From: Halobium salinum
Lineage (GTDB): Archaea; Halobacteriota; Halobacteria; Halobacteriales; Haloferacaceae
Direction: 5' to 3'
Assembly: GCF_026586625.1 (NCBI RefSeq)
Contig: NZ_JAODIW010000008.1
Span: 390,382 to 454,381, forward strand
DNA: 64,000 nt
The notes under the pieces were generated by a model. The model was not told where the DNA came from, ran no database searches, and worked only from the letters and a program-made list of their open reading frames with translations. Positions 1 to 64,000 of this stretch are shown here, in pieces. Position numbers and translations under genes: made by a program. The first letter of the stretch is position 1; every line of letters starts with the position of its first letter.

Positions 1-8
1 TCGGCCAT
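1..8 (-). CDS. start of a divergent gene running off the left edge
   Basis: Only an ATG at 6-8 (minus strand) and the next codon, GCC, are inside the window, so no product can be named. A T-run (CCTTTTTG on the minus strand, about 36-46) lies roughly 30 bases upstream, which would suit a leaderless haloarchaeal transcript. The call rests on that spacing alone. Confidence 0.3.
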
Positions 9-150
9 AGTACCGGAGATTACCGCCAGCGGGCACAAAAAGGCTACGAGTCCGGGCCGCGAGGTCGGTTCGGACGTGGTGTCCCCGCCATCCCCGTCGA
101 CGGGGTGGCCCACAGCGTTTTGCCCGGACCGGGCGAAGCGGTCGACGACC

Positions 151-924
151 GTGATCGTCGCAGACCTGGCGCTCCCGACGCCCGCACTCCGTCGAGTCGC
201 GGGCGCCGCCGCCGAGGGCGCCGTCACGCTCGACCGGGTGTACGCGACCGTCGAGACGTCTCGCGTCCGCGTCCAACTGGAGGTCCCCCCGCGGCCGAGT
301 GACGGCGACGCGACGGAGCGAATCGAGACCGCGCTGGCGGCCGACCCGACCGTCGAGGAGTACGCGCTGCTGTCCGAGACCGAAGCGGAGCGTCGGTACC
401 GCGTCACGCTCTCGCCCGCGGGCGAGCGGGCGTCGACGTACCCCGACTGGGTCGCCGTCGACGCGGTGCTCCTCGACGGGCGGGCGTCGACGTCCGGTTG
501 GGACCTCCGGCTACGCTTTCCGAGCCGGGAGGCGCTCGCACGCTACCGAGAGCGCTGTGGGGACCGGGACGAGGGAGCCGAGGCGGAGCTCCGGGGCCTC
601 TACTCGAGCGGGACCGACGACGACCCGGAGTTCGGGCTCACCGACGCGCAGACGGCCATCCTCCACCGCGCCCTCGAGCTCGGCTACTTCGACATCCCCC
701 GGAGCGCCTCGCTCGCCGAGGTGGGCGACTCCCTGGGCGTCACCGGACAGGCGGCTTCCGAGCGGCTCCGCCGGGCGCTGAAGACATACCTCTCGAACTC
801 GATGTTCTCGGGGGGACGCGGCGAAGAGGGCCGCGGGGCAGACGGGACGGCGGTCGGGTCGGACCGACCGACCGGGTCGCCGGCGGACCCCGGCTCCGAC
901 ACCGTCGGCGACACCGCCGACTGA
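151..924 (+). CDS. Bat-type helix-turn-helix transcriptional regulator
   Basis: About 257 residues. The N-terminal 150 residues look like the GAF-like sensor part of haloarchaeal Bat-family regulators. The C-terminal HTH_10 domain lies at about residues 160-215, opening with FGLTDAQTAILHRAL and continuing with a GYFDIPR segment and a LGVTGQAASERLRRAL recognition helix. A disordered Gly/Asp-rich tail follows. I chose GTG 151 because the upstream 25 codons are low in acidic residues and a GTTTTG element lies near 115. The same architecture recurs at 22930-23562. Target genes cannot be read from context. Confidence 0.75.
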   Translation: MIVADLALPTPALRRVAGAAAEGAVTLDRVYATVETSRVRVQLEVPPRPSDGDATERIETALAADPTVEEYALLSETEAERRYRVTLSPAGERASTYPDWVAVDAVLLDGRASTSGWDLRLRFPSREALARYRERCGDRDEGAEAELRGLYSSGTDDDPEFGLTDAQTAILHRALELGYFDIPRSASLAEVGDSLGVTGQAASERLRRALKTYLSNSMFSGGRGEEGRGADGTAVGSDRPTGSPADPGSDTVGDTAD

Positions 925-966
925 CGCACCTGCTCCGGGGACGACTCCCGACCCGAACTCACCCGT

Positions 967-1773
967 TCACTGGAACTCCGCCTCGTCGAGCGCCTCGTTC
1001 AGGTCCTCGCGCACCCACTCGCCGGTCTCGCGGTCGAACGCCGTCGTCACGACGCGGTTCTCCTGGACGCTGGAGCCGTCCCGCAGGAGGAGTCGGACGT
1101 TGCCGTTGCCGTCGGCACGGGTCACCTTCGCGCGCAGGCCCGTCCGCGACCCCTTCCCGCCGGCGTCGATGGGGCCGGGGACGACCTTCTTCACGTGCGG
1201 GTGGTCGGCGACGACGCCGATGGCCCGAAGGCCGTCGCGGTCCCCGATGAGGGTACTGTGTGTACCCCCGAGTTTCTCCCGCGGCGGCGTCTCGACGACC
1301 TCCAGCGAGCGCTGGCCCCGGCGGTCGAGCACCGCCGCCACGGGGTCGTCGCCGGCGACCCGTCGGAACTCGTAGCGCACCTGCGCGCGGGTCTCCCGGA
1401 GCGCGTCCTGGGGCGTGCGGAGGTCGGTCGACCCGCCGCCGGTCGGTGCGAGCGCGTCGGCGTCCACGGCGGCGGCGTACACCGCCTCCGGGCGCTTCCG
1501 GCGGAGTTCGTCGGCGACCCGGCCGGCGAAGTTGCGGAGTTCGACCACGCCCGCCTCCCCACCCGACTCGGGGACGGTCGTGACGGTCGTCTCGCCGACG
1601 ACGACGGTGTCGACTTCGTCGTTGGGGGCGCTCCCCTCCTCGTCGCGCAGGAGCGTGAGCGTCGCGCGGTCCGCCTCGAAGACGACGACGACGGCGTCGC
1701 AGTTCCCCGTCTCGCACGTCAGACAGTAGTCGCCCGGCTTCTCGAGCGGGGTGCCACACCGCCGACAGTCCAT
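967..1773 (-). CDS. DUF2103-like zinc-ribbon protein
   Basis: 268 residues starting MDCRRCG, with four early cysteines (C3, C6, C17, C20) forming a zinc ribbon, then a mixed alpha/beta body with an EFRRV segment and a basic, glycine-rich stretch. It resembles archaeal proteins annotated as DUF2103 predicted metal-binding proteins. I assign that from memory. An upstream in-frame ATG exists at 1866, but the added residues look like non-coding sequence, and the ATG at 1773 starts exactly at the ribbon. It converges with the Bat-type regulator (42 bases between stop codons). Biochemical role unknown. Confidence 0.6.
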   Translation of the reverse strand: MDCRRCGTPLEKPGDYCLTCETGNCDAVVVVFEADRATLTLLRDEEGSAPNDEVDTVVVGETTVTTVPESGGEAGVVELRNFAGRVADELRRKRPEAVYAAAVDADALAPTGGGSTDLRTPQDALRETRAQVRYEFRRVAGDDPVAAVLDRRGQRSLEVVETPPREKLGGTHSTLIGDRDGLRAIGVVADHPHVKKVVPGPIDAGGKGSRTGLRAKVTRADGNGNVRLLLRDGSSVQENRVVTTAFDRETGEWVREDLNEALDEAEFQ

Positions 1774-1870
1774 AGACTCGCTCGGCGGTGCGCCGAAATA
1801 AGTGCGTCCGTTTCCGGCCGCGGGGTCGGGGGAGACGAGCGACCCCCCGTCGGGGTCGTCGGCCACGCCG

Positions 1871-2242
1871 CTACCCCGGTAGTCCCGCCGGCAGTCCGAG
1901 CCACCCCACCCGGACGGCCGCGACGACGAGTACCGTGTACCCGACCGCCAGGACGACGTCCGTGAGCAGGGCCCGCTTCGTGTAGCTCCGTCCCTCCTCC
2001 GAGACGACGTCCTGTGCTCCCACGTGCAGCAACACCAGTCCGACGACGTTCGTCAGCCAGTAGCCGACCACGAGCGCCGGGAGAAACTGGTCCCGGGCGG
2101 CGAGGGCCACGACCGTCGCGAAGGCGTACGCTAGCGGGACGTTCACCAGCAGGTCGTTCCACCACGAGAGCGGCGACAGGACGAACCCGACGGTGGCGAG
2201 AACGCTGCCTCGCAGCCGTCGACCCGGGTCCGTCGGAAGCAT
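1871..2242 (-). CDS. small polytopic membrane protein
   Basis: 123 residues with three to four hydrophobic stretches: SVLATVGFVLSPLSWW, a central AYAFATVVALAA followed by VVGYWLTNVVGLVLLHVG, and a C-terminal TDVVLAVGYTVLVVAAV. The loop between the last two (EEGRSYTKRALL) is charged and probably cytoplasmic. It lies on the same strand as the DUF2103-like gene, about 97 bases upstream of it. No domain was recognised; it is a haloarchaeal-type conserved hypothetical. Confidence 0.6.
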   Translation of the reverse strand: MLPTDPGRRLRGSVLATVGFVLSPLSWWNDLLVNVPLAYAFATVVALAARDQFLPALVVGYWLTNVVGLVLLHVGAQDVVSEEGRSYTKRALLTDVVLAVGYTVLVVAAVRVGWLGLPAGLPG

Positions 2243-2419
2243 CTACGATGCCGAGTGTAGGGCGCACGGACGGTTAAGCGACACACCGCCCGAAACGGGT
2301 GACGTCGTTCCGAGCGGGCCTCGATTCGGCCCGTCGTCGGTCACCCCTCGACATCCGCGGTCGTCTCTGCCGGAGGCAGTACCGTCTTGCCGCCAGCGAC
2401 CCAACCCACGCCGATTCCC

Positions 2420-3076
2420 ATGCAAGTTCTCGTCGCCGGCGCACACGGTCCGACCGGACAGCACACGGTTCGACTGTTGGCCGAACGCGGCCACGACGTT
2501 CGCGCGATGGTCCACCGCGAGTCGTACGCCGGCGAGGTGGAGGCGCTCGGCGACCGCGTCGAGGCCGTCGTCGCCGACCTCACCGAACCGGAGACGCTCG
2601 CCGACGCGGTCCGGGGCTGTGACGCCGTCGTCTTCGCCGCCGGGTCGAACGGCGAGGACGTGTGGGGCGTCGACCGCGACGGCGCGAACGCCCTCGTCGA
2701 CGAAGCCGAGGACGCCGGCGCCGACCGCTTCGTGATGCTCAGCGCGATGAACGCCGACGCGCCCGAGGACAGCCCCGAGGCGCTCCGGGAGTACCTTCGC
2801 GCGAAGGCCGAGGCCGACGCCTACCTCCGCGAGAGCGACCTGACGTGGACGGTCGTCCGCCCCGGCGCGCTCTCCGACGACGAGGGCACCGAACGAGTCA
2901 GCGTCGGCGACGACCTCGACCGCGAAGGTGACGTCCCTCGCGAGGACGTCGCCGCGACGATGGTGACGGCACTCGAACTCGAGGCGACACACGGGGCGAC
3001 GTTCGAACTGCTCTCCGGGGACGAGCCAGTCGAGGCCGCCTTACGGGGACTCGCAGGCGGCGACTCGGAGTCATAG
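2420..3076 (+). CDS. NAD(P)-binding NmrA/atypical SDR family protein
   Basis: 218 residues with an N-terminal Rossmann fold. The glycine motif GAHGPTG at residues 7-13 follows the first strand (MQVLVA), and DLTEPETL and GCDAVVFAAGS follow in the expected order. Short proteins of this kind in halophiles are NAD(P)H-binding atypical short-chain dehydrogenases (NmrA-like); they often lack a YxxxK catalytic pair, and none is obvious here. The C-terminal third (RPGALSDDEGT) matches the usual substrate-binding part. I started at the ATG directly before the Rossmann strand; an upstream start would add 11 proline-rich residues. Substrate unknown. Confidence 0.75.
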   Translation: MQVLVAGAHGPTGQHTVRLLAERGHDVRAMVHRESYAGEVEALGDRVEAVVADLTEPETLADAVRGCDAVVFAAGSNGEDVWGVDRDGANALVDEAEDAGADRFVMLSAMNADAPEDSPEALREYLRAKAEADAYLRESDLTWTVVRPGALSDDEGTERVSVGDDLDREGDVPREDVAATMVTALELEATHGATFELLSGDEPVEAALRGLAGGDSES

Positions 3077-3328
3077 CCGTCGGGACCGAAACCGGGTCCA
3101 GTCTCGCCCGCCCGGACCGAATCGGTGAGAGAAAATATCAGTAGTTATGAAACTCTCTCCCGTCGCCGTGGTTACCCGGCTCTCCGGGTCCCGGTTTCCG
3201 GTCGGTTAGCGACCAGTTATCAAGGAGAGACCGGTTGCCACGTGTATGCGGCACCACTCGAACGGCCGCGGTTCGCGCTGGCACGCGACGACCCACGAGC
3301 GGGACGCGGTTTCGACCGGGAGGGGACG

Positions 3329-3529
3329 ATGAGCGTCGTCGGCCCGAAACGACCGACCGAGACAGATGAGCACGCGAGGCTTCCGCACTTCGACCTGGAG
3401 TGTCTGTTCGACGACGAGGACGACCCCTCCGAGGTGACGGTGGTCTCCTGTCGGGACGAGGACGACCTGCTGACGACGTGGCTGACGGTCGACAGCGACA
3501 CCGCGGTCCCGCTCGAGGACGTCCGGTAG
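3329..3529 (+). CDS. small acidic haloarchaeal protein (DUF7511-like)
   Basis: 66 residues, highly acidic: FDLECLFDDEDDPSEVTVV, then LLTTWLTVDSDTAVPLEDV at the C terminus. It resembles short haloarchaeal proteins filed as DUF7511, a name given from memory. The open frame extends upstream to about 3125, but that part is arginine-rich and unlike haloarchaeal coding sequence, so I placed the start at the ATG at 3329. The 250 bases before it contain an A/T-rich patch (AAAATATCAG near 3133) but no other convincing gene. Function unknown. Confidence 0.55.
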   Translation: MSVVGPKRPTETDEHARLPHFDLECLFDDEDDPSEVTVVSCRDEDDLLTTWLTVDSDTAVPLEDVR

Positions 3530-3631
3530 GCCCGCAGCCTGCCGGTCGCCGGACGTCTCGCCGTCAGGGGCCGGTTCTCGGTCACGGGGGGCGACCCTCG
3601 GTCTGGAAGCGGCTCTTGGTCGACGAGCGTC

Positions 3632-5116
3632 TCACGGACTCGCCTCCCGGCGGCCGAGCCCGCGTTCCAGGTACCCGAGTGCGAGCGGCCACGACTCCGC
3701 CGCCGCTCGGGCGTTCGCGGCCGGCGTCCCGCCCCGACTTCCTCCTGCGATACCGTGGTAGTCGGCGTAGGGGACGCCGAAGGAGTGTCCGCACTCGCAG
3801 TACGCCCGGAGCCCGTACGGATGCGGGTGGTCGTGGCGACGCAGTCGACGCACCGCGAGCGCGGCGGACGGCACCGATGGCCACTCCCCGTCGTCGGCGC
3901 CGGCGAGAAACAGCACCGGGCCGTCTATCTCCTCGACCGGGACGAGCGCCCGGCCGAGCAGTTCGGCCGGCAGTTCGGTGGTGACGACCTCCACCGCGGC
4001 GTCGGGGTCACACCGGTGTTCGTACGCCGCCCGTACCGCGTCGAACGCCCTGTCTGCGGCGTCCGTGGGGACGACCGGGTCGCCGTCCCGCGTCCACGCG
4101 GGCCGGTCGACGAACCGCCTCGGCGGGACGCCGGACACGCCCTGTGAGACGACGCCGCCGCCGGAGTAGCCGACGACCGCGACAGGTCCGTCGTGGGCGA
4201 CGCCCGCGAGGAGCGCGGCCCCGACACCCTGTGAGAAGCCGACCAACCCGACGCCGTCGTCGCGGACGCCCTCCCGACCCGTGAGCTTCGCTATCGCCCG
4301 CTGGAAGTACTCGACCGGGACCTCGACGAGGGAGTCAGGGAGCCCTGGCCCGTCGAAATACCGCAGCGCGAGTGTCGCGTACCCCTGGGTCGCCAGCAGT
4401 CGGCTCAGCCGGCGCGGGAGCACCCCGTGTGCCCCGTGGAACGTGACGACGGGCGAGTGAGACCCCGCCGTCGACGGCGTGTAGAGCCGACCGACGACGC
4501 CGGCGGCACGAACCGACTCCGCCTCGATCTCGGGGTCGAGGTACACTCGCCTCTGCCGCCGACGCACCGCCGCGTGGCCGAGCGGTCCGGTACGTGCTCT
4601 GAGGGCGACGTCGACCGTTCGTCGGTCCCCCGTCACGAACGTCGGCGGCGACACGGCCGGCGACGGCGGCGACAGCCGGTGGAGGAGCATCTCGAACCCC
4701 GACCGGTCCCCGATGCGTCTCGCGTCAGCGGGTCCGTACCAGGCCGAGTCGGTAGCCTCGGTCCGAGCGACGACGTCCGCGAGCGCGGCGCGACCGTCGC
4801 CGTCGGTCCGGAGCGCCCAGGACCCGTCGTAGGTGACACCCCGCGCGTCGGTCGCGACGGCCTCCAGCGTCACTCGCATGTCCGGGCCGAAGCCGACGAG
4901 TCTGACCCCGGCCGGGTCGCCGACGGGAGTCCGGGCCGGCGCCTCGATGGTTCGACCGTCGCCGTCTGCGGGGGTGCCGGCCAGACAGCCTGCGCTGCCG
5001 AGCGCGGTCGCCGTCGAGGCCGTCGCCAGCAGGAGGTCGCGCCTCGACCGTCGGTCGATGTGTGCTGTGCCGGCGCCGTGGTCGCCGTCGTTGTCGACAC
5101 GTCCGAGGAGGGCCAT
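3632..5116 (-). CDS. Tat lipoprotein of the acyl-CoA thioester hydrolase/BAAT family
   Basis: 494 residues. A twin-arginine signal (RRSRRDLLLATAS, from residue 23) ends in a lipobox with Cys44 (GSAGC), so the protein should be anchored outside the membrane. Residues 60-200 look like the N-terminal beta-sandwich of acyl-CoA thioesterase/bile-acid-CoA:amino acid N-acyltransferase proteins. The rest is an alpha/beta hydrolase: nucleophile elbow GFSQG near residue 295, an acid in GADDGEW and a histidine in CGHSFG. Such enzymes usually act inside cells on CoA esters, so an exported version probably uses another ester. A CTAAG element about 26 bases before the ATG supports the start. Confidence 0.75.
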   Translation of the reverse strand: MALLGRVDNDGDHGAGTAHIDRRSRRDLLLATASTATALGSAGCLAGTPADGDGRTIEAPARTPVGDPAGVRLVGFGPDMRVTLEAVATDARGVTYDGSWALRTDGDGRAALADVVARTEATDSAWYGPADARRIGDRSGFEMLLHRLSPPSPAVSPPTFVTGDRRTVDVALRARTGPLGHAAVRRRQRRVYLDPEIEAESVRAAGVVGRLYTPSTAGSHSPVVTFHGAHGVLPRRLSRLLATQGYATLALRYFDGPGLPDSLVEVPVEYFQRAIAKLTGREGVRDDGVGLVGFSQGVGAALLAGVAHDGPVAVVGYSGGGVVSQGVSGVPPRRFVDRPAWTRDGDPVVPTDAADRAFDAVRAAYEHRCDPDAAVEVVTTELPAELLGRALVPVEEIDGPVLFLAGADDGEWPSVPSAALAVRRLRRHDHPHPYGLRAYCECGHSFGVPYADYHGIAGGSRGGTPAANARAAAESWPLALGYLERGLGRREASP

Positions 5117-5240
5117 AGGATAGTGTGTATGTGTGGCACACTTAGTCGTTCGTGAGTGTCGAGTCGGTCGTGGGGCGGTGGGTCGAGGAGGAGCGTCGAG
5201 TCGGTCGTGGGTGACGAAAACACCCCGTCGAGTCGGTGAC

Positions 5241-5807
5241 TCAGGCTGGATTACGGCCGGCGACCAGCGTCAGCCGCGTCGTCGACCGCTCACCCGTCAC
5301 CGTCACGTCGAACGCGACGGCGAGCACCGCCGTCTCGTCCGCCCGCTCTTGGACGACGACGGCGCGGTCGGTCTCGCAGGGGCCGAAGCGTCGGTCGGGA
5401 CCGCGCGGACACTCCCTCGCCGCCCACGCGGCCGCGGCCGAGTCGTTCCGCCGGATTCTGACGGCCACGCCCTCGTCGAGCCGTGCACGTTCTATTCGTT
5501 TCGTCGTCGCCCTCAGCCGCCGGTCCACGACGTCGACCGCGCCGTCCCGAGCCGACCAACCGTACTCGCCCGCGACGGGTCGGGAGGCGTTGTGGACGGC
5601 GCGGTCGAGCGCCCGTTCGGTATCGGCGCCGACGCGGCCGTGGTCCGCGGTCGCCGCCACGTCGGCGTGGTACCCCAACTGGAGGTAGGCGAGCACCATC
5701 GGGACGAGCGCGACGGCGACGACCGCGGCCGCCACGAGGACGAGCTGTGCGCGGTCGGTGTCGCCAGTCGCCTCGTCGGTTCCATCACGACGGCTCACGC
5801 GTACCAC
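5241..5807 (-). CDS. prepilin-like protein of the pilus operon (DUF7261-like)
   Basis: 188 residues. A short charged leader (DGTDEATGDTDR) precedes AQLVLVAAAVVAVALVPMVL, the layout of archaeal type III signal peptides, in which a prepilin peptidase cuts near the R-A junction and the hydrophobic helix builds the pilus core. The extracellular part has a Cys pair (ECPRGPDRRFGPCE) that may form a disulfide. It is the last gene of a seven-gene minus-strand operon and overlaps its upstream neighbour by 13 bases. It is probably a minor pilin or assembly factor; no peptidase gene is in the window. Confidence 0.65.
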   Translation of the reverse strand: MVRVSRRDGTDEATGDTDRAQLVLVAAAVVAVALVPMVLAYLQLGYHADVAATADHGRVGADTERALDRAVHNASRPVAGEYGWSARDGAVDVVDRRLRATTKRIERARLDEGVAVRIRRNDSAAAAWAARECPRGPDRRFGPCETDRAVVVQERADETAVLAVAFDVTVTGERSTTRLTLVAGRNPA

Positions 5808-6247
5808 ACCCTGACGGTCACGTCGCCGTGGAGCGTCGTCACCGTCGCCTCGCCGGTCGGAACCCCGACCGGACGACGAAAGCCGACGGCGCCGTGGGGC
5901 GTCGACACCCGGAACAGGAGGTTGTCGGTGAGGATTCGGTCCACCCGGCGTTCCAGCGCGTCGCGTTCGCGCTCGAACGCCCGCTCGCTCCGGGCGACCT
6001 CCGAGAGCCGCGTCGCACCGGCGTGCCGGGGCGGCTCCCGCGAGAGCACCGTCGCCGTGTCTTCGGCGTAGGCGTCGAGCTGGGCCTCCTGGGTGTTCGC
6101 CGTCGGGACGCCCAGCCCGAACCCCGCCGCGACGGCGAGGACGAACACGACGCCGACGCCGGCCTCGACCACCGAGAGCGAGAGCTGGGCGCGGTCGCTC
6201 GCGCCGTCACGTCCTCTCCGGCGGTCCCGCCTCCTACGCTCAGTCAC
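5795..6247 (-). CDS. prepilin-like protein of the pilus operon (DUF7262-like)
   Basis: 150 residues. A strongly basic N terminus (TERRRRDRRRGRDG) leads to DRAQLSLSVVEAGVGVVFVL, a prepilin-type cleavage region and hydrophobic helix. The soluble part is rich in Arg, Glu and Ala (ERERDALERRVDRIL) and ends in beta-type sequence with a WYA C terminus. It overlaps both neighbours by 8-13 bases, implying translational coupling. The DUF number is from memory; identification as a pilin-like subunit rests on the shared signal architecture and its place behind ATPase and TadC-type genes. Confidence 0.65.
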   Translation of the reverse strand: MTERRRRDRRRGRDGASDRAQLSLSVVEAGVGVVFVLAVAAGFGLGVPTANTQEAQLDAYAEDTATVLSREPPRHAGATRLSEVARSERAFERERDALERRVDRILTDNLLFRVSTPHGAVGFRRPVGVPTGEATVTTLHGDVTVRVWYA

Positions 6248-6941
6248 CGACGCTCACCACCAGCGTCGCCTTCGTCGTCTCCGCGGGGAACGACGTGATT
6301 TCGACGGTGGCGTTCGTCTCCCCGCGGGTCTCGACCGCGAGCGTCGTCGTCTCGTATCGCGAGAGGTCGACCGTCGTGGCCCCGTCGAGCCCGGACGGGT
6401 TGTGGAGGACGACACGACCGTTCGCCCGGACGGTCCGCACTGTGGTGTTCGGTCCGGAGTCGACGGCCAGCCGCACTCGCGGCGTTCGCCGCGGGAGCGT
6501 GAGCGCGTCGTGTACTCGACGGTCGAGCGTCCGCGTCGTCGGCCGACGTTCCGCGACGAGCACGAACCGGCGGGTCGTCGCCCCCGCCGTCGGGTCCCCG
6601 CGCGAGACGAGGGTCCGGTCGCCGAGGCGGACCCGAACCGAGCGGTTCCGCACCGCGGGGGCGAGCGCGTCGAGGTCGGCGGCCGTCAGGCTCCGGAGCC
6701 GACTCCGGTTCAGCACGTTCGGCCGGTCCGTCGTCGGGGCGTCGGCGGCGACGAGGCGTTCCGCGAGCGTCCCGGCGGCGCGCCGTTCGAGCGGCTCGCG
6801 GTCCGCGCCGTCGAGCGCGCCGTCCGCGAGCGCCAGGGCGACGCCGGTCGTCGAGGCGAGCGTCACGAGCGCCACGACGAGTGCGACCAGGTTCGTCTGT
6901 GCGCGGGTCGCGGTCGGCGAATCGAATCGACGCCGCGTCAT
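6240..6941 (-). CDS. prepilin-like protein of the pilus operon (DUF7263-like)
   Basis: About 233 residues when started at the ATG at 6941, which overlaps the preceding gene's stop in an ATGA arrangement. The N terminus (TRRRFDSPTATRAQTNLVAL) again joins a basic leader, an R-A-Q junction and a hydrophobic helix. The ectodomain contains an NRSRLRSLTAADLDALAPAV segment and beta-rich repeats with Asn-Xaa-Thr sequons (NTTV, NATV), potential archaellin/pilin-type N-glycosylation sites. A longer open frame upstream reads through the neighbour in another frame and is not real. Confidence 0.65.
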   Translation of the reverse strand: MTRRRFDSPTATRAQTNLVALVVALVTLASTTGVALALADGALDGADREPLERRAAGTLAERLVAADAPTTDRPNVLNRSRLRSLTAADLDALAPAVRNRSVRVRLGDRTLVSRGDPTAGATTRRFVLVAERRPTTRTLDRRVHDALTLPRRTPRVRLAVDSGPNTTVRTVRANGRVVLHNPSGLDGATTVDLSRYETTTLAVETRGETNATVEITSFPAETTKATLVVSVGD

Positions 6942-7456
6942 CGGGTCACCGCTCCCGGTTCTCCGTCCGTCGACGACGCAGCGTCGGACGACCCGATTTC
7001 GACGGCCAACCCGCCGGCGGTGTCGTCGACGCGGACGACCGCCGGGTCGTCGCTCTCCCACTCCCCGTTCACGGCGACGACCGCGTCGGGGAGGGAGAGT
7101 CGCACCCGCCCGTCGAGGCGGTCGTCGGGGTGGTCGAGCGCGAGCGTGGAGCCGTTGGCCCGGAGGCGGTACTGTGCCCCGCGAATCGTCCGCGGGAGGT
7201 CGACGCGCGTCTCGCTGTCGACGCCGGTCGCGTTCGGCGGTATCGCGGTCTCGACCCGCTCGGCCGCCGTCGCGAGCGTCCGGTCGCCCACCTCGTCCGC
7301 GGCGGCGGTGCGGTAGGCGGGGACGGCCCCGCCGTACAGCGTCGAGACGAGCAGCGTGACGAACACGGTGACGAGCGCGACCTCCATCGTCTTCCCGACG
7401 ACCGGCGAGAGGGCGCGGCGGTCGGCGAGGAGGGACGCGAGGGAGAACTCAGCCAC
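6938..7456 (-). CDS. prepilin-like protein of the pilus operon (DUF7266-like)
   Basis: 172 residues. The N terminus differs from its siblings: RRALSPVVGKTMEVALVTVF resembles the archaeal pilin RAVSPVIG signature, with the hydrophobic helix at about residues 17-38. The ectodomain is beta-rich with a PPNATGVDSETRVDLPRTI segment and a glycosylation sequon. It overlaps its upstream neighbour by 8 bases and its downstream neighbour by 4. The SPVVG-type start makes this the most likely true structural pilin among the five. Confidence 0.65.
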   Translation of the reverse strand: MAEFSLASLLADRRALSPVVGKTMEVALVTVFVTLLVSTLYGGAVPAYRTAAADEVGDRTLATAAERVETAIPPNATGVDSETRVDLPRTIRGAQYRLRANGSTLALDHPDDRLDGRVRLSLPDAVVAVNGEWESDDPAVVRVDDTAGGLAVEIGSSDAASSTDGEPGAVTR

Positions 7457-8198
7457 GGGTCACCTCCAGTCGCATGTCGTGGACGACGAGGTACGCGACC
7501 CGGTCGCCACGGTAGTCGGCGACGACGCTCGGCACGCCGTCGCCGTCGAAGTCGCGCCGGGAGACGCTCGCGTTCGCCCGCTCGAAGTGTCGCTCCCACG
7601 CTCGCGGCGCGGTCGTCTCGACCGCGACGCGATAGGAGCCGTTGCCGAGCGCGCGGCGGCGATGGGTGACGTTCGTCCGCAGGGTCAGGCTCGTCGGCGT
7701 CGACGACGCCACCGAGTCGGGGGTCGTCGCCGAGGCGTTGAGCCGGCCGGCGCCGACGAGGAGCGTCCCCCGCGAGGCGGCGACCGGCGGTGCGGCGTAC
7801 AGGCGCGAACCGTTCCCCGAACCGCGGGTGACGGCGCCGGCGGTGAAGGCTACCTGCCTGGTTCCGGACTCGAAGACGAGCGCGTCCGTCTCGACGGTGG
7901 CGACGGTTCCCGAGTCGTTCAACACCCTGAGAGTACGGTCTTCGACTCCCAGGCGTCCCTCGGTGAACGACACCCGGCCGCGGCCGGCGCCGGTGTCGGA
8001 GACGGGGTTCAGGCTCCCGTCGAGGTCGGCGGCGACGCGCCCGGCGTCGGCCGCGGCGGCGTCCTGCTGGACGACGGTACCGACCGTCGCGGTGAGCGCT
8101 CCGAGGCTCAGCATCGTCAACCCGAGCAGGATGGCGACGCCGACGACGTTCGCCTGAGCGCGGCGTCGGCCCGGGTCGGAGCGGTCGAGCCGGCTCAT
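7449..8198 (-). CDS. prepilin-like protein of the pilus operon (DUF7289-like)
   Basis: 249 residues. GRRRAQANVVGVAILLGLTM is a textbook haloarchaeal prepilin start: charged leader, R-A-Q junction, then a hydrophobic helix to about residue 40. The ectodomain has N-glycosylation sequons (NDSG, NGSR, NASAT), a FTEGRLGVEDRTLRVLNDSG segment and a C-terminal FDGDGVPSVVADYRGD region. It is the first of the five pilin-like genes and overlaps the TadC-type gene by 4 bases, so membrane platform and subunits are translated together. Confidence 0.65.
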   Translation of the reverse strand: MSRLDRSDPGRRRAQANVVGVAILLGLTMLSLGALTATVGTVVQQDAAAADAGRVAADLDGSLNPVSDTGAGRGRVSFTEGRLGVEDRTLRVLNDSGTVATVETDALVFESGTRQVAFTAGAVTRGSGNGSRLYAAPPVAASRGTLLVGAGRLNASATTPDSVASSTPTSLTLRTNVTHRRRALGNGSYRVAVETTAPRAWERHFERANASVSRRDFDGDGVPSVVADYRGDRVAYLVVHDMRLEVTRG

Positions 8199-10228
8199 AT
8201 CATCCCCGCCCCCGCGAAGACGACGTAGCAGACGAACACGAGCGTCCCGGAGTGTAGGAGCGCCTCGTAACGCCCGCGGCTCGCGGCCCCCGCGAACCAG
8301 CCCGAGGCGAGCATCGTCGCCTGGGTCACGACGTAGAACCGGAAGCGGTCGCGAGCGGGCTTCACGGCGTTCGGGTCGAAGGCGTACGACGACGCCGACG
8401 ACCCCGAGAGGGAGGCGAGTTGCGCGAACCCGTCGAGCACGTAAGCGTTGACGGCGACGGTGATGCCGACCACGAGCAGGGCCGTCGTCCAGCCGACGGC
8501 GACGTAGGCCAGCAGATTGGAGCGAAGCGCCCGACGCTCGTGGTAGAGGTGCCCAATCTCGGTCTGGAGCGTCTCGAACACCGCCTCGGTGTCGCTACCG
8601 GCGTCGAGCGCACCCGTCACCAACCCCATCGTCTGCTCGGCGAGCGGCGTGCCGACGCGGGCGACGAAGCGGTCGAGCGCGGCGGTCCGGAGCTCGCCGG
8701 CGTCGGTCGCGCCACCGTCGTCCGCAGGGGCAGCCGCGGTACCCGCCCCGGCACCCGTCGTCAGCGAGAGGTTGAACGCGAGGTCCGCCACGTCCTCGTT
8801 CAGCGCTCCGAGGTCCACGTCGCGGGCGACGTGCTCGACCGCCGCGGAGAACGGTCGGCCGAGGCTCACGTGCCCCGAGACGGCGTGAACGAAGTCCTTT
8901 ATTTCGCGGTCCTTCGCGTCGTCCCGTCTGGCACGACGGACCGCGACCACGCCCACCGGAACCGCGTAGGCCACGTACGCGAGGAGCGCGACGTTTACGG
9001 GGTGGTAGCCGAGGCGCCACAGCCCGACCGCGACGGCGGCGGCGGGGACGAGCAGGACGGCCGCCGCGCTGGCCGGCGTCCGGAACGTCGAGGTGAGCGT
9101 CGCCAGCGCGCCGTCGGGCCGGTCGTACGTCGTCGACAGCCCCGCCGGCCGGAGGTTCCCGACCAGCGCCGCGGCGGCGAGGCCGACGACGAGGACGAAG
9201 GCGGCGTTGCCGTAGACGAGCGCCGCCCGCACCGACACCGTGCCGAGCGGCGTCCGAACCGGCGCGCCGAGCCCCGGTGCGAGCACGCTCATCACGGTGA
9301 GGACGATGACCAGTAGCGCGGGCATGACGAGCAGGACGATGAACATCTCGGCGAGGAGTTCGAGAAAGCCCTCGGCGCGCTGCCGGGCGCGGTCCTGGCG
9401 GTGGCCGAGCATCCGGCTCTCCATCCGGAGGTAGTTCGCCAGTGCGTCCGACCCCTGGTCGGCGTGTTCGCGGAACTTCAGCAGGAACGGCGCCATCGCG
9501 TCCCGAGAGGGGGTGTCGCGGGCGACACGCCGAAGCCCCTCGCCGACGCTCCCCGTCAGCGCGGCGGTGTTGAGCGCCTTCCGGATGGACACCGCCGACT
9601 CCCCGTAGGCGTCGCTGTCGGCGACCTTCCGGAGCATCGCCCGCCGACCGTCGCTCCCCGAGGAGAGGGCGTGGAGGTAGCGGACGGCGCCGGGGAGCGT
9701 GCGCTCGATGTCGGTGCGGCGCGACGCGGCGACCCACTTCAGGTAGCGCCCGCCGAGGCGGACGACCGCCGTCTTCCCGAAGCCGCCCGCGACGGCCGCG
9801 ACCGCGACCGCGACGTACGCTCGGGGGAGCGCCGGGAGGCCGACCGCCGCGGCGAACGGGACGCCGGCCTCGACGAACGCGGCGGCGTCGGCGAGCAGTC
9901 CCGACGGGGCGGCGGCGACGACGGTGAAGGTGGGCACGACTACGAGGGCGAACGCGAGCCACGAGAGCCCGTAGACGCGGGCGAGGTAGACGTCGAAACC
10001 GGTCCGGAGGTCGGTCCCCCGATAGCGCTGGCGGTCGACCGAGTGGCGCTCGGCGTCGGCGTGTCGGGAGAACAGTGCGTACAACACCCGGTCGAGGACG
10101 GAGAGACCGGCGATGCCGGCACCGACGCGTCCGGGGTCGTCCGCCGACGCCCCCGACCCGACCTCCCCCGACGAGGCGGCCCTCGGAGCGTTCGTCCGCG
10201 ACGAGACCCCCGGCGAGTCGGTGCTCAC
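8195..10228 (-). CDS. TadC/FlaJ-type pilus assembly membrane protein (type II secretion F family)
   Basis: 677 residues with two copies of the type II secretion system F domain. Each has a cytoplasmic helical part (residues about 150-300, with the LSSGSDGRRAMLRKVADSD segment, and about 440-600, with VSGHVSLGRPFSAAVEHVA) followed by paired membrane helices. In archaeal pilus and archaellum systems this protein is the inner-membrane platform that couples the ATPase to pilin insertion. It overlaps the ATPase stop codon by 4 bases. Its length and double domain match the PilC-type proteins of haloarchaea rather than the shorter FlaJ of the archaellum. Confidence 0.85.
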   Translation of the reverse strand: MSTDSPGVSSRTNAPRAASSGEVGSGASADDPGRVGAGIAGLSVLDRVLYALFSRHADAERHSVDRQRYRGTDLRTGFDVYLARVYGLSWLAFALVVVPTFTVVAAAPSGLLADAAAFVEAGVPFAAAVGLPALPRAYVAVAVAAVAGGFGKTAVVRLGGRYLKWVAASRRTDIERTLPGAVRYLHALSSGSDGRRAMLRKVADSDAYGESAVSIRKALNTAALTGSVGEGLRRVARDTPSRDAMAPFLLKFREHADQGSDALANYLRMESRMLGHRQDRARQRAEGFLELLAEMFIVLLVMPALLVIVLTVMSVLAPGLGAPVRTPLGTVSVRAALVYGNAAFVLVVGLAAAALVGNLRPAGLSTTYDRPDGALATLTSTFRTPASAAAVLLVPAAAVAVGLWRLGYHPVNVALLAYVAYAVPVGVVAVRRARRDDAKDREIKDFVHAVSGHVSLGRPFSAAVEHVARDVDLGALNEDVADLAFNLSLTTGAGAGTAAAPADDGGATDAGELRTAALDRFVARVGTPLAEQTMGLVTGALDAGSDTEAVFETLQTEIGHLYHERRALRSNLLAYVAVGWTTALLVVGITVAVNAYVLDGFAQLASLSGSSASSYAFDPNAVKPARDRFRFYVVTQATMLASGWFAGAASRGRYEALLHSGTLVFVCYVVFAGAGMI

Positions 10229-12753
10229 GACGGTCCTCCGCCGTCGGCCGCGACCGACCCGTCGGGCGCGTCGACCGCCGCAGTCGTCTTCGACGCCTCC
10301 GTGGCGTCCGCGGGGCCGCCTCCGCTGTGCTCCGCGGCGACCGCGCGCCGGTGGGCGATACGCTCGACCGTCGCCGCCTCGTCCGTTCGGAGGCCGGCGA
10401 GGAAGGCGAAGAGGTCGTCCACGTCACTCACGTCGTCGTCGACGAGGTACTCCACGTACCGGTGTTTGCGGTGGAACTCCCGTTCCACGTCCGCGACGGC
10501 GCGGTCGGTGAGGGTCGCGATGCGGTGGAAGGTGCGCAGACCACACCGCCGCGAGTCGTCGCCGAGGTCCGGGTGGTCGTAGTCGAGCCGGAACTCTCCC
10601 CCAGTGTCGCGCCACGCGACCCGGTTCCAGTGGACGTCGGTACCGCCCTTCTGGACGACGCCGTGTTCGCCGCTCGCCTCTTCGTACGCCTCCGGCGAGA
10701 GGAACTCGACGATTTCGCCGACGTAGCGCTCGCCGTCGACGTGGCGCGGGAAGACGACGAGGTCGAGCTCGCAGAGCAGGTAGGCGGGGAGCCCCTGTTC
10801 GACGACGCGGTTGACGAGCGTTTCCACGTCCTCGGCGTGGGTCGTGCCGACGACGCCGTGGCCGGTGTTGAGCGTCTCGCCGAAGGTGCGGAAGCTCTCG
10901 GGCGTGTTTATCTCGGCGATGACCTCCACGTCCGGGTTGAGGTAGTTCGTCTGGGTCATCAGGTCGGCCATCGTCACCCGCTTGTACTCGCTCTCGTGGT
11001 CGCGCGTGGTGAGCGAGACGGCCGTCTCGTGGGGCAACTGGACCTCTCGCGACCCCTCGTCGATGCTGATGGGCCGGTCGTCGAAGGGGACGAAGGGGAG
11101 GTGCGCGTTCATCAGCGTCGTCTTCCCGGCGCCCGTCGGGCCGGAGAACAGCACGACGCCGTGGTGTTCGTACACCATCCAGAGCAGCGCGACGAGTTCG
11201 GTGGAGAGCGACCCGCGCTTCACGAGGTCGACCGGCGTCATCGCCTCCGGCGACTGTTTGCGGATGGAGACGTGCGGACCGCCCTCGGAGATGACCGGGA
11301 GCGCGACCGCACATCGGACCGTCTCGTCGACACCCGGCGGGTCGAGGTTCACCTTCGCGCTCGGCGTGCTGGCGTTCAGTTCGGTGCCGTCGCTCGCGGC
11401 CAGTTGCGTGACGACGTTGACGAAGGTGGTCTCGTCGTCGAAGGCGAGATTCGTTGGAACCCGACCCTCCGGGACGGAGACCCGGCGCTCCTCCTCGCCG
11501 CTTCGGTCGACGACCTCGCCGCGCGGGACGACCTTCACGCGCTCGCCCACGCGGTTCGCCTCCACGTCCTCCAAGTGTGGGTCGCGGATGGGGACGGTGA
11601 GGATGCCCTCGCCGACGTAGTCCCGGAGCACGTAGTAGACGAGGTCGTCGAGGCGGTCCGCGGCGTAGCGGCTCCCCACCGGCGGCACCGCGAGGTCGTA
11701 CTCGGCGAGCGCACTGCGCAGGCGGTAGGCCGTCGCGTCGACCCACGCGCGGGTGTTTCGCGCCGTGAGCTGGCGGGATAGGAACGTGCGGGCGTGCTCG
11801 GCGACGAACGCCCGGCGGTCGTCGACCACGTCGGCGACGTTGGTCTCCCACACCCGCTCCTTGCAGACCTCGACGAGTTCGCGGTCGCCGGGTAGGAGGT
11901 CCGGTTCGAGGACGGCGTACTTCGTCGCGAAGCGGTCGTTCCCGAGCAGGTGCTCGCGGTAGACGACCACGTCGACGCCGAACCCCGCGAACTCGACGGT
12001 GTAGCGCGCGAGGCGCTCGCCGGCGACCCGCTCGACGCCCTCCGCGTCGGCCGCGTAGTCGGTGACGGCGGGTGCGTAGTCGGCGGTGTGGACGAGGAGG
12101 CGGTCGGCGTCACCGACTACGCTCGGCCCGTCGTCGACACTCGGCCCGTCACCGACGTTCGTCCCGATGCCAGCCTCGCTGTCGTCGTCGGTACCGGGGG
12201 TCGTCGGCCCCCTCGGCGGACCCCCGCCGTCCCCGTCGACGACCTCGATGGCGTCGTCGAGCGCCAACGGCGTCAACTCGCCGAGAAGCCGAAGGTCACG
12301 GAGGGCGTAGTAGTCGAGTCGCCGACGGGCGGCCGGCGTGGCGTCGACGAGTCGGTCGAGCGCCCGGCGATACTTCGACTGCAATCCGGCCGCCGCCCGT
12401 TCGGCGGTCCCCTCCCGGGTGAGCGGGCGACGCCGACGAACGTCGGCGAAGTGCTCGCGGACGCGTTCCAGTTCGGCCTCGTGGTCGGCGCCGAGCGAGG
12501 GCTCGCGGACCTCGTAGGCGAAGCCGGTCGTCGTCTCCCTGACCGTGGCGACGACGCCTGGGTGGACCGCGTACTGCGCCCGCACGTCGGGGGCGTACCA
12601 GGCATCGGCGCTGTCCGGCGGCGCCGGCGGCGGGACGCGACCGACCGGGTCGGCGGCGGTATTGACGGAGCCGGTGCCCCTTACCGCGTCAGGCACGTCG
12701 GAGGCTTCAGTCACGGCACGGTCGCTCCGTTGGGCGTCGCAGTCGACATGCAC
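10225..12753 (-). CDS. type IV pilus assembly ATPase (type II/IV secretion ATPase, PilB/GspE-like)
   Basis: 842 residues. Walker A (FSGPTGAGKTTLMNA) is near residue 537, an Asp box (ISIDEGSREVQLPH) follows, the Walker B region reads NPDVEVIAEIN, and the His box is TGHGVVGTTHAED. This order defines secretion/pilus hexameric ATPases, which power pilin assembly from the cytoplasm. The roughly 400-residue N-terminal region is longer than usual and carries a low-complexity DSEAGIGTNVGDGPSVDDGP insert. I used GTG 12753 because a TTTTTAAAA element is centred 26 bases upstream; another GTG at 12714 is possible. First gene of the pilus operon. Confidence 0.88.
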   Translation of the reverse strand: MHVDCDAQRSDRAVTEASDVPDAVRGTGSVNTAADPVGRVPPPAPPDSADAWYAPDVRAQYAVHPGVVATVRETTTGFAYEVREPSLGADHEAELERVREHFADVRRRRPLTREGTAERAAAGLQSKYRRALDRLVDATPAARRRLDYYALRDLRLLGELTPLALDDAIEVVDGDGGGPPRGPTTPGTDDDSEAGIGTNVGDGPSVDDGPSVVGDADRLLVHTADYAPAVTDYAADAEGVERVAGERLARYTVEFAGFGVDVVVYREHLLGNDRFATKYAVLEPDLLPGDRELVEVCKERVWETNVADVVDDRRAFVAEHARTFLSRQLTARNTRAWVDATAYRLRSALAEYDLAVPPVGSRYAADRLDDLVYYVLRDYVGEGILTVPIRDPHLEDVEANRVGERVKVVPRGEVVDRSGEEERRVSVPEGRVPTNLAFDDETTFVNVVTQLAASDGTELNASTPSAKVNLDPPGVDETVRCAVALPVISEGGPHVSIRKQSPEAMTPVDLVKRGSLSTELVALLWMVYEHHGVVLFSGPTGAGKTTLMNAHLPFVPFDDRPISIDEGSREVQLPHETAVSLTTRDHESEYKRVTMADLMTQTNYLNPDVEVIAEINTPESFRTFGETLNTGHGVVGTTHAEDVETLVNRVVEQGLPAYLLCELDLVVFPRHVDGERYVGEIVEFLSPEAYEEASGEHGVVQKGGTDVHWNRVAWRDTGGEFRLDYDHPDLGDDSRRCGLRTFHRIATLTDRAVADVEREFHRKHRYVEYLVDDDVSDVDDLFAFLAGLRTDEAATVERIAHRRAVAAEHSGGGPADATEASKTTAAVDAPDGSVAADGGGPS

Positions 12754-12770
12754 GACTCTGGACCGGTACT

Positions 12771-12783
12771 TCTTTTTAAAATT
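12771..12783 (-). promoter_or_regulatory. promoter of the pilus operon
   Basis: On the minus strand this reads AATTTTAAAAAGA, an A/T island in a roughly 70% GC surround, centred about 26 bases before the GTG at 12753. That spacing fits the archaeal TATA/TSS distance and predicts a leaderless transcript covering all seven pilus genes. Confidence 0.6.
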
Positions 12784-12958
12784 TTGGATATTCTGAATGT
12801 GTTCTAAGTCGATTGCTGCGGCACGAAAGGTGACTGACGGCCGGGTCGGAGGACCGCGGAGGGCGACGGTGGTGCTGGAGCAGGGCGGTGCGGTGACGTC
12901 TCAGGATACGACGGCCCGCGAGGAGAGTTAAGCCCGCGGCGTCCCTGTCTCGATTCGG

Positions 12959-13753
12959 ATGCGTTCGCTCCTCACCGTGACCGGACGGGACGTGTGTTTC
13001 GTCCACTGGCCCGTCGCTCCCGACGCAGTCCGGTCACTCGTCCCCGACGCGCTCGAACTCGACACCTACGACGGGTCGGCGTGGGTGAGCGCGCTCGCGT
13101 TGGAGGTCGTCTCCGTCGGTCCCGGGTCGGTGGCCCCCGGCCCGCTCTCGGCCGACCCGCTCGCCGCGCTGGGGCGGGTCGCGGGCGGGTTCCCCCAGCT
13201 CGTCTTCCGGACGTACGTCCGGCTGGACGACGAGCCCGGTATCTACTTTCTCTCGGTCGACACCGGCAGTCGGGCCGCCGCGACGGTCGGGCGGCGCGCG
13301 TTCGGCCTCCCTTTCCACGGCGCCCGGATGCGCCGGACGCGTCGTGAGGACGGGACGGTCACGTTCCGGAGCTGTCGGCGGAAACGAGGACTCGACCCGT
13401 CGGCGTCGGCTGCGACGTTTCAGGCACGGTATCGACCGACCGGCGAGCCCTTCGAGGCCGAATCGGGGAGCTTCGAGGCGTTCGCCATCGAGCGGTTCCG
13501 CTACTTCCTCCCGCCGTCGACGGAACAGGTCCTCGGCACCGGCCGCGGGCGAGTGACGAGCGGAGCGGGGGAGGCGACCCGTGTCGGGACCGTCGAGCGC
13601 GTCCCGTGGACGCTCCGGTCGGTCGACGCCGAGGTTCGACAGAACACGCTGTTCGAAGCCGTCGGATTGCCGGCGCCAACGACGGCGCCGACCGTGCGGT
13701 ACAGCCCCGGCTTCGAGATGGCCGTCGGCTCGGGGTCGGAACGGGACCGCTGA
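12959..13753 (+). CDS. DUF2071 family protein (YqjF-like)
   Basis: 264 residues. The N terminus (CFVHWPVAPDAVRSLVPDAL) and the later FGLPFHGARMRR and FQARYRPTGEPF segments follow the order seen in DUF2071/YqjF proteins, whose fold resembles acetoacetate decarboxylase; the activity is unknown for most members. The ERFRYF motif and a VPWTL segment in the C-terminal part also fit. The start is an ATG preceded by an AGTTAAG element about 28 bases upstream, so probably leaderless. It faces the pilus operon and is unlikely to be co-regulated with it. Confidence 0.8.
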   Translation: MRSLLTVTGRDVCFVHWPVAPDAVRSLVPDALELDTYDGSAWVSALALEVVSVGPGSVAPGPLSADPLAALGRVAGGFPQLVFRTYVRLDDEPGIYFLSVDTGSRAAATVGRRAFGLPFHGARMRRTRREDGTVTFRSCRRKRGLDPSASAATFQARYRPTGEPFEAESGSFEAFAIERFRYFLPPSTEQVLGTGRGRVTSGAGEATRVGTVERVPWTLRSVDAEVRQNTLFEAVGLPAPTTAPTVRYSPGFEMAVGSGSERDR

Positions 13754-13754
13754 G

Positions 13755-14220
13755 TCACGCTTCGGGTCGCAGTTCGCGGTCGAGGTACGCGGAGAGGGAG
13801 GTCCGCACCGCGGCGGCGGCAGTCTTCCTGTCGGTCGTCGCACGGCCGTACATCGCCCCGTTGAGCGTCGCGAGCACGTGTTCCGTGACTCGTCCCGTGT
13901 CCACGGCTCGGAACGCGCCGCGTTCTACGTCCCGGTCGATAATCTCCGCGATGGTCGTCGAGATGCGGTCGTCTATCTCGGTGAACTGCTCGCGGTAGGC
14001 GTCGTCGGCGACGGCTGCCCCGGAGGCTCGTCAGGACGAATTCGACCTGGCGCCGGTCCTCGTTCGGCCCGGCTGGGAGCAGTCGCTCGACGACGCGGTC
14101 GAGTTCCACCGGCGGGTCCGTCTCGTCGTCGGGGTCGACCGCGACCTCGAAACGGTCGAGCGCGTAGGCGAGAAACCTTCGGCGGCCGTCCACTCCCGAA
14201 CGCTCGACTCGACCGTCCCG
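13755..14220 (-). pseudogene. TetR-family regulator remnant, DNA-binding domain lost and frameshifted
   Basis: On the minus strand, after the stop of the zinc-ribbon gene, one frame reads GRRRFLAYALDRFE, then DPPVELDRVVERLLP and DRRQVEFVLTSL. This matches the start of the ligand-binding domain of haloarchaeal TetR regulators. Around 14025 the homology moves to another frame (VADDAYREQFTEIDDR, then GRVTEHVLATLNGAMYGR, ending at the stop 13755-13757). The N-terminal helix-turn-helix of about 50 residues is absent. A sequencing error could explain the frameshift but not the missing domain. The remnant sits directly behind a gene whose promoter holds a TetR-type palindrome. Confidence 0.7.
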
Positions 14221-14718
14221 TCACTCGACCCGGCGGTCACGGCTCCCGTCGCCAGGGACGTCGGCCTCAGTGTCGTCCGGCCGGTCGGCGGCCCCGTACG
14301 ACTCCACTTCGGTCGTACACCAGTGACAGAAGCCGAGGTCGGGGTCGAACGCCTTCCCACAGGCGGGACAGTCGGCGGTGTGACCGCCGGTCGCGGGGTC
14401 GACGCGCTCTTCGCCGTCCGCCGACGGCTCGGCGTCCGCCGACCGCGATTCGGCGTCGAGCGCGATGCGGTAGGCGTCGAACGCGCTGGCGGCCGCGACG
14501 GCGAGCATCGGGAGGGCCGCCACCACGTCGGGGCGCTCGCCGGACGCCATCGCGGTCAGCACCGACTCGGGGACGAACAGGACGGCGACGACGTACGCGG
14601 CGACGAGCCACCCGGCCGCCCTGAGCCAGCGCCGGAGGTAGAGGTGGCCGGCGCCGGTCACCAGCGACCCGAGCAGCGCCGCGACGATGGGCCGGTAGGA
14701 CGTTCGAGTTCTCGACAC
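14221..14718 (-). CDS. membrane protein with C-terminal zinc ribbon
   Basis: 165 residues. Three hydrophobic segments (PIVAALLGSLVTGAGHLYL, WLVAAYVVAVLFV, VVAALPMLAVAAASAF) precede an acidic linker and a CPACG...CHWC zinc ribbon (GKAFDPDLGFCHWCTTEVE). This layout is common in haloarchaeal membrane proteins of unknown function. An ATG at 14745 opens the same frame, but its codons run across a palindromic operator. GTG 14718 lies 26 bases after a TTTTTGCTTA element and is preferred. The gene ends exactly where the tetR remnant starts, in the same frame, suggesting that a deletion brought them together. Confidence 0.65.
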   Translation of the reverse strand: MSRTRTSYRPIVAALLGSLVTGAGHLYLRRWLRAAGWLVAAYVVAVLFVPESVLTAMASGERPDVVAALPMLAVAAASAFDAYRIALDAESRSADAEPSADGEERVDPATGGHTADCPACGKAFDPDLGFCHWCTTEVESYGAADRPDDTEADVPGDGSRDRRVE

Positions 14719-14724
14719 GCCTAA

Positions 14725-14740
14725 TACTGAACGTTCGGTA
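14725..14740. promoter_or_regulatory. TetR-type palindromic operator
   Basis: TACTGAACGTTCGGTA is a perfect-length palindrome with 7 of 8 base pairs symmetric. It sits between the TATA-like element (14742-14750) and the GTG start at 14718, so a bound repressor would block transcription start. The centre, GAACGTTC, is of the kind bound by TetR proteins. The tetR gene downstream is broken, so either another regulator uses the site or control has been lost. Confidence 0.6.
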
Positions 14741-14839
14741 AGCAAAAACGTTCCGTCGACTCGTGTCGACGGTCGTCGTCTGTAAGGCCAAACACTCCTC
14801 GGAGTCGGAGGTCCGCCGGCGAGAAGCCGACGACGACGC

Positions 14840-15082
14840 TCAGTGCGTCAACAACAGCACTCGGTCGTCCGTCCGTGTCAGACAGAACGGCCCCGGCGGC
14901 GAGTCGAACGTGTTGTGGCGGCGCGAGGAGACGAACAGTTTGCCGAACTCCCGGCCGCAGGCGGGACAGCCGAACCCCTCGCGGTTCTCCAGATGCATCG
15001 TCTCGGCGCCCTGTTTGCGCAGTTTGAGACCGTGACGGTACTCGTGTACGTCGAACCCGTCCGCGACGTCGAGGCGTTCCAT
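14840..15082 (-). CDS. small zinc-finger protein (DUF7385 / 'flagella cluster protein' type)
   Basis: 80 residues: MERLDVADGFDVHEYRHGLK, then GFGCPACGREFGKLFVS (a CxxC pair), and FCLTRTDDRVLLLTH at the C terminus, whose Cys may complete a metal site. The pattern matches short haloarchaeal proteins often labelled flagella cluster protein; the label came from gene neighbourhood in other species, and no archaellum genes are near here. The start is ATG 15082, with a TTATCA element about 28 bases upstream. Longer frames upstream are arginine-rich and not credible. Confidence 0.65.
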   Translation of the reverse strand: MERLDVADGFDVHEYRHGLKLRKQGAETMHLENREGFGCPACGREFGKLFVSSRRHNTFDSPPGPFCLTRTDDRVLLLTH

Positions 15083-15239
15083 CGCCCGGACGACTCCCGG
15101 CGACCGTGATAAGTCGTTCGTCGTCCGCCGTCGCCGCAGTCGTCGTCGCAGTCGTCGTCCGTCGCTCGGTGCGTACATAGGACTAGCCGCCGTTTGTGCT
15201 AAGCGTAGGGCTATCTCCTCGGCGGTCCTGTTATCTCCC

Positions 15240-15929
15240 ATGTCACCGACACGACGCGGAATCATCGAACTGGGCGCCGTCCTCACAGTGGGCGCACTCG
15301 CCGGCTGCCTCGGCGACGGCGGGACGGGTGACCCGGGCACCGATGACGGAGAAGACGGCACCGACGGCAACGGCTCGAACGGGGACGGCCTCCCGGGCGG
15401 AAACGGTACCGGCGGCAACGCCTCGGGCGAGACCCGTCCTGCCGGCACCGGCGGCCCCGGCGTCATCGTCGTCGGAACCGACGAGGCGCCCGACCTGCCG
15501 GTGCGACCCGCAGTCGAGGTCGTTCGCGAGGCGGCGACCGACGACCACCCGCCCCAGCTCCGCGTGACGGTCGAGAACACGAGCCCCGAGACGGTTCGCG
15601 TCGGCGAGGGCCGGGCGGTCGTGTTCTCGTACGTCACCGACGACTCCGGCTACCTGACTCTCCTCCCGACCGGAGAGGAGTACCCCGCGGAAGCCGGCTG
15701 CTGGAAGCTGACGGAGGGAATCGCGGTCACCGAGGAGTACCGAACCGTCGAGATAGCGGCGGGCGAGTCGCTCACCCAGCTCGTCGACCTCTACGCCACA
15801 CAGCAGGCAGACGGCTGTCTCCCCGTCGGGGAGTTCCGCTTCGAGACGACCTACAGCGTCCTGGACGAGAACGCCGAACCGGTCGAGAACGGACAGGCCG
15901 CCTGGGGGTTCTCGGTCACGCTCGAGTGA
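15240..15929 (+). CDS. Tat-exported lipoprotein with an Ig-like domain
   Basis: 229 residues. Twin arginines (R5, R6 in PTRRGIIELGAVLTVG) and a lipobox with Cys23 (ALAGC) mark a Tat-exported, lipid-anchored protein. A Gly/Asp/Asn-rich linker (residues 25-75) leads to a beta-rich domain at 90-229 (QLRVTVENTSPETVRVGEG, GWSF-type end WGFSVTLE). Two cysteines (C154, C190 approximately) could pair. The domain resembles the BsuPI/intracellular-proteinase-inhibitor-like Ig folds common in haloarchaeal lipoproteins. Divergent from the small zinc-finger gene. No enzyme motif is visible. Confidence 0.7.
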   Translation: MSPTRRGIIELGAVLTVGALAGCLGDGGTGDPGTDDGEDGTDGNGSNGDGLPGGNGTGGNASGETRPAGTGGPGVIVVGTDEAPDLPVRPAVEVVREAATDDHPPQLRVTVENTSPETVRVGEGRAVVFSYVTDDSGYLTLLPTGEEYPAEAGCWKLTEGIAVTEEYRTVEIAAGESLTQLVDLYATQQADGCLPVGEFRFETTYSVLDENAEPVENGQAAWGFSVTLE

Positions 15930-16338
15930 GACCGCGCCCCCTGTCTCGCGGCCCCGCCGACCCCACCTGAGGGCTCTCGACCAACCACCACCGACCCCGG
16001 ACCCGAGGTCGGCCGGCCGAATCACCGAGCGCGCGCGATTCGTTTCATCAGTTTCGTGCCGTAATCTGTTCGTTGGCCGAACAGTCCATCGAAACAATTA
16101 TTAAGAGGATTACAGAAAGGGCGGGGGCGTTTCGACCAGTCGTCGCCTCGATGACCCGCGTCGAACCCACACAGTGCGGAATTTGACAACCCGTACGCGA
16201 CCGAATTCGGCGAGCGACCGCCACCGCGTGACACCTCAGTCGACCCTCCGTTTCGGGTTTACGTCCGACCAAAAGGACTGTTTCACCGTGTTTACTCACA
16301 TGATAACTAACTAGTGATGCCGAAAGCGGCCGACGAAC
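15930..16338. other. 409-base intergenic region with an orphan promoter-like element
   Basis: No credible gene. It contains an isolated AT-rich element (CAATTATTAAGAG, near 16095-16107) and, 12 bases to its left, the hairpin-forming palindrome CTGTTCG-TTGGC-CGAACAG (16066-16084). Read on the minus strand, the palindrome lies between a TATA box and its expected start site, yet no gene follows in that direction. Another AT patch at 16305-16317 (ACATGATAACTAACTAG) probably serves the deacetylase gene. Confidence 0.5.
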
Positions 16339-17883
16339 ATGACAGGTGCCTTGAACCGTCGGACGTACCTCCGCGCGGCCGGTGGGGCGGTCGCGCTCGC
16401 GTCCGGTGCTGGGGTGGTCTCGGGGACGGGGACGAACGGCAAGCTGGTCTTCGTCTACGACGACGGGCCGGACGACGACTACACGCGGGCCCTCCCGATC
16501 CACGAGGAGGAGGGCGTGCCGGCGTGCTCGGCCTGTATGGGTGCATCCGTGGTACCGGGGCGCGAACACTACATGGGTCCCGACCAGCTCGTCGAGCTCG
16601 AGGAGGCCGGGTGGGAAATCATGTCCCACTCGCTGTACCACCTCCACCACGGCGAGATCGACGTCACCCGGAGCGTCGCCGCCGAGGACGAGCGACTCTC
16701 CGTCGCCTGGGACACCCACGCGAACCCGCCGAAGATCAACAGTCCGCTCGTCGTCTCCGACGGCGGGCGCTCGGCGACGGTCACCGTCGTCGGGAGCGGG
16801 ACCGACGACACCGGGGAGCCCTACCTCCAGCTCGACGGTTCGGTGGGGACGACCTTCGACGCAGGAGCGGGCGTCACCGAGCGGTTCTCCGAGGACATCA
16901 TGCGCGACCGGCTCGCCCGTTCGGTCGAGCGACTGGAGGGAATGGGCGTCACCGTCGACAACTTCGTCTACCCCTACGGCGCGCACTCCGCGGCCTCCGA
17001 CCGGGTGACCCGGGAGTTGTTCGACGCCGTCGCCAACTGGGGGAAGGAGGGCGGTCGGAACCCGGGCCAGGGCGCCGACCCCTATCGGCTCCGACGCCAG
17101 CAGTTCGACGGTCGAGAGGCTTCCTTCGAGGAGATTGCCCGGTACCTCGACCGCGTCGCCGAGAACGACGAACTAGGTATCCTCGGGGGCCACACCTTCT
17201 ACGACGACCTCCCCGCCTCGCGCATCCGCAAGACCATTCGGATGGCGAAGAAGCGCGGGTTGGAAATCGTCACCCTCCGCGAGGCGCTGGAGGCCGACGG
17301 GACCGCGTCTGGTGGGTCGTCGGGGGCGACATCGACACCGACACCCACACCGACGGCGACACCCACGCAGACGTCGACGGCGACGCCCGACGAAGTGGAG
17401 GACGAGGAGGAAGACGCGTCGTCGGGGACAACCCGACAGTCGTCCGGCGGCTCGGGGTCGAGCAGCGGTGGTTCGGGGTCGAGCAGCGGTGGTTCGGGGT
17501 CGAGCAGCGGTGGTTCGGGGTCGAACACTGGGAGTTCAAAATCGAGCAGCGGAGGGTCGAAACGGAGCGTCGGAAGCGGCTCCGGCGAGCGTTCGAGGAC
17601 GACCGCCACGTCGACGCCGACCCGGACGACGACCTCGGCAGAGGGACCGGCATCTCGCTCGACGTCAACGCCGACCGCGACGGCGACGGAGACCCCCACG
17701 TCGTCGCCGACGACGGAGGCGACCGCGACGAGGACGCCGACGCGGACCCACACGCGGGCACCCGCCGAGCGAGCACGGCGGACGACACAGCAGTCGCGGG
17801 CCAAGCGCCGTCGCGAGGGGGACGACCTCTTCGAGTTCGTCGACGACATCGGGGCGTTCTTCGCCCGACTGCTGGGCCTCTGA
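16339..17883 (+). CDS. Tat-exported polysaccharide deacetylase (NodB-like) with Ser/Gly/Thr-rich tail
   Basis: 514 residues. A Tat signal (LNRRTYLRAAGG, R7-R8) precedes a NodB-type domain at about residues 33-315. Motif 1 is FVYDDGPDDDY, motif 2 MSHSLYHLHH (HxxxH metal ligands) and motif 3 NFVYPYGAHS. These enzymes deacetylate N-acetyl sugars using a divalent metal. A roughly 60-residue insertion sits between motifs 2 and 3. The C-terminal 200 residues are low-complexity: Thr-Pro repeats, four GSGSSSG units and Thr/Arg stretches, probably a heavily O-glycosylated spacer. The protein ends with an amphipathic FEFVDDIGAFFARLLGL. No archaeosortase motif is present. Confidence 0.75.
   Translation: MTGALNRRTYLRAAGGAVALASGAGVVSGTGTNGKLVFVYDDGPDDDYTRALPIHEEEGVPACSACMGASVVPGREHYMGPDQLVELEEAGWEIMSHSLYHLHHGEIDVTRSVAAEDERLSVAWDTHANPPKINSPLVVSDGGRSATVTVVGSGTDDTGEPYLQLDGSVGTTFDAGAGVTERFSEDIMRDRLARSVERLEGMGVTVDNFVYPYGAHSAASDRVTRELFDAVANWGKEGGRNPGQGADPYRLRRQQFDGREASFEEIARYLDRVAENDELGILGGHTFYDDLPASRIRKTIRMAKKRGLEIVTLREALEADGTASGGSSGATSTPTPTPTATPTQTSTATPDEVEDEEEDASSGTTRQSSGGSGSSSGGSGSSSGGSGSSSGGSGSNTGSSKSSSGGSKRSVGSGSGERSRTTATSTPTRTTTSAEGPASRSTSTPTATATETPTSSPTTEATATRTPTRTHTRAPAERARRTTQQSRAKRRREGDDLFEFVDDIGAFFARLLGL
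17449..17532 (+). repeat. 21-base in-frame tandem repeat, four copies
   Basis: The unit GGTTCGGGGTCGAGCAGCGG(T) encodes GSGSSSG. Copies start at 17449, 17470, 17491 and 17512. The first has one substitution (C for T at position 3), the second and third are identical, and the fourth diverges at its end. Because the length is a multiple of three, slippage changes only the length of the extracellular spacer. Confidence 0.9.
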
Positions 17884-18146
17884 GCAGCCGGCCACGGCGA
17901 CGAGCGCCGATACGGCTCTCGTGACGGCCGACTAGACGCTCCCCGCCCGACCAAAACACGCTGTACGCCGTACGACGCCGGCGAGTCGACCGTCGCCGCG
18001 TACCGGAACTGACGGAGCGGACGGGCCGAGTGAGCCGACGCACCCCCGGGCGTTCGTTACGAGTCGGTTACTGTCGTTTCGGTGTACCGTATCCTGTAGG
18101 CATTCTTGCGTTAACGTGATATCACTTCTCACACCACCGATACTGT

Positions 18147-19952
18147 ATGGTAGCATACACCACACGTCGGGGGGCGCTCCGACTGGGCGTCCTCGCGTCG
18201 GTCGGGGGAGTGGTGACGGGGGCAGCCGCCGACCGCGCGGCCGGACAGCAGGGCCGCCGGTTGGAGGTCCGCTCAACCGCGGCGGAGGAGACGGTCCACT
18301 ACGAGTTCGTCGTCGACGGAGGCGTCCGGAAAGTCCGGGACGGGTCACGAAGCGAGTCGGAGGCGAACGACACCATCCTCGACAACGGGAACGGGACGGT
18401 GACCGTGCGAGGGACGACCGGCAACGAACGCGGCGACGCGTTCGTGGTCGACGGCGGGGTCGTGGCGTTCCGCCGGACCGGCGGACGCTCGGCGTTCTCC
18501 ATCCTGCTCGACGGCGAGAACGTCAGCATCCCGGAACTCACTGGCGTCGAGGGGTCAACGGTGCGAGTCCTGTCGACCACCTCGGGGGAGCAGGTACAGT
18601 ACGAACTCGGCGTCGACGGCGTGGCCTGGAAGGTGCAGGACGGCTCCCGGAACGAATCCGAGGCGAACGACGCTATCGTCGAGCACGGAGACGGCACTGT
18701 CTCGATACGGGGGACGACCGGCAACGAGCGCGGCGACACGTTCGCGTTCACCGGGACGTACACGGGGTTCCGGCGGACGGGCGGCGACTCAGCCGTGACC
18801 GTCGAGGTGGACGGACGGCCGGTCGACGCCTGGCGGAGCCAGGGGGGCGACGCCGGAAACACTCACTTCAACCCCGGGACGGACGGGCCGACGACCGCCC
18901 CCGACCGGGCGTGGGCGGCCGAGTTCCCGGAGGCCCGGAGCAGGTCCGGTGCGGTCGCCGCGCCGGTCGTCGACGAGGGGGTTCTCTACACGGCGACGGA
19001 CGACCGAGCGTACGCCATCGACGTCGGGAGCGGCGACGTGCTCCGTCGGTTCGCGTACTCGAAGACTGGGGTACGGGCGCGACGGCTGGCGGTCGACGGC
19101 GACACACTGTACCTCTGTGAGGAGGACGCGACCTGGGACGACGGGAGCACCGGGCCGCTCCGGGCGCTGGACGCGACGACCGGGAGGGAGCGATGGCGCT
19201 TCGACCCCGGGACGCCGAGGTGGTTTGACGTCCGGGTCGGACGGAGTCGGCTGTACGCCATCTCGCTGTCCAGACTGTACGCGCTGGACCCGGCCGACGG
19301 GAGCGTCGTCTGGTCGGCCGGTGACGCGACGGGTTCGTCCGGAGGGCTGGCCGTCGGCCGTGGCGCCGTCTTCGCCGGCCAGGCGCCGACCGCCTACGAC
19401 CGAAGCGACGGGAGCAGGCTGTGGTCCGGCCCCGGGACGAAACTCATCCACGGCGTCTCGGGGCCGCTCGTGCTCGCGTCGGAAATCGGGAGCGGCGCGG
19501 TGTACGGGTACGACGGCGCCGTCGGCAGTTGGCGGTGGGACCCACCGTACAAACACCGAGCGAACTGGACCGGGGGGTGGGCGCTGACGGGCGACACCGT
19601 CCTCCTCACGACCGACAGGAAGTACCCGCCCGAGGTGAACGCCGTCGTCGCCGTCGACCCGGAGTCGGGAACCGAGCGCTGGCGCGACGAGTACGACGAG
19701 CCGTCCGGAGACTTCGACCACCCCGACAGGGCCGTCTCGGGCGTGTCCAGCGACGGTCGGTACGCCTACGTCCAGCAGAGCCCCGAACAGTACGAGAATC
19801 GACTCATCGCCTACGACGTGGCGACCGGCGACCGCGTCTGGACGGTCCCGACGGAGACGGCCGTCCCGGCGGACGCGACTCCGGCCCCCGTCCCGGTCGG
19901 CGGAACGGTCTACGCCGTCGGACGGTCGCGCATCGCCGCGTTCCGGAACTGA
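18147..19952 (+). CDS. Tat-exported PQQ-type beta-propeller protein with two N-terminal repeat domains
   Basis: 601 residues. A Tat signal (TTRRGALRLGVLASVGG) is followed by two tandem copies of an about 90-residue module. Each holds a DGSR(S/N)ESEAND segment, a GTV(T/S)(V/I)RGTTGNERGD core and a FRRTGG end. The remaining 380 residues are a PQQ-like propeller, with blades such as LYTATDDRAYAIDVGSGDVL, YALDPADGSVVWSAGD and AVDPESGTERW. Propellers of this type are usually extracellular enzymes or binding scaffolds. No quinone-binding cysteine pair is clear, so activity is open. A GTGATATCAC palindrome (18116-18125) lies at the expected promoter position. Confidence 0.75.
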   Translation: MVAYTTRRGALRLGVLASVGGVVTGAAADRAAGQQGRRLEVRSTAAEETVHYEFVVDGGVRKVRDGSRSESEANDTILDNGNGTVTVRGTTGNERGDAFVVDGGVVAFRRTGGRSAFSILLDGENVSIPELTGVEGSTVRVLSTTSGEQVQYELGVDGVAWKVQDGSRNESEANDAIVEHGDGTVSIRGTTGNERGDTFAFTGTYTGFRRTGGDSAVTVEVDGRPVDAWRSQGGDAGNTHFNPGTDGPTTAPDRAWAAEFPEARSRSGAVAAPVVDEGVLYTATDDRAYAIDVGSGDVLRRFAYSKTGVRARRLAVDGDTLYLCEEDATWDDGSTGPLRALDATTGRERWRFDPGTPRWFDVRVGRSRLYAISLSRLYALDPADGSVVWSAGDATGSSGGLAVGRGAVFAGQAPTAYDRSDGSRLWSGPGTKLIHGVSGPLVLASEIGSGAVYGYDGAVGSWRWDPPYKHRANWTGGWALTGDTVLLTTDRKYPPEVNAVVAVDPESGTERWRDEYDEPSGDFDHPDRAVSGVSSDGRYAYVQQSPEQYENRLIAYDVATGDRVWTVPTETAVPADATPAPVPVGGTVYAVGRSRIAAFRN

Positions 19953-20062
19953 CCGTCGAGGGGCGGTCCCTGTCTGACCGTCGAGGGGCCGTCTCTCCGT
20001 CGCCGCGCCCGTCGGCTCCGCGCGAACCTTTTTCGTTCGACACACGCATGGTAACACCGGCC

Positions 20063-21058
20063 ATGAAGAAGCTGATCAACAGTCCGGAGACGGTCGTCGA
20101 CGAGATGCTGGACGGGATGGTCGCCGCACACCCCGAGTACGTTCGCCGGCTGGAGGGGACACAGGTACTCGTCCGTGCGGACGCCCCCGTCGACGGAGCG
20201 GTCGCCGTCGTCTCCGGCGGCGGGAGCGGCCACGAGCCCTCCCACGCCGGCTACCTCGGGGAGGGGATGCTCGCCGGCGCCGCCGCGGGCGAAGTGTTCA
20301 CGTCGCCGACCGCCGACGAGTTCGAGGCGATGATTCGGGAGGTCGACGGCGGCGAGGGCGTCCTCTGCGTCGTGAAGAACTACGAGGGCGACGTGATGAA
20401 CTTCGACACCGCCGCCGAGATGGCCGAGATGGAGGGCGTCGAGGTCAGGCAGGTCGTCGTCGACGACGACGTGGCCGTCGAGGACTCCCTCTACACCTCG
20501 GGTCGGCGGGGCGTCGCCGGTACCGTCCTCGTCCACAAGTGCGCCGGCGCGAAGGCCGCCGCGGGCGGGAGTCTCGACGAGGTCGCCGAAGTCGCGGAGA
20601 AGGTCGTCGACAACGTCGGGACGATGGGCACCGCGCTCACCTCCTGTGTCACCCCCGAGAAGGGCGAGCCCACCTTCGACCTCGGCGACGACGAGATCGA
20701 ACTCGGCATCGGCATCCACGGCGAGCCGGGCGTCGAGCGCACCGAGCACACGTCCGCCGACGAAATCACGGAACATCTCACGGAGCGCGTCCTCGAAGAC
20801 CTCGACCTCGACGACGGTCAGGAGGTCGTCACCATCGTCAACGGGATGGGCGGGACGCCGCTGATGGAGCTGTACGTCGTGAACCGTCGACTCCAGGAGC
20901 TGATGGACGACCACGGACTGGAGACGTGGGACGCCTGGGTCGGCGACTACATGACCTCGCTGGACATGATGGGCTGTTCCGTCACCGTCTGTGCCGTCGA
21001 CGACGAACTGAAGGAGCTGCTCGCGGCGCCCGCGGACACGCCGGCGCTGACACGCTGA
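20063..21058 (+). CDS. dhaK: dihydroxyacetone kinase subunit DhaK (PTS-dependent)
   Basis: 331 residues. The start MKKLINSPETVVDEMLDGM matches bacterial DhaK. VVSGGGSGHEPSHAGY (about residues 49-64) and IHGEPG with His219, the residue that binds dihydroxyacetone as a hemiaminal, are both intact. DhaK presents the substrate to the ADP held by DhaL, which is rephosphorylated by DhaM, giving dihydroxyacetone phosphate in the cytoplasm. An ATG five codons upstream (20048) is also possible. CCTTTTTCG near 20027 is a likely promoter element. A 165-base gap and a small membrane protein gene separate it from dhaL. Confidence 0.95.
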   Translation: MKKLINSPETVVDEMLDGMVAAHPEYVRRLEGTQVLVRADAPVDGAVAVVSGGGSGHEPSHAGYLGEGMLAGAAAGEVFTSPTADEFEAMIREVDGGEGVLCVVKNYEGDVMNFDTAAEMAEMEGVEVRQVVVDDDVAVEDSLYTSGRRGVAGTVLVHKCAGAKAAAGGSLDEVAEVAEKVVDNVGTMGTALTSCVTPEKGEPTFDLGDDEIELGIGIHGEPGVERTEHTSADEITEHLTERVLEDLDLDDGQEVVTIVNGMGGTPLMELYVVNRRLQELMDDHGLETWDAWVGDYMTSLDMMGCSVTVCAVDDELKELLAAPADTPALTR

Positions 21059-21223
21059 TGCGCTGAACCGGGAGACAGCCACGGGTCGGTGCGTCGACGC
21101 CCGCCGTCACCGCAGCGCCAGCCCATCGACGAGAATGTATTGTGTTTTGCATTCAGAGAGACTTTTTATCCACATGGGTGATTTTGTAGAGCATTTTATG
21201 CGCACTCGGCAGCTATCGGCGGT

Positions 21224-21571
21224 ATGGTCCCGGACCGAGAACAGGCCGCGCAGGCCGAGAACGGCCGCCGACCCGCCGTGGCACGGACCGCCGCCGACGG
21301 CCCACGCGAGGACGCCGCGTCGCCCGGTGGGGTTCTGACCGCCGACCGAGCGTGGCTGCTCGTCACCGGCGTGTTGCTGGTCACGATGCCCGCGCTGACC
21401 CTCGCCGTCGCGTACGCCGTGCTGACCGCGACCCGGAGCGCCGTGCTCGACGGGCTCACGCCGGTCGAGATAGTCGAACTCTACGTCGTCGAACTCGGCG
21501 CGTTCGCCCTGTTCGCGTACCTCCTGTACCGGGTGGCGAGCTACGGCGCCCGTCGAGAGGAGCGGGGGTGA
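21224..21571 (+). CDS. small two-helix membrane protein between dhaK and dhaL
   Basis: 115 residues: a charged N-terminal 40 residues, a first helix (WLLVTGVLLVTMPALTLAVA), and a second (LGAFALFAYLLYRVASYG) with a basic C terminus, so the tail is probably cytoplasmic. A CATTTTATGC element centred 27 bases before the ATG gives it its own leaderless promoter. No family was recognised. Its position inside a dha operon hints at a link to glycerol or dihydroxyacetone handling, but nothing in the sequence shows transport activity. Confidence 0.65.
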   Translation: MVPDREQAAQAENGRRPAVARTAADGPREDAASPGGVLTADRAWLLVTGVLLVTMPALTLAVAYAVLTATRSAVLDGLTPVEIVELYVVELGAFALFAYLLYRVASYGARREERG

Positions 21572-21626
21572 GGTCAGCGACCACCGCCACCACAATCACT
21601 TTCTCCGCGTCGGCCCCTCTACCGGT

Positions 21627-22400
21627 ATGGTAGACCCCGACACCCAGCGCGAGGCCGTCGTCGCCGCCGTCGAGGCGGTGGCCGAGCGGATGGCCGAGGA
21701 ACGCCGATACCTGACCGACCTCGACTCCGCCATCGGCGACGCCGACCACGGGGGCAACGTCACCCGCGGGTTCGAGGCGGCCGCAGAACAGGTCGCGGAG
21801 GCTGCCGAGGCGGACGACGACGCGACTCCGGCCGACCTCGTCAAGCGCGTCGGCCGCGCGCTCATCTCGGAGGTCGGCGGCGCCTCCGGCCCGCTGTACG
21901 GCGGGTCGATTATGAGCGCCAGCGCCGAACTCGACGGGGGTATCACCGCCGAGACGACCGTCGCGTTCGCGGAGGCGTACCTCGACAAGCTCCAGGAGCG
22001 CGGAAAGGCCGAACTCGGCTCGAAGACGATGGTCGACGCCGTCACGCCCGCCGTCCACACCTACAAGAAGTCCATCGAGCAGGACGACCTCCCGCCGCTC
22101 TCTGCGCTCGCGAAGGCCGTCGACGCCGCCGAGCGCGGGGTGCGCTTCACCACGCCGCTCCGGGCGAAGAAGGGCCGCGCCTCCTACCTCGGCTGGCGCT
22201 CCGTGGGGCATCAGGACCCCGGCGCGACGAGCACGCTGTTCGTCCTCGAGGAACTGCTCTCCGTCGCCGACGACTACCTCGAGGGCGACGTCGAGCGCGA
22301 CGCCACGTCGCCGACGGTGCCCGACGCGGACCCCGAGGAGGCGGCGGACGACGAGGGAGCAGGCGGCGCGGACGGACCGGACGCCGGAGGCGACGACTGA
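21627..22400 (+). CDS. dhaL: dihydroxyacetone kinase subunit DhaL
   Basis: 257 residues. The nucleotide-binding signature LDSAIGDADHGGNV (near residue 32) holds the Asp/His ligands for Mg-ADP, and GGASGPLYGG and SKTMVDAVTPAV follow in the family order. DhaL carries a tightly bound ADP that acts as a phosphoryl carrier between DhaM and DhaK-bound dihydroxyacetone. Residues past about 215 are an acidic Asp/Glu/Gly tail, an extension typical of halophiles and absent from the E. coli protein. Its stop overlaps the dhaM start (TGATGG), so the two are translationally coupled. Confidence 0.95.
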   Translation: MVDPDTQREAVVAAVEAVAERMAEERRYLTDLDSAIGDADHGGNVTRGFEAAAEQVAEAAEADDDATPADLVKRVGRALISEVGGASGPLYGGSIMSASAELDGGITAETTVAFAEAYLDKLQERGKAELGSKTMVDAVTPAVHTYKKSIEQDDLPPLSALAKAVDAAERGVRFTTPLRAKKGRASYLGWRSVGHQDPGATSTLFVLEELLSVADDYLEGDVERDATSPTVPDADPEEAADDEGAGGADGPDAGGDD

Positions 22401-22822
22401 TGGTCGGACTCGTCGTCGTCACTCACAGCGCGAAGGTGGCCGAAGGGGTCGCCGACACCGCGGCGCAGATGGGCGGCGAGGGTCGCGTGGTTCCGGCGGG
22501 CGGCGACCCCGACGGGGGGCTGGGCACCGACGTGGACCGCATCGAGGCGGCGATTCGGGAGTCCTACGAGGCGAACGTGGACGCCGACGCCGAGTCCGAG
22601 GCGGACGGCGTGGTCGTCCTCGTCGACCTCGGGAGCGCCGTCATGAGTGCCGAGACCGCGGCCGACGTCGTCGAGGTGGACGGCATCGAGGTCGCGTTCG
22701 CCGACGCGCCGGTCGTCGAGGGGACCGTCGAGGCCGCCGTCGAGGCGACGAGTCCGAAAGCGACCCTCGACTCGGTCGTCGAGCGGGCCGAGGGGGCGCG
22801 GGAGTACCGAAAGTTCGGCTGA
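22400..22822 (+). CDS. dhaM: PTS phosphocarrier DhaM (EIIA-mannose-like domain only)
   Basis: 140 residues: VGLVVVTHSAKVAEGVAD has the phosphorylatable His9, and VVLVDLGSAVMSAETAADVV is the second conserved strand-loop. E. coli DhaM carries HPr- and EI-like domains as well; here only the EIIA domain exists. This agrees with the separate ptsH and ptsI genes at 25.7-26.0 kb supplying the phosphate. DhaM passes phosphate from HPr to ADP on DhaL. It overlaps dhaL by one base and ends with an EYRKFG tail. Confidence 0.93.
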   Translation: MVGLVVVTHSAKVAEGVADTAAQMGGEGRVVPAGGDPDGGLGTDVDRIEAAIRESYEANVDADAESEADGVVVLVDLGSAVMSAETAADVVEVDGIEVAFADAPVVEGTVEAAVEATSPKATLDSVVERAEGAREYRKFG

Positions 22823-22929
22823 GTTACCGGTTCGAATGGTCGAACGCCCGGAGAGTCGGTCAGAATATCCGGATTCGGTACCGGCGGCGAACCGTGTGGC
22901 ATAAACGTGTGAGTCGTTGCGTGCCGGTA

Positions 22930-23562
22930 ATGATTATCTGTGAGTTCACGCTCGACTCGCCTATCCTCGCGGAGGCCCTGAGTCGATGTCCCGCCGCCGA
23001 ACTCTCCATCGAGTCACAGAACGCTCTCGGCGACGGCACCGTCCAGCTCCAAGTCTGGGGCGAGGGTGTCGAACACGAGGCGTTCGGGGCGGCACTCGAG
23101 GCGGACCCGACCACCGCGGACGGGCGGCTCCTGTTCGACGGGCCCGAGCGGTGGTACTACGACGTTCGATACAGCCACGAGGCGGCCGAGTGGTCCGTCT
23201 ACGATACGTGGGCGGACCTCGGGGGACAACTGCTCGCCTCGACCGGGTCGAGCGACGGCTGGGAGCTTCGGATGCGCTTTCCCGACCGGGCGTTCGCCCG
23301 GTTCTACGAGACCTGTGAGGAACGCGGACTCGACATCGAGATTCGGACGATATACGGCAGTGTCTCGGACGACGGCGACGGGTTCGGCCTCACCGAGTGC
23401 CAGCGGGAGGCGCTCTCGACGGCCCACGAGCAGGGGTACTTCGACGTGCCGCGGGGAACCTCGCTCGACGAACTCGCCGCGGAACTCGGCGTCAGCGACA
23501 CCGCCGTCTCGCAGCGGCTCCGACGCGGCGTCGACCGGATGCTCGACCGCTCCGTCCTCTGA
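22930..23562 (+). CDS. Bat-type helix-turn-helix regulator next to the dha genes
   Basis: 210 residues starting MIICEFTLDSPILAEAL, a typical start for this haloarchaeal family. A sensor-like alpha/beta region of about 150 residues precedes an HTH_10 domain (FGLTECQREALSTAHEQGYF, then LGVSDTAVSQRLRRGVD). A likely role is control of the dha-pts genes around it, by position only. An upstream in-frame start would add 12 residues lacking family similarity, so ATG 22930 was chosen. It is related to the protein at 151-924, sharing the FGLT...GYFD(I/V)PR(S/G) core. Confidence 0.75.
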   Translation: MIICEFTLDSPILAEALSRCPAAELSIESQNALGDGTVQLQVWGEGVEHEAFGAALEADPTTADGRLLFDGPERWYYDVRYSHEAAEWSVYDTWADLGGQLLASTGSSDGWELRMRFPDRAFARFYETCEERGLDIEIRTIYGSVSDDGDGFGLTECQREALSTAHEQGYFDVPRGTSLDELAAELGVSDTAVSQRLRRGVDRMLDRSVL

Positions 23563-23638
23563 TTCGCGGCCCGAAACAGCGACGACGGGGGTCGACGCGC
23601 ACGCCAACCGTTTTACACGTCCCGTGCGAGTCGACGGT

Positions 23639-23947
23639 GTGTCCTCCAGAAACGCCATCGGCGTCGCCCCGCTGGTCACCGGACTCGTGCTCGTGAGTCA
23701 GTCGTTCGGAGCGCTCACCGGCGGCGACTCGACCCTGTGGGTGGTTTCGAGCGTCGTCGGCGGCTGTGCGGCGGCTCTCGTCGGCGTCGGGATTCTGTTC
23801 GGGTGGGGCGAGTTCGACCCCGAGTCGGGCGAGGCAGACGAGTCCGAGTCCGGCGGGACGGGCGAGATGGGCAGGCCGGTGCCGCTCGCACTCGCGGGCG
23901 TCGCCCTCTGTGCGTTCCTCGCCGGCGCGGCGGTGACCGTCCTGTAG
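23639..23947 (+). CDS. small two-helix membrane protein
   Basis: 102 residues, GTG start. Helices are near residues 8-27 (GVAPLVTGLVLVSQSFGAL), 35-54 (VVSSVVGGCAAALVGVGILF) and 80-101 (PLALAGVALCAFLAGAAVTV), with an acidic loop (FDPESGEADESESGGTGEMG) between the last two. The start is supported by CCGTTTTACACG about 26 bases upstream, a good leaderless promoter. It converges with ptsI with only 4 bases between stops. No family recognised. Confidence 0.65.
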   Translation: MSSRNAIGVAPLVTGLVLVSQSFGALTGGDSTLWVVSSVVGGCAAALVGVGILFGWGEFDPESGEADESESGGTGEMGRPVPLALAGVALCAFLAGAAVTVL

Positions 23948-23951
23948 CGCC

Positions 23952-25748
23952 TCACTCCTCGGGCAATCCCAGCGTCTCGCGAACCTCCCGCCGTGTCTCC
24001 GCCGCCAGCGCCCGCTCCGCGGTCTCGGCCGCCGCCGCCGACTCCAGGTCGGCGACGCGGGCCTTCACGTCCGGCACCGTCACGGCGCCCATGCTCAACT
24101 CGTCGACGCCGAGACCCACCAGGAGCTCGGTCAGCTGTGGGTCGCCGGCCATCTCGCCGCAGACGCCCACCCAGGCGTCGCCCGCGTGGGCGCCCTCGAC
24201 GGTTCGGGCGAGCGCCCGCAGGACGGCCGGGTACAGCGGGTCCCGGAGGTCGTCCATCGCGTCCACGTCGCGGCTGGCGGCCATCACGTACTGTGCGAGG
24301 TCGTTCGTCCCGACCGAGAGGAAGTCGACGCGGTCGGCGAGCCGGTCGGCCGTGAGCGCCGCCGCCGGCGTCTCCACCATGGCGCCGAGTTCGGGGCGGG
24401 CGTAGTCGACCCCCTCGTCGTCGAGGTCGGCGGCGACCGACTCGACCCGCTCCAGGGCCGCGTCCAACTCCTCCACGGAGCGCACGAGGGGGAACATAAC
24501 CGCGAGGTCCGCGCTCTCGGGGTCGGCGGCGACCCGCCCGGCCGCGCGGAGCAACGCCCGCAACTGCGTCTCGAAGAGGTCGGCGTGGGCGCCCAGCGAC
24601 AGTCTGATTCCGCGCTCGCCGAGGAATCCGTTCTCGACGGGGTCCAGGTCCATGTACGGCACGTCCTTGTCGCCGCCCACGTCGAGCGTACGGACGACGA
24701 CCCGGTCGCCGGCCCCGCCGTCGGCCGCACTCCCGCCCGAGAACGCCTCGCAGGCGACGACGTACGCCTCGTACTGTTCGTCCTCGTCGGGCGGGGAGTC
24801 GCGGTCGAGAAAGAGGAACTCCGTGCGGTAGAGCCCGACGCCGTCGGCGCCGCGGTCGGCCGCCGCCTCGGCCTCGGCGGCGTTGCCGACGTTGGCTGCG
24901 ACCTCGATTTCCTTCCCGTCGGTCGTCTGCACGCGCTCGTGGCGCACCGGCGCCGACTCGTCGGCTTCGGCGGCCGCGCGCGTCTCCGCGCTCGGGTTCA
25001 GGACGACGACGCCGGCCTCGCCGTCGACGACCACCTCGCTCCCCGCCGCGACCGATTCGAGGTCGTCGCCGACGCCGACGACGGCCGGCAGGCCGAGCGA
25101 CCGCGCGATGATGGCCGCGTGGGCCGTCCGACCGCCCGTCATCGTCGCGAGTCCGGCCACCCGGTCGGGGTCGAGACGCACGGTGTCGCTCGGCGTGAGT
25201 CGCTCGGCGAGCAGGACCGTGCCTTCGGGCAGGGCGCCGAGGTCGGTCCGCTCGACGCCCAGCAGGTGCCGGAGGAGCCGGTCGCGAACGTCGCGGAGGT
25301 CGTCGGCGCGCTCCGCCATCCGGCCCTCCATCCCCTCGAACGTCTCGATGTGGGTCGCGAACGCCTCGCGGACGGCGAACTCCGCGGGGAGCCCCTCATC
25401 GGTGGCGTCCTCGACCCCCGATTCGACCTGCGGGTCGGTGAGGAACCCGACGTGGGCGTCGAGGACGTCGGCCTCGTCGTCGCCGACGGTCGCCCGCGCA
25501 CGTTCGGCCTCGGCTTCGAGTTCCTCGCGGGCCGCCGCGACGGCCTCGTGGAACCGCTCGCGCTCCGCGACCGGGTCGACGGTGTCGGGCTCTGGCGGGT
25601 CGCCGAGGTCGAGGGCGGCATCCGGTCGGTGCCAGACGACCGTCCCGACGCCCGACCGGGGCGTGACGCCGGTGCCGGAGAGTCGGCGTTCGCCAGTGTC
25701 CGAGTCGGGGTCGGACTCGGCGTCCGGACCGGAGCCGGCGTCAGCCAT
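23952..25748 (-). CDS. ptsI: PTS enzyme I (phosphoenolpyruvate-protein phosphotransferase)
   Basis: 598 residues. The active-site histidine is His210 in MTGGRTAHAAIIARSLGLPA. The C-terminal PEP-binding barrel shows YRTEFLFLDRD, VVRTLDVGGDKD, LGERGIRLSL, GAMVETPAAAL, LSVGTNDLAQY and the catalytic VCGEMAGDP. The enzyme moves phosphate from PEP to its own histidine and then to HPr, in the cytoplasm. An N-terminal 30-residue acidic extension precedes the conserved TPRSGVGTVVW. It overlaps ptsH by 8 bases. With dhaKLM nearby on the other strand it completes the dihydroxyacetone phosphorylation route. Confidence 0.95.
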   Translation of the reverse strand: MADAGSGPDAESDPDSDTGERRLSGTGVTPRSGVGTVVWHRPDAALDLGDPPEPDTVDPVAERERFHEAVAAAREELEAEAERARATVGDDEADVLDAHVGFLTDPQVESGVEDATDEGLPAEFAVREAFATHIETFEGMEGRMAERADDLRDVRDRLLRHLLGVERTDLGALPEGTVLLAERLTPSDTVRLDPDRVAGLATMTGGRTAHAAIIARSLGLPAVVGVGDDLESVAAGSEVVVDGEAGVVVLNPSAETRAAAEADESAPVRHERVQTTDGKEIEVAANVGNAAEAEAAADRGADGVGLYRTEFLFLDRDSPPDEDEQYEAYVVACEAFSGGSAADGGAGDRVVVRTLDVGGDKDVPYMDLDPVENGFLGERGIRLSLGAHADLFETQLRALLRAAGRVAADPESADLAVMFPLVRSVEELDAALERVESVAADLDDEGVDYARPELGAMVETPAAALTADRLADRVDFLSVGTNDLAQYVMAASRDVDAMDDLRDPLYPAVLRALARTVEGAHAGDAWVGVCGEMAGDPQLTELLVGLGVDELSMGAVTVPDVKARVADLESAAAAETAERALAAETRREVRETLGLPEE

Positions 25749-26019
25749 CCGCGTCCTCCTCCACCGGCGAGGAGAGTAACGATTCGAGGGCGTCGAGTGC
25801 GGCCTCGGCGTCCTCCCCGTCGGCGATAATCAGCACGTCCTCGCCGCCGCGCACGTCCAGCCCGGTGACGGCGAGCATGCTGTTCGCGGGGACGGTGTTC
25901 CCGTCGCCGGCGCGGCCGACGCGAACCTCGCTGTCGTACTCGTTGGCGGTCGAGACGAACTTCGAGGCGGGGCGGGCGTGGAGCCCCTCCTCCGGGACGA
26001 CGGTGACGACGCGTTCCAT
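25741..26019 (-). CDS. ptsH: PTS phosphocarrier HPr
   Basis: 92 residues. The start MERVVTVVPEEGLHARPASK contains the phosphorylated His14 in GLHARPA. NSMLAVTGLDVRGGEDVLI corresponds to the regulatory-serine helix and following strand of HPr. An upstream in-frame ATG would add 32 residues with no HPr counterpart. HPr carries phosphate from enzyme I to DhaM and possibly to sugar permeases encoded elsewhere. The stop overlaps the ptsI start by 8 bases, so the two are made together. Confidence 0.93.
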   Translation of the reverse strand: MERVVTVVPEEGLHARPASKFVSTANEYDSEVRVGRAGDGNTVPANSMLAVTGLDVRGGEDVLIIADGEDAEAALDALESLLSSPVEEDADG

Positions 26020-26115
26020 GGGCCGGATATGGGGGTCGCGGGGCTTGACTGTTGGCTCGGCGGCACCCGTCGCGCATCGGGAAGCTTCTTGTCCCGTCGC
26101 TGTCGACTTCGGCAC

Positions 26116-26931
26116 GTGCGTCCCCGTTCCCCCTCCCTCGACGGGTTCAGCCTCACGCTCGGCGCCTTCGCGGGCACCTGCGTGACGCTCACCCTCCTGT
26201 ACGGTCTCCCCGAACTCGGCGTCGACGCGCCGCCGTGGTGGGTGCCGGCGATGCCGGCGGCGGCGCTCGGGTGGGCCGCCGCGGAACAGGTGCCGGACGC
26301 CCTCGACCGCGCCGCCGTGCGCCGATGGTACCTCCTCGCACCCGCGCTCGGCGTCGTCCCGCTCGCCGTCATCAGCCTCGCAGGGGCCGTCTGGACACCG
26401 CCAGCGGCAGTAGAGTCGCTTCGTCTCCCGGCGCTCGCGCTAGCTTTCGTCGGCGTGCTCGTCGCCGGCGCGGGGTCGGCCCGCCGGACCGACGTGGTCG
26501 CCGAGCGGGAGACGGTCCACGCGCGGGCGGCGCTGTCGGAGCCGATTCACTCCCGGCTGTTCGGGTGGGTCGTGACCGTCCCGCTCACCGTCGTCGCTCT
26601 GGAGTTCGTCCTGACGGGACGCGTCGGCCTCCGGAACGTCGTCTGGTCGCTCGGCGGCATCGGCGTCGCCGCGCTCGTCGTCGGCTTCTTCGACGGCCCG
26701 AAGCGGGTCGAACTCCGGGCGCTCGACAGCGGCCTCGTCGTCTCCGAGGTGGGGACGACCGGCGGCGACCTCGTCCCGTGGACGCGAATCCGGAGCGTCG
26801 AGACCGACGGCGCCGAGGTCCGACTACACAGGGGACTCCCGCGGCCGGCGCGGTATCGCGGGGACCTCCCGGCCCCGACCGAGGCGAAGGCGTTCGCCGA
26901 CGAAGTGCGGCGGAGACGACGGTCGTCGTGA
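26116..26931 (+). CDS. membrane protein with C-terminal PH-like domain
   Basis: 271 residues from GTG 26116. About six hydrophobic segments cover residues 10-215 (GAFAGTCVTLTLLYGLPEL, WWVPAMPAAALGWAA, LGVVPLAVISLAGAVW, LALAFVGVLVAGAGS, and VVTVPLTVVALEFVL then GGIGVAALVVGFF). The C-terminal 60 residues (VELRALDSGLVVSEVG, LVPWTRIRSVETDGAEVRLH) resemble a bacterial-PH/DUF304-type domain. A longer frame upstream contains arginine-rich sequence and is not used. Divergent from ptsH, so it may share a promoter region. Function unknown. Confidence 0.65.
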   Translation: MRPRSPSLDGFSLTLGAFAGTCVTLTLLYGLPELGVDAPPWWVPAMPAAALGWAAAEQVPDALDRAAVRRWYLLAPALGVVPLAVISLAGAVWTPPAAVESLRLPALALAFVGVLVAGAGSARRTDVVAERETVHARAALSEPIHSRLFGWVVTVPLTVVALEFVLTGRVGLRNVVWSLGGIGVAALVVGFFDGPKRVELRALDSGLVVSEVGTTGGDLVPWTRIRSVETDGAEVRLHRGLPRPARYRGDLPAPTEAKAFADEVRRRRRSS

Positions 26932-26967
26932 CCGCCCACGAGCGAGTGCATCCCGCCCGCTGCCCGC

Positions 26968-27525
26968 TCAGTCCACGATGGGCTCGAAGTACCGGACGAC
27001 CCGCTTCCTGACCGCGGCGTAGACGACGCCGACGGCTATCGTTCCTAGTGCGACCAACCGGACCGGCCCCTCGAAGACGACGAGCGCGGGCGCCGTGAGG
27101 AGGACGGTGAGCAACAGGTCTTCGGGGGCACCGTCGTAACGAATCACGTACCGCGCCCGGAGCCACCTCCCGCAGGCGTGACAGTAGACCGCGTTCGGGT
27201 TCGTGCGCTCCCACGGCCGGAGTTCCTCGCCCGCGCCGAGGACGTCGCTCGCGGCGTGGGTCGCGGCGGTGAGACAGGCGACCGCCAGCCCGACCGTCGC
27301 CGGACCGGGCGCGACGAGCGCGAGCGGGACGGCGACGAGGACCGGAATCCAACCCAGCACGGGGAAGTGCAGGGTCTTCCGGTGCTCCCCGGCGAAGAGG
27401 TCGAGGTCCGGGAAGACCCCGCCGAGCACGCCGCCGGCCGCCGCGGCGGTGACGAGCGCCGGGTCGACGGCAGCCACGGCGGCGGCGACCGCCAGTCCCG
27501 TCGCGACGTGCGTCGGGCTCATCAT
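26968..27525 (-). CDS. YdjM/DUF457-type membrane-bound metal-dependent hydrolase
   Basis: 185 residues. MSPTHVATGLAVAAAVAAV has the N-terminal membrane-bound His, and GGVFPDLDLFAGEHRKTLHF carries the Asp and His ligands of the LexA-binding/YdjM putative hydrolase family. A third conserved piece, TAATHAASDVLGAGEEL, follows. Later comes a CHACG cysteine pair that is not usual for the family. C-terminal helices anchor it in the membrane. The gene is last in a minus-strand run led by the oxidoreductase fusion at 33 kb and lies 41 bases after the methyltransferase gene. Its substrate is unknown for the whole family. Confidence 0.75.
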   Translation of the reverse strand: MMSPTHVATGLAVAAAVAAVDPALVTAAAAGGVLGGVFPDLDLFAGEHRKTLHFPVLGWIPVLVAVPLALVAPGPATVGLAVACLTAATHAASDVLGAGEELRPWERTNPNAVYCHACGRWLRARYVIRYDGAPEDLLLTVLLTAPALVVFEGPVRLVALGTIAVGVVYAAVRKRVVRYFEPIVD

Positions 27526-27565
27526 CGCGGCGTCCTCCCGGTCGGGAGCGTTCGACCGTCCATCG

Positions 27566-28489
27566 TCAGTCCGGTGCCCGGTAGAGGAGGTCGTACTGGT
27601 GGGCCACGTAGGTCAACTCGGCGTCCGCGAGTTGGCGGCGGCGGGTCGCGAGCCAGTCGTCGGCGTCGTCGCCACCGTCGTCGGCGCCGTCACCGTCGTC
27701 GGCGGGAGCCAGCACGTCGGCGTCGCCGCCGCCGACCGCGTCGGCGACGAAGTCGAGGATACGACCGAGGAAGTGGCGCTCGTCGGCCGGGTACGCGCCG
27801 TCGACCGGACGGACGACCCAGTCGGAGGCGCCGACCGCGAGGAGGTCGGCGTCGCGCTCCCGGAGGCGGTCGAGCAGGTGTCTGCCGGCGCGGCTGTCCC
27901 GACCGGGAACGTCGTCGATGTGGGCGTGGTAGGCGTCGAGCACCGCGTCGTCGGCCGGGTGCTCCGGCGCGAAGAGGGAGACGCCGTCGAAGGTTATCGG
28001 CAGGTAGGCCAGGCCACTGGGTCGGAGCGCCCGCTCGACGGCGTCCATCGCGGGGCCGAGCGGGACGAGGTCGAACACGGCCTGTGCGACGAGGAGGTCC
28101 GCCGTACCGGCCTCGACGGGGAGGTCCTCGTCGAGGAGGTCGCCGACGGCGAACGACACGTCGAGGTCGCCGACACGGAAGCCGCCGAGAGCGTCGTCGT
28201 GGCCTGTCGGGTTGTCCGACCCGACCGAGTACGACCCGTCGAGTTCGTCGGGGAGCGTCGCCAGTGCGTACCGGAGCACCCCCTCGTCGCGGTCGACGCC
28301 GCGGTAGGTGCCGGCGTCGACACCCCACTCCAGCAGGGTCGGGACGAACGACCCGGTGCCGGCGCCCACCTCGGCTACGTCGGGTCGTGAAGGGAGGTCG
28401 GCGAGCAGGCGGTCGCGGACCCGCCGATTCCGGGCGCGGGCGTCGACCGTCCGCTTGCTCTCCAGGTAGCGGGCGTCGGCGTGGTCCAC
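27566..28489 (-). CDS. class I SAM-dependent methyltransferase
   Basis: 307 residues. Motif I is DVAEVGAGTGSFVPTL, the acidic post-I residue lies in YRGVDRDEGVLRYAL, and DLLVAQAVFDLVPLGPAMDA and GLAYLPITFDGVSLFAP fit motifs II and III. A roughly 50-residue insertion with VGSDNPTGHDDALGG lies between. It starts 7 bases after the stop of the pterin-synthase-like gene and so belongs to the same transcript. The ligand cannot be read from sequence; the context suggests a small molecule made by this cluster. Confidence 0.75.
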   Translation of the reverse strand: MDHADARYLESKRTVDARARNRRVRDRLLADLPSRPDVAEVGAGTGSFVPTLLEWGVDAGTYRGVDRDEGVLRYALATLPDELDGSYSVGSDNPTGHDDALGGFRVGDLDVSFAVGDLLDEDLPVEAGTADLLVAQAVFDLVPLGPAMDAVERALRPSGLAYLPITFDGVSLFAPEHPADDAVLDAYHAHIDDVPGRDSRAGRHLLDRLRERDADLLAVGASDWVVRPVDGAYPADERHFLGRILDFVADAVGGGDADVLAPADDGDGADDGGDDADDWLATRRRQLADAELTYVAHQYDLLYRAPD

Positions 28490-28496
28490 CCCCGAC

Positions 28497-28874
28497 TCAG
28501 AGCTCCCGGCGGTGGCTCGCCCAGGCGTCGTCGTCCTCCCACATCCGAACCGTCAACTCGGTCGGGACGTCGGTCGGGACCCGGTCCTCGACCCGGTCGG
28601 CGAAGTGGCGCGCGAAGCGCTCGACGCTCGGGTTCTGGCCCTCGAACTCCGGCAGGTCGTTGAGAAGCGTGTCGCGGTAGCGGTCGTCGAGCGCGTCGAG
28701 CGCGTCGTCCACGGCGTCGATGTCGACCAGGTAGCCGTACTCGTCGAGTTCCGGCCCCGAGAAGCGCACCTCCGCGCGGTACCGGTGGCTGTGTACCTCC
28801 CCCTCCGGACCGGGGTCGGGGACGGTCAGGAAGTGCTGGGCGACGAAGTCTCGGCCGACCGACAGCGAGTACAT
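28497..28874 (-). CDS. 6-pyruvoyl-tetrahydropterin synthase/QueD-like protein lacking the catalytic cysteine
   Basis: 125 residues, the usual family length. Zinc ligands are visible: His14 in FVAQHFL and the pair in EVHSHRY. The C-terminal FEGQNPSVERFARHFADRV fits the conserved Asn-Pro-(Thr/Ser) region. QueD and PTPS enzymes have Cys-x3-His-Gly-His. Here a glutamate stands four residues before the first His and the middle Gly is Ser, so the lyase chemistry of QueD is doubtful. Its neighbours are not queC or queE. Start at ATG 28874; the longer frame upstream is proline/arginine-rich. Probably an altered pterin-type enzyme. Confidence 0.78.
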   Translation of the reverse strand: MYSLSVGRDFVAQHFLTVPDPGPEGEVHSHRYRAEVRFSGPELDEYGYLVDIDAVDDALDALDDRYRDTLLNDLPEFEGQNPSVERFARHFADRVEDRVPTDVPTELTVRMWEDDDAWASHRREL

Positions 28875-29047
28875 GTGACGTGGGTAGGAGGCGACGAGCA
28901 AAACGTCACGGGTCGGTCTCTGATATTGTTTCGCCACGGGTCGCCGAGGTGGTCTCGTCTCTCTCGGAATGAGCCCCACCCGATGCCGGCCGTCCGGCCG
29001 GTCGTCGGTCGCTCTCCGTCCGGTGAGACCCTTCTCGAGGGCGTCCG

Positions 29048-30079
29048 TCAGTCGTACGTGAACAGGACTCCGAGCGCGTCGGTCGCGCCGTCGTCGAGCA
29101 GGTCGTACGCCCGGGGCGCCTCCTCGAAAGGGATTCGGTGGGTGACGAGTCCGGCGGGGTCGAGGTCGCACAGGCGGTCCCACGCCACGCCGAGTCGGCG
29201 CTCCTTCGTCCACCGGCCGCGGAGAGCGGGGTCAATGGTCGACACCTGACTGGAGACGAGCGAGACCCGACTCCGGTGGAAGCGCCCGCCGAGGTCGACC
29301 GGCGCCCGCTTCCGGCCGTACCAGGAGCCGACGACGACTCGCCCGTCGTAGCCGACGTGGGTCACGGCGTCGTCCAGCGTCGCGGGCGACCCGCTCAGTT
29401 CGAGGACGGCGTCCGCGTCGCCGTCGAGCGTCTCCCGGGCGTCGGCGGGCGACACCGTCTCGTCGGCGCCGACCGCACGAGCACGTCCCCGGCGGCTCTC
29501 CAGCGGGTCGACGACCGTCAGCCGCGAGAGGGGGAACCGAGCCAGGAGGGCGGTCGTCAAGAGGCCGACGACGCCCGCCCCGAGGACGACGACGCGCTCC
29601 CCGAGCCGGGGGTTGGCGTCGTGGACGAGGTTCACCGCGGTTTCGACGTTCGGGAGGAACGTCGCCGCCTCGACCCCGACGCCCTCGGGAAGCGGGTGGA
29701 GCGACGCCGGGTCGGCGACGAAGCGCGTCTCGTGGGGGTTGAACGCGAACACGCGCCGACCGGCCCACTCCGTCTCGACCGCCTCGCCGACGGCGGCAAC
29801 CTCGCCGACGGCCGCGTACCCGTACCGGAGCGGGAAGGAGAGGTCGCCCGCGAGCGCGTCGATGGTCTCGTCGGCCGGGAGGTCCGTCGGCGCGTTCCCC
29901 CGGTAGACGAGCAGTTCGGTGCCGGCGCTCACGAGCGACGCTCGCGTCTCGACCAGCACCTCGTCGGGTCCCGGGTCGGGCACCGCCCGGTCCTCGACGC
30001 GCGCCGCCCGCGGGCCGACGAAGTACAGCGAGCGTCCTGTCGTGCGGTCCACACGTGTCGGTTGGGACCGACGACGCAT
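29048..30079 (-). CDS. medium-chain dehydrogenase without canonical zinc ligands
   Basis: 343 residues. The N-terminal catalytic fold has SLVSAGTELLVYRGNAPTD where alcohol dehydrogenases carry Cys-Gly-Thr-Asp, and FPLRYGYAAVGEVAAVGEAV replaces the GHE zinc loop. The Rossmann part is GERVVVLGAGVVGLLTTALL with DPLESRRGRARAVGADE. This subgroup resembles BchC-type and other zinc-free members. ATG 30079 overlaps the upstream stop codon (a GTG at 30082 is also in frame). It is coupled to the CDP-alcohol phosphatidyltransferase gene. A 173-base gap separates it from the pterin-type gene. Substrate probably a secondary alcohol on a cluster intermediate. Confidence 0.8.
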   Translation of the reverse strand: MRRRSQPTRVDRTTGRSLYFVGPRAARVEDRAVPDPGPDEVLVETRASLVSAGTELLVYRGNAPTDLPADETIDALAGDLSFPLRYGYAAVGEVAAVGEAVETEWAGRRVFAFNPHETRFVADPASLHPLPEGVGVEAATFLPNVETAVNLVHDANPRLGERVVVLGAGVVGLLTTALLARFPLSRLTVVDPLESRRGRARAVGADETVSPADARETLDGDADAVLELSGSPATLDDAVTHVGYDGRVVVGSWYGRKRAPVDLGGRFHRSRVSLVSSQVSTIDPALRGRWTKERRLGVAWDRLCDLDPAGLVTHRIPFEEAPRAYDLLDDGATDALGVLFTYD

Positions 30080-30975
30080 CACTCTTCACCCGACCCGTCG
30101 GCGGCGACTGCGCCGGCGTCGGTGTCGGTGACGGCGACGGTGTCGTCCCCGCTGTCTTCCCCGGTGCAACCCTCGTCAGTCGAATCGGAGCGACCCTCGT
30201 CAGTCGAGCCGGACGACGACAGCCGTCCGGAGACGACGAGCCAGTCCCGTCCGAAGACGAGGAGCGAGGGCACCATCGCGACCGTCGCCAGCGCCGTTGC
30301 GGCGCTCCGGGGGAGCACCGGCAGCAGCGCGGCGGTGATGACGGCCATCTGCAGGGCGGCGAGCGGCCGCCGGACCCGACTCTCCGGGAGCGGCGCGACG
30401 GGTCGGCCCCGGTGGCGACGGTAGGCCTCGCCCGCCCGGAACAGGTAACGGGCGACGGCGAGCGCGAGATACCAGACGGGGAGTCGGCCCCAGGCGACCC
30501 CGACGAGCGGGACGACGAGGAAGCCGAGCGTGTCGAACGCGAGGTCGAGTTTCGCGCCGAGCACCGACCGCCGGCCCGTCCGCCTCGCGACCCAGCCGTC
30601 GACGAAGTCGAGCGCGGCGCCGGCGCCGTAGCAGAGCCCCGGGAGCCACCGGATTCCGACGACCGGCGGGACGAGGAGGAAGCCGCCGGCGACGGCGTAC
30701 AGCATCCCCCGCACGAGCGTCACGGCGTTCGCCGGGCCGAGGGACGCCCGAACCGGCCCGTCGCGGCCGCCGTTCCGGTCCAGGTGCCGACGGAGAAAGT
30801 CCAACTCGTAGACGAGCACGCCGCCGGCGACGAACAGCCACGCCCGGCCGGCGGCCGCGCCCGCGACGTCGCCGACGACACGGTTCCCGACGACTGCGAC
30901 CAGGAGCGCGACGAGGCCGACGACGACCCACTCGGCCCGGAGCCTGACGCCGACGACGCGCGTCTCGCCGTTCAT
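30079..30975 (-). CDS. CDP-alcohol phosphatidyltransferase family membrane protein
   Basis: 298 residues with several membrane helices. The family signature D-x2-DG-x2-AR-x8-G-x3-D-x3-D is complete: DFVDGWVARRTGRRSVLGAK followed by LDLAFD. Such enzymes displace CMP from a CDP-linked alcohol onto an acceptor alcohol within the membrane. The C-terminal 60 residues are a Ser/Asp/Thr-rich acidic tail with STDEGRSDSTDEG repeats. The stop overlaps the next gene's start, and its own start overlaps the previous stop by 4 bases. Acceptor and donor are unknown; the core phospholipid enzymes usually sit elsewhere. Confidence 0.85.
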   Translation of the reverse strand: MNGETRVVGVRLRAEWVVVGLVALLVAVVGNRVVGDVAGAAAGRAWLFVAGGVLVYELDFLRRHLDRNGGRDGPVRASLGPANAVTLVRGMLYAVAGGFLLVPPVVGIRWLPGLCYGAGAALDFVDGWVARRTGRRSVLGAKLDLAFDTLGFLVVPLVGVAWGRLPVWYLALAVARYLFRAGEAYRRHRGRPVAPLPESRVRRPLAALQMAVITAALLPVLPRSAATALATVAMVPSLLVFGRDWLVVSGRLSSSGSTDEGRSDSTDEGCTGEDSGDDTVAVTDTDAGAVAADGSGEE

Positions 30976-33038
30976 CGGTCGAACTCCGGGTCCGCGAGGG
31001 CGTCGACGCGCGCCCGTTCGTCGGCCGTGAGGCGAATCCCGGCCGCGGCGGCGTTCTCAACGACGTGCTCGGCGTCGACGCTCGACGGGATGGGGACGAC
31101 GCCGCGCCCGACGTTCCACGCGAGGACCACCTGTGCGGGGGTCGCGTCGTGGGCGGCCGCCACCTCGGCGAGGACCGGTTCGTCGAGCAGGTCCGGCGCC
31201 GACAGCGGCGAGTGCGCCACGACGCGAATCCCGCGCTCGTGGCAGTACTCGACCAGGTCGGTCCGGGGCAGGTACGGGTGACTCTCGACCTGTACGACCG
31301 CGGGCGGGACTCGTGTCGCCTCCAGCAGGTCGGCGAGCGTCGCCCGGTCGACGTTGCAGACGCCGAGCGTCCGTGCGAGTCCGTCGTCGTGGAGTGACTC
31401 CATCCGGGTCCACGTCTCGACCAGCGTGGTGTCCGCCGTCCGGCGGTTACCGTCCTCGTCCGTCGGAAACGTCCGGGCCTCCTGTTCCTCGACCGGACGG
31501 TCGGCGAGTTCGCCGAGCGGCCCGGTGTACGCCCACGACGCCGGCCAGTGGAGGGCGTAGCAGTCGAACGCGTCGACGCCGAGTCGGCGGAGGCTGGCCT
31601 CGCAGGCCTCGCGAACGTGCTCGTGGTTCGTGTTCCACACCTTCCCGAGAAGGAAGAGCGCCTCGCGGGCGGGGCTCCCCGGCGCGTCGAGCACGTCGCC
31701 GATTCGCCGCTCGTTCCCGTACAGTTCCGCCGAGTCGAGCAGACGGTAGCCGGCGTCGAGCGCGACTTCGACCGACTCGGCCCGCTCGACGTACTCGCCG
31801 TCCCGGTAGCGCGAGCAGCCGAAACCGACCGGCGGGAGGCGGAGCGCGGCGCGGTCGGCGGGGTCGGCGGGGTCGGTGTAGTCGGTACGGTCAGCGCGCG
31901 CCCCCGTCGTCGACTCCCCGACCGACTCGGACCACCTCGTCGGCGCCGGCACCCCTTCGGGGACGAACCCACAGTCGCCGACGGCGACGGGTCCACCCGA
32001 TTCTGCGGCGCGCTCGATGGCGTTGCAGACGGCGACGACGTGGGCCCCGCGCCGGGCCGAGGCGGTCGACGGCCGACCCGCTCGAATCGAGTCGGCGAGC
32101 GACGCCAGGCCGGCGAGGGGCGGGGTCGTCCGCGGCGGGCGCTGGAGGGGGACCGGGGTGTACCCGCGGCCGGCGCGGCCGAACGCGACGCCGGTGTCGC
32201 GCTCGCCGCCGAGGCCGCCGGCATCGGCGAGGTAACAGGAGCCGTCGTCGCCGTGGAGTTCGAGACCGTAGAACTCCCGGCCCCGGTGCGGAACGTAGAG
32301 GCTCGCCGTCAGGCGGACGAACGGCCCGCCGGCGAGGTCGAGCGTCGCCTCCACGTGGGTCGGGCGGTCGGGGGCGGCGGGGTCGACCTCGGCTCGGCCC
32401 GGATACCGGGTCAGCGTGTCGGCCGACCGGACCCGCGTCACGGGGCCGAACCACTCGGCGAGGAGGGTGAGCGGGTACACCGCGCCGTCGTACAGCGGCC
32501 CGACGGCTAGGAAAGAGTCGGGCCGCTCGTGCCACTCGGTGACGCGCCCGACGTGCGCCGTCGCAGTCGCGACCCCGACGGCGCCGAGGCTCCCGTCGGC
32601 GACCCGGCCGGCGGCGAGGCGCTGGCCCTCGCCGCGGTGGTTCGTCGGCGCACAGCCGAGGCCGAGACCCTCCGACTCGGCGAGTCGCACGAGGGCGCGC
32701 GCCTCCTCTGCGTCGAGTGCGAGCGGCTTCTCGCTGTAGACGCTCGCGCCGGCGTCGAGGCAGGTCCGCGTGACCGCCGCGTGGGCGCCGTGGCTCGTGA
32801 GGTTGAGCACAAGTTCGGGGCCGGCGTCGTCCAGCATCGCCGCCGCGTCGTCGTACCCCGAACAGCCGTACTCGGCGGCGAAGGCGGCCGCTCGGTCGAC
32901 GTCGCGGTCGGCGGCGGCGACGAGTCGGAGGTCGTGCGCCCGCCCGAAGTCGCCGTCCGGTTCCGGACCCCCGTCGGTTCCGAAACCGGCCGCGTAGCGC
33001 GACGCGACCGCTCCACAGCCCACCAGTCCCACGTCCAT
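30972..33038 (-). CDS. Gfo/Idh/MocA dehydrogenase fused to aldo/keto reductase
   Basis: 688 residues in two enzymes. Residues 1-350 are a Gfo/Idh/MocA NAD(P)-dependent dehydrogenase: VGLVGCGAVASRYAAGF, then SVYSEKPLALDAEEA with the family Glu-Lys-Pro. Residues about 400-688 are an aldo/keto reductase: GYRLLDSAELYGNE supplies Asp and Tyr, LFLLGKVWNTNHEHV the Lys and CYALHWPASW the His of the tetrad. An acidic linker (GARADRTDYTDPADPADRA) joins them. The two folds are rarely one protein. It heads the operon, with a CCTTTTTGTTC element about 26 bases upstream. Consecutive oxidation and reduction on one sugar-like substrate is a fair guess. Confidence 0.85.
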   Translation of the reverse strand: MDVGLVGCGAVASRYAAGFGTDGGPEPDGDFGRAHDLRLVAAADRDVDRAAAFAAEYGCSGYDDAAAMLDDAGPELVLNLTSHGAHAAVTRTCLDAGASVYSEKPLALDAEEARALVRLAESEGLGLGCAPTNHRGEGQRLAAGRVADGSLGAVGVATATAHVGRVTEWHERPDSFLAVGPLYDGAVYPLTLLAEWFGPVTRVRSADTLTRYPGRAEVDPAAPDRPTHVEATLDLAGGPFVRLTASLYVPHRGREFYGLELHGDDGSCYLADAGGLGGERDTGVAFGRAGRGYTPVPLQRPPRTTPPLAGLASLADSIRAGRPSTASARRGAHVVAVCNAIERAAESGGPVAVGDCGFVPEGVPAPTRWSESVGESTTGARADRTDYTDPADPADRAALRLPPVGFGCSRYRDGEYVERAESVEVALDAGYRLLDSAELYGNERRIGDVLDAPGSPAREALFLLGKVWNTNHEHVREACEASLRRLGVDAFDCYALHWPASWAYTGPLGELADRPVEEQEARTFPTDEDGNRRTADTTLVETWTRMESLHDDGLARTLGVCNVDRATLADLLEATRVPPAVVQVESHPYLPRTDLVEYCHERGIRVVAHSPLSAPDLLDEPVLAEVAAAHDATPAQVVLAWNVGRGVVPIPSSVDAEHVVENAAAAGIRLTADERARVDALADPEFDR

Positions 33039-33146
33039 GGTGGGTCGCAGGACCGTGTGAACAAAAAGGCACGTCCCGCGGTAACGTGGGGCGACTCCCG
33101 CTCACGGGAGCGCCACGGTCTTGCCGCCGCCGCGACAACTGCGTTC

Positions 33147-34292
33147 ATGGCTCGCGTCGCCGTCCTCCACAACACGCTCGACCTGCGCGGCGGGGCCGAC
33201 GCCGTCTGTCTCCACGTCTGTGCGGCGCTCCGTGCCGACCACGAGGTGACCCTCTACACCCTCTCGCGGGCGTCGCCGCGGGCGCTCGGGCGGTTCTTCG
33301 GCGTCGAGGTCGGCGCGGACCTCCGGGTGCGGACGCCGCGCGGGACGACCCTCTTGAACCGCGGGCTCGACGCCGTCGCCGACCGAGTCGGGCCACAGCT
33401 TCCGGCCCGGAGCGTCCTCCTCGACCGATTCTTCCGGCGCGAGGCCGGCCGGTACGACCTCGCGGTGAGCACCGCCAACGAGTTCGCGCTCCCGCTCCCC
33501 TCGGTGCAGTACGTCCACTACCCGCAGTTCCGGCTCCGGCGAATCGGCGAGGGGGGCCGGTTCAACCCGCTCTGGACGCGGCTCGCGGGCGTCGACCGGC
33601 TGGCGGCGGGCAACGGTTCGAACTCCGGTCCCGGGTCGGAGTCGCCGCCGACGACCCTGCTCGCGAACTCCGCGTGGACCGCCGGGGTCGTCGAGCGCCT
33701 GTACGGTCGGCGGCCGGCGGTGCTCCACCCGCCCGTGGACCCGATTTCGGACCCGCTTCCGTGGGGGGAGCGCGAGTTGGGAGTCGTCACCGTCGGTCGG
33801 TTGGCCCCCGACAAGCGGCCGCTCACCGCCGTGCGCATCGTCGAGGGCGTCCGCGAACGCGGTCACGACCTCCACCTGCACGTCGTCGGCTCCGCGAGCC
33901 CGACCTACCGGGAGTACACCCGTCGCGTCCGGCGGGCGGCGGCCGAGCGCGACTGGGTCCACCTCGAGGAGGAGGCCTCCCGCGACCGGCTCGACGACCT
34001 CCTGCGCCGGCACCGCTACGGTCTCGCGGCGAAGCCGGACGAGCACTTCGGCATGGCCGTCGCCGAGTACGTCGCCGCCGGGATGGTCGCGTTCGCCCCC
34101 GACTCGGGCGGGCAGGTCGACGTGCTCGACGGTCGACCCGAGCGGCTGTTCGGCTCCGTCTCGGCGGCGGTCGACCGGGTCGCGACAGCCGTCGAGCGCG
34201 ACGACCGCCCGTCGCTCCCGCGGGACCGCTTCGACCGCGAGCGGTTCCACCGGGCGGTGCGCGACCGCGTCGTCGACACCCTCCGGCGGTAG
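33147..34292 (+). CDS. GT4 family glycosyltransferase
   Basis: 381 residues of the GT-B fold. The N terminus reads MARVAVLHNTLDLRGGADAV (nucleotide-free Rossmann domain) and the C-terminal domain opens with LGVVTVGRLAPDKRPLTAV. The donor-binding EHFGMAVAEYVAAGMVAFAP has the Glu-x7-Glu motif of GT4 retaining enzymes. There is no signal peptide, so it acts in the cytoplasm or at the inner membrane face. It is transcribed divergently from the fusion dehydrogenase and shares a 108-base promoter region with it, suggesting joint regulation. The acceptor could be the product of the pterin-type cluster. Confidence 0.85.
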   Translation: MARVAVLHNTLDLRGGADAVCLHVCAALRADHEVTLYTLSRASPRALGRFFGVEVGADLRVRTPRGTTLLNRGLDAVADRVGPQLPARSVLLDRFFRREAGRYDLAVSTANEFALPLPSVQYVHYPQFRLRRIGEGGRFNPLWTRLAGVDRLAAGNGSNSGPGSESPPTTLLANSAWTAGVVERLYGRRPAVLHPPVDPISDPLPWGERELGVVTVGRLAPDKRPLTAVRIVEGVRERGHDLHLHVVGSASPTYREYTRRVRRAAAERDWVHLEEEASRDRLDDLLRRHRYGLAAKPDEHFGMAVAEYVAAGMVAFAPDSGGQVDVLDGRPERLFGSVSAAVDRVATAVERDDRPSLPRDRFDRERFHRAVRDRVVDTLRR

Positions 34293-34353
34293 TTTCGAGC
34301 CGGTGTGCGCCGACCGAGGTAGTTTCAAGTCGCTGGCAACCCGTGTGGTAGGT

Positions 34354-34728
34354 ATGAGCACCGCAGGTGCCACGGAGAGCGGGGTCGGACTCCGGACGGA
34401 GACGCTGACGCCGCTCCACTGGGCCGGCATCGCACTCGCCGCCATCTCGGGGGTCATCCACCTCTGGCTCGGCGTCTCCTTCTTCCCGTCGCCGTTCGGG
34501 GTGGCCTTCCTCGTCGCCGCAATCGGCTTCTTCGCCGGTATCGCCGGCGTGCTCGTCGACGTCCGTCGCCGGGCGCTGTACGCGCTCGGGGTGCCGTTCA
34601 CCGCCGGGCAGATAGTTATCTGGTACGCCGTCAACGGGCTGAAACTCGCGCCGGTCGACCTCGTCGACAAGGTGGCCCAACTCGCACTCGTCGCCGTCCT
34701 GCTCGTCCTCTACAGTCGGTCCTCCTGA
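34354..34728 (+). CDS. small polytopic membrane protein (DUF7475-like)
   Basis: 124 residues with four hydrophobic helices (WAGIALAAISGVIHLWLGV, GVAFLVAAIGFFAGIAGVLV, LYALGVPFTAGQIVIWYAV, VAQLALVAVLLVLYS). It fits short haloarchaeal membrane proteins filed as DUF7475, a name from memory. The start ATG was chosen because the preceding 17 codons look non-coding and include a TAGTTTCAAG element at promoter distance. That element is the second of two near-identical 15-base copies (34288-34302 and 34318-34332). Function unknown. Confidence 0.65.
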   Translation: MSTAGATESGVGLRTETLTPLHWAGIALAAISGVIHLWLGVSFFPSPFGVAFLVAAIGFFAGIAGVLVDVRRRALYALGVPFTAGQIVIWYAVNGLKLAPVDLVDKVAQLALVAVLLVLYSRSS

Positions 34729-34893
34729 GGCGACGGGCACGCTTCGGGGCCGAACCCGCGGACGGCTGGAGACTCCGGAGACGGAACCCGCGGGCCGCCG
34801 GAGCCGCCAAACCGCCGGAGGTCCCAACCACCGGAGCCCCCGAACCGGGACCCGCGACAGCGTTATTCGTGCTCCACCGTTAGGTCAATCATC

Positions 34894-36549
34894 GTGCAAC
34901 GTACAGGTGTCGCCCTCCTCGCCCTCCTGCTCGTCCTCTCGGCCGTCCCCCTCGTCGGCCCCGCCCTCGCCGTCCCGGAGGCACGGCTCACGGTCGGCGA
35001 CGTGACCGTCGTTCCCGGGACCCCGGTCACCGGCGCCCCCGTGACGGTCGAGGCGACCGTCCGGAACTCCCCCGGGAGCCCGTCGGCGGTGACGGTCGAC
35101 GAGGTGTTCCTCCGGGCGCAAAACGGCGACCGACTCGCCGAGGCGACCGACCTCGGGGCGCTCTCGCCCGGCGACACGCTCGTGGCGCCGCTGACGGCGA
35201 CGTTCGACGCGCCGGGGGCCCGAAGCCTGACCGTCGTCGTCGTCGGCACCGACGCGAACGACGAGGCGGTGCGGGTCACCCGCCCAGTGACGGTCGCCGT
35301 CGAACGCGCGCCGCCGCTGGTCGAACTCGGTGTCGGCACCGGCGCCGGCGCGGCCACCGGCGTCGGCGGCGCCGACCGCCTCGTCGCCGGCGTCGACAAC
35401 CGCGTCTCCCTGACCGTGTCGAACCCGACGGCCGAGCCGCTCCGGAACGTCGTCGTCTCGGTCGCGCCCGACGCCGGTACCGCGGTCGACGCCCGGCGGA
35501 CGGTCGCGGCCCTCGACGCCGGCGCCGCAGAGACGCTGAACGTCACCGTCCGACCCGCCGCCGACGCGACCGAACTGGTCGCGACGGTCGACTACACCAC
35601 CGCCCGCGGCACGGGGGCGACGGCGACCCAGAGTCGGTCCGTCGTCGTCGACCCGCTCCGCGACGACGTGGGCGTCCGGGTCGAGCCCGCGACGACTGCG
35701 ATGACCGGGGAAGCCGACCCGACCGGCGGGCTCGGCGGGCTCCTCGGCGGCGGCGGAGCGGCCGGCCTCGCCGGCACCGCGACCGAGGACGAGGGCGACG
35801 ACACCGGGGACCGGGTCGACGTGACGGTGACGAACTTCGGGAACGCCCCGATTACGGACGTCGTCGTCACGCCTCGGGCCGGCGGCACGGGCGAGGCCGA
35901 CGAGGTGGGCTCGCGTTACGCCGTCGACGGGCCGCTCGCCCCCGGCGAGTCCGACACCGTGACGGTGACGCTCGGCGGACTCGCCGCCGGCGACGTACGG
36001 TTCGAGGCGACCTACCGGGTCGCCGACGGCTCGGGCGGCGCCGACGGGAGTGACGGAGCGCCCCGGACGGCCGTCGGAACCTACGACTACCGACCCGGCG
36101 TCGGCGAGGTCGTCCTCACCGGGCTCAACGTGACGACGGCCGCCGACGGCACCGTGCGAATCGATGGCAACGCGGGCAACACCGGCGAGCGGAGCGTCAC
36201 CGGCGTCGTCGTCGCCGTCGGCGAGGCGCCGGGTGTCGCACCGGCGTACCCCAGCCGCGACTACTTCGTCGGGAGCGTCGAAGGGAGCGAGTTCGCGCCG
36301 TTCGAGCTAACGGCGACCGTCGACGAGGGCGTCGACGAGGTACCGATTCGGGTCGCGTACACCGTCGACGGCGAGCGCGTCGAGCGCGAGGCGACGGTCC
36401 CCTACGTCGCCGACGACCGGGGGACGCCGCGAGCGGGCCTCCTCGGGCTCCTCGGCGGCGGCCGGAACGCCGGCATCGTCCTCGGCGCCGCCGTCGCCCT
36501 CGGCATCGGCGCGGTGGCGTTCGGCGTCGTCGCGAGGCGCGGTCGATGA
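34894..36549 (+). CDS. exported CARDB-like (COG1361) protein with C-terminal membrane anchor
   Basis: 551 residues. A Sec signal (TGVALLALLLVLSAVPLVGPALA) is followed by several beta-sandwich modules with ASFSVTVENTG-type sequence (VTVEATVRNSPGSPSAVTVD; VTVTNFGNAPITDVVV; TVRIDGNAGNTGERSVTGV), the CARDB/COG1361 pattern of S-layer-associated proteins. A hydrophobic C-terminal helix (NAGIVLGAAVALGIGAVAFG) with a basic end anchors it outside. Its GTG start lies 26 bases after GTTATTCG. The stop overlaps the ABC ATPase start by 4 bases, and in haloarchaea such proteins accompany MacB-like transporters, so it may be the extracellular partner. Confidence 0.8.
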   Translation: MQRTGVALLALLLVLSAVPLVGPALAVPEARLTVGDVTVVPGTPVTGAPVTVEATVRNSPGSPSAVTVDEVFLRAQNGDRLAEATDLGALSPGDTLVAPLTATFDAPGARSLTVVVVGTDANDEAVRVTRPVTVAVERAPPLVELGVGTGAGAATGVGGADRLVAGVDNRVSLTVSNPTAEPLRNVVVSVAPDAGTAVDARRTVAALDAGAAETLNVTVRPAADATELVATVDYTTARGTGATATQSRSVVVDPLRDDVGVRVEPATTAMTGEADPTGGLGGLLGGGGAAGLAGTATEDEGDDTGDRVDVTVTNFGNAPITDVVVTPRAGGTGEADEVGSRYAVDGPLAPGESDTVTVTLGGLAAGDVRFEATYRVADGSGGADGSDGAPRTAVGTYDYRPGVGEVVLTGLNVTTAADGTVRIDGNAGNTGERSVTGVVVAVGEAPGVAPAYPSRDYFVGSVEGSEFAPFELTATVDEGVDEVPIRVAYTVDGERVEREATVPYVADDRGTPRAGLLGLLGGGRNAGIVLGAAVALGIGAVAFGVVARRGR

Positions 36550-37313
36550 GCGAGGCGGAGACGGTAGCGGCCGATTCGGGTGGCGAACGCTTCGACGGTC
36601 CGACCATCGAACTCCGTCGGGTCCGCAAGGAGTACGAGAGCGGCGCGGGAACGGTCGTCGCGCTCGACGACGTGGACTTCGGGGTCCAGCCGGGGGAGTT
36701 CGTCGCCGTCGTCGGCCCCTCCGGGAGCGGGAAGTCCACCCTTCTGAACGTGCTCGGCCTGCTCGACACGCCGACGAGCGGCCTTCGTCTCCTCCGAGGT
36801 CGAGACGTGACGAGCCTCGACGACGAGGCGCGGACGCGAGCGCGCAAGGACGCCATCGGCTTCGTTTTCCAGGATTTCTTTCTCATCCCGTCGCTGACGG
36901 CGACGGAGAACGTCGAACTCCCCACGCTGTTCGGCGACGACCCGACCGCGACCGACCGCGCCCGCGACCTCCTGCGGCGGGTCGGCCTCGGCGACCGTCT
37001 CGACCACACGCCGAACCAGCTCTCCGGGGGCCAGAAACAGCGCGTCGCCATCGCCCGCGCCCTCGTAAACGAGCCGGCGGTCGTCCTCGCCGACGAGCCG
37101 ACCGGGAACCTCGACAGCGACACCGGCGCGCAGGTCTTAGAGGAGTTCCGACGTATCTGTGAGACCGGCGTCAGCGTCGTCGCCGTCACCCACGACCCGC
37201 TGGTGACCGAGTACGCCGACCGAACGGTCGAACTCGTCGACGGGCGGCTGGGCGGGGTCGACGACCGACACCGGTCTCGACCCCGACCCCGACCCCGGGA
37301 GGCCGACGAGTGA
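36546..37313 (+). CDS. ABC transporter ATPase of the MacB/LolD type
   Basis: 255 residues. Walker A is VVGPSGSGKSTLLNVLGL, the Q-loop FVFQDFFLIPSLTATENVEL, the signature NQLSGGQKQRVAIARAL, Walker B VVLADEPTGNLDS and the H-loop VVAVTHD. LLDTPTSGLRLLRG and the Q-loop sequence are typical of MacB/LolD/FtsE-type ATPases that drive extracytoplasmic tension machines rather than nutrient uptake. The final 25 residues are basic-acidic repeats (RPRPRPREADE). Coupled to the permease gene by a 4-base overlap. Confidence 0.9.
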   Translation: MSEAETVAADSGGERFDGPTIELRRVRKEYESGAGTVVALDDVDFGVQPGEFVAVVGPSGSGKSTLLNVLGLLDTPTSGLRLLRGRDVTSLDDEARTRARKDAIGFVFQDFFLIPSLTATENVELPTLFGDDPTATDRARDLLRRVGLGDRLDHTPNQLSGGQKQRVAIARALVNEPAVVLADEPTGNLDSDTGAQVLEEFRRICETGVSVVAVTHDPLVTEYADRTVELVDGRLGGVDDRHRSRPRPRPREADE

Positions 37314-38476
37314 ACCTCGACACCCGCCTCGACGGCCGGCCCCGTCTCGACCGGCGGTTTCCGGCGACGCTGATGGCGTGGCGCAACCTCTCGCGCAACC
37401 GGCTCCGGTCGACGCTGGCGGCGCTGGGCATCGTCATCGGCGTGTTCGCCATCGCCACGCTGGGGGTGTTCGGCAACGTGCTCCAGCTCTCCGCCACCGA
37501 CTCGCTGGGCGACCTCGGGACGCAGGTGGTCGTCTCGCCGAACCCCGAGGCGGGCGTCGAGACGCTCACCTCGCGGGACCTGCAGGAGATTTCGCGGGCG
37601 ACCGCCGGGAAGGGGACCGCCGTCCCCCTCTACACGGACCGGGCGGTGGTCACAGGCCCGGGCACCCGGACGGGGGCGTCGCTGTACGGCACCGCCGACC
37701 CGCGACCCCTGTTCGAGGCCGACCGCGGGACGATTCCGGCCTCCCACCGACAGGGGGCACTCGTCGGCAGCGAGGTGGCGACGCGCCTCGGCGTCGGCGT
37801 CGGCGGAGTCGTCGAGGTCGATGGCACCCGCTACCGCGTACTCGCGGTGCTCGCCGAGTCAGAGGGCATCTCCCCTGTCTCGCCGGACAACGCGGTCGTG
37901 CTCCCCGAGCGGGCGTTCGGCGCCGACGGCTACGACCAGGTCGTCATAGAGGCCCGGTCGGGCGAGGCCGCGACGGACGTGGCCCGTACCCTCGACACCC
38001 GGCTGAACGTCCGAACGGAGCGCGTCGTCGTCTTCGAGTTCGGACGGATTCTGGAGCAGATAGGCGAGTTCTTCGCGCTCCTCAACGGCTTTCTCCTCGG
38101 ACTGGGCGCCGTCTCCCTGCTCGTCGCCGGCGTGAGCATCTTCAACGTGATGCTGATGAGCACCGCCGAACGGCGGGGAGAGATCGGCGTGCTCCGGGCC
38201 GTCGGGGTGCAGAAGCGCGACGTGCTCCGGACGCTGCTCGTCGAGGCGGCGCTGCTCGGTCTCGTCGGCGGGGCGGTCGGCGCCGTGCTCAGCGTCCTCA
38301 CCGTGTTCGCCCTCTGGTGGGCGACGCCCATCGAACTGGCCGTGGTGCTCGTCGCGCGAAACGCCGGCGCCGTCCTCGTCGCCTTCGGATTCGGCGTCGT
38401 CGTCAGTCTGCTCTCGGGGCTGTACCCCGCGTGGAAGGCCGCGAGCGAGCGGCCGGCCGAGGCGTTGCGGGGGTGA
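37310..38476 (+). CDS. ABC transporter permease of the MacB/FtsX family
   Basis: 388 residues, GTG start. One N-terminal helix (RSTLAALGIVIGVFAIATLG) follows the family WRNLSRNRLRSTLAALG motif. A large periplasmic-type domain of about 200 residues comes next, then three C-terminal helices (FLLGLGAVSLLVAGVSIFNV, EAALLGLVGGAVGAVLSVLT, LVAFGFGVVVSLLSGLYPAW). RRGEIGVLRAVGVQKRDV is the FtsX cytoplasmic loop. MacB-type permeases transmit ATP-driven shape change to outside partners; here that partner is probably the upstream CARDB-like protein. Exported substrate unknown. Confidence 0.88.
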   Translation: MNLDTRLDGRPRLDRRFPATLMAWRNLSRNRLRSTLAALGIVIGVFAIATLGVFGNVLQLSATDSLGDLGTQVVVSPNPEAGVETLTSRDLQEISRATAGKGTAVPLYTDRAVVTGPGTRTGASLYGTADPRPLFEADRGTIPASHRQGALVGSEVATRLGVGVGGVVEVDGTRYRVLAVLAESEGISPVSPDNAVVLPERAFGADGYDQVVIEARSGEAATDVARTLDTRLNVRTERVVVFEFGRILEQIGEFFALLNGFLLGLGAVSLLVAGVSIFNVMLMSTAERRGEIGVLRAVGVQKRDVLRTLLVEAALLGLVGGAVGAVLSVLTVFALWWATPIELAVVLVARNAGAVLVAFGFGVVVSLLSGLYPAWKAASERPAEALRG

Positions 38477-38584
38477 CACACCCCACGCCGCCCCTCGGGA
38501 ACGCCACGGGGAAGGGTGAAATCCGCGCTTTCCCCATATCAGCGCCTCGAAACGCCTAACAGGCGGGCACTGCTACCACGTGGC

Positions 38585-39643
38585 GTGAATCGACGCACTG
38601 CCCTGACGGTGGCCCTCGCGGCCCTCGCGCTGGTGGCGGTCGCGCTCGCCGCCGCCACGCTGGACTCGGCGACGGCGAGTCAGGGCGGCGGTCTCGGCCT
38701 CGGGTCGACCGACCAGGCCGGCGCCGGCGACGGGGAGACCGGCCCCATCGGCGCCAGCGACGGCGGGCTGATGGAGTTCCAGAGCGCACAGACGCAGGTC
38801 TGTGTCCCCTTCCTGACTCGCCCACCGGTACTCTTCGCGATTGTCGGCGCGTTCCTCCTTCTGGGGTACGTCATCTACAACGAGACGGGGACGGTGTTCG
38901 TCCCGGCGGCCGTCATCATGGCCTTCGGCATCCCGGTAACCCTCGTCCACGCGCTGCTCACCAACTGTGGGCCGCCGCCGGAGTCGGACGGGCGAAGCCT
39001 CGTCCCGCCGCTCCCGTTCGACGGGAACGGAAGTAGCCTCCTCCCCTCCGGGGCCGGTTCGACGGGCGTGGCCGACGCCGCCGGGCAGGTGACGACGCCG
39101 ACGATGCTGCTCGGAATCGTGTTACTCGCCGCGCTGGCGGGGAGCGTGCTCCTCCTGCTGATTTCGACCGGCGACGACGAGGAGGTCCTCCCGGACGAGG
39201 AGCCCGAACCGCCCGCCGAGACCGACGTGGCGGCGGTCGGGCGCGCGGCGGGCGAGGCGGCCGACCGCATCGAGGCCGACGCCGACGTGGACAACGAGGT
39301 GTTCCGCGCGTGGCGGGAGATGACCGACCACGTCGCCGTCTCCCGGCCGTCGTCGAGTACGCCCGGCGAGTTCGCCGCGGCCGCCGTCGACGCCGGGATG
39401 GACCGCGAGGACGTGACCGAACTCACCTCGCTGTTCGAGGACGTGCGCTACGGCGGCGAGGCGCCGACCCCGGAGCACGAGGAGCGTGCGGTCGCCGCAC
39501 TCCGTCGCATCGAGGTGGCGTACGCCGACGGGGACGAAGGGTCGTCGGAAGCGGCGGGCGACGGCGGTGATGCGGACGACGTGGGGGGCGCAGGTGACCC
39601 CAGCGACGACGGCACCGACCACTCGGGAGGGACCGACCGATGA
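38585..39643 (+). CDS. membrane protein with C-terminal DUF4129 domain
   Basis: 352 residues from GTG 38585. A first helix (RTALTVALAALALVAVALAA) is followed by two more (PPVLFAIVGAFLLLGYVIY, VFVPAAVIMAFGIPVTLVHA) and a fourth near residue 185-205 (MLLGIVLLAALAGSVLLLLI). The cytoplasmic DUF4129 domain, residues about 245-320, shows VFRAWREMTDHVAVSRPSSS and PGEFAAAAVDAGMDREDVTE. DUF4129 usually ends transglutaminase-like membrane proteins; here it stands alone. Leads a four-gene run with overlapping starts and stops that ends at 42304. Confidence 0.78.
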   Translation: MNRRTALTVALAALALVAVALAAATLDSATASQGGGLGLGSTDQAGAGDGETGPIGASDGGLMEFQSAQTQVCVPFLTRPPVLFAIVGAFLLLGYVIYNETGTVFVPAAVIMAFGIPVTLVHALLTNCGPPPESDGRSLVPPLPFDGNGSSLLPSGAGSTGVADAAGQVTTPTMLLGIVLLAALAGSVLLLLISTGDDEEVLPDEEPEPPAETDVAAVGRAAGEAADRIEADADVDNEVFRAWREMTDHVAVSRPSSSTPGEFAAAAVDAGMDREDVTELTSLFEDVRYGGEAPTPEHEERAVAALRRIEVAYADGDEGSSEAAGDGGDADDVGGAGDPSDDGTDHSGGTDR

Positions 39644-40203
39644 GAGTCCTCCGGGGGGTGACCATCGCGTTCGGCGTGCTCGCGGCGCTGGCCGGCCTCG
39701 CGAGCGTCGTCACGAACAGCACGTTCGGCTTCGCACTCGACTACCTGTTCGTGACACTCGTCGGACTGTTCGCCATCGCACAGGGGTTGCGGTACGCCGG
39801 CGCCCGACGCGGCGCCGACCTCGAGTTCACCGAGACCGGCGACCCCGAACTACGCTACGAGGTGCCGACGCCCGGAGGCGACTTCGACGAGCAGGTGGCG
39901 AACGCCGAGGGCTGGTCGTTCCGGAGCGTGCGCGACCGGGACGCCGTCCGGGACCGTCTGCGCGAGGCGACGGTGGAGACGCTCGTCGTCCACCGCAGCC
40001 TCGACCCCGAGGAGGCGACGCGCCGCGTCAACGCCGGCGAGTGGACCGACGACCCGGACGCGGCGGACCTGCTCGCCGACGGAACCGTCGAGCGGGGCGC
40101 CCGTGACGTGCTCCGTGGGCTGTTCCGGCGCGAGTCCCGACACTCCCACGGCGTCCGCCGGATCGTGGCCGAGGTCGACGCCATCCAGCGGGGGGAGCGA
40201 TGA
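39640..40203 (+). CDS. membrane protein of the DUF58 module (DUF7269-like)
   Basis: 187 residues. Two N-terminal helices (GVTIAFGVLAALAGLASVV and DYLFVTLVGLFAIAQGLRYA) are followed by a soluble alpha-helical domain (VRDRLREATVETLVVHRSLD, RGARDVLRGLFRRESRHSHG). It lies between the DUF4129 and DUF58 genes with 4-base overlaps at both ends, the order in which haloarchaea commonly carry it. The DUF number is from memory. No enzymatic motif. Probably a structural partner in the membrane complex that MoxR remodels. Confidence 0.7.
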   Translation: MRVLRGVTIAFGVLAALAGLASVVTNSTFGFALDYLFVTLVGLFAIAQGLRYAGARRGADLEFTETGDPELRYEVPTPGGDFDEQVANAEGWSFRSVRDRDAVRDRLREATVETLVVHRSLDPEEATRRVNAGEWTDDPDAADLLADGTVERGARDVLRGLFRRESRHSHGVRRIVAEVDAIQRGER

Positions 40204-41681
40204 GCACCGTCGGGAGCGAGGAAGGGACCGACGTGGACGACGGGACGGCCACCGAGGGGCGGAGCGCGACCGCTCGCGACGGCTCGGACGACGCCGACGA
40301 CCGCGAGGGCTCGATGCGAGGAGGTGTCCAGGAGGGCGCCGGCGACGGTCCGGACGAGCACGACGGAGACGACGAGTCCCCCGAGGAGGCCGAGCGCCTC
40401 ACCGTCCGCGACGTGCTCGACACCGACCGCTGGGTCGGTGCGCCCGCGGTCACGCTGCTGTTCGCCGGACTCGCCATCGTCGTCGACCGGCAGGCGGGGC
40501 TCCTGCTCGCCGGCGCGGTCGGCGTCGTCTTCGCAGCCTACGCCTACGGTTCGGGGACGCCGGCGCCGACGCTCGCGGTCGAGCGGCGTCTGAGCGACGA
40601 GACGCCCGGCCCCGGCGACGACGTGCGGGTGACCGTCACCGTCCGCAACGAGGGGGAAGCGACGCTCCCCGACCTCAGGCTCGTCGACGGCGTCCCACCG
40701 GCGCTCGCCGTCGGCGAGGGGTCGCCACGCCACGCGACGGCGCTCCGGCCCGGCAAGCGCGCCACTTTCTCGTACGTCGTCCCCGCGGTCCGCGGGCGAC
40801 ACGAGTGGGAGTCGATGCAGGTCATCGTCCGCAACGCGCCCGGCACCCGCGAAGTCGACGCCACCGTCGACTCCGCCGAGCCGACCACGCTCCGATGCTC
40901 GCCGGACCTGGACGCGACCGGCGACCTCCCGCTCCGGGGGCTCACCACCCAGTACACGGGGCGCATCGCGACCGACGTCGGCGGCCCGGGTCTGGAGTTC
41001 CACTCGACGCGCGACTACCGACACGGCGACCCGCTCAACCGGGTGGACTGGAACCGGATGGCCCGCACCGGGGAACTCGCCACTCTCGACTTCCGAGAGG
41101 AGCGCGCGGCCACCGTCGTCCTGCTCGTCGACGCCCGCGAGGAGGCGTACGTCGCCCCAGAACCCGGCGCCGAGAACGCCGTCGAGCGCAGTGTCGAGGC
41201 CGCCGGGCGGTCGTTCTCGGCGCTCCTCGGCGGCGGCGACCGGGTCGGCCTCGCCGCGCTCGGGCCGGACGAGCTGTGGCTCGCGCCGGGCGCCGGCAAC
41301 GACCACCGAGCACGCGCTCGCGACCTGCTGGCGAGCCACCCGGCGCTGTCGCCGACGCCGCCGGACGGCCGGTTCTTCCCCTCGCTCCGGCTCCGGCGCC
41401 TGCGCCGACAGCTCCCGAGCGACGCTCAACTCATCGTGTTCTCGCCGCTCGTCGACGACTACGTGGCGAGCGTCGCCCGCCGACTGGACGCCTACGGCCA
41501 CCTCGTGACGGTCGTCTCGCCGGACCCGACCGCCGGCGGGACGCCGGGAGAGCTACTGGCGCGAATCGAGCGACGGAGCCGCATCAGCCGGCTCCGACGG
41601 GCGGGCCTCCGGGTCGTCGACTGGGGCGACGAACCGCTCGCGACGGCCGTCGCGGGCGCCGCCGGGCGGTGGTCCGGATGA
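40200..41681 (+). CDS. DUF58 domain protein (vWA-like membrane protein)
   Basis: 493 residues. An acidic N-terminal region of 75 residues leads to two membrane helices (VGAPAVTLLFAGLAIVVDRQ, LLLAGAVGVVFAAYAY). A beta domain (VRVTVTVRNEGEATLPDLRL) and the DUF58 core follow: FHSTRDYRHGDPLNRVDWNR, then TVVLLVDAREE, which resembles the metal-site edge of a von Willebrand A fold. DUF58 proteins work with MoxR AAA+ ATPases (here 42778-43728, opposite strand) in assembling or activating surface complexes. Both gene ends overlap their neighbours by 4 bases. Confidence 0.85.
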   Translation: MSTVGSEEGTDVDDGTATEGRSATARDGSDDADDREGSMRGGVQEGAGDGPDEHDGDDESPEEAERLTVRDVLDTDRWVGAPAVTLLFAGLAIVVDRQAGLLLAGAVGVVFAAYAYGSGTPAPTLAVERRLSDETPGPGDDVRVTVTVRNEGEATLPDLRLVDGVPPALAVGEGSPRHATALRPGKRATFSYVVPAVRGRHEWESMQVIVRNAPGTREVDATVDSAEPTTLRCSPDLDATGDLPLRGLTTQYTGRIATDVGGPGLEFHSTRDYRHGDPLNRVDWNRMARTGELATLDFREERAATVVLLVDAREEAYVAPEPGAENAVERSVEAAGRSFSALLGGGDRVGLAALGPDELWLAPGAGNDHRARARDLLASHPALSPTPPDGRFFPSLRLRRLRRQLPSDAQLIVFSPLVDDYVASVARRLDAYGHLVTVVSPDPTAGGTPGELLARIERRSRISRLRRAGLRVVDWGDEPLATAVAGAAGRWSG

Positions 41682-42304
41682 GCGGGACGAGCGCCGTCGC
41701 GAACGACGGGGACGAACGGACGAACGGCCACGACGGGGACAGAAAGCTGGCCGCAGGCGAGGGAGCTACGGGGAGTGCCGACGACGCCGACGACACCGAG
41801 ACTCACCAGCGCGGCGTCGACCGGTCGCCGGCGACGTTCAGCGCCTCGCTCTCGCTCCTGGCCGGGCTGTTCAGCGTCCTCGGGTCGGGCCTCGGCGTCC
41901 TCACCGCGGCCGCGCCGGGGTTCGCCGGCCTGCTCGTACTCGCGGCCGGTCTCTACCGGGGATCGAGACGCGCCGTCACGGGCGGCGGCGTCGTCCTGCT
42001 CGGCGGAGTCGTGTTCGCCGGCGTCGGCGGCGGCCCGCCCGCGGGGCTCCTGCTCGGCGCCCTCGGGGCGTTGCTGGCGTGGGACTACGGGGAGAACGCC
42101 ATCACGATGGGCGAACAGCTGGGACGGGCGGCCGACACGCGCCGAGCGGAACTGTTCCACGCCGCCGCCAGCCTCGGCGTCGGGGTCGTCGGCTCGGGCG
42201 TCGTCTACGGGATATACCTCGGCGCGTCGGGCGGTCAGCCGGTGACGGCGCTCGTCTTCCTCCTGCTCGCCGTCGTCCTACTCGCGGGCGTGCTGAGCGA
42301 GTGA
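41678..42304 (+). CDS. polytopic membrane protein of the DUF58 module (DUF7519-like)
   Basis: 208 residues. An acidic 50-residue N terminus is followed by paired helices (FSASLSLLAGLFSVLGSGLG, AAPGFAGLLVLAAGLYRGS), then two Gly-rich helices, a DYGENAITMGEQLGRAADTR loop and two terminal helices (SLGVGVVGSGVVYGIYLG, LVFLLLAVVLLAGVL). It is last in the four-gene run; the ATG overlaps the DUF58 stop. A short inverted repeat (GTGACT-GGTG-AGTCAC, 42301-42316) across the stop codon may help end the transcript. Function unknown beyond membership of this module. Confidence 0.7.
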   Translation: MSGTSAVANDGDERTNGHDGDRKLAAGEGATGSADDADDTETHQRGVDRSPATFSASLSLLAGLFSVLGSGLGVLTAAAPGFAGLLVLAAGLYRGSRRAVTGGGVVLLGGVVFAGVGGGPPAGLLLGALGALLAWDYGENAITMGEQLGRAADTRRAELFHAAASLGVGVVGSGVVYGIYLGASGGQPVTALVFLLLAVVLLAGVLSE

Positions 42305-42502
42305 CTGGTGAGTCACGAGTGAGTGGCGGACGGGTGACAAGTAAGTGACCGACGAGTTCGGCGGGTGACCCACGAGTGAGACGACGGCGGTTGGGCGCTC
42401 ACTTCGCCCGACCGTTAATGTGCCGTGTTCACACGACTCGTGGTGAGTATCGGCCGAACTCAACAACGTTATTACTGGAGGAGCCCCAACTCGGGGATAC
42501 GA

Positions 42503-42685
42503 ATGAGTCTGCTCAGAAACCCGATGCTCGGCGCCGCGCTGCTCCTGCTCGGCACGGTCCTCATCGGAGCCGTCGTCTGGCTGAACGCCGGTCCGCTGGC
42601 CATCGGCGTGGGCGTCGTCGCCACCGCCGCCATGATCGCCGGGACCCTCATGCTCGGGACGAGCGAGGGCGGCCGCCCCGTCTGA
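42503..42685 (+). CDS. 60-residue membrane protein
   Basis: Two hydrophobic helices (PMLGAALLLLGTVLIGAVVW and LAIGVGVVATAAMIAGTLML) joined by a LNAGP turn, with a short hydrophilic C terminus. A CGTTATTACTGG element about 27 bases before the ATG gives a credible leaderless promoter, which is the main reason to believe a gene this short; its base composition also suits coding. It lies between the DUF58 module and moxR. No family recognised. Confidence 0.6.
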   Translation: MSLLRNPMLGAALLLLGTVLIGAVVWLNAGPLAIGVGVVATAAMIAGTLMLGTSEGGRPV

Positions 42686-42777
42686 TCGGCGCGACCCACC
42701 GCTTCGTTTTTCTCGAACGCTCGCGACCGTCAGAGTCGTCTGTGGATGACATGGGGTAGCGACTCGCACGCCCTCGG

Positions 42778-43728
42778 TTAGTCCAGCGTCGGAACCGCCA
42801 CGTCGCCGAGCACGTCGGCTACCACGTCCGATTTCTTCACGTCCTGGACTTTCGCGTCCGGCGTCAGCACCAAGCGGTGAGCGAGCACCGGTTGGGTGAC
42901 GCGCTTCACGTCGTCCGGAGTGACGTACTCGCGCCCGTCGAGGACGGCGCGGGCGCGCGAGGACTCGAACAGCCGTTGGGTCCCGCGGGGGGAGACGCCG
43001 ATGGCGACGCGGCGGTCCTCCCGGGTCCCGCGGGCGAGTTCGGCCATGTAGGTGAGGAGGTCCTCGTCGACGCGGACCGTCTCGGGGGTGGCGCGCACGT
43101 CGAGGACGGCCTCCCCGTCGAGCACCGGGGAGACGCTCGGACTCCGGGCTTCGCGGCCGGCGCGTCGTCGCAGCAGTTCGACCTCGCCGTCGAGTTCGGG
43201 GTAGCCGATGCTCGTCTTCACGACGAAGCGGTCGATCTGTGCCTCGGGAAGGGGGAAGGTCCCCTCCTGCTCGACGGGGTTCTGCGTCGCGATGACGAAG
43301 AACGGCTTCGGAAGTCGGTAGGTGTCGCCGTCGACGGTGACCTGCCCCTCCTCCATCGCCTCCAGCAGCGCGGCCTGCGTCTTCGGCGGCGCGCGGTTGA
43401 TTTCGTCGGCGAGGACGACGTTCGCGAAGATGGGCCCCTCGGAGAACTCGAAGGTAGACTCGGCCTCGTTGTACACGTTCGTCCCCGTCACGTCGGAGGG
43501 GAGGAGGTCCGGGGTGAACTGCACCCGGGAGAACGAGAGGCCGAGTGCGGTCGCGAACGAACGGGCGGTGAGGGTCTTTCCGGTGCCCGGAACGTCCTCC
43601 AGGAGGACGTGCCCGCGGGCGAGCACCCCGAGCATCACGCGCTGGAGGAACTCTTCGTCGGCGATGACCGCACTCGACACCTCGTCCAGTACCTCGGCAC
43701 AGGCGCGGCTGGCTGCGTCGACGTCCAT
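42778..43728 (-). CDS. MoxR-family AAA+ ATPase
   Basis: 316 residues. Walker A is EDVPGTGKTLTARSFATAL, Walker B VVLADEINRAPPKTQAALLE, and sensor 1 PFFVIATQNPVEQEGTFPLP. The GATE-like QIDRFVVKTSIGYPE and C-terminal YVTPDDVKRVTQPVLAHR segments are those of MoxR ATPases. MoxR proteins act as chaperones that remodel or insert metal into partner complexes, typically beside DUF58 genes. Here it is convergent with, not in, the DUF58 operon, so its level may be set separately. Confidence 0.9.
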   Translation of the reverse strand: MDVDAASRACAEVLDEVSSAVIADEEFLQRVMLGVLARGHVLLEDVPGTGKTLTARSFATALGLSFSRVQFTPDLLPSDVTGTNVYNEAESTFEFSEGPIFANVVLADEINRAPPKTQAALLEAMEEGQVTVDGDTYRLPKPFFVIATQNPVEQEGTFPLPEAQIDRFVVKTSIGYPELDGEVELLRRRAGREARSPSVSPVLDGEAVLDVRATPETVRVDEDLLTYMAELARGTREDRRVAIGVSPRGTQRLFESSRARAVLDGREYVTPDDVKRVTQPVLAHRLVLTPDAKVQDVKKSDVVADVLGDVAVPTLD

Positions 43729-43950
43729 ACCGTCGTGGGGACCGTCCGAGACTTAGCTCCCCCGATGGCTCACATCGCCGTCTTCGTCTTCGATGCCGGC
43801 CGGGCGGAGCCCGGGCGCGCTGTGAAGTCGCGACTCCTTCGTGTAGCCGTGGGCGACGGTGGCACATCGAGAGGCTACGGCCCTCGCGAGACTCGCCACG
43901 GTCTGGCGACACGGTTAGGTCCGTGGAGAACCAAGCTATCTCGTTCCAGC

Positions 43951-44235
43951 GTGCCAGTAAATGACTATCGTCCCAACGAAGCGACCGTGGTTGCGGCGTA
44001 CGAGGCCGACGACCCACCTCGCGCCCGCTTCGGGGGCGTTAGAGGTGGATTTGTGACCGACTCCGACGAGCCGGATGGACCCGACCCCGACGTTCCCGAC
44101 CCGATAGACGTCCCGGACGAGGAAGGAGCCGACGCCCCAAACGGTCCGCTGTACGTCGAGTACGTCGCCGACTCCGGACGACACGTGATGCTGTTCGACC
44201 GTCGGCCGACAGCGCGTGGCTTCGGTCGTCCGTGA
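43951..44235 (+). CDS. short acidic hypothetical protein upstream of tRNA-Ser
   Basis: 94 residues from GTG 43951, or 60 from GTG 44053. The N-terminal third (NEATVVAAYEADDPPRARFG) and the C-terminal YVEYVADSGRHVMLFDRRPT look coding, joined by an Asp/Pro-rich linker (DEPDGPDPDVPDPIDVPDEE). No domain recognised. The hairpin just downstream (44250-44278) could be its terminator. The start codon is uncertain because no clear promoter element lies 26 bases before either GTG. Confidence 0.5.
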   Translation: MPVNDYRPNEATVVAAYEADDPPRARFGGVRGGFVTDSDEPDGPDPDVPDPIDVPDEEGADAPNGPLYVEYVADSGRHVMLFDRRPTARGFGRP

Positions 44236-44249
44236 GCCACGAAATCGAG

Positions 44250-44278
44250 CCGTAGCCCGGCGTACGGTCGGGCTACGG
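44250..44278 (+). terminator. hairpin downstream of the acidic hypothetical gene
   Basis: CCGTAGCCCG and CGGGCTACGG form a perfect 10-base stem around a 9-base loop, 14 bases after the stop codon. There is no T-run, but archaeal termination does not need a hairpin-T structure of the bacterial kind, so the role is inferred from position only. Confidence 0.45.
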
Positions 44279-44356
44279 GGGTTCCAGCCGACAGTCGGTG
44301 TGGGGTGAAGCCGAAACCGTAACTACTTAATCGGTTCCCATCGTCGTGTGAGACGA

Positions 44357-44441
44357 GCCGAGGTAGCCTAGCCTGGCCAAGGCGGTAGATTCGAAATCTA
44401 CTGTCCATTCGGACTCGAGAGTTCAAATCTCTCCCTCGGCG
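44357..44441 (+). tRNA. tRNA-Ser (anticodon CGA)
   Basis: The acceptor arms GCCGAGG and CCTCGGC pair over seven bases with discriminator G. The anticodon stem GTAGA/TCTAC encloses loop TTCGAAA, giving anticodon CGA (serine, codon UCG). A long variable arm (about 17 bases, TGTCCATTCGGACTCGA) is characteristic of class II serine tRNAs. The T-arm is GAGAG-TTCAAAT-CTCTC. No intron is present and CCA is not encoded. A promoter-like ACTTAATC lies about 27 bases upstream. Its 3' end recurs twice downstream. Confidence 0.95.
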
Positions 44442-44740
44442 CTTCTCTCGAAACTACGTTCCAGCGCGGCGTCTCGTCGCCGCGCGGCGAGCCGAGTTCG
44501 AGTGACTTGTACTGGAAGATTTGAACCAGAGAGTGAAGCGAGCGTATGCGAGCGAAACGACCGTGGTTCAAATCTCTCCCTCGGCGCTTCTCTCGATTCT
44601 ACCACCGCGAGCGCGCTCTGTCGCGCTCGCAGGCGCGAATCGTCGTGGACGACACCGTAAGGTTCGAACCAGAGAGCGATGCGAACGGAGCGAGTGGAGC
44701 GACCTGATGCGAATCGCTCCCTCGACGCGACGTTCGAAAT
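44421..44740 (+). repeat. tandem copies of the tRNA-Ser 3' end (att-like), with inverted repeat
   Basis: The last 21 bases of the tRNA plus 10 flanking bases (44421-44451) recur exactly as a 31-base copy at 44566-44596, 145 bases away. A degenerate third copy lies near 44705-44737 (CGCTCCCTCG core). Before the second copy sits a 12-base perfect inverted repeat, AGATTTGAACCA (44517-44528) and TGGTTCAAATCT (44564-44575). The degenerate copy is preceded by a related GGTTCGAACCAGAGAG. No gene is credible in 44442-44815. The pattern fits integration scars at a tRNA attachment site. Confidence 0.8.
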
Positions 44741-44815
44741 CACGACCGTGGAATGGGCTCGGCAGTCGGGACCTCGAAAGAAGCAGTCGAATCCTCACTC
44801 GGGAGCTCACCCCGC

Positions 44816-45208
44816 TTACGCGGCGGGGCGAGCGCGGTCGACGTCGGTCCGTCGGGCCAGCAGGCCGCCCAGGGCACCGCCGACGGCGCCGGGGATGCCG
44901 GCGACGAGGACGTACACCAGCAGGCCGAGTAGGCCGACGAGGCCGAGGAAGCCCGACGCGAGGGTGCCGAGGAGGACGAGCACGAGCCCGACGACGATGG
45001 CGCCGAGGGTCGTCGCGACGATGCCGTGCAGGGCGCCGCCGCCGACACCGCGGGCCGCCACGTAGCCGGCGACAAGGCCGCCGACGATGCCGGTGAGGCC
45101 GGCGCCGACGGTGGGGAGGGTGGCGTCGGTGAAGGGGAGTCCCGTACCGCTGAGGAAGCCGACCACGAGCGTGGCGACGAAACCGTAGATGACCGCTCTC
45201 CAGTTCAT
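44816..45208 (-). CDS. DUF5518-like glycine-rich membrane protein
   Basis: 130 residues, almost entirely hydrophobic: WRAVIYGFVATLVVGFLSG, then a Gly-rich pair of helices (TVGAGLTGIVGGLVAGYVAA, ALHGIVATTLGAIVVGLVLV) and a final LVGLLGLLVYVLVAGIPGAV ahead of a basic RRTDVDRARPAA tail. It fits haloarchaeal DUF5518 proteins, four-helix membrane proteins of unknown role. The ATG 45208 lies just downstream (on its strand) of a 22-base palindrome that covers the promoter region, implying repressor control. Confidence 0.7.
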   Translation of the reverse strand: MNWRAVIYGFVATLVVGFLSGTGLPFTDATLPTVGAGLTGIVGGLVAGYVAARGVGGGALHGIVATTLGAIVVGLVLVLLGTLASGFLGLVGLLGLLVYVLVAGIPGAVGGALGGLLARRTDVDRARPAA

Positions 45209-45218
45209 ATCGTGTCGT

Positions 45219-45240
45219 AGCTCAGAACGCGCTCTGAGCT
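45219..45240. promoter_or_regulatory. 22-base palindrome at the DUF5518-like gene promoter
   Basis: AGCTCAGAACGCGCTCTGAG followed by CT is a palindrome with 10 of 11 pairs symmetric, centred 21 bases before the ATG at 45208. It lies where a start-site-blocking operator would be expected, next to the AATAGC element that may be the TATA box. It could also form a hairpin at the start of the transcript. Confidence 0.5.
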
Positions 45241-45334
45241 ATTGAATCGCGATGCTCGGCCGGACGACCGTCCGGCGGCCGGGACGGACGACCCGAGTCG
45301 GGATGGATAGCCCGAACTCGGGTGGGCGAGCGGG

Positions 45335-45586
45335 TCAGGCGACCTGCGCCGGGTTCGGGTGTGGTCGGAGCCAGACGGGCGTCTCGGTTCCGCCGTAGGT
45401 CTTCGTCAGGTCGCCACGACCGGCCAGCCGTTCGAGGAGGTCCACCGCGGTCTCCTCGGCGATGCCGAACTCCTCCGCGACCATCCGCGCCGTCTTCGGC
45501 TGATACGTCGCGAACGTGGCGAGCACCGCGTCCGGGGTCGGTTCTGCGACGGTTCGGTGCCGTGGGGCGTAGGTGAGTTGGGTCAT
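45335..45586 (-). CDS. small winged-helix DNA-binding protein
   Basis: 83 residues. AVLATFATYQPKTARMVAEEF, GIAEETAVDLLERLAGRGDL and the wing KTYGGTETPVWLRPH form a MarR/GntR-style winged helix with no ligand domain. Such short wHTH proteins are common in haloarchaea. The frame stays open far upstream, but the ATG at 45586 follows the usual MTQLTYAPRH start and has a GGTTTTTTCAC patch about 40 bases before it. Its partner could be the neighbouring palindrome at 45219; that is only a guess from proximity. Confidence 0.65.
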   Translation of the reverse strand: MTQLTYAPRHRTVAEPTPDAVLATFATYQPKTARMVAEEFGIAEETAVDLLERLAGRGDLTKTYGGTETPVWLRPHPNPAQVA

Positions 45587-46025
45587 CGCTCTCTCTCCAG
45601 TCGTTCCTACGCGTCCGAGTGAAAAAACCCGAGATGCTCGTTCCCAGCAGGTGAGAACCGTGACGAACCTCGGGAGCACTGGACGTCGGCCGTCCCCGCG
45701 CTCGTCGTCTCCGGTGACCGTACCGTTCGCCCCCGGTAGGGGCGTCCCCGCCGGAGACGCACCTCGACCGACTCCGGGCCCCACGACGTCGACATCACCA
45801 CCGCCACTGGCGACCGGCCCAATCGTATCCGGAAACACAAGAATTAAAAACGAGTTTCCCATCTCTCCGCCAGTTCCGGACCGCTGCGTTAGGCCGGAGT
45901 CGGTCCCGGAACGGCGCGGTGCGGGTCGTCATCCAGCCATCACCCGACGACCCGGAGCCGCTCTCGCGACGCTCTCAACCCGACGAGCGCCGCGATTGTC
46001 CGTTCCCGCGACCGTTCCGGACAGC
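45587..46025. other. 439-base region without a convincing gene
   Basis: No gene that I trust lies here; the open frames are arginine- and proline-rich shadows. One strong AT island, CAAGAATTAAAAACGAG (about 45839-45855), stands out. Read on the minus strand it is a good TATA box with an expected start near 45820, which would give the wHTH gene a leader of over 200 bases, or produce a small RNA. Nothing else is visible. Confidence 0.4.
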
Positions 46026-47132
46026 TCAGTCCACTGGGAAGCGGAGCAGCGCGCCGACGTCCCCTTCCTCCCGGAACTGTTCGCTTCGGTCGACGTCGGT
46101 GGGGACGACGACGAACTCGCCCCCCTGCTCGACAGTCCGCTGTTCGAGACTGCGGAGCTCCTCGGTCGGCAGCGTTCCGGCGGCGAGCGTCGTCGCGACC
46201 CCCTCGTACTCGAGGGCTTCGTCGGTCGCCTCGCGGCCGGCGACGGCCTCCTCTCCGGAGACGAGTTCGGCGAAGTACTCGTCGAGCAGGTCGTCGACGT
46301 TCCGTCGCTGTTCCTCTTCGAGTCGCTCCCTGGCCTCCTCGGCGAGCCCTCTCAGCCCCTTCTCGGAGGCGTCGCCGACGGCGACCGCGTCGCCGACGAC
46401 GCGGCTCTGCAGTCGGTGGTCGAGATACTCCTCGTCGAGGAACTCGGTGGCGGTGACGTCGGACCCGCCGACGAACAGCCCCTCGACGGGGTCGACGTCG
46501 GATTGGCCCGGGTTCGCGTCGTCCCTGCGTTGCTCGTCGGCGTCCTCGCCCAGGAACGCGACTTCGGCGCGCTCCGCGACCCGTTCGAAGAACTCGCGGC
46601 TCCCCTGTTCCCGGTCGCCGAGCGCCCCGCTCGTCGGGTTGTCCTCGCGTCTGTCGCTCCCGAGCGTCGCCACCTGCTCGACTTCGTCGCCGCGTAACGT
46701 GCCGAGCGTCGCCTCGCCGTGTTCGACGACCAGCAACCCGTACGTCGACTCGGCGGCGGCGACGTCGAGCGGGTCGGTGTCGAACTCGTTCGAGCGCTCG
46801 AACGCCTCCGCTCCGACGGGCGACGGGAGGTCGTCGAAGACGTAGTCGACGGTCTCGGCGTCGACGACACCGGCGTAGACGACGAGACCGTTCTCGGGCG
46901 TCTCCTCGTAGTCGTTGAGAATTCGCCGGGTCCGTTCCAGCGCCTCGGTGGCGCGCTCGCTCGTCTCGTCGGCGTCGATGTACTCGGCCTCGGCGTGTTT
47001 CTCTTCGACCAGTTCGAGCGCGGCGTCGAGTGTTTGTTCGGGCGGAACCGCGAGCGTGACGAGGTGGGGTCCGTCGGCGGTCGCGTTCGATACGTCCTCG
47101 ATTCGGTCGTGTACGTCGTTTGTGGCGGACAT
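46026..47132 (-). CDS. aRF1/eRF1 paralogue without NIKS and GGQ motifs
   Basis: 368 residues that follow archaeal release factor 1 along their length: HLVTLAVPPEQTLDAAL, LERTRRILNDYEETPENGLV, VEGLFVGGSDVTATEFLDEE, YLDHRLQSRVVGDAVAVGDA. The aRF1 stop-codon motif NIKS is replaced by YIDA (residues 51-54), and the peptidyl-hydrolase GGQ loop by LGDREQGSRE (171-180), leaving one Gln. It is about 45 residues shorter than aRF1, with very little Lys. Probably not a terminator; related families (Vms1/baeRF-like) rescue or clear stalled ribosomes. No other translation gene is adjacent. Confidence 0.75.
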   Translation of the reverse strand: MSATNDVHDRIEDVSNATADGPHLVTLAVPPEQTLDAALELVEEKHAEAEYIDADETSERATEALERTRRILNDYEETPENGLVVYAGVVDAETVDYVFDDLPSPVGAEAFERSNEFDTDPLDVAAAESTYGLLVVEHGEATLGTLRGDEVEQVATLGSDRREDNPTSGALGDREQGSREFFERVAERAEVAFLGEDADEQRRDDANPGQSDVDPVEGLFVGGSDVTATEFLDEEYLDHRLQSRVVGDAVAVGDASEKGLRGLAEEARERLEEEQRRNVDDLLDEYFAELVSGEEAVAGREATDEALEYEGVATTLAAGTLPTEELRSLEQRTVEQGGEFVVVPTDVDRSEQFREEGDVGALLRFPVD

Positions 47133-47469
47133 GGGTGTTCGTTGTCGAGATGTCGTAGGTCGGTGAGACCGCCGGAGTCGAACGCGGCCGGCGGTGGGCT
47201 GTGTACGGACCGTTCTGCTGCCGGACGGATGAACTTCGTGGCAGTTCGCCCGTCAGACCGTCACACGGGGTGTCGAGGAGGGGACGACCGGAGCCGCGGG
47301 GTCGGCCGTCGTCGGCGGCCGGTGGCGCCGGGCGCGTTCGCAGACTCGGCGAACGCGCTCCGGGCTTGTCAGTCGCTCACCGGTGATTCCAGTGCGTTCG
47401 ACCGACGTTCGACGGCCGCTGGCAGCAACGAGTCCGGCTCTCGTCGCGCCATCCGAGGGGTGTTCCGGC
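47133..47469. other. 337-base region upstream of the small zinc protein
   Basis: Nothing convincing. An open frame continues leftwards from the zinc protein to GTG 47383 and may be part of it (adding 29 residues, IPVRSTDVRRPLAATSPALV and so on). Other frames are shadows. GC content is uniformly high and no promoter-like AT patch is obvious. Confidence 0.4.
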
Positions 47470-47688
47470 GTGAACGGAGTCTCGAGGGCCGGAAGCGAGT
47501 ACGGCTACCGGAGCGTCTGCAAACACTGCGGGGCGAGACCTTTCAGCGAGGGCCCTCACCACGACCCCGCCTGTAACCGTCGCCGGGAGACGCTCGCGAC
47601 GGAGAGCGAACTGGCGCTGAGCAAGGGCTGTCAGTTCTGTGACGGCCGGCCGTTCGTCGCCGGTCCCCACCACGACGCCGACTGCTGA
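47470..47688 (+). CDS. small protein with two tandem CxxC...PF..GPHHD..C zinc motifs
   Basis: 72 residues from GTG 47470 (101 if GTG 47383 is used). Two copies of one motif stand in tandem: CKHCGARPFSEGPHHDPAC and CQFCDGRPFVAGPHHDADC, 26 residues apart, so each could bind one zinc with Cys/Cys plus His/Cys. They differ at several non-ligand positions, which argues for selection on the ligands. I do not recognise the family. It lies 12 bases before the wHTH gene, in line for co-transcription, so a regulator pair is possible. Confidence 0.55.
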   Translation: MNGVSRAGSEYGYRSVCKHCGARPFSEGPHHDPACNRRRETLATESELALSKGCQFCDGRPFVAGPHHDADC

Positions 47689-47700
47689 CGGTTCTTCGAG

Positions 47701-47988
47701 GTGGAGTCGGCCCGGGGCCGGCCGGCAGCCGAGGACGGGACGACCGTCGAATCCGGCGGGAGCGTCACCCCCGTGACCCCGAACGGCCTCCTCGACGCGT
47801 TCGAGTCGGCCGACCCGCCGCTGCTCACCGCCGCGGAGGTCGCAGAACGGGCGGGCTGTTCGGGCGGGGCGGCCCGCGCGGGCCTCGGCGCCCTCGTCGA
47901 CCGGGGGCAGCTTCACCGGAAGGCCGTCGACCCGGACTCGACGGTGTTCCTGCTGTCCGAGAGCGGAGCCGACGGGAGCCGTCGGTAA
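47701..47988 (+). CDS. winged-helix protein paired with the zinc-motif gene
   Basis: 95 residues, GTG start. After a Gly/Ser-rich N-terminal 30 residues comes a wHTH (LLDAFESADPPLLTAAEVAE, RAGCSGGAARAGLGALVDRG, QLHRKAVDPDSTVFLLSES), the last piece being the wing. The fold resembles the small DNA-binding protein at 45335-45586 but the sequences are only distantly alike. It begins 12 bases after the zinc protein, so the two are probably one operon. Target unknown. Confidence 0.6.
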   Translation: MESARGRPAAEDGTTVESGGSVTPVTPNGLLDAFESADPPLLTAAEVAERAGCSGGAARAGLGALVDRGQLHRKAVDPDSTVFLLSESGADGSRR

Positions 47989-48066
47989 GGGTCGACCGCC
48001 GATGGAACGGCGTCCGTCGTCGCGAGCAGTCGCACCTCCGCGACGGCGGAGCGCGGTCGCGCCGGG

Positions 48067-48132
48067 CTAGTCGTCCGCACCACCGCGTCAGCGAGTCGGC
48101 TGGCGACGGGCCGCCAGCCGTCGTTGCGCTCA
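48067..48132 (-). repeat. hairpin element downstream of the citramalate synthase gene
   Basis: The flanks match the 60.4 kb elements: CTAGTCGTCCGCACCACCGC then GTCAGCGAG, and, 62 bases later, GCGCTCAGTCGTCC across the stop codon of the gene. The middle forms a perfect 9-base stem, CGGCTGGCG (48097-48105) and CGCCAGCCG (48112-48120), with a 6-base loop. The stem sequence is unlike those of the other copies, yet pairing is complete. Confidence 0.75.
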
Positions 48133-49659
48133 GTCGTCCGCGGGCACCCGACTCTCCCCCTGCACCAGCAGGCGGTCGAGCGCGTCGACCATCGCCTCGA
48201 CGGAGGCGCGGGTGATGTCCGAGTGCGACCGGGCGACCGTCACCGTGCGGTCGTCGCGGGACATCTCCACCTCGACGGTGACGACGGCGTCGGTGCCGCC
48301 GGTGATGGCGTCGACGTGGTAGGAGTCGAGCGACGCCGTCGCCTTCGGGCCGAGCGCCGAGCGCACGGCCGAGACGGCGGCGTCGACGGGGCCGCTCCCC
48401 GTCCCGCTCGCGACGCGCTCCTCGTCGTCGACGAGCAGACGGACGCTCGCGGTCGGCGTGCCGCCACCGGAGGCTGCGGTGAGGTCGACCAACTCGATGC
48501 GGCGCTCGCGCTCGCGACCCTGTACCTCCTCTGCGACGGCGAGCAGGTCGGCGTCGGTGACGCGCTTGCCCCGCTCGCCGAGGGCCTTCACGCGCTCGAC
48601 GACGGCCGCGAGTTCCTCCTCGTCGGCGTCGACGTCGTGTTCGGCGAGCGCGGCCCGCACGCCGGCCCGACCGGCGTGCTTCCCGAGGACGAGCCGGCGT
48701 TCGCGACCCACCCGCTCGGGCGGGTAGGGTTCGTACATCCGGTCGTCCTTGAGCGTGCCGTCGGTGTGGATGCCGCTCTCGTGGGCGAAGGCGTTCTCGC
48801 CGACGACAGCCTTGTTCGGCGGGAGCGGGACGCCCGTCACCTGCGCGACGAGGCTGGCGAGGTCGTACAGTTCGTCCAGTTTCGCGGTCTCGACGCCGTA
48901 GCAGTGGTCGAGCGCGACGGCGACCTCCTCGAGGGCGACGTTGCCGGCGCGCTCGCCGACGCCGTTGACGGTCGCGTGGACCATGTCGGCGCCGTTCGTC
49001 AGGCCGGCGTGCACGTTCGCCATCGCGAAGCCGAGGTCGTCGTGGGTGTGGACGCTCGTCGGGCCGAACTCGGTGAGTCGAGCGACCGACTCGGCGACCT
49101 CCTCGGGGCTCGCGTGGCCGACGGTGTCGGCGTAGCAGAAGCGGTCGGCGCCGGCGTCGTGGGTCGCGCGGGCGACCCGGTCGAGGAAGTCGGCGTCGGC
49201 CCGGGAGCCGTCCTCGCCGATGACCTCGACCCAGAGCCCGTGGTCGCGGGCGTACTCGACCAGTTCCGTCGTGGTCTCGACGACGTCGTCGCGGGTCGTC
49301 CCGACTTTGGTCTCGACGTGGCGGTCCGAGGCCGGAACGACGACGTGGACGCCGTCGACGCCGCAGTCGAGCGCGAGGTCAACGTCGCCCTTCACGCCGC
49401 GTGCGAAGCTCGTCACCGTCGCGTCGAGGCCGAGTTCGGCGACCCGGCGGACGGTCTCGCGCTCGCCCGCACCGGTGCAGGCACTGCCGGCCTCCACCAC
49501 GTCGACCTCCGCGCGGTCGAGTGCGCGTGCCACGTCGGCCTTCTCCTCGGGCGTGAGCGACACACCGGGCGCTTGCTCACCGTCCCTGAGCGTCGTGTCC
49601 AGAAGCAGTACGTCGTCGTCTTCGTGGGGGGCGAGTTTACGAGCGCCCACGAATTTCAC
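48130..49659 (-). CDS. (R)-citramalate synthase / 2-isopropylmalate synthase family enzyme
   Basis: 509 residues. LLLDTTLRDGEQAPGVSLT (HMGL active site), SVHTHDDLGFAMANVHAGL (metal His-x-His) and FAHESGIHTDGTLKDDRMYE are conserved, and the C-terminal 120 residues form the LeuA allosteric domain. The reaction joins acetyl-CoA with pyruvate (citramalate, toward isoleucine) or 2-oxoisovalerate (leucine). Haloarchaeal proteins of this subgroup are usually annotated citramalate synthase; the substrate pocket cannot be settled from sequence alone, so no symbol is given. GTG start; an overlapping short leader frame precedes it. The stop lies inside the hairpin element. Confidence 0.85.
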   Translation of the reverse strand: MKFVGARKLAPHEDDDVLLLDTTLRDGEQAPGVSLTPEEKADVARALDRAEVDVVEAGSACTGAGERETVRRVAELGLDATVTSFARGVKGDVDLALDCGVDGVHVVVPASDRHVETKVGTTRDDVVETTTELVEYARDHGLWVEVIGEDGSRADADFLDRVARATHDAGADRFCYADTVGHASPEEVAESVARLTEFGPTSVHTHDDLGFAMANVHAGLTNGADMVHATVNGVGERAGNVALEEVAVALDHCYGVETAKLDELYDLASLVAQVTGVPLPPNKAVVGENAFAHESGIHTDGTLKDDRMYEPYPPERVGRERRLVLGKHAGRAGVRAALAEHDVDADEEELAAVVERVKALGERGKRVTDADLLAVAEEVQGRERERRIELVDLTAASGGGTPTASVRLLVDDEERVASGTGSGPVDAAVSAVRSALGPKATASLDSYHVDAITGGTDAVVTVEVEMSRDDRTVTVARSHSDITRASVEAMVDALDRLLVQGESRVPADD

Positions 49660-49711
49660 AGCCAGCCGCCTCGCGGCGACTTCCTCTATCCTCCGTCGGG
49701 TGTTCCGACAT
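49637..49711 (-). other. 24-codon leader frame overlapping the citramalate synthase start
   Basis: From ATG 49711 a short frame encodes MSEHPTEDRGSRREAAGCEI and four more residues before TAA at 49637-49639. It lies in another frame and overlaps the first seven codons of the synthase gene. A CTTTATGCC element (about 49738-49747) is centred roughly 30 bases upstream of this ATG, so the transcript may start here and leave the synthase GTG as an internal start. No run of Ile or Leu codons, so not a classical attenuator. Confidence 0.35.
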
Positions 49712-49964
49712 TGTGAGTCAGTGTCTCCCCCCGACGGGCATAAAGCGGGTGGTTCGGACAGTTCTTGCTGTCGGGTGGTGCGGAGGGGGCGTCGTTCGAG
49801 TGACCGGTCAGCACGCTAACCGGGAGCGCTACGTACCGCCACACACCCGCTCGTATCCCACATATACAGGGCTAAACGACCGCCAGGCCACCCTTCCCTT
49901 GTCACCGACCGTCCGTCGCCGACGAGTCCCGCGTCCGTCGGCACGGCGCGGTCCTCACTCCCCC
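49660..49964. promoter_or_regulatory. divergent promoter region between synthase and next gene
   Basis: 305 bases. On the minus side it holds the CTTTATGCC element and leader frame described separately. On the plus side CCACATATACAGGG (about 49858-49871) is a good TATA candidate for the gene at 49965, giving a leader of some 70 bases. Nothing else is seen. Confidence 0.5.
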
Positions 49965-50405
49965 ATGTCATCCACAGACGACCCGACGACGGCCGGAAGC
50001 GAATCGATTCACCGCGAGTACGTCCTCGACGTGCGCATCGTCGAAACCGAGTCGGTCGACGCCGACGGCCCCCGTTACCGCTTCGAGGCGCCCGGTCAAC
50101 GGGCGGTCGAGTTCGAGAGCGCGGAGAAGGCGGAGCTGTACGCCGACGTGTACTTCGACGTGAACGGGTTCGACGAGGAGGGGACCGGCGAGCGCGGCGT
50201 CCCGCCCGAGATTATCCAGGCCGGGAAGGACACCCTCTCGGCGTACTTCCTCTCCCAACCGGGAGTCGACCGCAACTGGGTCGTCTCCTACTGGGGCATC
50301 AAGCCGATGCGGGTCGACCGGTACGTAAAGAGCGTCCGCCGGCGGGCACAGGAGATACGGGACGGCGCCGCCGAGATGGCTCCCGAGGAACTCGGCGTCG
50401 ACTGA
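49965..50405 (+). CDS. conserved hypothetical haloarchaeal protein
   Basis: 146 residues, soluble, acidic, no signal peptide. Segments that look conserved: EYVLDVRIVETESVDADGPR, FESAEKAELYADVYFDVNGF, IQAGKDTLSAYFLSQPGVDR and WGIKPMRVDRYVKSVRRRAQ. The last piece is basic and helical and could touch nucleic acid, but no HTH pattern is clear. The start follows the usual MSSTDDPTT style; an in-frame upstream extension is arginine/proline-rich. I do not recognise a characterised family. Divergent from the synthase gene. Confidence 0.55.
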   Translation: MSSTDDPTTAGSESIHREYVLDVRIVETESVDADGPRYRFEAPGQRAVEFESAEKAELYADVYFDVNGFDEEGTGERGVPPEIIQAGKDTLSAYFLSQPGVDRNWVVSYWGIKPMRVDRYVKSVRRRAQEIRDGAAEMAPEELGVD

Positions 50406-50721
50406 GAGCCGGAGCCGACCGCCATCCAGGCCACTGTCGTCGCCCCGAGGTACAACGGCCGCAGTCGGCCGGACCGCCCCGTACTACTGTGTTCGAGAGC
50501 CACAGCCCGATAACCGTCGACGGCCGGCCACGGCCGACAGTTGTTTTTGGCTGGCCGAAGAAATGTTTAGCTGAACGTCATTCTTGTTTCTCTCTCCGTA
50601 AAACTAACCAGTAGATGTAGAAGCGTCTCTATATGTCTCTGAACCCTCACCCCTTGATTCATCTCGCTCTACACCCGCATTACCAACCTACTTTCCAAGT
50701 CCGTTCGAGGCGACAACCGCA
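50406..50721. other. 316-base AT-rich region before phoX-like gene
   Basis: No gene. It is markedly richer in A/T than its surroundings, with TGTTTTTGGC (near 50540), GAAATGTTTAGC (near 50560), TCTCTATATGTC (about 50624-50635) and CATTACC before the ATG. TATATG is the best TATA candidate and implies a leader of about 60 bases. Phosphate-responsive control would be expected for the gene product, but no established box can be assigned here. Confidence 0.45.
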
Positions 50722-52944
50722 ATGTTCGACCTGTCACGGCGGAACCTGATGGCGAGTTCGGCGGCGGCGGCGCTCGGAGCGAGCGTCGCGGGAAGGGCGG
50801 TCGCACAGGAAGACGAGGACACCGACACGCCGAAAGCGCCGATGGTGAAGGGTGACCTGGAGCGGTTCGCGTGGACCGCACTCGGTGCCGAGGTGACCGG
50901 CCCCGAGGTCACCAAGAGCGGCACGCTCTTCTTCAGCGTCCAGCACCCGAGCCGGAAGAACCCCGCCCCGTACAACAAGGGCGGCATCGGCTACGTGGAG
51001 GGGTACGACTGGGAGGACGGTAGCGAGTTCGACACGCTCGGCATCCCCGAGACGAAGGAACAGCAGGGGCAGGTGACGGTCGGGAGCGGCGACTTCGTCG
51101 TCTTCGCACAGGAGGGCGACAACATCGGCGGGGACGAGGACCTCGGGTACCCCCAGACCCCCGACGGCCTCGCGCTGAGTGAGTTCCCCGGCTCGCGTTA
51201 CGGGAACTTCGGCTACAACCCGGACTGCAACCGGTTCATCCCGACGAACGAGGCGGAAACCGAGGGGTACCTGTTCACGAACTTCGAGCAGTCCCCCGGC
51301 GACGTCAGCCGGATTCCGCTCTCACGGGCCGAGGACGGGAGCTGGGAGGCCGACCTGGAGAACGCACGGAACCTCTCGAACACGGAGGAGCTGCGGAGCC
51401 TCGGCGGTACCCGCATCAACTGTTACGGCGACACCAGCCCGTGGAACACCTACCTCTCGGCGGAGGAGGAGTACTCTCACCCGCGGACGGCCCCGTACGC
51501 AACGGTGAGCGACTTCACCGGCGACTCGGACACCGAGTACGAGGGACCGAACAAGCGCGGCGCGGCCCAGTTCTACAACCGGCCGAACCCCGACGGTATC
51601 CAGTCGGCGGTCGACGAGTACTACGGCGAGGACTCGTGGTTCGTCCAGGGGTACTGGGCGCTCGCCGGCCTCGAACTGCAGGCGTACTATCTCGGCGCCG
51701 ACGCGGTCGACACCCCGTCGGACCTCGCAGGCGACGTGGACCTGGAGACGAGCCTCCAGCCCATCGAGGGCCCGTACCCGAACCCGTACCGCTACGGCTA
51801 CATCGTCGACTTCCGCGAGCCGGACTCCGAGACGCCGGAACCGGTCAAGTACCACGTGATGGGCCGTGCGGCATGGGAGTGTCCCGACGTACAGGCCGAC
51901 GAGAAGACCGTCTATCTCAGCTGTGACGGCGACAACAAGGGGTTCTACAAGTTCGTCGCCGACGAGCCCATCCCGTCCTACGAGGATCCGATGGACGTCG
52001 AAGGGTCGCTGTACGTCGCGAAGGTCACCAACCAGCAGGCCGCCGCCGACCTCCCGCCGTACGAGGCCGAACTCGAACTCGACTGGTGGGAACTCGGTCA
52101 CGCCCGCAACGGCGACGTCGCGGCGTTCATCTCGCAGTTCGACGACGTCGACCAGGTCTGTTACCTCGAGACCCACGCCGACACCGACTGGCAGGAGGAC
52201 CTCCAGACGGCCCTCGAGGAGGCCGACAAGGAGGTCGTCGAGAACGGCAACCGGAACTACATCCCGGACGAGGACATCGTCGAGTGGGCGCGCCAGTGGG
52301 AGGAGAACGGCCCGAAGGGCGTCGACGCCGACCTCCAGTACCTTCCGTTCGTCGAGACCCGCGCCTGCGCCAAGGAGGTCGGCGCGACCGTCGAGTTCCG
52401 CAAGAGCGAGGGTATCGACAGCGTCGACGACGCCGGCCCCGGCGAGTACGTCTACCTCGGCATGTCCGAAATCAACACCGGACTGTCCGACGACGAGGGC
52501 GACGTGCAGGTCGACCGCGTCGACGGCGGTCTCGTCTACCGCGCCGAAATCGAGGAGGACTACAACCTCTCGACGCTCGAACCCGTCATCGTCGGCCCCG
52601 ACGCGACCGACACGGCCGACGTGGCCAACAGCGCCCTCATCAACGTCGACAACGTGTTCGTCCTCGAGGACGGCCGCGTGCTCTGCTGTGAGGACGCGGA
52701 CCAGTACAACCGGACGTACCCCAACGACTGCCTGTACGTCTACACGCCGCCGGAGTACGAGGGCGGCGAGGACGAGGGGGACGACGGCAACGGGAGTCCA
52801 GGAGACGGTAACTCGAACCCCGGGAACGGCAACCCTGGAAACGGAAAGGGGAAAGGGAACGGGAACGCCGGCGGCGGAAACGGAAGCGGCGACGACGGAG
52901 ACGGAAGCGGCGACGACGGCGACGACGAAGAGGACGACGAGTAG
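50722..52944 (+). CDS. PhoX-type (DUF839) alkaline phosphatase-like Tat protein
   Basis: 740 residues. A Tat signal (SRRNLMASSAAAALGASVAG, R6-R7) leads to a propeller-like DUF839 body: FGYNPDCNRFIPTNEAETEG, GYLFTNFEQSPGDVSRIPLS, EYVYLGMSEINTGLSDDEGD. PhoX enzymes are calcium/iron-dependent phosphomonoesterases acting outside the cell on organic phosphates. The C-terminal 60 residues are a Gly/Asn/Asp tail (PGDGNSNPGNGNPGNGKGKG, then acidic DDGDDEEDDE) of unknown use. It stands alone, after an AT-rich promoter region. Confidence 0.8.
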   Translation: MFDLSRRNLMASSAAAALGASVAGRAVAQEDEDTDTPKAPMVKGDLERFAWTALGAEVTGPEVTKSGTLFFSVQHPSRKNPAPYNKGGIGYVEGYDWEDGSEFDTLGIPETKEQQGQVTVGSGDFVVFAQEGDNIGGDEDLGYPQTPDGLALSEFPGSRYGNFGYNPDCNRFIPTNEAETEGYLFTNFEQSPGDVSRIPLSRAEDGSWEADLENARNLSNTEELRSLGGTRINCYGDTSPWNTYLSAEEEYSHPRTAPYATVSDFTGDSDTEYEGPNKRGAAQFYNRPNPDGIQSAVDEYYGEDSWFVQGYWALAGLELQAYYLGADAVDTPSDLAGDVDLETSLQPIEGPYPNPYRYGYIVDFREPDSETPEPVKYHVMGRAAWECPDVQADEKTVYLSCDGDNKGFYKFVADEPIPSYEDPMDVEGSLYVAKVTNQQAAADLPPYEAELELDWWELGHARNGDVAAFISQFDDVDQVCYLETHADTDWQEDLQTALEEADKEVVENGNRNYIPDEDIVEWARQWEENGPKGVDADLQYLPFVETRACAKEVGATVEFRKSEGIDSVDDAGPGEYVYLGMSEINTGLSDDEGDVQVDRVDGGLVYRAEIEEDYNLSTLEPVIVGPDATDTADVANSALINVDNVFVLEDGRVLCCEDADQYNRTYPNDCLYVYTPPEYEGGEDEGDDGNGSPGDGNSNPGNGNPGNGKGKGNGNAGGGNGSGDDGDGSGDDGDDEEDDE

Positions 52945-53028
52945 CGACGCTCCGGCCTCCACACGCTTCCCCGGCACGGCTCCGCTTTTTCTCACCGACA
53001 GGACGAAGACGCGAAGCGTCGGCCGGCC

Positions 53029-53376
53029 TCAGTCGACCAGCGCGACCTCGTGACCAGGCTCGACGCCGTCGGCCGCACCCGCGGGGAGTTCGTATATCTC
53101 GTCGGCGGTCGCCCACCCTAGCCCCCGCCACGCCGGGAGGCGCTTCACCTTCGTCACCTCGCCCTCGACGGTCCAGACGGCGTCGATGGCGAAGGGGACG
53201 AACGCCATGTGGAGCGAGCGGGTGCCGGGCCCGTCGAAGCGGAAGGCGAGGGCGTAGTCGTCCGGGATGGAGCGTCGGAACATCAGGCCGCGGGCCTTGG
53301 TGAGAAACGAATCGGCGACGTCGACGTCGCTGGCGAGGACGCGCTCGTGTCCGTCGTGTCGGTGGACGAGTCGCAC
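53029..53376 (-). CDS. DUF192 family protein
   Basis: 115 residues from GTG 53376. VADSFLTKARGLMFRRSIPD and LAFRFDGPGTRSLHMAFVPF are the DUF192 core, and VWTVEGEVTKVKRLPAWRGL and YELPAGAADGVEPGHEVAL follow. DUF192 proteins are small beta-barrel proteins of unknown activity. A longer frame upstream runs into the HNH-like gene in the opposite direction and is rejected. The GTG lies 27 bases from the TATA box shared with the divergent gene. Confidence 0.82.
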   Translation of the reverse strand: MRLVHRHDGHERVLASDVDVADSFLTKARGLMFRRSIPDDYALAFRFDGPGTRSLHMAFVPFAIDAVWTVEGEVTKVKRLPAWRGLGWATADEIYELPAGAADGVEPGHEVALVD

Positions 53377-53397
53377 GTCGCCTCCCGACGCGGTGGT

Positions 53398-53408
53398 GTG
53401 GTATAAGT
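53398..53408. promoter_or_regulatory. single TATA box serving two divergent leaderless genes
   Basis: GTGGTATAAGT reads as a TATA box on both strands. Its centre (53403) is 27 bases from the DUF192 start (GTG 53376, minus) and 28 from the HNH-like gene start (ATG 53431, plus). Both distances match the archaeal TATA-to-start spacing, so one symmetric element seems to drive both transcripts. Confidence 0.6.
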
Positions 53409-53430
53409 GCGGCGACGCCCCACCCCCGAT

Positions 53431-53973
53431 ATGGAGAAGACCCCCGACGGCACCCCGGTCGGGGTGGACGACCCCTACGAGTTCGCGGGTCGCTGTGACC
53501 ACCTCACCGGGGACGGCCGCTGTCGGTACGCCCTGCAGTACGCCGGCCACGACCCGACGTTCGCCGCCGAGCGCCGCGCCGACGACTACCAGTGCGTAGC
53601 CGCCGACGAGAACGCCGACTGGCGCGACTGTCCCCACTACCGCTCGACGACCGACGGCCGCGAGTGCGTTCGCTGCGGGCTGGCGGAGGTCCGGATGGCC
53701 CACGAGTCGGCCCGGCCCCTCCTGGAAGAACACCACCTCTCGTACGGCGATGAGGCTTCCAACGCCGACGGGGAGGACGAACCGAACCACGAGATAACCG
53801 TCGCGCTCTGTCGCTGGTGTCACACGAAGGTCCACAAGTCGTTCGCGCGGGTCGACGACGACGCGAGCCCCGACCCCGAGGCGGTCGCCGCCCGCGAGGG
53901 ACGCCGGGGGAAGGAGATGGACGAGTTCGGCTTCTCCTCGGCCAAGGAGCGCTACCGTCCGGACGACGGCTGA
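53431..53973 (+). CDS. HNH-like cysteine-rich protein (DUF7097-like)
   Basis: 180 residues. An N-terminal half has several cysteines (GRCDHLTGDGRCRYAL, DYQCVAADENADWRDC, ECVRCGLAEVRMAHES). The C-terminal half holds an HNH-like site: LLEEHHLSYG, then NHEITVALCRWCHTKVHKSF with the Cys-x2-Cys zinc pair and terminal His. HNH folds are metal-dependent nucleases, but many small archaeal copies are unstudied. A Lys/Arg-rich end (REGRRGKEMDEFGFSSAKER) follows. Shares a TATA box with the DUF192 gene. The DUF number is from memory. Confidence 0.65.
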   Translation: MEKTPDGTPVGVDDPYEFAGRCDHLTGDGRCRYALQYAGHDPTFAAERRADDYQCVAADENADWRDCPHYRSTTDGRECVRCGLAEVRMAHESARPLLEEHHLSYGDEASNADGEDEPNHEITVALCRWCHTKVHKSFARVDDDASPDPEAVAAREGRRGKEMDEFGFSSAKERYRPDDG

Positions 53974-54033
53974 CCGGCCCCAGCGCCGGCGCCGACGCTA
54001 CGTTCATCTCCCCAGCCGACGACATCACTCCCG

Positions 54034-54480
54034 ATGCGAGAGATTCGTACCGACATCGAAATCGACGCGCCGCCCCGGGTGGTCTGGGAAGTCCTCACCG
54101 ACCTCGACGCCTACGCCGAGTGGAACCCACAGACGACGAACGCGAGCGGCGCGGTCCGCGAGGGCGAACGGGTCGCCATCACCGTCGACCGGCAGGGTCG
54201 GCGGTCGGCTTCGATGCGGCCCCGCGTGGTCGAGGCAGACCCCGAGCGACGGCTGGAGTGGGTCGCCACCGTCCTTCACCCGCGACTGTTCGAGGCGCGC
54301 CACTCCTTCGAACTCGACGCGCTGGACGGGGACCGGACCCGCGTCCACAACCGCGAGCGCCTCTCCGGAGTTCTCGTGCGGTTTCTCGTCGACGAGGACG
54401 CCGTTCGGGCGTACGAGGCGATGAACCGAGCGTTGGCGGCGCGGGTGGCCTCGCTGGTCGCCGAGAGCCGAACCGCCTGA
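54034..54480 (+). CDS. SRPBCC (START-like) family protein
   Basis: 148 residues. EIRTDIEIDAPPRVVWEVLT and DLDAYAEWNPQTTNASGAVR start a Bet v1/START-like fold; RRLEWVATVLHPRLFEARHS and the long C-terminal helix YEAMNRALAARVASLVAES complete the hydrophobic pocket. Such proteins bind lipids or cofactors, or act as cyclases; the sequence gives no ligand. The start is ATG 54034, 60 bases after the HNH-like gene, so it could be co-transcribed. Confidence 0.75.
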   Translation: MREIRTDIEIDAPPRVVWEVLTDLDAYAEWNPQTTNASGAVREGERVAITVDRQGRRSASMRPRVVEADPERRLEWVATVLHPRLFEARHSFELDALDGDRTRVHNRERLSGVLVRFLVDEDAVRAYEAMNRALAARVASLVAESRTA

Positions 54481-54489
54481 GTCGCCGCC

Positions 54490-54566
54490 CCGCCCCGTCT
54501 CGTCGTCGTCCTCGTCGTCCTCGTCGTCCCGTCGTCCCCATCGTCCCCGTTGTCCCCGTCGTCCCC
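54490..54566 (+). repeat. low-complexity TCGTC/CCCCGTCG microsatellite
   Basis: Nine-base-type units such as TCGTCCTCG, CATCGTCCC and CGTTGTCCC repeat about eight times between the SRPBCC gene and the HAD gene. The block is pure pyrimidine-rich C/T plus G on the plus strand, mostly variants of TCGTCCCCG, ending at the HAD stop codon. Slippage in a 3' spacer explains it; no function is claimed. Confidence 0.7.
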
Positions 54567-54567
54567 G

Positions 54568-55194
54568 TCACAGAACGGTCGGCACGTCCGCCAGCGACCG
54601 AACCGTCTCCACCCCGTCCGGCACGCTCGGGTTCACGTCGTCGCCGACGAGTACCCCCCGCCAGCCGCAGTCGACGGCGGGGAGGACGTCCCGCTCGAGG
54701 TCGTCGGCGACGAAGACGTACGAATCCGCCGCGAGGCGACCCTCGGCGGCCCGATAGATTGCTGGCTCGGGCTTCCTCGCACCCACCTCGCCGGAGACGA
54801 CGACCGACTCGAACCGGTCGGTGAGGCCGACCGTCTCCAGCTTCGCCCGCTGTGCTGGACCGAACCCGTTCGTCAGGACGCCGAGTCGCCACTCCCCGGA
54901 GAGGGTGTCGAGAACCGCGTCGGCACCGTCGACGACGACCGTGTGCTCGGCCTCGGTTCGGACCATCGCGTCGCTGAACGCCGCCGGGTCGACGCCGGCG
55001 TCCGTTCGATCGATCGCCGCGGCGAACGGGTCGTCGGCGTCGCCGAGTACGTCGAAGAACGCCTCGCTGTACGTTTCGAGGAGGGTTCGGTCGGCGTCGA
55101 CGCCGACCGCCGCGAACGCGTCCGAGAGCACGTCGGCGAAGGGTGCGTCGTACTCGACGAGGGTTCCGTCGAGGTCGAAGTAGCAGGTAGGCAC
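54568..55194 (-). CDS. HAD-superfamily hydrolase
   Basis: 208 residues from GTG 55194. Motif I is YFDLDGTLVEYDAPFADV (nucleophile Asp7), motif II LGVLTNGFGPAQRAKLE, motif III lies in GARKPEPAIYRAAE and motif IV in SYVFVADDLERDVLP. The four-helix cap after motif I puts it in HAD subfamily I, close to phosphoglycolate-type phosphatases. An upstream start would add eight residues; GTG 55194 follows CTGTTTTGCG at about 26 bases. Substrate unknown. Confidence 0.85.
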   Translation of the reverse strand: MPTCYFDLDGTLVEYDAPFADVLSDAFAAVGVDADRTLLETYSEAFFDVLGDADDPFAAAIDRTDAGVDPAAFSDAMVRTEAEHTVVVDGADAVLDTLSGEWRLGVLTNGFGPAQRAKLETVGLTDRFESVVVSGEVGARKPEPAIYRAAEGRLAADSYVFVADDLERDVLPAVDCGWRGVLVGDDVNPSVPDGVETVRSLADVPTVL

Positions 55195-55451
55195 GTCGCT
55201 ACCTGCCGTGTGGCCCACGCAAAACAGTTCCGGGGGTGTGCGGGTCCGTCCGCTCGCGTCCGGACGCTATCGAACGGATTCCCGGAGCCGACGACACCCT
55301 CTCCGTTCCAGAACGGTCGTTCGTTCGCGTCTCTCCCCTCGACCGTGATGTGTGGTAACAGATAACACGATTGGAGTTCAATCGATAGGATGCCCGTCGC
55401 GGCCGGCCGACGGTCCGGTCCGTGGTCGGCGCGGCGGGGCAGGGAGGAACT

Positions 55452-55877
55452 ATGGTCACGATAGGAGACGAGAACAAGGAACTCGTCCGGCGCGTGAACG
55501 ATGGTCTCAACGAGCAGAGCCGGGAGGTCTTCGCGGCTCTCCACGCCGACGACGTGGTGGTTCACGACGGGAGCGAGGAGATACGGGGCATCGACGCGGC
55601 GCTCGAACACGAGTCGGAGCTCTGGACCGCCTTCCCCGACATCCACCACACGCTGGAGACCGTTCTGGCGGACGGGGACGAGGTCGCGTACCGGTTCACC
55701 GCGACGGGGACCCACGAGGGACCGTTCCACGGCGTTCCACCCACTGGACGGGCGTTCGAGATAACGGGCCACGGGTCGGTCCGAATCGAGGACGGCGAAC
55801 TCGCGGAGGTGTGGCTCGACTACGACGCGCTCGGCATGCTGCGACAACTCGGGGTCGTCGACTCGCCAAGCGAGTGA
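55452..55877 (+). CDS. SnoaL-like polyketide cyclase-fold protein
   Basis: 141 residues of the NTF2-like fold. NKELVRRVNDGLNEQSREVF, ALHADDVVVHDGSEEIRGID and AALEHESELWTAFPDIHHTL form the helices and first strands; YRFTATGTHEGPFHGVPPTG and VWLDYDALGMLRQLGVV the core. SnoaL-type and ester-cyclase proteins match this order. Catalytic acids seen in SnoaL are uncertain. Start at ATG 55452. It may use any small hydrophobic substrate. Confidence 0.75.
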   Translation: MVTIGDENKELVRRVNDGLNEQSREVFAALHADDVVVHDGSEEIRGIDAALEHESELWTAFPDIHHTLETVLADGDEVAYRFTATGTHEGPFHGVPPTGRAFEITGHGSVRIEDGELAEVWLDYDALGMLRQLGVVDSPSE

Positions 55878-56013
55878 CGGCTCCGCCTCGGTACAGGGTT
55901 TCGGTGAACACGACCTCGCCGTGGACCGCCCATCGTCCGGACAGTCGAGCGGAGACGGGTTCGCCCTTCGAGGGTCGCTCGCGGCGCGACGCGCCGTTCG
56001 GGCGTTCGAGAAG

Positions 56014-56451
56014 CTATCGCTCTTCGGAGTCGAGCACGCGAATCTGGTCCCCGCGCACCGTCACGGGAATCGGGACCGTCGCCTCGTACAGTTCGACGGT
56101 GACCTGGTCCTTCCCCTCGTCGATGCGCTGGACGCGGGCCTTCTCACCCTTGAACGGGCCGGCGATGAGTTCGACGATGTCGCCCTCGGCGATCCCCTCC
56201 ACGTCGGGGGTCGGCGAGAGGAAGTGCTCCACTTCGGCCATCGAGGACATGCCGGGGACGATGGAGCGCGCGTGGGGAATCTCGTCCATGAGCCGTTCGA
56301 GCACGGCCGTGTTGTCGGCTTCGACCATCACGTAGCTGGTGAGCTGGTCGGGGGCGAGCACGGCGTGAATCTCCGGCTCCTCCTTCGTCGCGAGCATGTC
56401 CGCGACCGTCCGCTCCTGGCTCGCGGTGGTCTTGACGGCGAAGATGGGCAT
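56014..56451 (-). CDS. spt5: transcription elongation factor Spt5 (NusG)
   Basis: 145 residues. MPIFAVKTTASQERTVADML begins the NGN domain (which binds Spt4 and RNA polymerase), VMVEADNTAVLERLMDEIPH continues it and VEHFLSPTPDVEGIAEGDIV links to the KOW domain (ELIAGPFKGEKARVQRIDEG). Length and layout match archaeal Spt5. ATG 56451 is used; a longer start would add MVSES. It lies 4 bases after the secE stop, so the two are one operon. Confidence 0.93.
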   Translation of the reverse strand: MPIFAVKTTASQERTVADMLATKEEPEIHAVLAPDQLTSYVMVEADNTAVLERLMDEIPHARSIVPGMSSMAEVEHFLSPTPDVEGIAEGDIVELIAGPFKGEKARVQRIDEGKDQVTVELYEATVPIPVTVRGDQIRVLDSEER

Positions 56452-56455
56452 CGAC

Positions 56456-56629
56456 TCAGACACCACCGGGCAGCACGCTCATCACCGCGAAGATCAGGAA
56501 GCCGAGGAACCCGACGAGAATCACGCCGGCACCGGCGATCAGCGCGACCTGGGAGAACTCCTCCCACGAGGGCGTGCTGGCCATCTTCAGCACGCGCACG
56601 TAGGCCGAGAGGTCGTATTTGACGTCCAT
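56456..56629 (-). CDS. secE: protein translocase subunit SecE (Sec61-gamma)
   Basis: 57 residues, translated directly. The amphipathic N-terminal helix reads DLSAYVRVLKMASTPSWEEF and one membrane helix (VALIAGAGVILVGFLGFLIF) follows. In archaea SecE clamps SecY in the translocation channel. Spacing of 4 bases to the Spt5 start and the conserved ftsZ-secE-nusG order confirm the call. The short gene is easily missed. Confidence 0.9.
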   Translation of the reverse strand: MDVKYDLSAYVRVLKMASTPSWEEFSQVALIAGAGVILVGFLGFLIFAVMSVLPGGV

Positions 56630-56717
56630 TGTTGTGACGAGGGTAATGCGTCACCCTTCTTCTATCTGACGATGGATGCGAGTCGCCGATGGCAGCCGGT
56701 GCGTTCGGAGTCGGGAC

Positions 56718-57257
56718 TCACAGAAACCAACTGTCGTCGCTACAGAAGGCACCGCCGAACACCATCCCGCCTCCCGTCCGAGTTATCTCCGCGACGAACC
56801 CGTCTTCCGGAGGCCCGTCGTCGGGCGGGGTGGGCGTGTCGCTCCCAGAGTCGTCCGTCCCCGACCGCGAGACGGTGGTACCGCCGGCGCTCCCCCCTTC
56901 CCGACCGGCGCAGTCGGGGAAGTAGTGGTAGCTCGCAGTCCACTCCCGGTCGACCTCGAATCGGGCGAGGTAGGCGCCGCTCGGCAGGAGGTTCTCCAAC
57001 CGTACGGTCGCGACCCCCGACTCGTCGGCCGCGGAGAGGTCGTACCACTCCCGGTGCGCCAGCCGTTCGCTGTACTCCGCGTCGCCCCCGAAGCGGAGCG
57101 CCTCGAACTTCACTTCGTGTGGTTCGTCGTGGCGATTGAGCAACAGTACGTCGATGGGCCGGTTCACGAAGGGGAGGGAGACACAACCCGCGAACGACGC
57201 GGCGGCCGCGAGACTCCCTGCGCGGAGGAGGGACCGTCGGTTCGAGTGGGGAGACAC
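56718..57257 (-). CDS. Tat-exported lipoprotein between ftsZ1 and secE
   Basis: 179 residues from GTG 57257. NRRSLLRAGSLAAAASFAGC carries twin arginines and a lipobox Cys. A beta-rich domain follows (PIDVLLLNRHDEPHEVKFEA, YDLSAADESGVATVRLENLL) and ends with Ser/Gly/Asp-rich sequence and a GGGMVFGGAFC segment. An in-frame ATG at 57323 also exists, but a CTATAATC element centred 26 bases upstream of GTG 57257 supports the shorter leaderless form. Function unknown; it interrupts the usual ftsZ1-secE neighbourhood. Confidence 0.7.
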   Translation of the reverse strand: MSPHSNRRSLLRAGSLAAAASFAGCVSLPFVNRPIDVLLLNRHDEPHEVKFEALRFGGDAEYSERLAHREWYDLSAADESGVATVRLENLLPSGAYLARFEVDREWTASYHYFPDCAGREGGSAGGTTVSRSGTDDSGSDTPTPPDDGPPEDGFVAEITRTGGGMVFGGAFCSDDSWFL

Positions 57258-57359
57258 GAGTGACCAATCAGAATTCGTGATTATAGTGGTGTCGGTGAAG
57301 GGTACTGACGGGTCGAAACCCAACGCAGAAAAACCGAACCGCCGTCCGAGGCCCGCCGA

Positions 57360-58511
57360 CTACTCGACGAAGTCGATGTCCTGCTGGTCCTCGACGCCCT
57401 GCGGCGCCGGGGCGTTCTCGCGGCCGTATATCTGGGGCGACTGGACGCCGGTGACGACGATCATCGTGCGCATCTGGCCCTCCAGTTCGTCGTCGACGCT
57501 GGTCCCCCAGATGATGCGGGCGTCGGGGTCGATGCGGTCGTATATCTCCTCGACGACCCCTTCGGCCTCCTCGATGCTCATGTCCGAACCCCCCGTCACG
57601 TTGACGAGCGCGGAGTTGGCGCCGGAGATGTCCACGTCGAGCAGCGGCGAGCGCAGGGCGCTCTTGACGGAGTCCTGGGCCTTCTGCTCGGAGTCGGATT
57701 CGCCGAGACCGATCATCGCGACGCCGCCCTTCTCCATGACGGTGCGGACGTCGGCGAAGTCGAGGTTGACGAGTCCGGGCTTCGTGATGAGTTCGGTGAT
57801 GCCCTTCACGGAGCGCATCAGCACCTCGTCGGACACCTTGAACGCCTGACGGACGGGAAGCTTCCCGACGGAGTCGAGCAGGCGGTCGTTCGGTACGACG
57901 ATGACGGTGTCGGCCACGTCGCGGAGCCGTTCGAGGCCGGCCTCGGCGTTGGTGCGGCGAACCTCCCCTTCCGCAGTAAAGGGCGTCGTCACGATGGCGA
58001 TGGTGAGCGCGCCCGACTCGCGGGCGGCCTTCGCCACGACCGGCGCGGAGCCGGTGCCGGTGCCGCCGCCGAGACCGGCGGTGACGAACACCATGTCCGA
58101 GCCCTGAATCGCGTCGTGGATATCCTCCTGCGATTCGAGGGCGGCCTCCTCGCCGACCTGCGGCAGGGAGCCGGCGCCGCGGCCCTGCGTCTTCTGCTGG
58201 CCGATGAGAATCTTCGTGTCGGCCTCGATGTTCACGAGGTGCTGGACGTCGGTGTTGGCGGCGACCAGCTTCGCGCCGTGAATCCCCTCCTCGGCCATCC
58301 GGTTCACCGTGTTGCCGCCCGCACCCCCACAGCCGACGACGGTGATGTCGGTCTGGAGGTCCTGCAGGATGTCCTCGAGCTGGTCGTCGGACATCTTGCC
58401 GGTCATATTCGTGTGCGTCTCGGAAGCATCGACCGTCCCCTCCCCGTTCTGGGCCGGCCCATCCTCCGAATGTTCGGCCTCATCGATTGCATCCTCGACG
58501 ATGGAGTCCAT
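57360..58511 (-). CDS. ftsZ1: cell division protein FtsZ1
   Basis: 383 residues. The tubulin signature is [13 protein letters not shown], the first GTP loop [19 protein letters not shown] and the T7 synergy loop [15 protein letters not shown]. FtsZ forms GTP-driven filaments at midcell; FtsZ1 of haloarchaea works with FtsZ2 as scaffold of division. The N-terminal extension starting [18 protein letters not shown] is the FtsZ1 type. An AAGATAATTAACC element (about 58536-58548) lies 26 bases before the ATG. Next to secE-spt5 as in other haloarchaea. Confidence 0.93.
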
Positions 58512-58706
58512 TTACGGCAAACGGTTACGAAGCAGGGTTAATTATCTTTCCCATGGCCGTCCGACGGCCGTCAGACGCTCATTTCAGCGAAATCCCCCTC
58601 GGAGGTATCTCAGCGGGTCGCCGACCGGCTCGCTATCCGGGTTTCCGGCCGGATATCCCTCCAGCTATCTCCGTTGATAGCCGGAACGTCGGACGAGGCG
58701 GCGGGC

Positions 58707-60284
58707 TCAGACGGCGAAGCGACGCTCCCGCTCGTCGCGCACGTCCTCGGGGTGAACCGTCGTCCCGTCGACCTCGACTGCCTCGCCGTCTGCCAATCTC
58801 CCGAACGCCGGTCCCTCCGGCACACCCAACTCCCGCGCCACCGCCGGGACGAACGCCGTCTCGCGCGCGACGACTTCGGCCCCGTCTCCGTCCCCCTCGG
58901 TCTCGACCGTCACCGAGTCGTACTTCTCGCGGAGCACCGCGGCGAGGGCGTCGACGAGCGAGCGGTAGGCGTCGCGGGTCGACTCGGCTCCGTCCGAGTC
59001 ACCGTCGCCCGAACTACCGCCGGTCGCCGGAAACGCCGCCCGCCCGACCGCCCGCGTTCCGCTCTGCTCGGTCCAGAAGGCGACGGTGTCGGCCGCGACC
59101 GCCTCTCGAACCGCGCCGGCGTCGACGCCCTGTGCCTCGCTCAGCAGGTCGCCCGGGAGCGCTCGGACCTCGAAGGCGTCCCGCGGGCCACCACCGTCGT
59201 CGGCACCGAAGTCAGGGACGACGTTTCCGAACCGGAGGCCGTCGTCGACGCGCCCGAGTGCGTTCTCGAGGGCGGCGACCAGCGCGAGCGGTCGGTCGTC
59301 GACCTCTCGAGCCCACGTTTCGCTCACGACGCGGTAGCCGAGGTCGGTGAGCGTCGCCCGCAGTTCGGACTTCTCGCCCTCGACCAGGGCGTGCTCGGCG
59401 GCGCTCGCCGCGAAGGTCCGCCGGAGCACCTCGGGGTGGGTCTCGGGGTCGCCGAGTTCGTCGAGTTGCCAGTCGGCGGCGACGTGGCCCACTCCCCACG
59501 CCGTCTCGCGGAGGACGCGCTCGAATCGAGGCGCGTAGTGGCCGCCGCCGAACCCGACGAGGTGGCGGGGGGTCTCGGCGCCCTCGTCGCCCGTACCGAC
59601 CGTACCGACCGACCCACCCGCGCCGCCCGCGCCGTCCGCGCCCCGAACGTCGGCCGCCACGCCGGCGAGGTCGAGCACCGAGCGGGCGACCGCCCGGGCG
59701 CCGTCGGGGTCCGCCCACTCGGTCTCGCCGCTGCCGAGTTCGACGAACATCGACGGGGCGCCCACCTCGCTCGGGCCGTGGTGCGTGCACTCGACGCCCA
59801 CCTCGTACCCTTCGGGCGCGTGGTCGTCGAAGGCGGCGACGAGGCGCTTCTGGGCGTTCGGCGCGGCTCGGCCGAAGCGCCGGTCCGCGCCGCCGTACTT
59901 CGCCGGGCCGAAGTTCCCCGTGAAGTGGCAGGTGAGCAGGGGTCCGGTGTCACCGGAGTGCCGGGAGACGAACAGCAGGAGGTCGACTCCGGCCTCGGGA
60001 CCGTCCTCGACGACGCCGAACGCGCCGGCCGGTCGGTCGAGGTCGAGATGCATCGCGTCGAAGGTCCGGAGTTCGAAGGCGGGGTCGGCGGAGTCCGCGT
60101 CGGAGTCGGCAGAGTCGACGTCGGAGTCGGCGGCGGCCTCGGCGTCAAGTCGGTACACCGTCCCGCCGCCGTCGTCGTCCGCACGGCTCTCGTCCGCGTG
60201 TTCGGTCCAGTCGGCCAGGTCGAGTAGCCGCTCGCCGATGTGTTCCGATGCGTGGTCGGCCCGGGAGACGACGATCGCGATCAC
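58707..60284 (-). CDS. dtdA: D-aminoacyl-tRNA deacylase (archaeal DTD2)
   Basis: 525 residues. LLLFVSRHSGDTGPLLTCHF, TGNFGPAKYGG and VGVECTHHGPSEVGAPSMFV are the conserved catalytic segments of archaeal/plant DTD2, which removes D-amino acids from tRNA. The C-terminal half adds VSETWAREVDDRPLALVAAL and a haloarchaeal extension ending VHPEDVRDERERRFAV. An N-terminal insertion of repeated Asp/Ser (SDVDSADSDADSADP) makes it longer than usual, about 450. No signal peptide. It lies downstream of the antiporter gene on the same strand, separated by hairpin elements. Confidence 0.9.
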   Translation of the reverse strand: MIAIVVSRADHASEHIGERLLDLADWTEHADESRADDDGGGTVYRLDAEAAADSDVDSADSDADSADPAFELRTFDAMHLDLDRPAGAFGVVEDGPEAGVDLLLFVSRHSGDTGPLLTCHFTGNFGPAKYGGADRRFGRAAPNAQKRLVAAFDDHAPEGYEVGVECTHHGPSEVGAPSMFVELGSGETEWADPDGARAVARSVLDLAGVAADVRGADGAGGAGGSVGTVGTGDEGAETPRHLVGFGGGHYAPRFERVLRETAWGVGHVAADWQLDELGDPETHPEVLRRTFAASAAEHALVEGEKSELRATLTDLGYRVVSETWAREVDDRPLALVAALENALGRVDDGLRFGNVVPDFGADDGGGPRDAFEVRALPGDLLSEAQGVDAGAVREAVAADTVAFWTEQSGTRAVGRAAFPATGGSSGDGDSDGAESTRDAYRSLVDALAAVLREKYDSVTVETEGDGDGAEVVARETAFVPAVARELGVPEGPAFGRLADGEAVEVDGTTVHPEDVRDERERRFAV

Positions 60285-60380
60285 TGGACGGGCGTTGTCC
60301 CAGCGTGGATAAAACGCGTCCGGGTCGCGGTCGCCGGCGCCGACTGAGGGTCGTCGGGGCGGTCACCGGCCGGAGTCGCT

Positions 60381-60567
60381 ACATCACCGCGTCAGCCGGA
60401 TGGCCGCGTGAACGCGCGGCCGTCGTGGCGCTCGGTCGTCCACACCACCGCGTCAGCGAGACACGCGGCGACAAGCCGCCGCGCGTCGTGGCGCTCAGTC
60501 GTCCACACCACCGCGTCAGCGAGACGAGCACGCATGAACGCGTGCTCGTCGTGGCGCTCAGTCGTCC
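60381..60567 (-). repeat. three tandem 63-base hairpin elements
   Basis: Period 63 bases (CTC(A/G)GTCGTCC starts at 60431, 60494 and 60557). Flanks CACACCACCGCGTCAGCGAG and CGTCGTGGCGCTCAGTCGTC are shared, but each middle stem differs: GGCCGCG/CGCGGCC (60402-60408/60415-60421), CGCGGCG/CGCCGCG (60464-60470/60477-60483) and ACGAGCACGC/GCGTGCTCGT (60524-60533/60540-60549), each with a 6-base loop. The last unit runs over the antiporter stop codon. A fourth copy lies at 48067-48132. Confidence 0.85.
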
Positions 60568-61931
60568 CCGCTCTCGTGCCCACCGTCGGCCGCCGCCGGC
60601 CGGCCGCGGACCCGGTTCGCCGTCAGCCGGAACACCTCGCGGGTGTCGTCAATCCGGACCGCGAACAGGGCGAGTCCGAGCATCATGTAGAGGACGGTGA
60701 AGCCGATGAGCATCCAGTAGGAGTACGTCTCGGCGAGCGCCTCGGGGTAGAGTTGGATGATGGCGAACTCCGCGGCGACCTGCGAGAGGAACAGCACCAG
60801 CAGGGTGACCGCCTCGCGTACGCTGATGTTGAAGTTCACGAGGATGGCGATGGCGAAGAAGCTCTGGGCCGCGGTGAGCCAGATCTCCGCGGCCTGCTTC
60901 TGGTCGAAGGGGAGCACGCCGTAGCTTCCGAGAGCGATGCTGTACACCGCCACGAGTGTCCCGACGAGCAGCGTCCACTGGTTGAGCTTCGAGGAGATGA
61001 GCGCGTTGAACGCCGCGGTCGAGCGGGCCTTGTTGACGAGGTAGGCCGTGACGATGAGTTCGGGGCTCTCGGAGGCCAGCGGCGCGAACCACTGAATCAT
61101 GAAGAAGCGGGGGATGCCCAGCTGGAGGCCGAGCTCTTCGAGCCCGTGGGCGAACGGCTCGACGGCGGTGAAGATGAGGAAGGCGGAGTAGGTGAACAGG
61201 GTCAGTACGACCGGAATCCGGACCGACCGGGACTTCTCGTGGAAGTACTTCGGGACGCCGACCTGCTCCTCGTGTTCCTCCACGTCGCCGCGGACGATGA
61301 CCGCGATGTACGTGAGGTAGAGCCCGACGAGAATCACGAAGTCGACGGCGTCGATGCCGAGTCCCGGGGAGTTGGCGGCCCCGAACGAGAGCGAGATGGG
61401 GACGAAGAAGGCGAACAGCGTCGCGCCGAGGAGAAACACGATTTCGGTCGAGATGTCGCGGTCCAGCTTGACGGCGTCCTTCATCGTCCCGGCGCGGTCG
61501 ATGACGGCGACGTCGTCGCCGCGGGTCGCCTTGTAGATGGAAAACAGCGCGATGGCCGACCAGCCCAGCCCGATGAGAATGCGGTTGGCCCCGGTCATGT
61601 TCGCGATGGCGAGGTTCGCGGCCTCGGTGTTTCCGGGGTTCGAGCCGGCCTCCCAGGCGTACAGCGCGTCGACCGCGTACTCCGGCGCTACCGCGAGGAC
61701 GGCGAGGACGGCGAGGGCGAACGCCCGCGGGACGTCCTTCTCCGCGCTCTCCGCACCCCACGCGAGGAGGAACGACGCGCCGAGGACGCCGATGCCGGCG
61801 ACACCGACCTGTGCGACCGTCGAGAGCCCAACGGCCTCGGGCCCGCCGACCGCCCAGACGAAAATCCACGGAAGTGTCAGTACCGCCGCCCCGGCCAGTG
61901 CCGTGAGCGGGTGTCGGAGGAGCGAGCTCAT
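60558..61931 (-). CDS. CaCA-family sodium/calcium exchanger-like antiporter
   Basis: 457 residues, about eleven helices in two inverted halves. Alpha repeats are LAVLAVAPEYAVDALYAWEA and WFAPLASESPELIVTAYLVN, each with the acidic residue in a PE motif that binds cations. A hydrophilic loop (IVRGDVEEHEEQVGVPKYFH) separates the halves and may be regulatory. It probably exchanges Na+ or H+ for Ca2+ across the cytoplasmic membrane. ATG 61931 follows GGTTACTTG at about 26 bases; the longer frame is unlikely. The stop lies in a hairpin element. Confidence 0.85.
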   Translation of the reverse strand: MSSLLRHPLTALAGAAVLTLPWIFVWAVGGPEAVGLSTVAQVGVAGIGVLGASFLLAWGAESAEKDVPRAFALAVLAVLAVAPEYAVDALYAWEAGSNPGNTEAANLAIANMTGANRILIGLGWSAIALFSIYKATRGDDVAVIDRAGTMKDAVKLDRDISTEIVFLLGATLFAFFVPISLSFGAANSPGLGIDAVDFVILVGLYLTYIAVIVRGDVEEHEEQVGVPKYFHEKSRSVRIPVVLTLFTYSAFLIFTAVEPFAHGLEELGLQLGIPRFFMIQWFAPLASESPELIVTAYLVNKARSTAAFNALISSKLNQWTLLVGTLVAVYSIALGSYGVLPFDQKQAAEIWLTAAQSFFAIAILVNFNISVREAVTLLVLFLSQVAAEFAIIQLYPEALAETYSYWMLIGFTVLYMMLGLALFAVRIDDTREVFRLTANRVRGRPAAADGGHESGDD

Positions 61932-62097
61932 GGCACCATCGACACGAGGGCCGCAAGTAACCCTTCTGTTTTCGTGGCCCGGCCGTGGCTCTCGGTAGCT
62001 CGAAGCAGGCCCGTAGCGTCGAGTTCGGCGACCGACCCGGCCGCCGGGTCCCACATCGGCCGACAGCGTTCACTGTCGGCCCCCCGTAGTCCGACGC

Positions 62098-62784
62098 GTG
62101 ACCACGTACGAGGACGAACTCCGCGTCGACGTCGCCCCCGGAATCGGACTCGCCGTCGCGTACGAACTCGACCCGAAGACGAACCGGACCCGAGTCCGGA
62201 CGCGCATCGAGCGCCGGAACGGAGCGACCGACGCCGTCGGTTCCGAGGAGCGGTCGCCGGACGAGCAGGGGGACACCGTCGCCGCCGACAGTCGCGAGGA
62301 GGGTACTCCAGCCGAAGGCCGGGAGGAGGGTGTCCCGGCCGCCGACCACAGTGGCGCTTCCGACGGGCCGGCCACTCCAGATGCCCCCGGTAACCCAACT
62401 GACTTCGATGGCCACGGCTCCGCCAACAACGGCTCCGACGACGACGCGGGCGACGGCAGAACGGGGGAAACGCCGCCCGCCGCGGAGGACGACCCGGCCG
62501 CGCCGGACGCCGCCCGGAGCGTCGAGGTCGACCAGACGGGCGACGAACCGGTCGCCGTCGGGCTGGACGCGGGGCGCTCGCAGGCGACGTTCGAGCTCTT
62601 CCGGGACGCCGCCGACGAGTGGCGCTGGCGGCTCCGTCACCGGAACGGGAACGTCGTCGCGAGCAGCGGCGAGGGGTACTCCTCGAAGGCGAACGCGCGC
62701 AAGGGGCTCCGGAGCGTGAAGCGCAACGCGCCGGCGGCCCCGGTCGAGGAGGTGGCCGGGGCTGGCGACCGCGACGCCGACTGA
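62098..62784 (+). CDS. DUF1508 (YegP-like, HVO_2922 type) protein
   Basis: 228 residues, GTG start. After an N-terminal beta segment ([20 protein letters not shown]) and a 90-residue disordered, acidic linker comes the DUF1508 domain: [59 protein letters not shown]1508 proteins are small dimers of unknown activity; haloarchaea have both short copies and longer ones like this with an N-terminal module. A GTAGTCCGACGC context precedes the start, with no clear TATA box. Confidence 0.78.
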
Positions 62785-62857
62785 GAGGTCGGTGAGGGCG
62801 CCGAGTCGGTCGACGCCGAGGAGTAGACATATCCGGACCCGACGCGACCCGTCGACC

Positions 62858-63736
62858 ATGCAGGTCTACGGACTCCTCGGCAACCCGGTCGGGCACTCGC
62901 TCTCCCCGCCGATGCACGAGGCGGCTTACGAGACGCTCGGGATGGACGCCCGATACGTCACCTTCGAGCCGGAGCGAGACGCCGTCGAGGCGGCGGTCCG
63001 CGGCGCCGACGCCCTCGGCATCGACGGCCTGAACGTCACCGTCCCGTTCAAGCGGGAGGTCCTCGACCAGGGGCTCGTCGACGCCGACCCCTTGGCCGCC
63101 CGCGTCGGCGCGGTGAACACCGTCGACTTCGGCGACCGGGACGAGGAGGGCCGTCCCCGCGGCTACAACACCGACGTGGCGGGCGTCACGCGGGCGTTCG
63201 AGCACCACGGCGTCGGCCTCGGCGGTCGGGAGGCAGTCGTGGTCGGCGCCGGCGGCGCGGGCCGGGCGGCGGCCTTCGCCCTCGCCGACGCGGGCGCCTC
63301 GGTCCACGTGGCGAACCGAACCGCGTCGACCGCCGAGGCGCTCGCCGAGGACGTGGCCGCGACCGAGGGGGTCACCTCCGACGCCGTAACCGCTGGCGGG
63401 TTGGACTCGCTCGCGGCGACGGTCCCGGGCGCCGACCTGCTGGTGAACGCGACGACGGTCGGGATGGCGGAGAGCGACGAATCGGGCGGGGACGACGGCG
63501 AGTCGGGCGACGAGACGCCGGTCCCCGCCGAACTCCTGCACGGAGAGCTCGCGGTGCTCGACGCCGTCTACTCGCCGCTCCGGACCCGGCTCCTGCGGGA
63601 CGCAGAGCGGGCGGGTGCGACGACGATAGACGGTCTGTGGATGCTGTTGTATCAGGGGGTCGAAGCGTTCGAGCGCTGGACCGGACGGGACGCGCCGGTG
63701 GCGGAGATGGACGCCGCAGTACGGTCCGCGCTGTAG
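62858..63736 (+). CDS. aroE: shikimate dehydrogenase
   Basis: 292 residues. [20 protein letters not shown] binds shikimate (SLS), GLNVTVPFK carries the catalytic Lys and [20 protein letters not shown] its Asp partner. The Rossmann NADP site is [20 protein letters not shown] with VANRTAST after it, where Asn-Arg-Thr marks NADP preference. It reduces 3-dehydroshikimate in aromatic amino acid synthesis, in the cytoplasm. An insertion ([20 protein letters not shown]) is halophile-specific. GACATATCCGG lies 26 bases before ATG 62858. Confidence 0.95.
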
Positions 63737-63780
63737 TCTGTCGGTTGCTTTTAAATAGGGCCCACTCATACTGTCGGGCA

Positions 63781-64000
63781 ATGGCACTACTCGACAAGCT
63801 GAAGTCGTTGCTCGGGATGGGGGACTCCTCCCGCGACGACAGTCGCCGGGAGCCCGGTGTGACCGTCGAGCGGGACACACGCGAGGGCGCCGGGGCGGAG
63901 GCCGGGACGGAGGCCGCGGTGAAGGGGACCGACGAGGCCGGAGCCTCGACGGACGCCGGTGCCGCCGCGGACGAGCGCGAGACGGGGACCGAACGGGCGG
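63781..64000 (+). CDS. helix-hairpin-helix-type protein, 5' part only
   Basis: 73 residues to the right edge: MALLDKLKSLLGMGDSSRDD, then an acidic Ala/Thr/Glu-rich segment (VTVERDTREGAGAEAGTEAA, VKGTDEAGASTDAGAAADER). In other haloarchaea the gene after aroE starts like this and ends with helix-hairpin-helix DNA-binding motifs, which would lie outside this window, so this is inference. The start is supported by GCTTTTAAATAGGG (63747-63760) at about 26 bases. Frame is open to the end. Confidence 0.65.
   Translation, partial: MALLDKLKSLLGMGDSSRDDSRREPGVTVERDTREGAGAEAGTEAAVKGTDEAGASTDAGAAADERETGTERA

Follow-up and report, generated by a model that had tools for sequence, protein, structure and literature searches.

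A gene cassette built around a PTPS-like T-fold protein and a zinc-less medium-chain dehydrogenase (MDR) is a conserved biosynthetic unit found in two domains of life, in haloarchaea and in Actinomycetota and Proteobacteria. We favor, with moderate confidence, the reading that a gene cluster of Halobium salinum is the haloarchaeal form of this cassette and that its product is a glycosylated and otherwise modified pteridine of the pterin type; the cluster probably diverts the first step of vitamin B2 synthesis into a sugar-carrying pterin-like molecule. The haloarchaeal form, with its ExxxHSH protein, GTP cyclohydrolase III (GCH III), fused Gfo/Idh/MocA dehydrogenase-aldo/keto reductase (Gfo-AKR), and DUF7475 protein, is a new variant of a functionally unpublished subfamily. 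The original prediction had called the pathway undescribed. Among open-licence papers, none that we found describes the cassette or its product, and to that extent the claim stands, but the subfamily (PTPS-IV) had already been named and the structure of SCO6650 solved.

Organization of the locus

The stretch analyzed (the window) comprises 64,000 nt of contig NZ_JAODIW010000008.1 of H. salinum. The genes considered here are as follows.

26968..27525, minus strand: YdjM-like membrane protein, of doubtful membership (PF04307, under the cut-off)
27566..28489, minus strand: SAM-dependent methyltransferase, 307 aa, core gene (PF08241/PF13649)
28497..28874, minus strand: PTPS-like T-fold protein, 125 aa, core gene (PF01242)
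29048..30082, minus strand: zinc-less MDR, BchC-like, core gene (PF00107/PF08240)
30079..30975, minus strand: CDP-alcohol phosphotransferase, membrane protein, 298 aa (PF01066, 57 bits)
30972..33038, minus strand: Gfo-AKR fusion, 688 aa (PF01408/PF22725 and PF00248)
33147..34292, plus strand: GT4 glycosyltransferase, divergent from the operon (PF00534, EX7E)
34354..34728, plus strand: DUF7475 small membrane protein, downstream of the GT4 gene and beyond the range of the original prediction (PF24287)

Profile and motif searches found every gene named in the original prediction in the place and orientation given there. The Gfo-AKR gene is the probable first gene of the operon; its junction with the CDP-alcohol phosphotransferase gene and that of the latter with the MDR gene are 4-bp overlaps, a gap of 173 bp separates the MDR and PTPS-like genes, and the PTPS-like and methyltransferase genes are spaced by 7 bp. 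The divergent GT4 gene lies 108 bp from the operon. In the fusion protein, the Gfo/Idh/MocA part spans residues 2-353 and the aldo/keto reductase part residues 404-682, and by motif check both the EKP motif and the aldo/keto reductase tetrad are intact. The same check found the full CDP-alcohol phosphotransferase motif, DFVDGWVARRTGRRSVLGAKLDLAFD, which fits D..DG..AR(8-9)G...D...D, and an intact EVGAGTG motif in the methyltransferase, whose model matched only generic class-I methyltransferases in the PDB. The top NCBIfam profile of the MDR was bchC, far under its cut-off. Because Cys305 is its single cysteine, the enzyme is without the zinc-ligand set and is classed as a zinc-less MDR; a zinc-dependent alcohol dehydrogenase, with catalytic and structural zinc ligands, was ruled out. 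The YdjM-like gene adjoins the PTPS-like gene at only two other haloarchaeal loci, both in one genus of the 37 sampled, and was rejected as a core member since it is a set neighbor in that one other genus only.

Conservation of the cassette in haloarchaea and bacteria

Of 195 haloarchaeal genomes, 115 (59%) encode an orthologue of the PTPS-like protein. We sampled the neighborhoods of 60 haloarchaeal loci from 37 genera and 9 families, taking as partners the genes within 7 kb of the PTPS-like gene; these loci come from related genomes and are not independent samples. The MDR gene was a partner at 55 of the 60 loci (34 of 37 genera), the methyltransferase gene at 50 (29 genera), the CDP-alcohol phosphotransferase gene at 39 (24 genera), and the DUF7475 gene at 37 (23 genera). 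GCH III was found at 20 loci (16 genera) and was absent nearby at 40, while Gfo and aldo/keto reductase genes lay near 16 and 15 loci, respectively (11 genera each), and creatininase-family genes near two. The original prediction had treated the genes as one set. The set does recur at the sampled loci, and chance clustering was rejected by a control of 14 haloarchaeal QueD loci, at which no queried cassette gene was detected at E 1e-5. Gene order differs between loci, so the clustering is not merely the common descent of one chromosome segment. The genes constitute a conserved and probably biosynthetic set. The cassette PTPS gene of Haloarcula marismortui reads as two pieces, indicating that the pathway can be lost.

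The bacterial cassettes share this core. Among 80 SCO6650/PTPS-IV loci of Streptomyces, MDR, glycosyltransferase, and CDP-alcohol phosphotransferase genes were each present at 79, methyltransferase genes at 77, LPG-type transmembrane protein genes at 75, and GTP cyclohydrolase II (GCH II) and creatininase genes at 73 each, in the layout CDP-alcohol phosphotransferase / MDR-PTPS-GT4-methyltransferase-LPG-type membrane protein / creatininase / GCH II. MDR-PTPS, accompanied by GT4 genes, methyltransferase genes, or both, is present on plasmids of Methylosinus, Thiodictyon, Neorhizobium, Rhizobium, Palleronia, a Rhodobacteraceae strain, Arthrobacter, and Microbacterium; most of these plasmid cassettes of Proteobacteria and Actinomycetota also include RibD_C, and some include GCH II, CDP-alcohol phosphotransferase, LPG-type, or cytochrome b561 genes. 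Other Actinomycetota genomes have the arrangement RibD_C-MDR-PTPS-glycosyltransferase. The MDR of the window is 38% identical to that of a Streptomyces cassette over 325 aa (E 8e-48), and an alignment of haloarchaeal and bacterial cassette methyltransferases revealed distinctive N- and C-terminal motifs in common.

Active site, fold, and subfamily of the PTPS-like protein

The PTPS-like protein is a member of the PTPS family (PF01242 / COG0720; 99.2 bits against a cut-off of 22.4). As the original prediction had read it, Glu stands at the place of the catalytic Cys and HSH replaces HGH (PEGEVHSH, or ExxxHSH). The change extends to the Asp-His dyad, which reads RD where QueD has DH, and the whole Cys-Asp-His triad is gone, while alignment showed that the zinc-binding His14, His28, and His30 and the pterin-anchoring Glu113 are retained. 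Of 63 aligned haloarchaeal orthologues, 61 have Glu at the Cys position; the three zinc histidines are kept in 62, 59, and 62, respectively, and the dyad is replaced, with ExxxHSH and RD conserved among these proteins. The pterin-anchoring Glu is retained in every group wherever it can be aligned.

An AlphaFold2 model of the protein (pLDDT 96) gave top Foldseek matches that were all PTPS/QueD folds. The best PDB match was SCO6650 of Streptomyces coelicolor (3d7j; TM 0.88), which is also the nearest PDB structure by sequence, and E. coli QueD followed behind it at a TM of about 0.78. In a tree of 67 rows, the haloarchaeal PTPS-like proteins formed one group (100/100), and the haloarchaeal and bacterial cassette proteins, SCO6650-type proteins among them, stood together apart from QueD of both domains (97/93); the tree is of a short protein with few columns, contains no PTPS-II or PTPS-III rows, omits rows L211 and L071, and includes QueD of E. 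coli and of P. aeruginosa only as far as their chain sequences were printed.

A second QueD, serving archaeosine or another deazapurine route, is the function implied by the label 6-carboxytetrahydropterin synthase that NCBI gives to homologues, yet we consider it scarcely credible. The protein has the T-fold and zinc histidines of PTPS-I/QueD but differs in having no CxxxHGH triad and no queC or queE neighbors, and it scores 45 bits against TIGR03367, whose cut-off is 89. The original prediction had noted that the archaeosine genes queC and queE are absent from the window, and within these 64 kb queE indeed had no match and queD chance matches only; queD, queE, and queC lie together on another contig (C11) of the same genome, and that QueD carries the canonical CSRPHGH. 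QueD identity was rejected by motif (ExxxHSH and the RD dyad), by the neighborhood, and by the tree, where the protein falls outside the QueD clade, the placement on which the original prediction had hinged. The label 6-carboxytetrahydropterin synthase is attached to hundreds of such proteins, and the present data contradict it.

Motif definitions of the PTPS subfamilies are available (PMC5445326; PMC5041015). PTPS-II membership was rejected because the CxxxxxHGH motif is missing, and PTPS-III membership because PEGEVHSH stands in place of ExxHGH. PTPS-III, the folate enzyme of Plasmodium and archaea, shares with our protein a Glu close to where the catalytic Cys would be, and a Plasmodium PTPS appears in the Foldseek list. 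These likenesses would suit a step in folate or methanopterin synthesis, as a PTPS-III-like enzyme or a replacement of dihydroneopterin aldolase. Such a role is nevertheless highly improbable, given the ExxxHSH motif, an orthologue in just 59% of haloarchaeal genomes, and neighbors that encode glycosyltransferase, methyltransferase, and CDP-alcohol phosphotransferase; no folate genes were seen near the PTPS-like loci.

PTPS-IV is defined by the signature FGPAQ, and a network study gives PF00925 and RibD_C as its neighbors (PMC5445326); the study labels PF00925 GTP cyclohydrolase I/FolE2, contrary to its Pfam name, GTP cyclohydrolase II. The signature is missing from the H. salinum protein, whose aligned place reads PGPEG, and the two neighbor families (PF00925 and PF01872) are present in bacterial cassettes and have no member in the window. 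The protein is placed beside PTPS-IV, a named subfamily with no published function. It resembles SCO6650 in structure, in its side of the tree against QueD, in loss of the catalytic triad, in the retained pterin-anchoring Glu, and in its partners (MDR, glycosyltransferase, methyltransferase, and CDP-alcohol phosphotransferase). In contrast, the haloarchaeal protein has all three zinc histidines and HSH where SCO6650 has HGA, and Glu at the Cys position where SCO6650 has Ala. The locus differs from that of Streptomyces PTPS-IV in the use of GCH III for GCH II and the addition of Gfo-AKR and DUF7475.

A 2016 paper assigned PTPS-IV to coenzyme F420 synthesis, citing unpublished work (PMC5041015). 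Haloarchaea do encode CofD, but they do so in 194 of 195 genomes, against 115 of 195 for the PTPS-like protein, which is thus not generally needed for haloarchaeal F420; this co-distribution rejects an essential role. We saw no cof gene in the cassette, and the known F420 route has no place for a glycosyltransferase, a methyltransferase, or a CDP-alcohol phosphotransferase. A function in F420 synthesis is accordingly very unlikely.

Proposed supply of a GTP-derived precursor

GCH III is unrelated to GCH II, but their reactions are related, and both open the ring of GTP for riboflavin synthesis. Where a cassette carries such an enzyme, it is the former in haloarchaea and the latter in bacteria, a non-orthologous exchange. 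A second GCH III gene elsewhere in the genome was found in 9 of 20 genomes with a cassette GCH III and in none of 39 without one (Fisher p 1.3e-5, relatedness uncorrected). In Haloarcula sp. GH36, GCH III is located on a plasmid between the CDP-alcohol phosphotransferase and MDR genes. The sole GCH III of the H. salinum genome is on another contig (C2), outside the cassette of the window, so this cassette would share the enzyme with riboflavin synthesis.

GCH I, also a T-fold enzyme, closes diaminopyrimidine ribosyl phosphate to dihydropterin in the second half of its reaction. From this ring closure we infer that the T-fold protein of the cassette acts on the ring-opened GTP intermediate or a derivative of it. 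The link to a GTP-derived pteridine is strengthened by the GCH III or GCH II, RibD_C, and creatininase-family neighbors; BrbF, a member of the creatininase family, has been proven to deformylate the compound that GCH III yields (PMC9478397). The families that start riboflavin synthesis (ArfA/GCH III, GCH II, BrbF/creatininase, and RibD_C; PMC9478397) are encoded within the cassette or next to it, in some cases as an additional copy, but no later riboflavin genes were seen, and the glycosyltransferase, methyltransferase, MDR, and CDP-alcohol phosphotransferase are foreign to that pathway.

The same neighbors raise a different product, a ribityl-pyrimidine, lumazine, or flavin-type compound, with RibD_C reducing the ribosyl group to ribityl and the T-fold protein and MDR working on this branch. 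RibD_C (PF01872) and GCH II in the bacterial versions and GCH III in haloarchaea are genuine riboflavin-pathway families. The annotated plasmid neighborhoods, however, contained no ribB, ribH, or ribE-type gene, the scanned RibD proteins matched the reductase domain only, with no deaminase, and the conserved Glu of the T-fold protein is a pterin anchor. We regard such a product as possible, though well short of probable. Several observations weigh against the pteridine reading: the cassette of the window itself contains neither GCH III nor RibD_C, GCH III is missing from the vicinity of 40 of the 60 haloarchaeal loci and a recognized glycosyltransferase from that of ten, the H. marismortui PTPS gene is fragmented, and the genes shared with riboflavin synthesis would also suit a ribityl or flavin-type product.

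Exchange of glycosyltransferases

Two glycosyltransferase types alternate in the haloarchaeal cassettes. The type of the window was found at 13 loci and a different GT4, mostly situated between the PTPS-like and methyltransferase genes, at 37 (26 genera); no locus had both (Fisher p 2e-7), as if one replaces the other. At ten of the 60 loci no recognized glycosyltransferase was nearby.

The cluster might instead serve polysaccharide or lipid-head-group synthesis, with the PTPS-like gene a passenger in the operon or the source of a non-enzymatic binding protein. GT4, CDP-alcohol phosphotransferase, Gfo/AKR, PAP2, and LPG-type proteins are common in surface-lipid clusters, and loss of the PTPS triad would accord with a passenger. 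On the other hand, it is the MDR gene that adjoins the PTPS gene at nearly all loci of both domains, whereas the sugar and lipid genes vary; the recruited GCH III or GCH II/RibD_C indicates a GTP-derived substrate; and the pterin-anchoring Glu is retained in all groups. We consider a surface operon of this kind unlikely.

Proposed pathway and significance

The original prediction had suspected a product containing a pterin or a sugar. This was reasonable and is better supported now by conservation of the cassette and by the GTP-pteridine neighbors, although the pterin product itself was deduced from these rather than detected. For the glycosylated pteridine we infer a substrate for each enzyme, an order of steps, and a possible lipid link as follows. 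First, GCH III in archaea or GCH II in bacteria would ring-open GTP to formamido- or diaminopyrimidine ribosyl phosphate, which normally feeds riboflavin. Second, the PTPS-like protein, with its pterin anchor and zinc site, would close or rearrange this intermediate to a dihydropteridine. Third, the zinc-less MDR may set the redox state of the ring, the side chain, or the sugar, helped perhaps by RibD_C in bacteria and by Gfo/AKR in haloarchaea. Fourth, the GT4 enzyme would add a sugar and the methyltransferase a methyl group. Fifth, the CDP-alcohol phosphotransferase would attach a phosphodiester-linked group, possibly an archaetidyl lipid.

The routes to pteridine glycosides in cyanobacteria and Chlorobium, with their pteridine glycosyltransferase, share the logic proposed for the cassette, in which a PTPS-family protein and a glycosyltransferase act on a pteridine (PMC5683033; PMC13259868). 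They differ from the cassette, whose supply is tied to GCH II/III and not GCH I, whose PTPS is without the triad, and which adds methyl and CDP-alcohol transfer.

The present results give a functional frame to PTPS-IV, which has had a solved structure without a published function, and they suggest a second GTP-to-pteridine route that branches off riboflavin synthesis and is used in both domains, each starting it with an enzyme not homologous to that of the other. The unusual pterins sulfohalopterin and phosphohalopterin were reported from haloarchaea in the 1980s, and the cassette offers candidate genes for such compounds.

A CDP-alcohol phosphotransferase normally transfers a CDP-activated lipid or alcohol to a hydroxyl of its acceptor, which leaves room for a lipid-linked product. 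More specifically, and as a tentative proposal that we hold to be rather doubtful, the cassette may start with GCH II/III and end with the CDP-alcohol phosphotransferase to make a lipid-anchored, glycosylated, methylated reduced pterin that serves haloarchaea, Actinomycetota, and Proteobacteria alike as a membrane redox cofactor or a light-absorbing molecule. The cytochrome b561 and LPG-type genes near some bacterial cassettes would suit a lipid-anchored pterin.

Cassette location and companion genes

The cassette around the PTPS-like gene is carried on a megaplasmid or plasmid in many organisms (loci L095, L096, L097, L098, L186-L190, L192, and L193). Because of this location, the cassette is an accessory element, one that probably passes from host to host. 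A frequent companion was a gene for a family of unknown function, represented in the window by the following feature.

34354-34728: DUF7475, cassette companion

DUF7475 accompanied the cassette in 37 of the 60 haloarchaeal loci, and this co-occurrence leads us to predict a role for DUF7475. The cassette in the window is also adjoined by sugar phosphotransferase genes (21627-26019) encoding a Dak2-domain protein, EIIA-man, enzyme I, and HPr, among which lies a gene for a Bat-type HTH_10 regulator; together they probably represent a dihydroxyacetone kinase phosphotransferase system.

Apparently fragmented PTPS genes and bacterial variants

The cassette PTPS gene of Haloarcula marismortui pNG700 appeared in the sequence as two fragments (L097, 9001-9312, and L092), with no PTPS feature annotated at the locus, and a search of G155, apparently the same genome, found no intact copy of the gene. 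One cassette PTPS copy (L058) of genome G038 was likewise split.

In one gamma- and one alphaproteobacterial cassette, the gene for RibD_C, the riboflavin-pathway reductase domain, was adjoined by a cytochrome b561-type gene.

L187, 11528-12085: cytochrome b561-type gene beside RibD_C
L189, 12026-12565: cytochrome b561-type gene beside RibD_C

Some Streptomyces homologues of the PTPS-IV subfamily were solitary, having neither MDR, glycosyltransferase, nor other cassette genes nearby (L191 and L153). A folate hint for PTPS-IV has been published (PMC5445326); however, PF00925 is labelled there as GTP cyclohydrolase I/FolE2, whereas Pfam describes this family as GTP cyclohydrolase II, and the hint therefore looks like a misreading.
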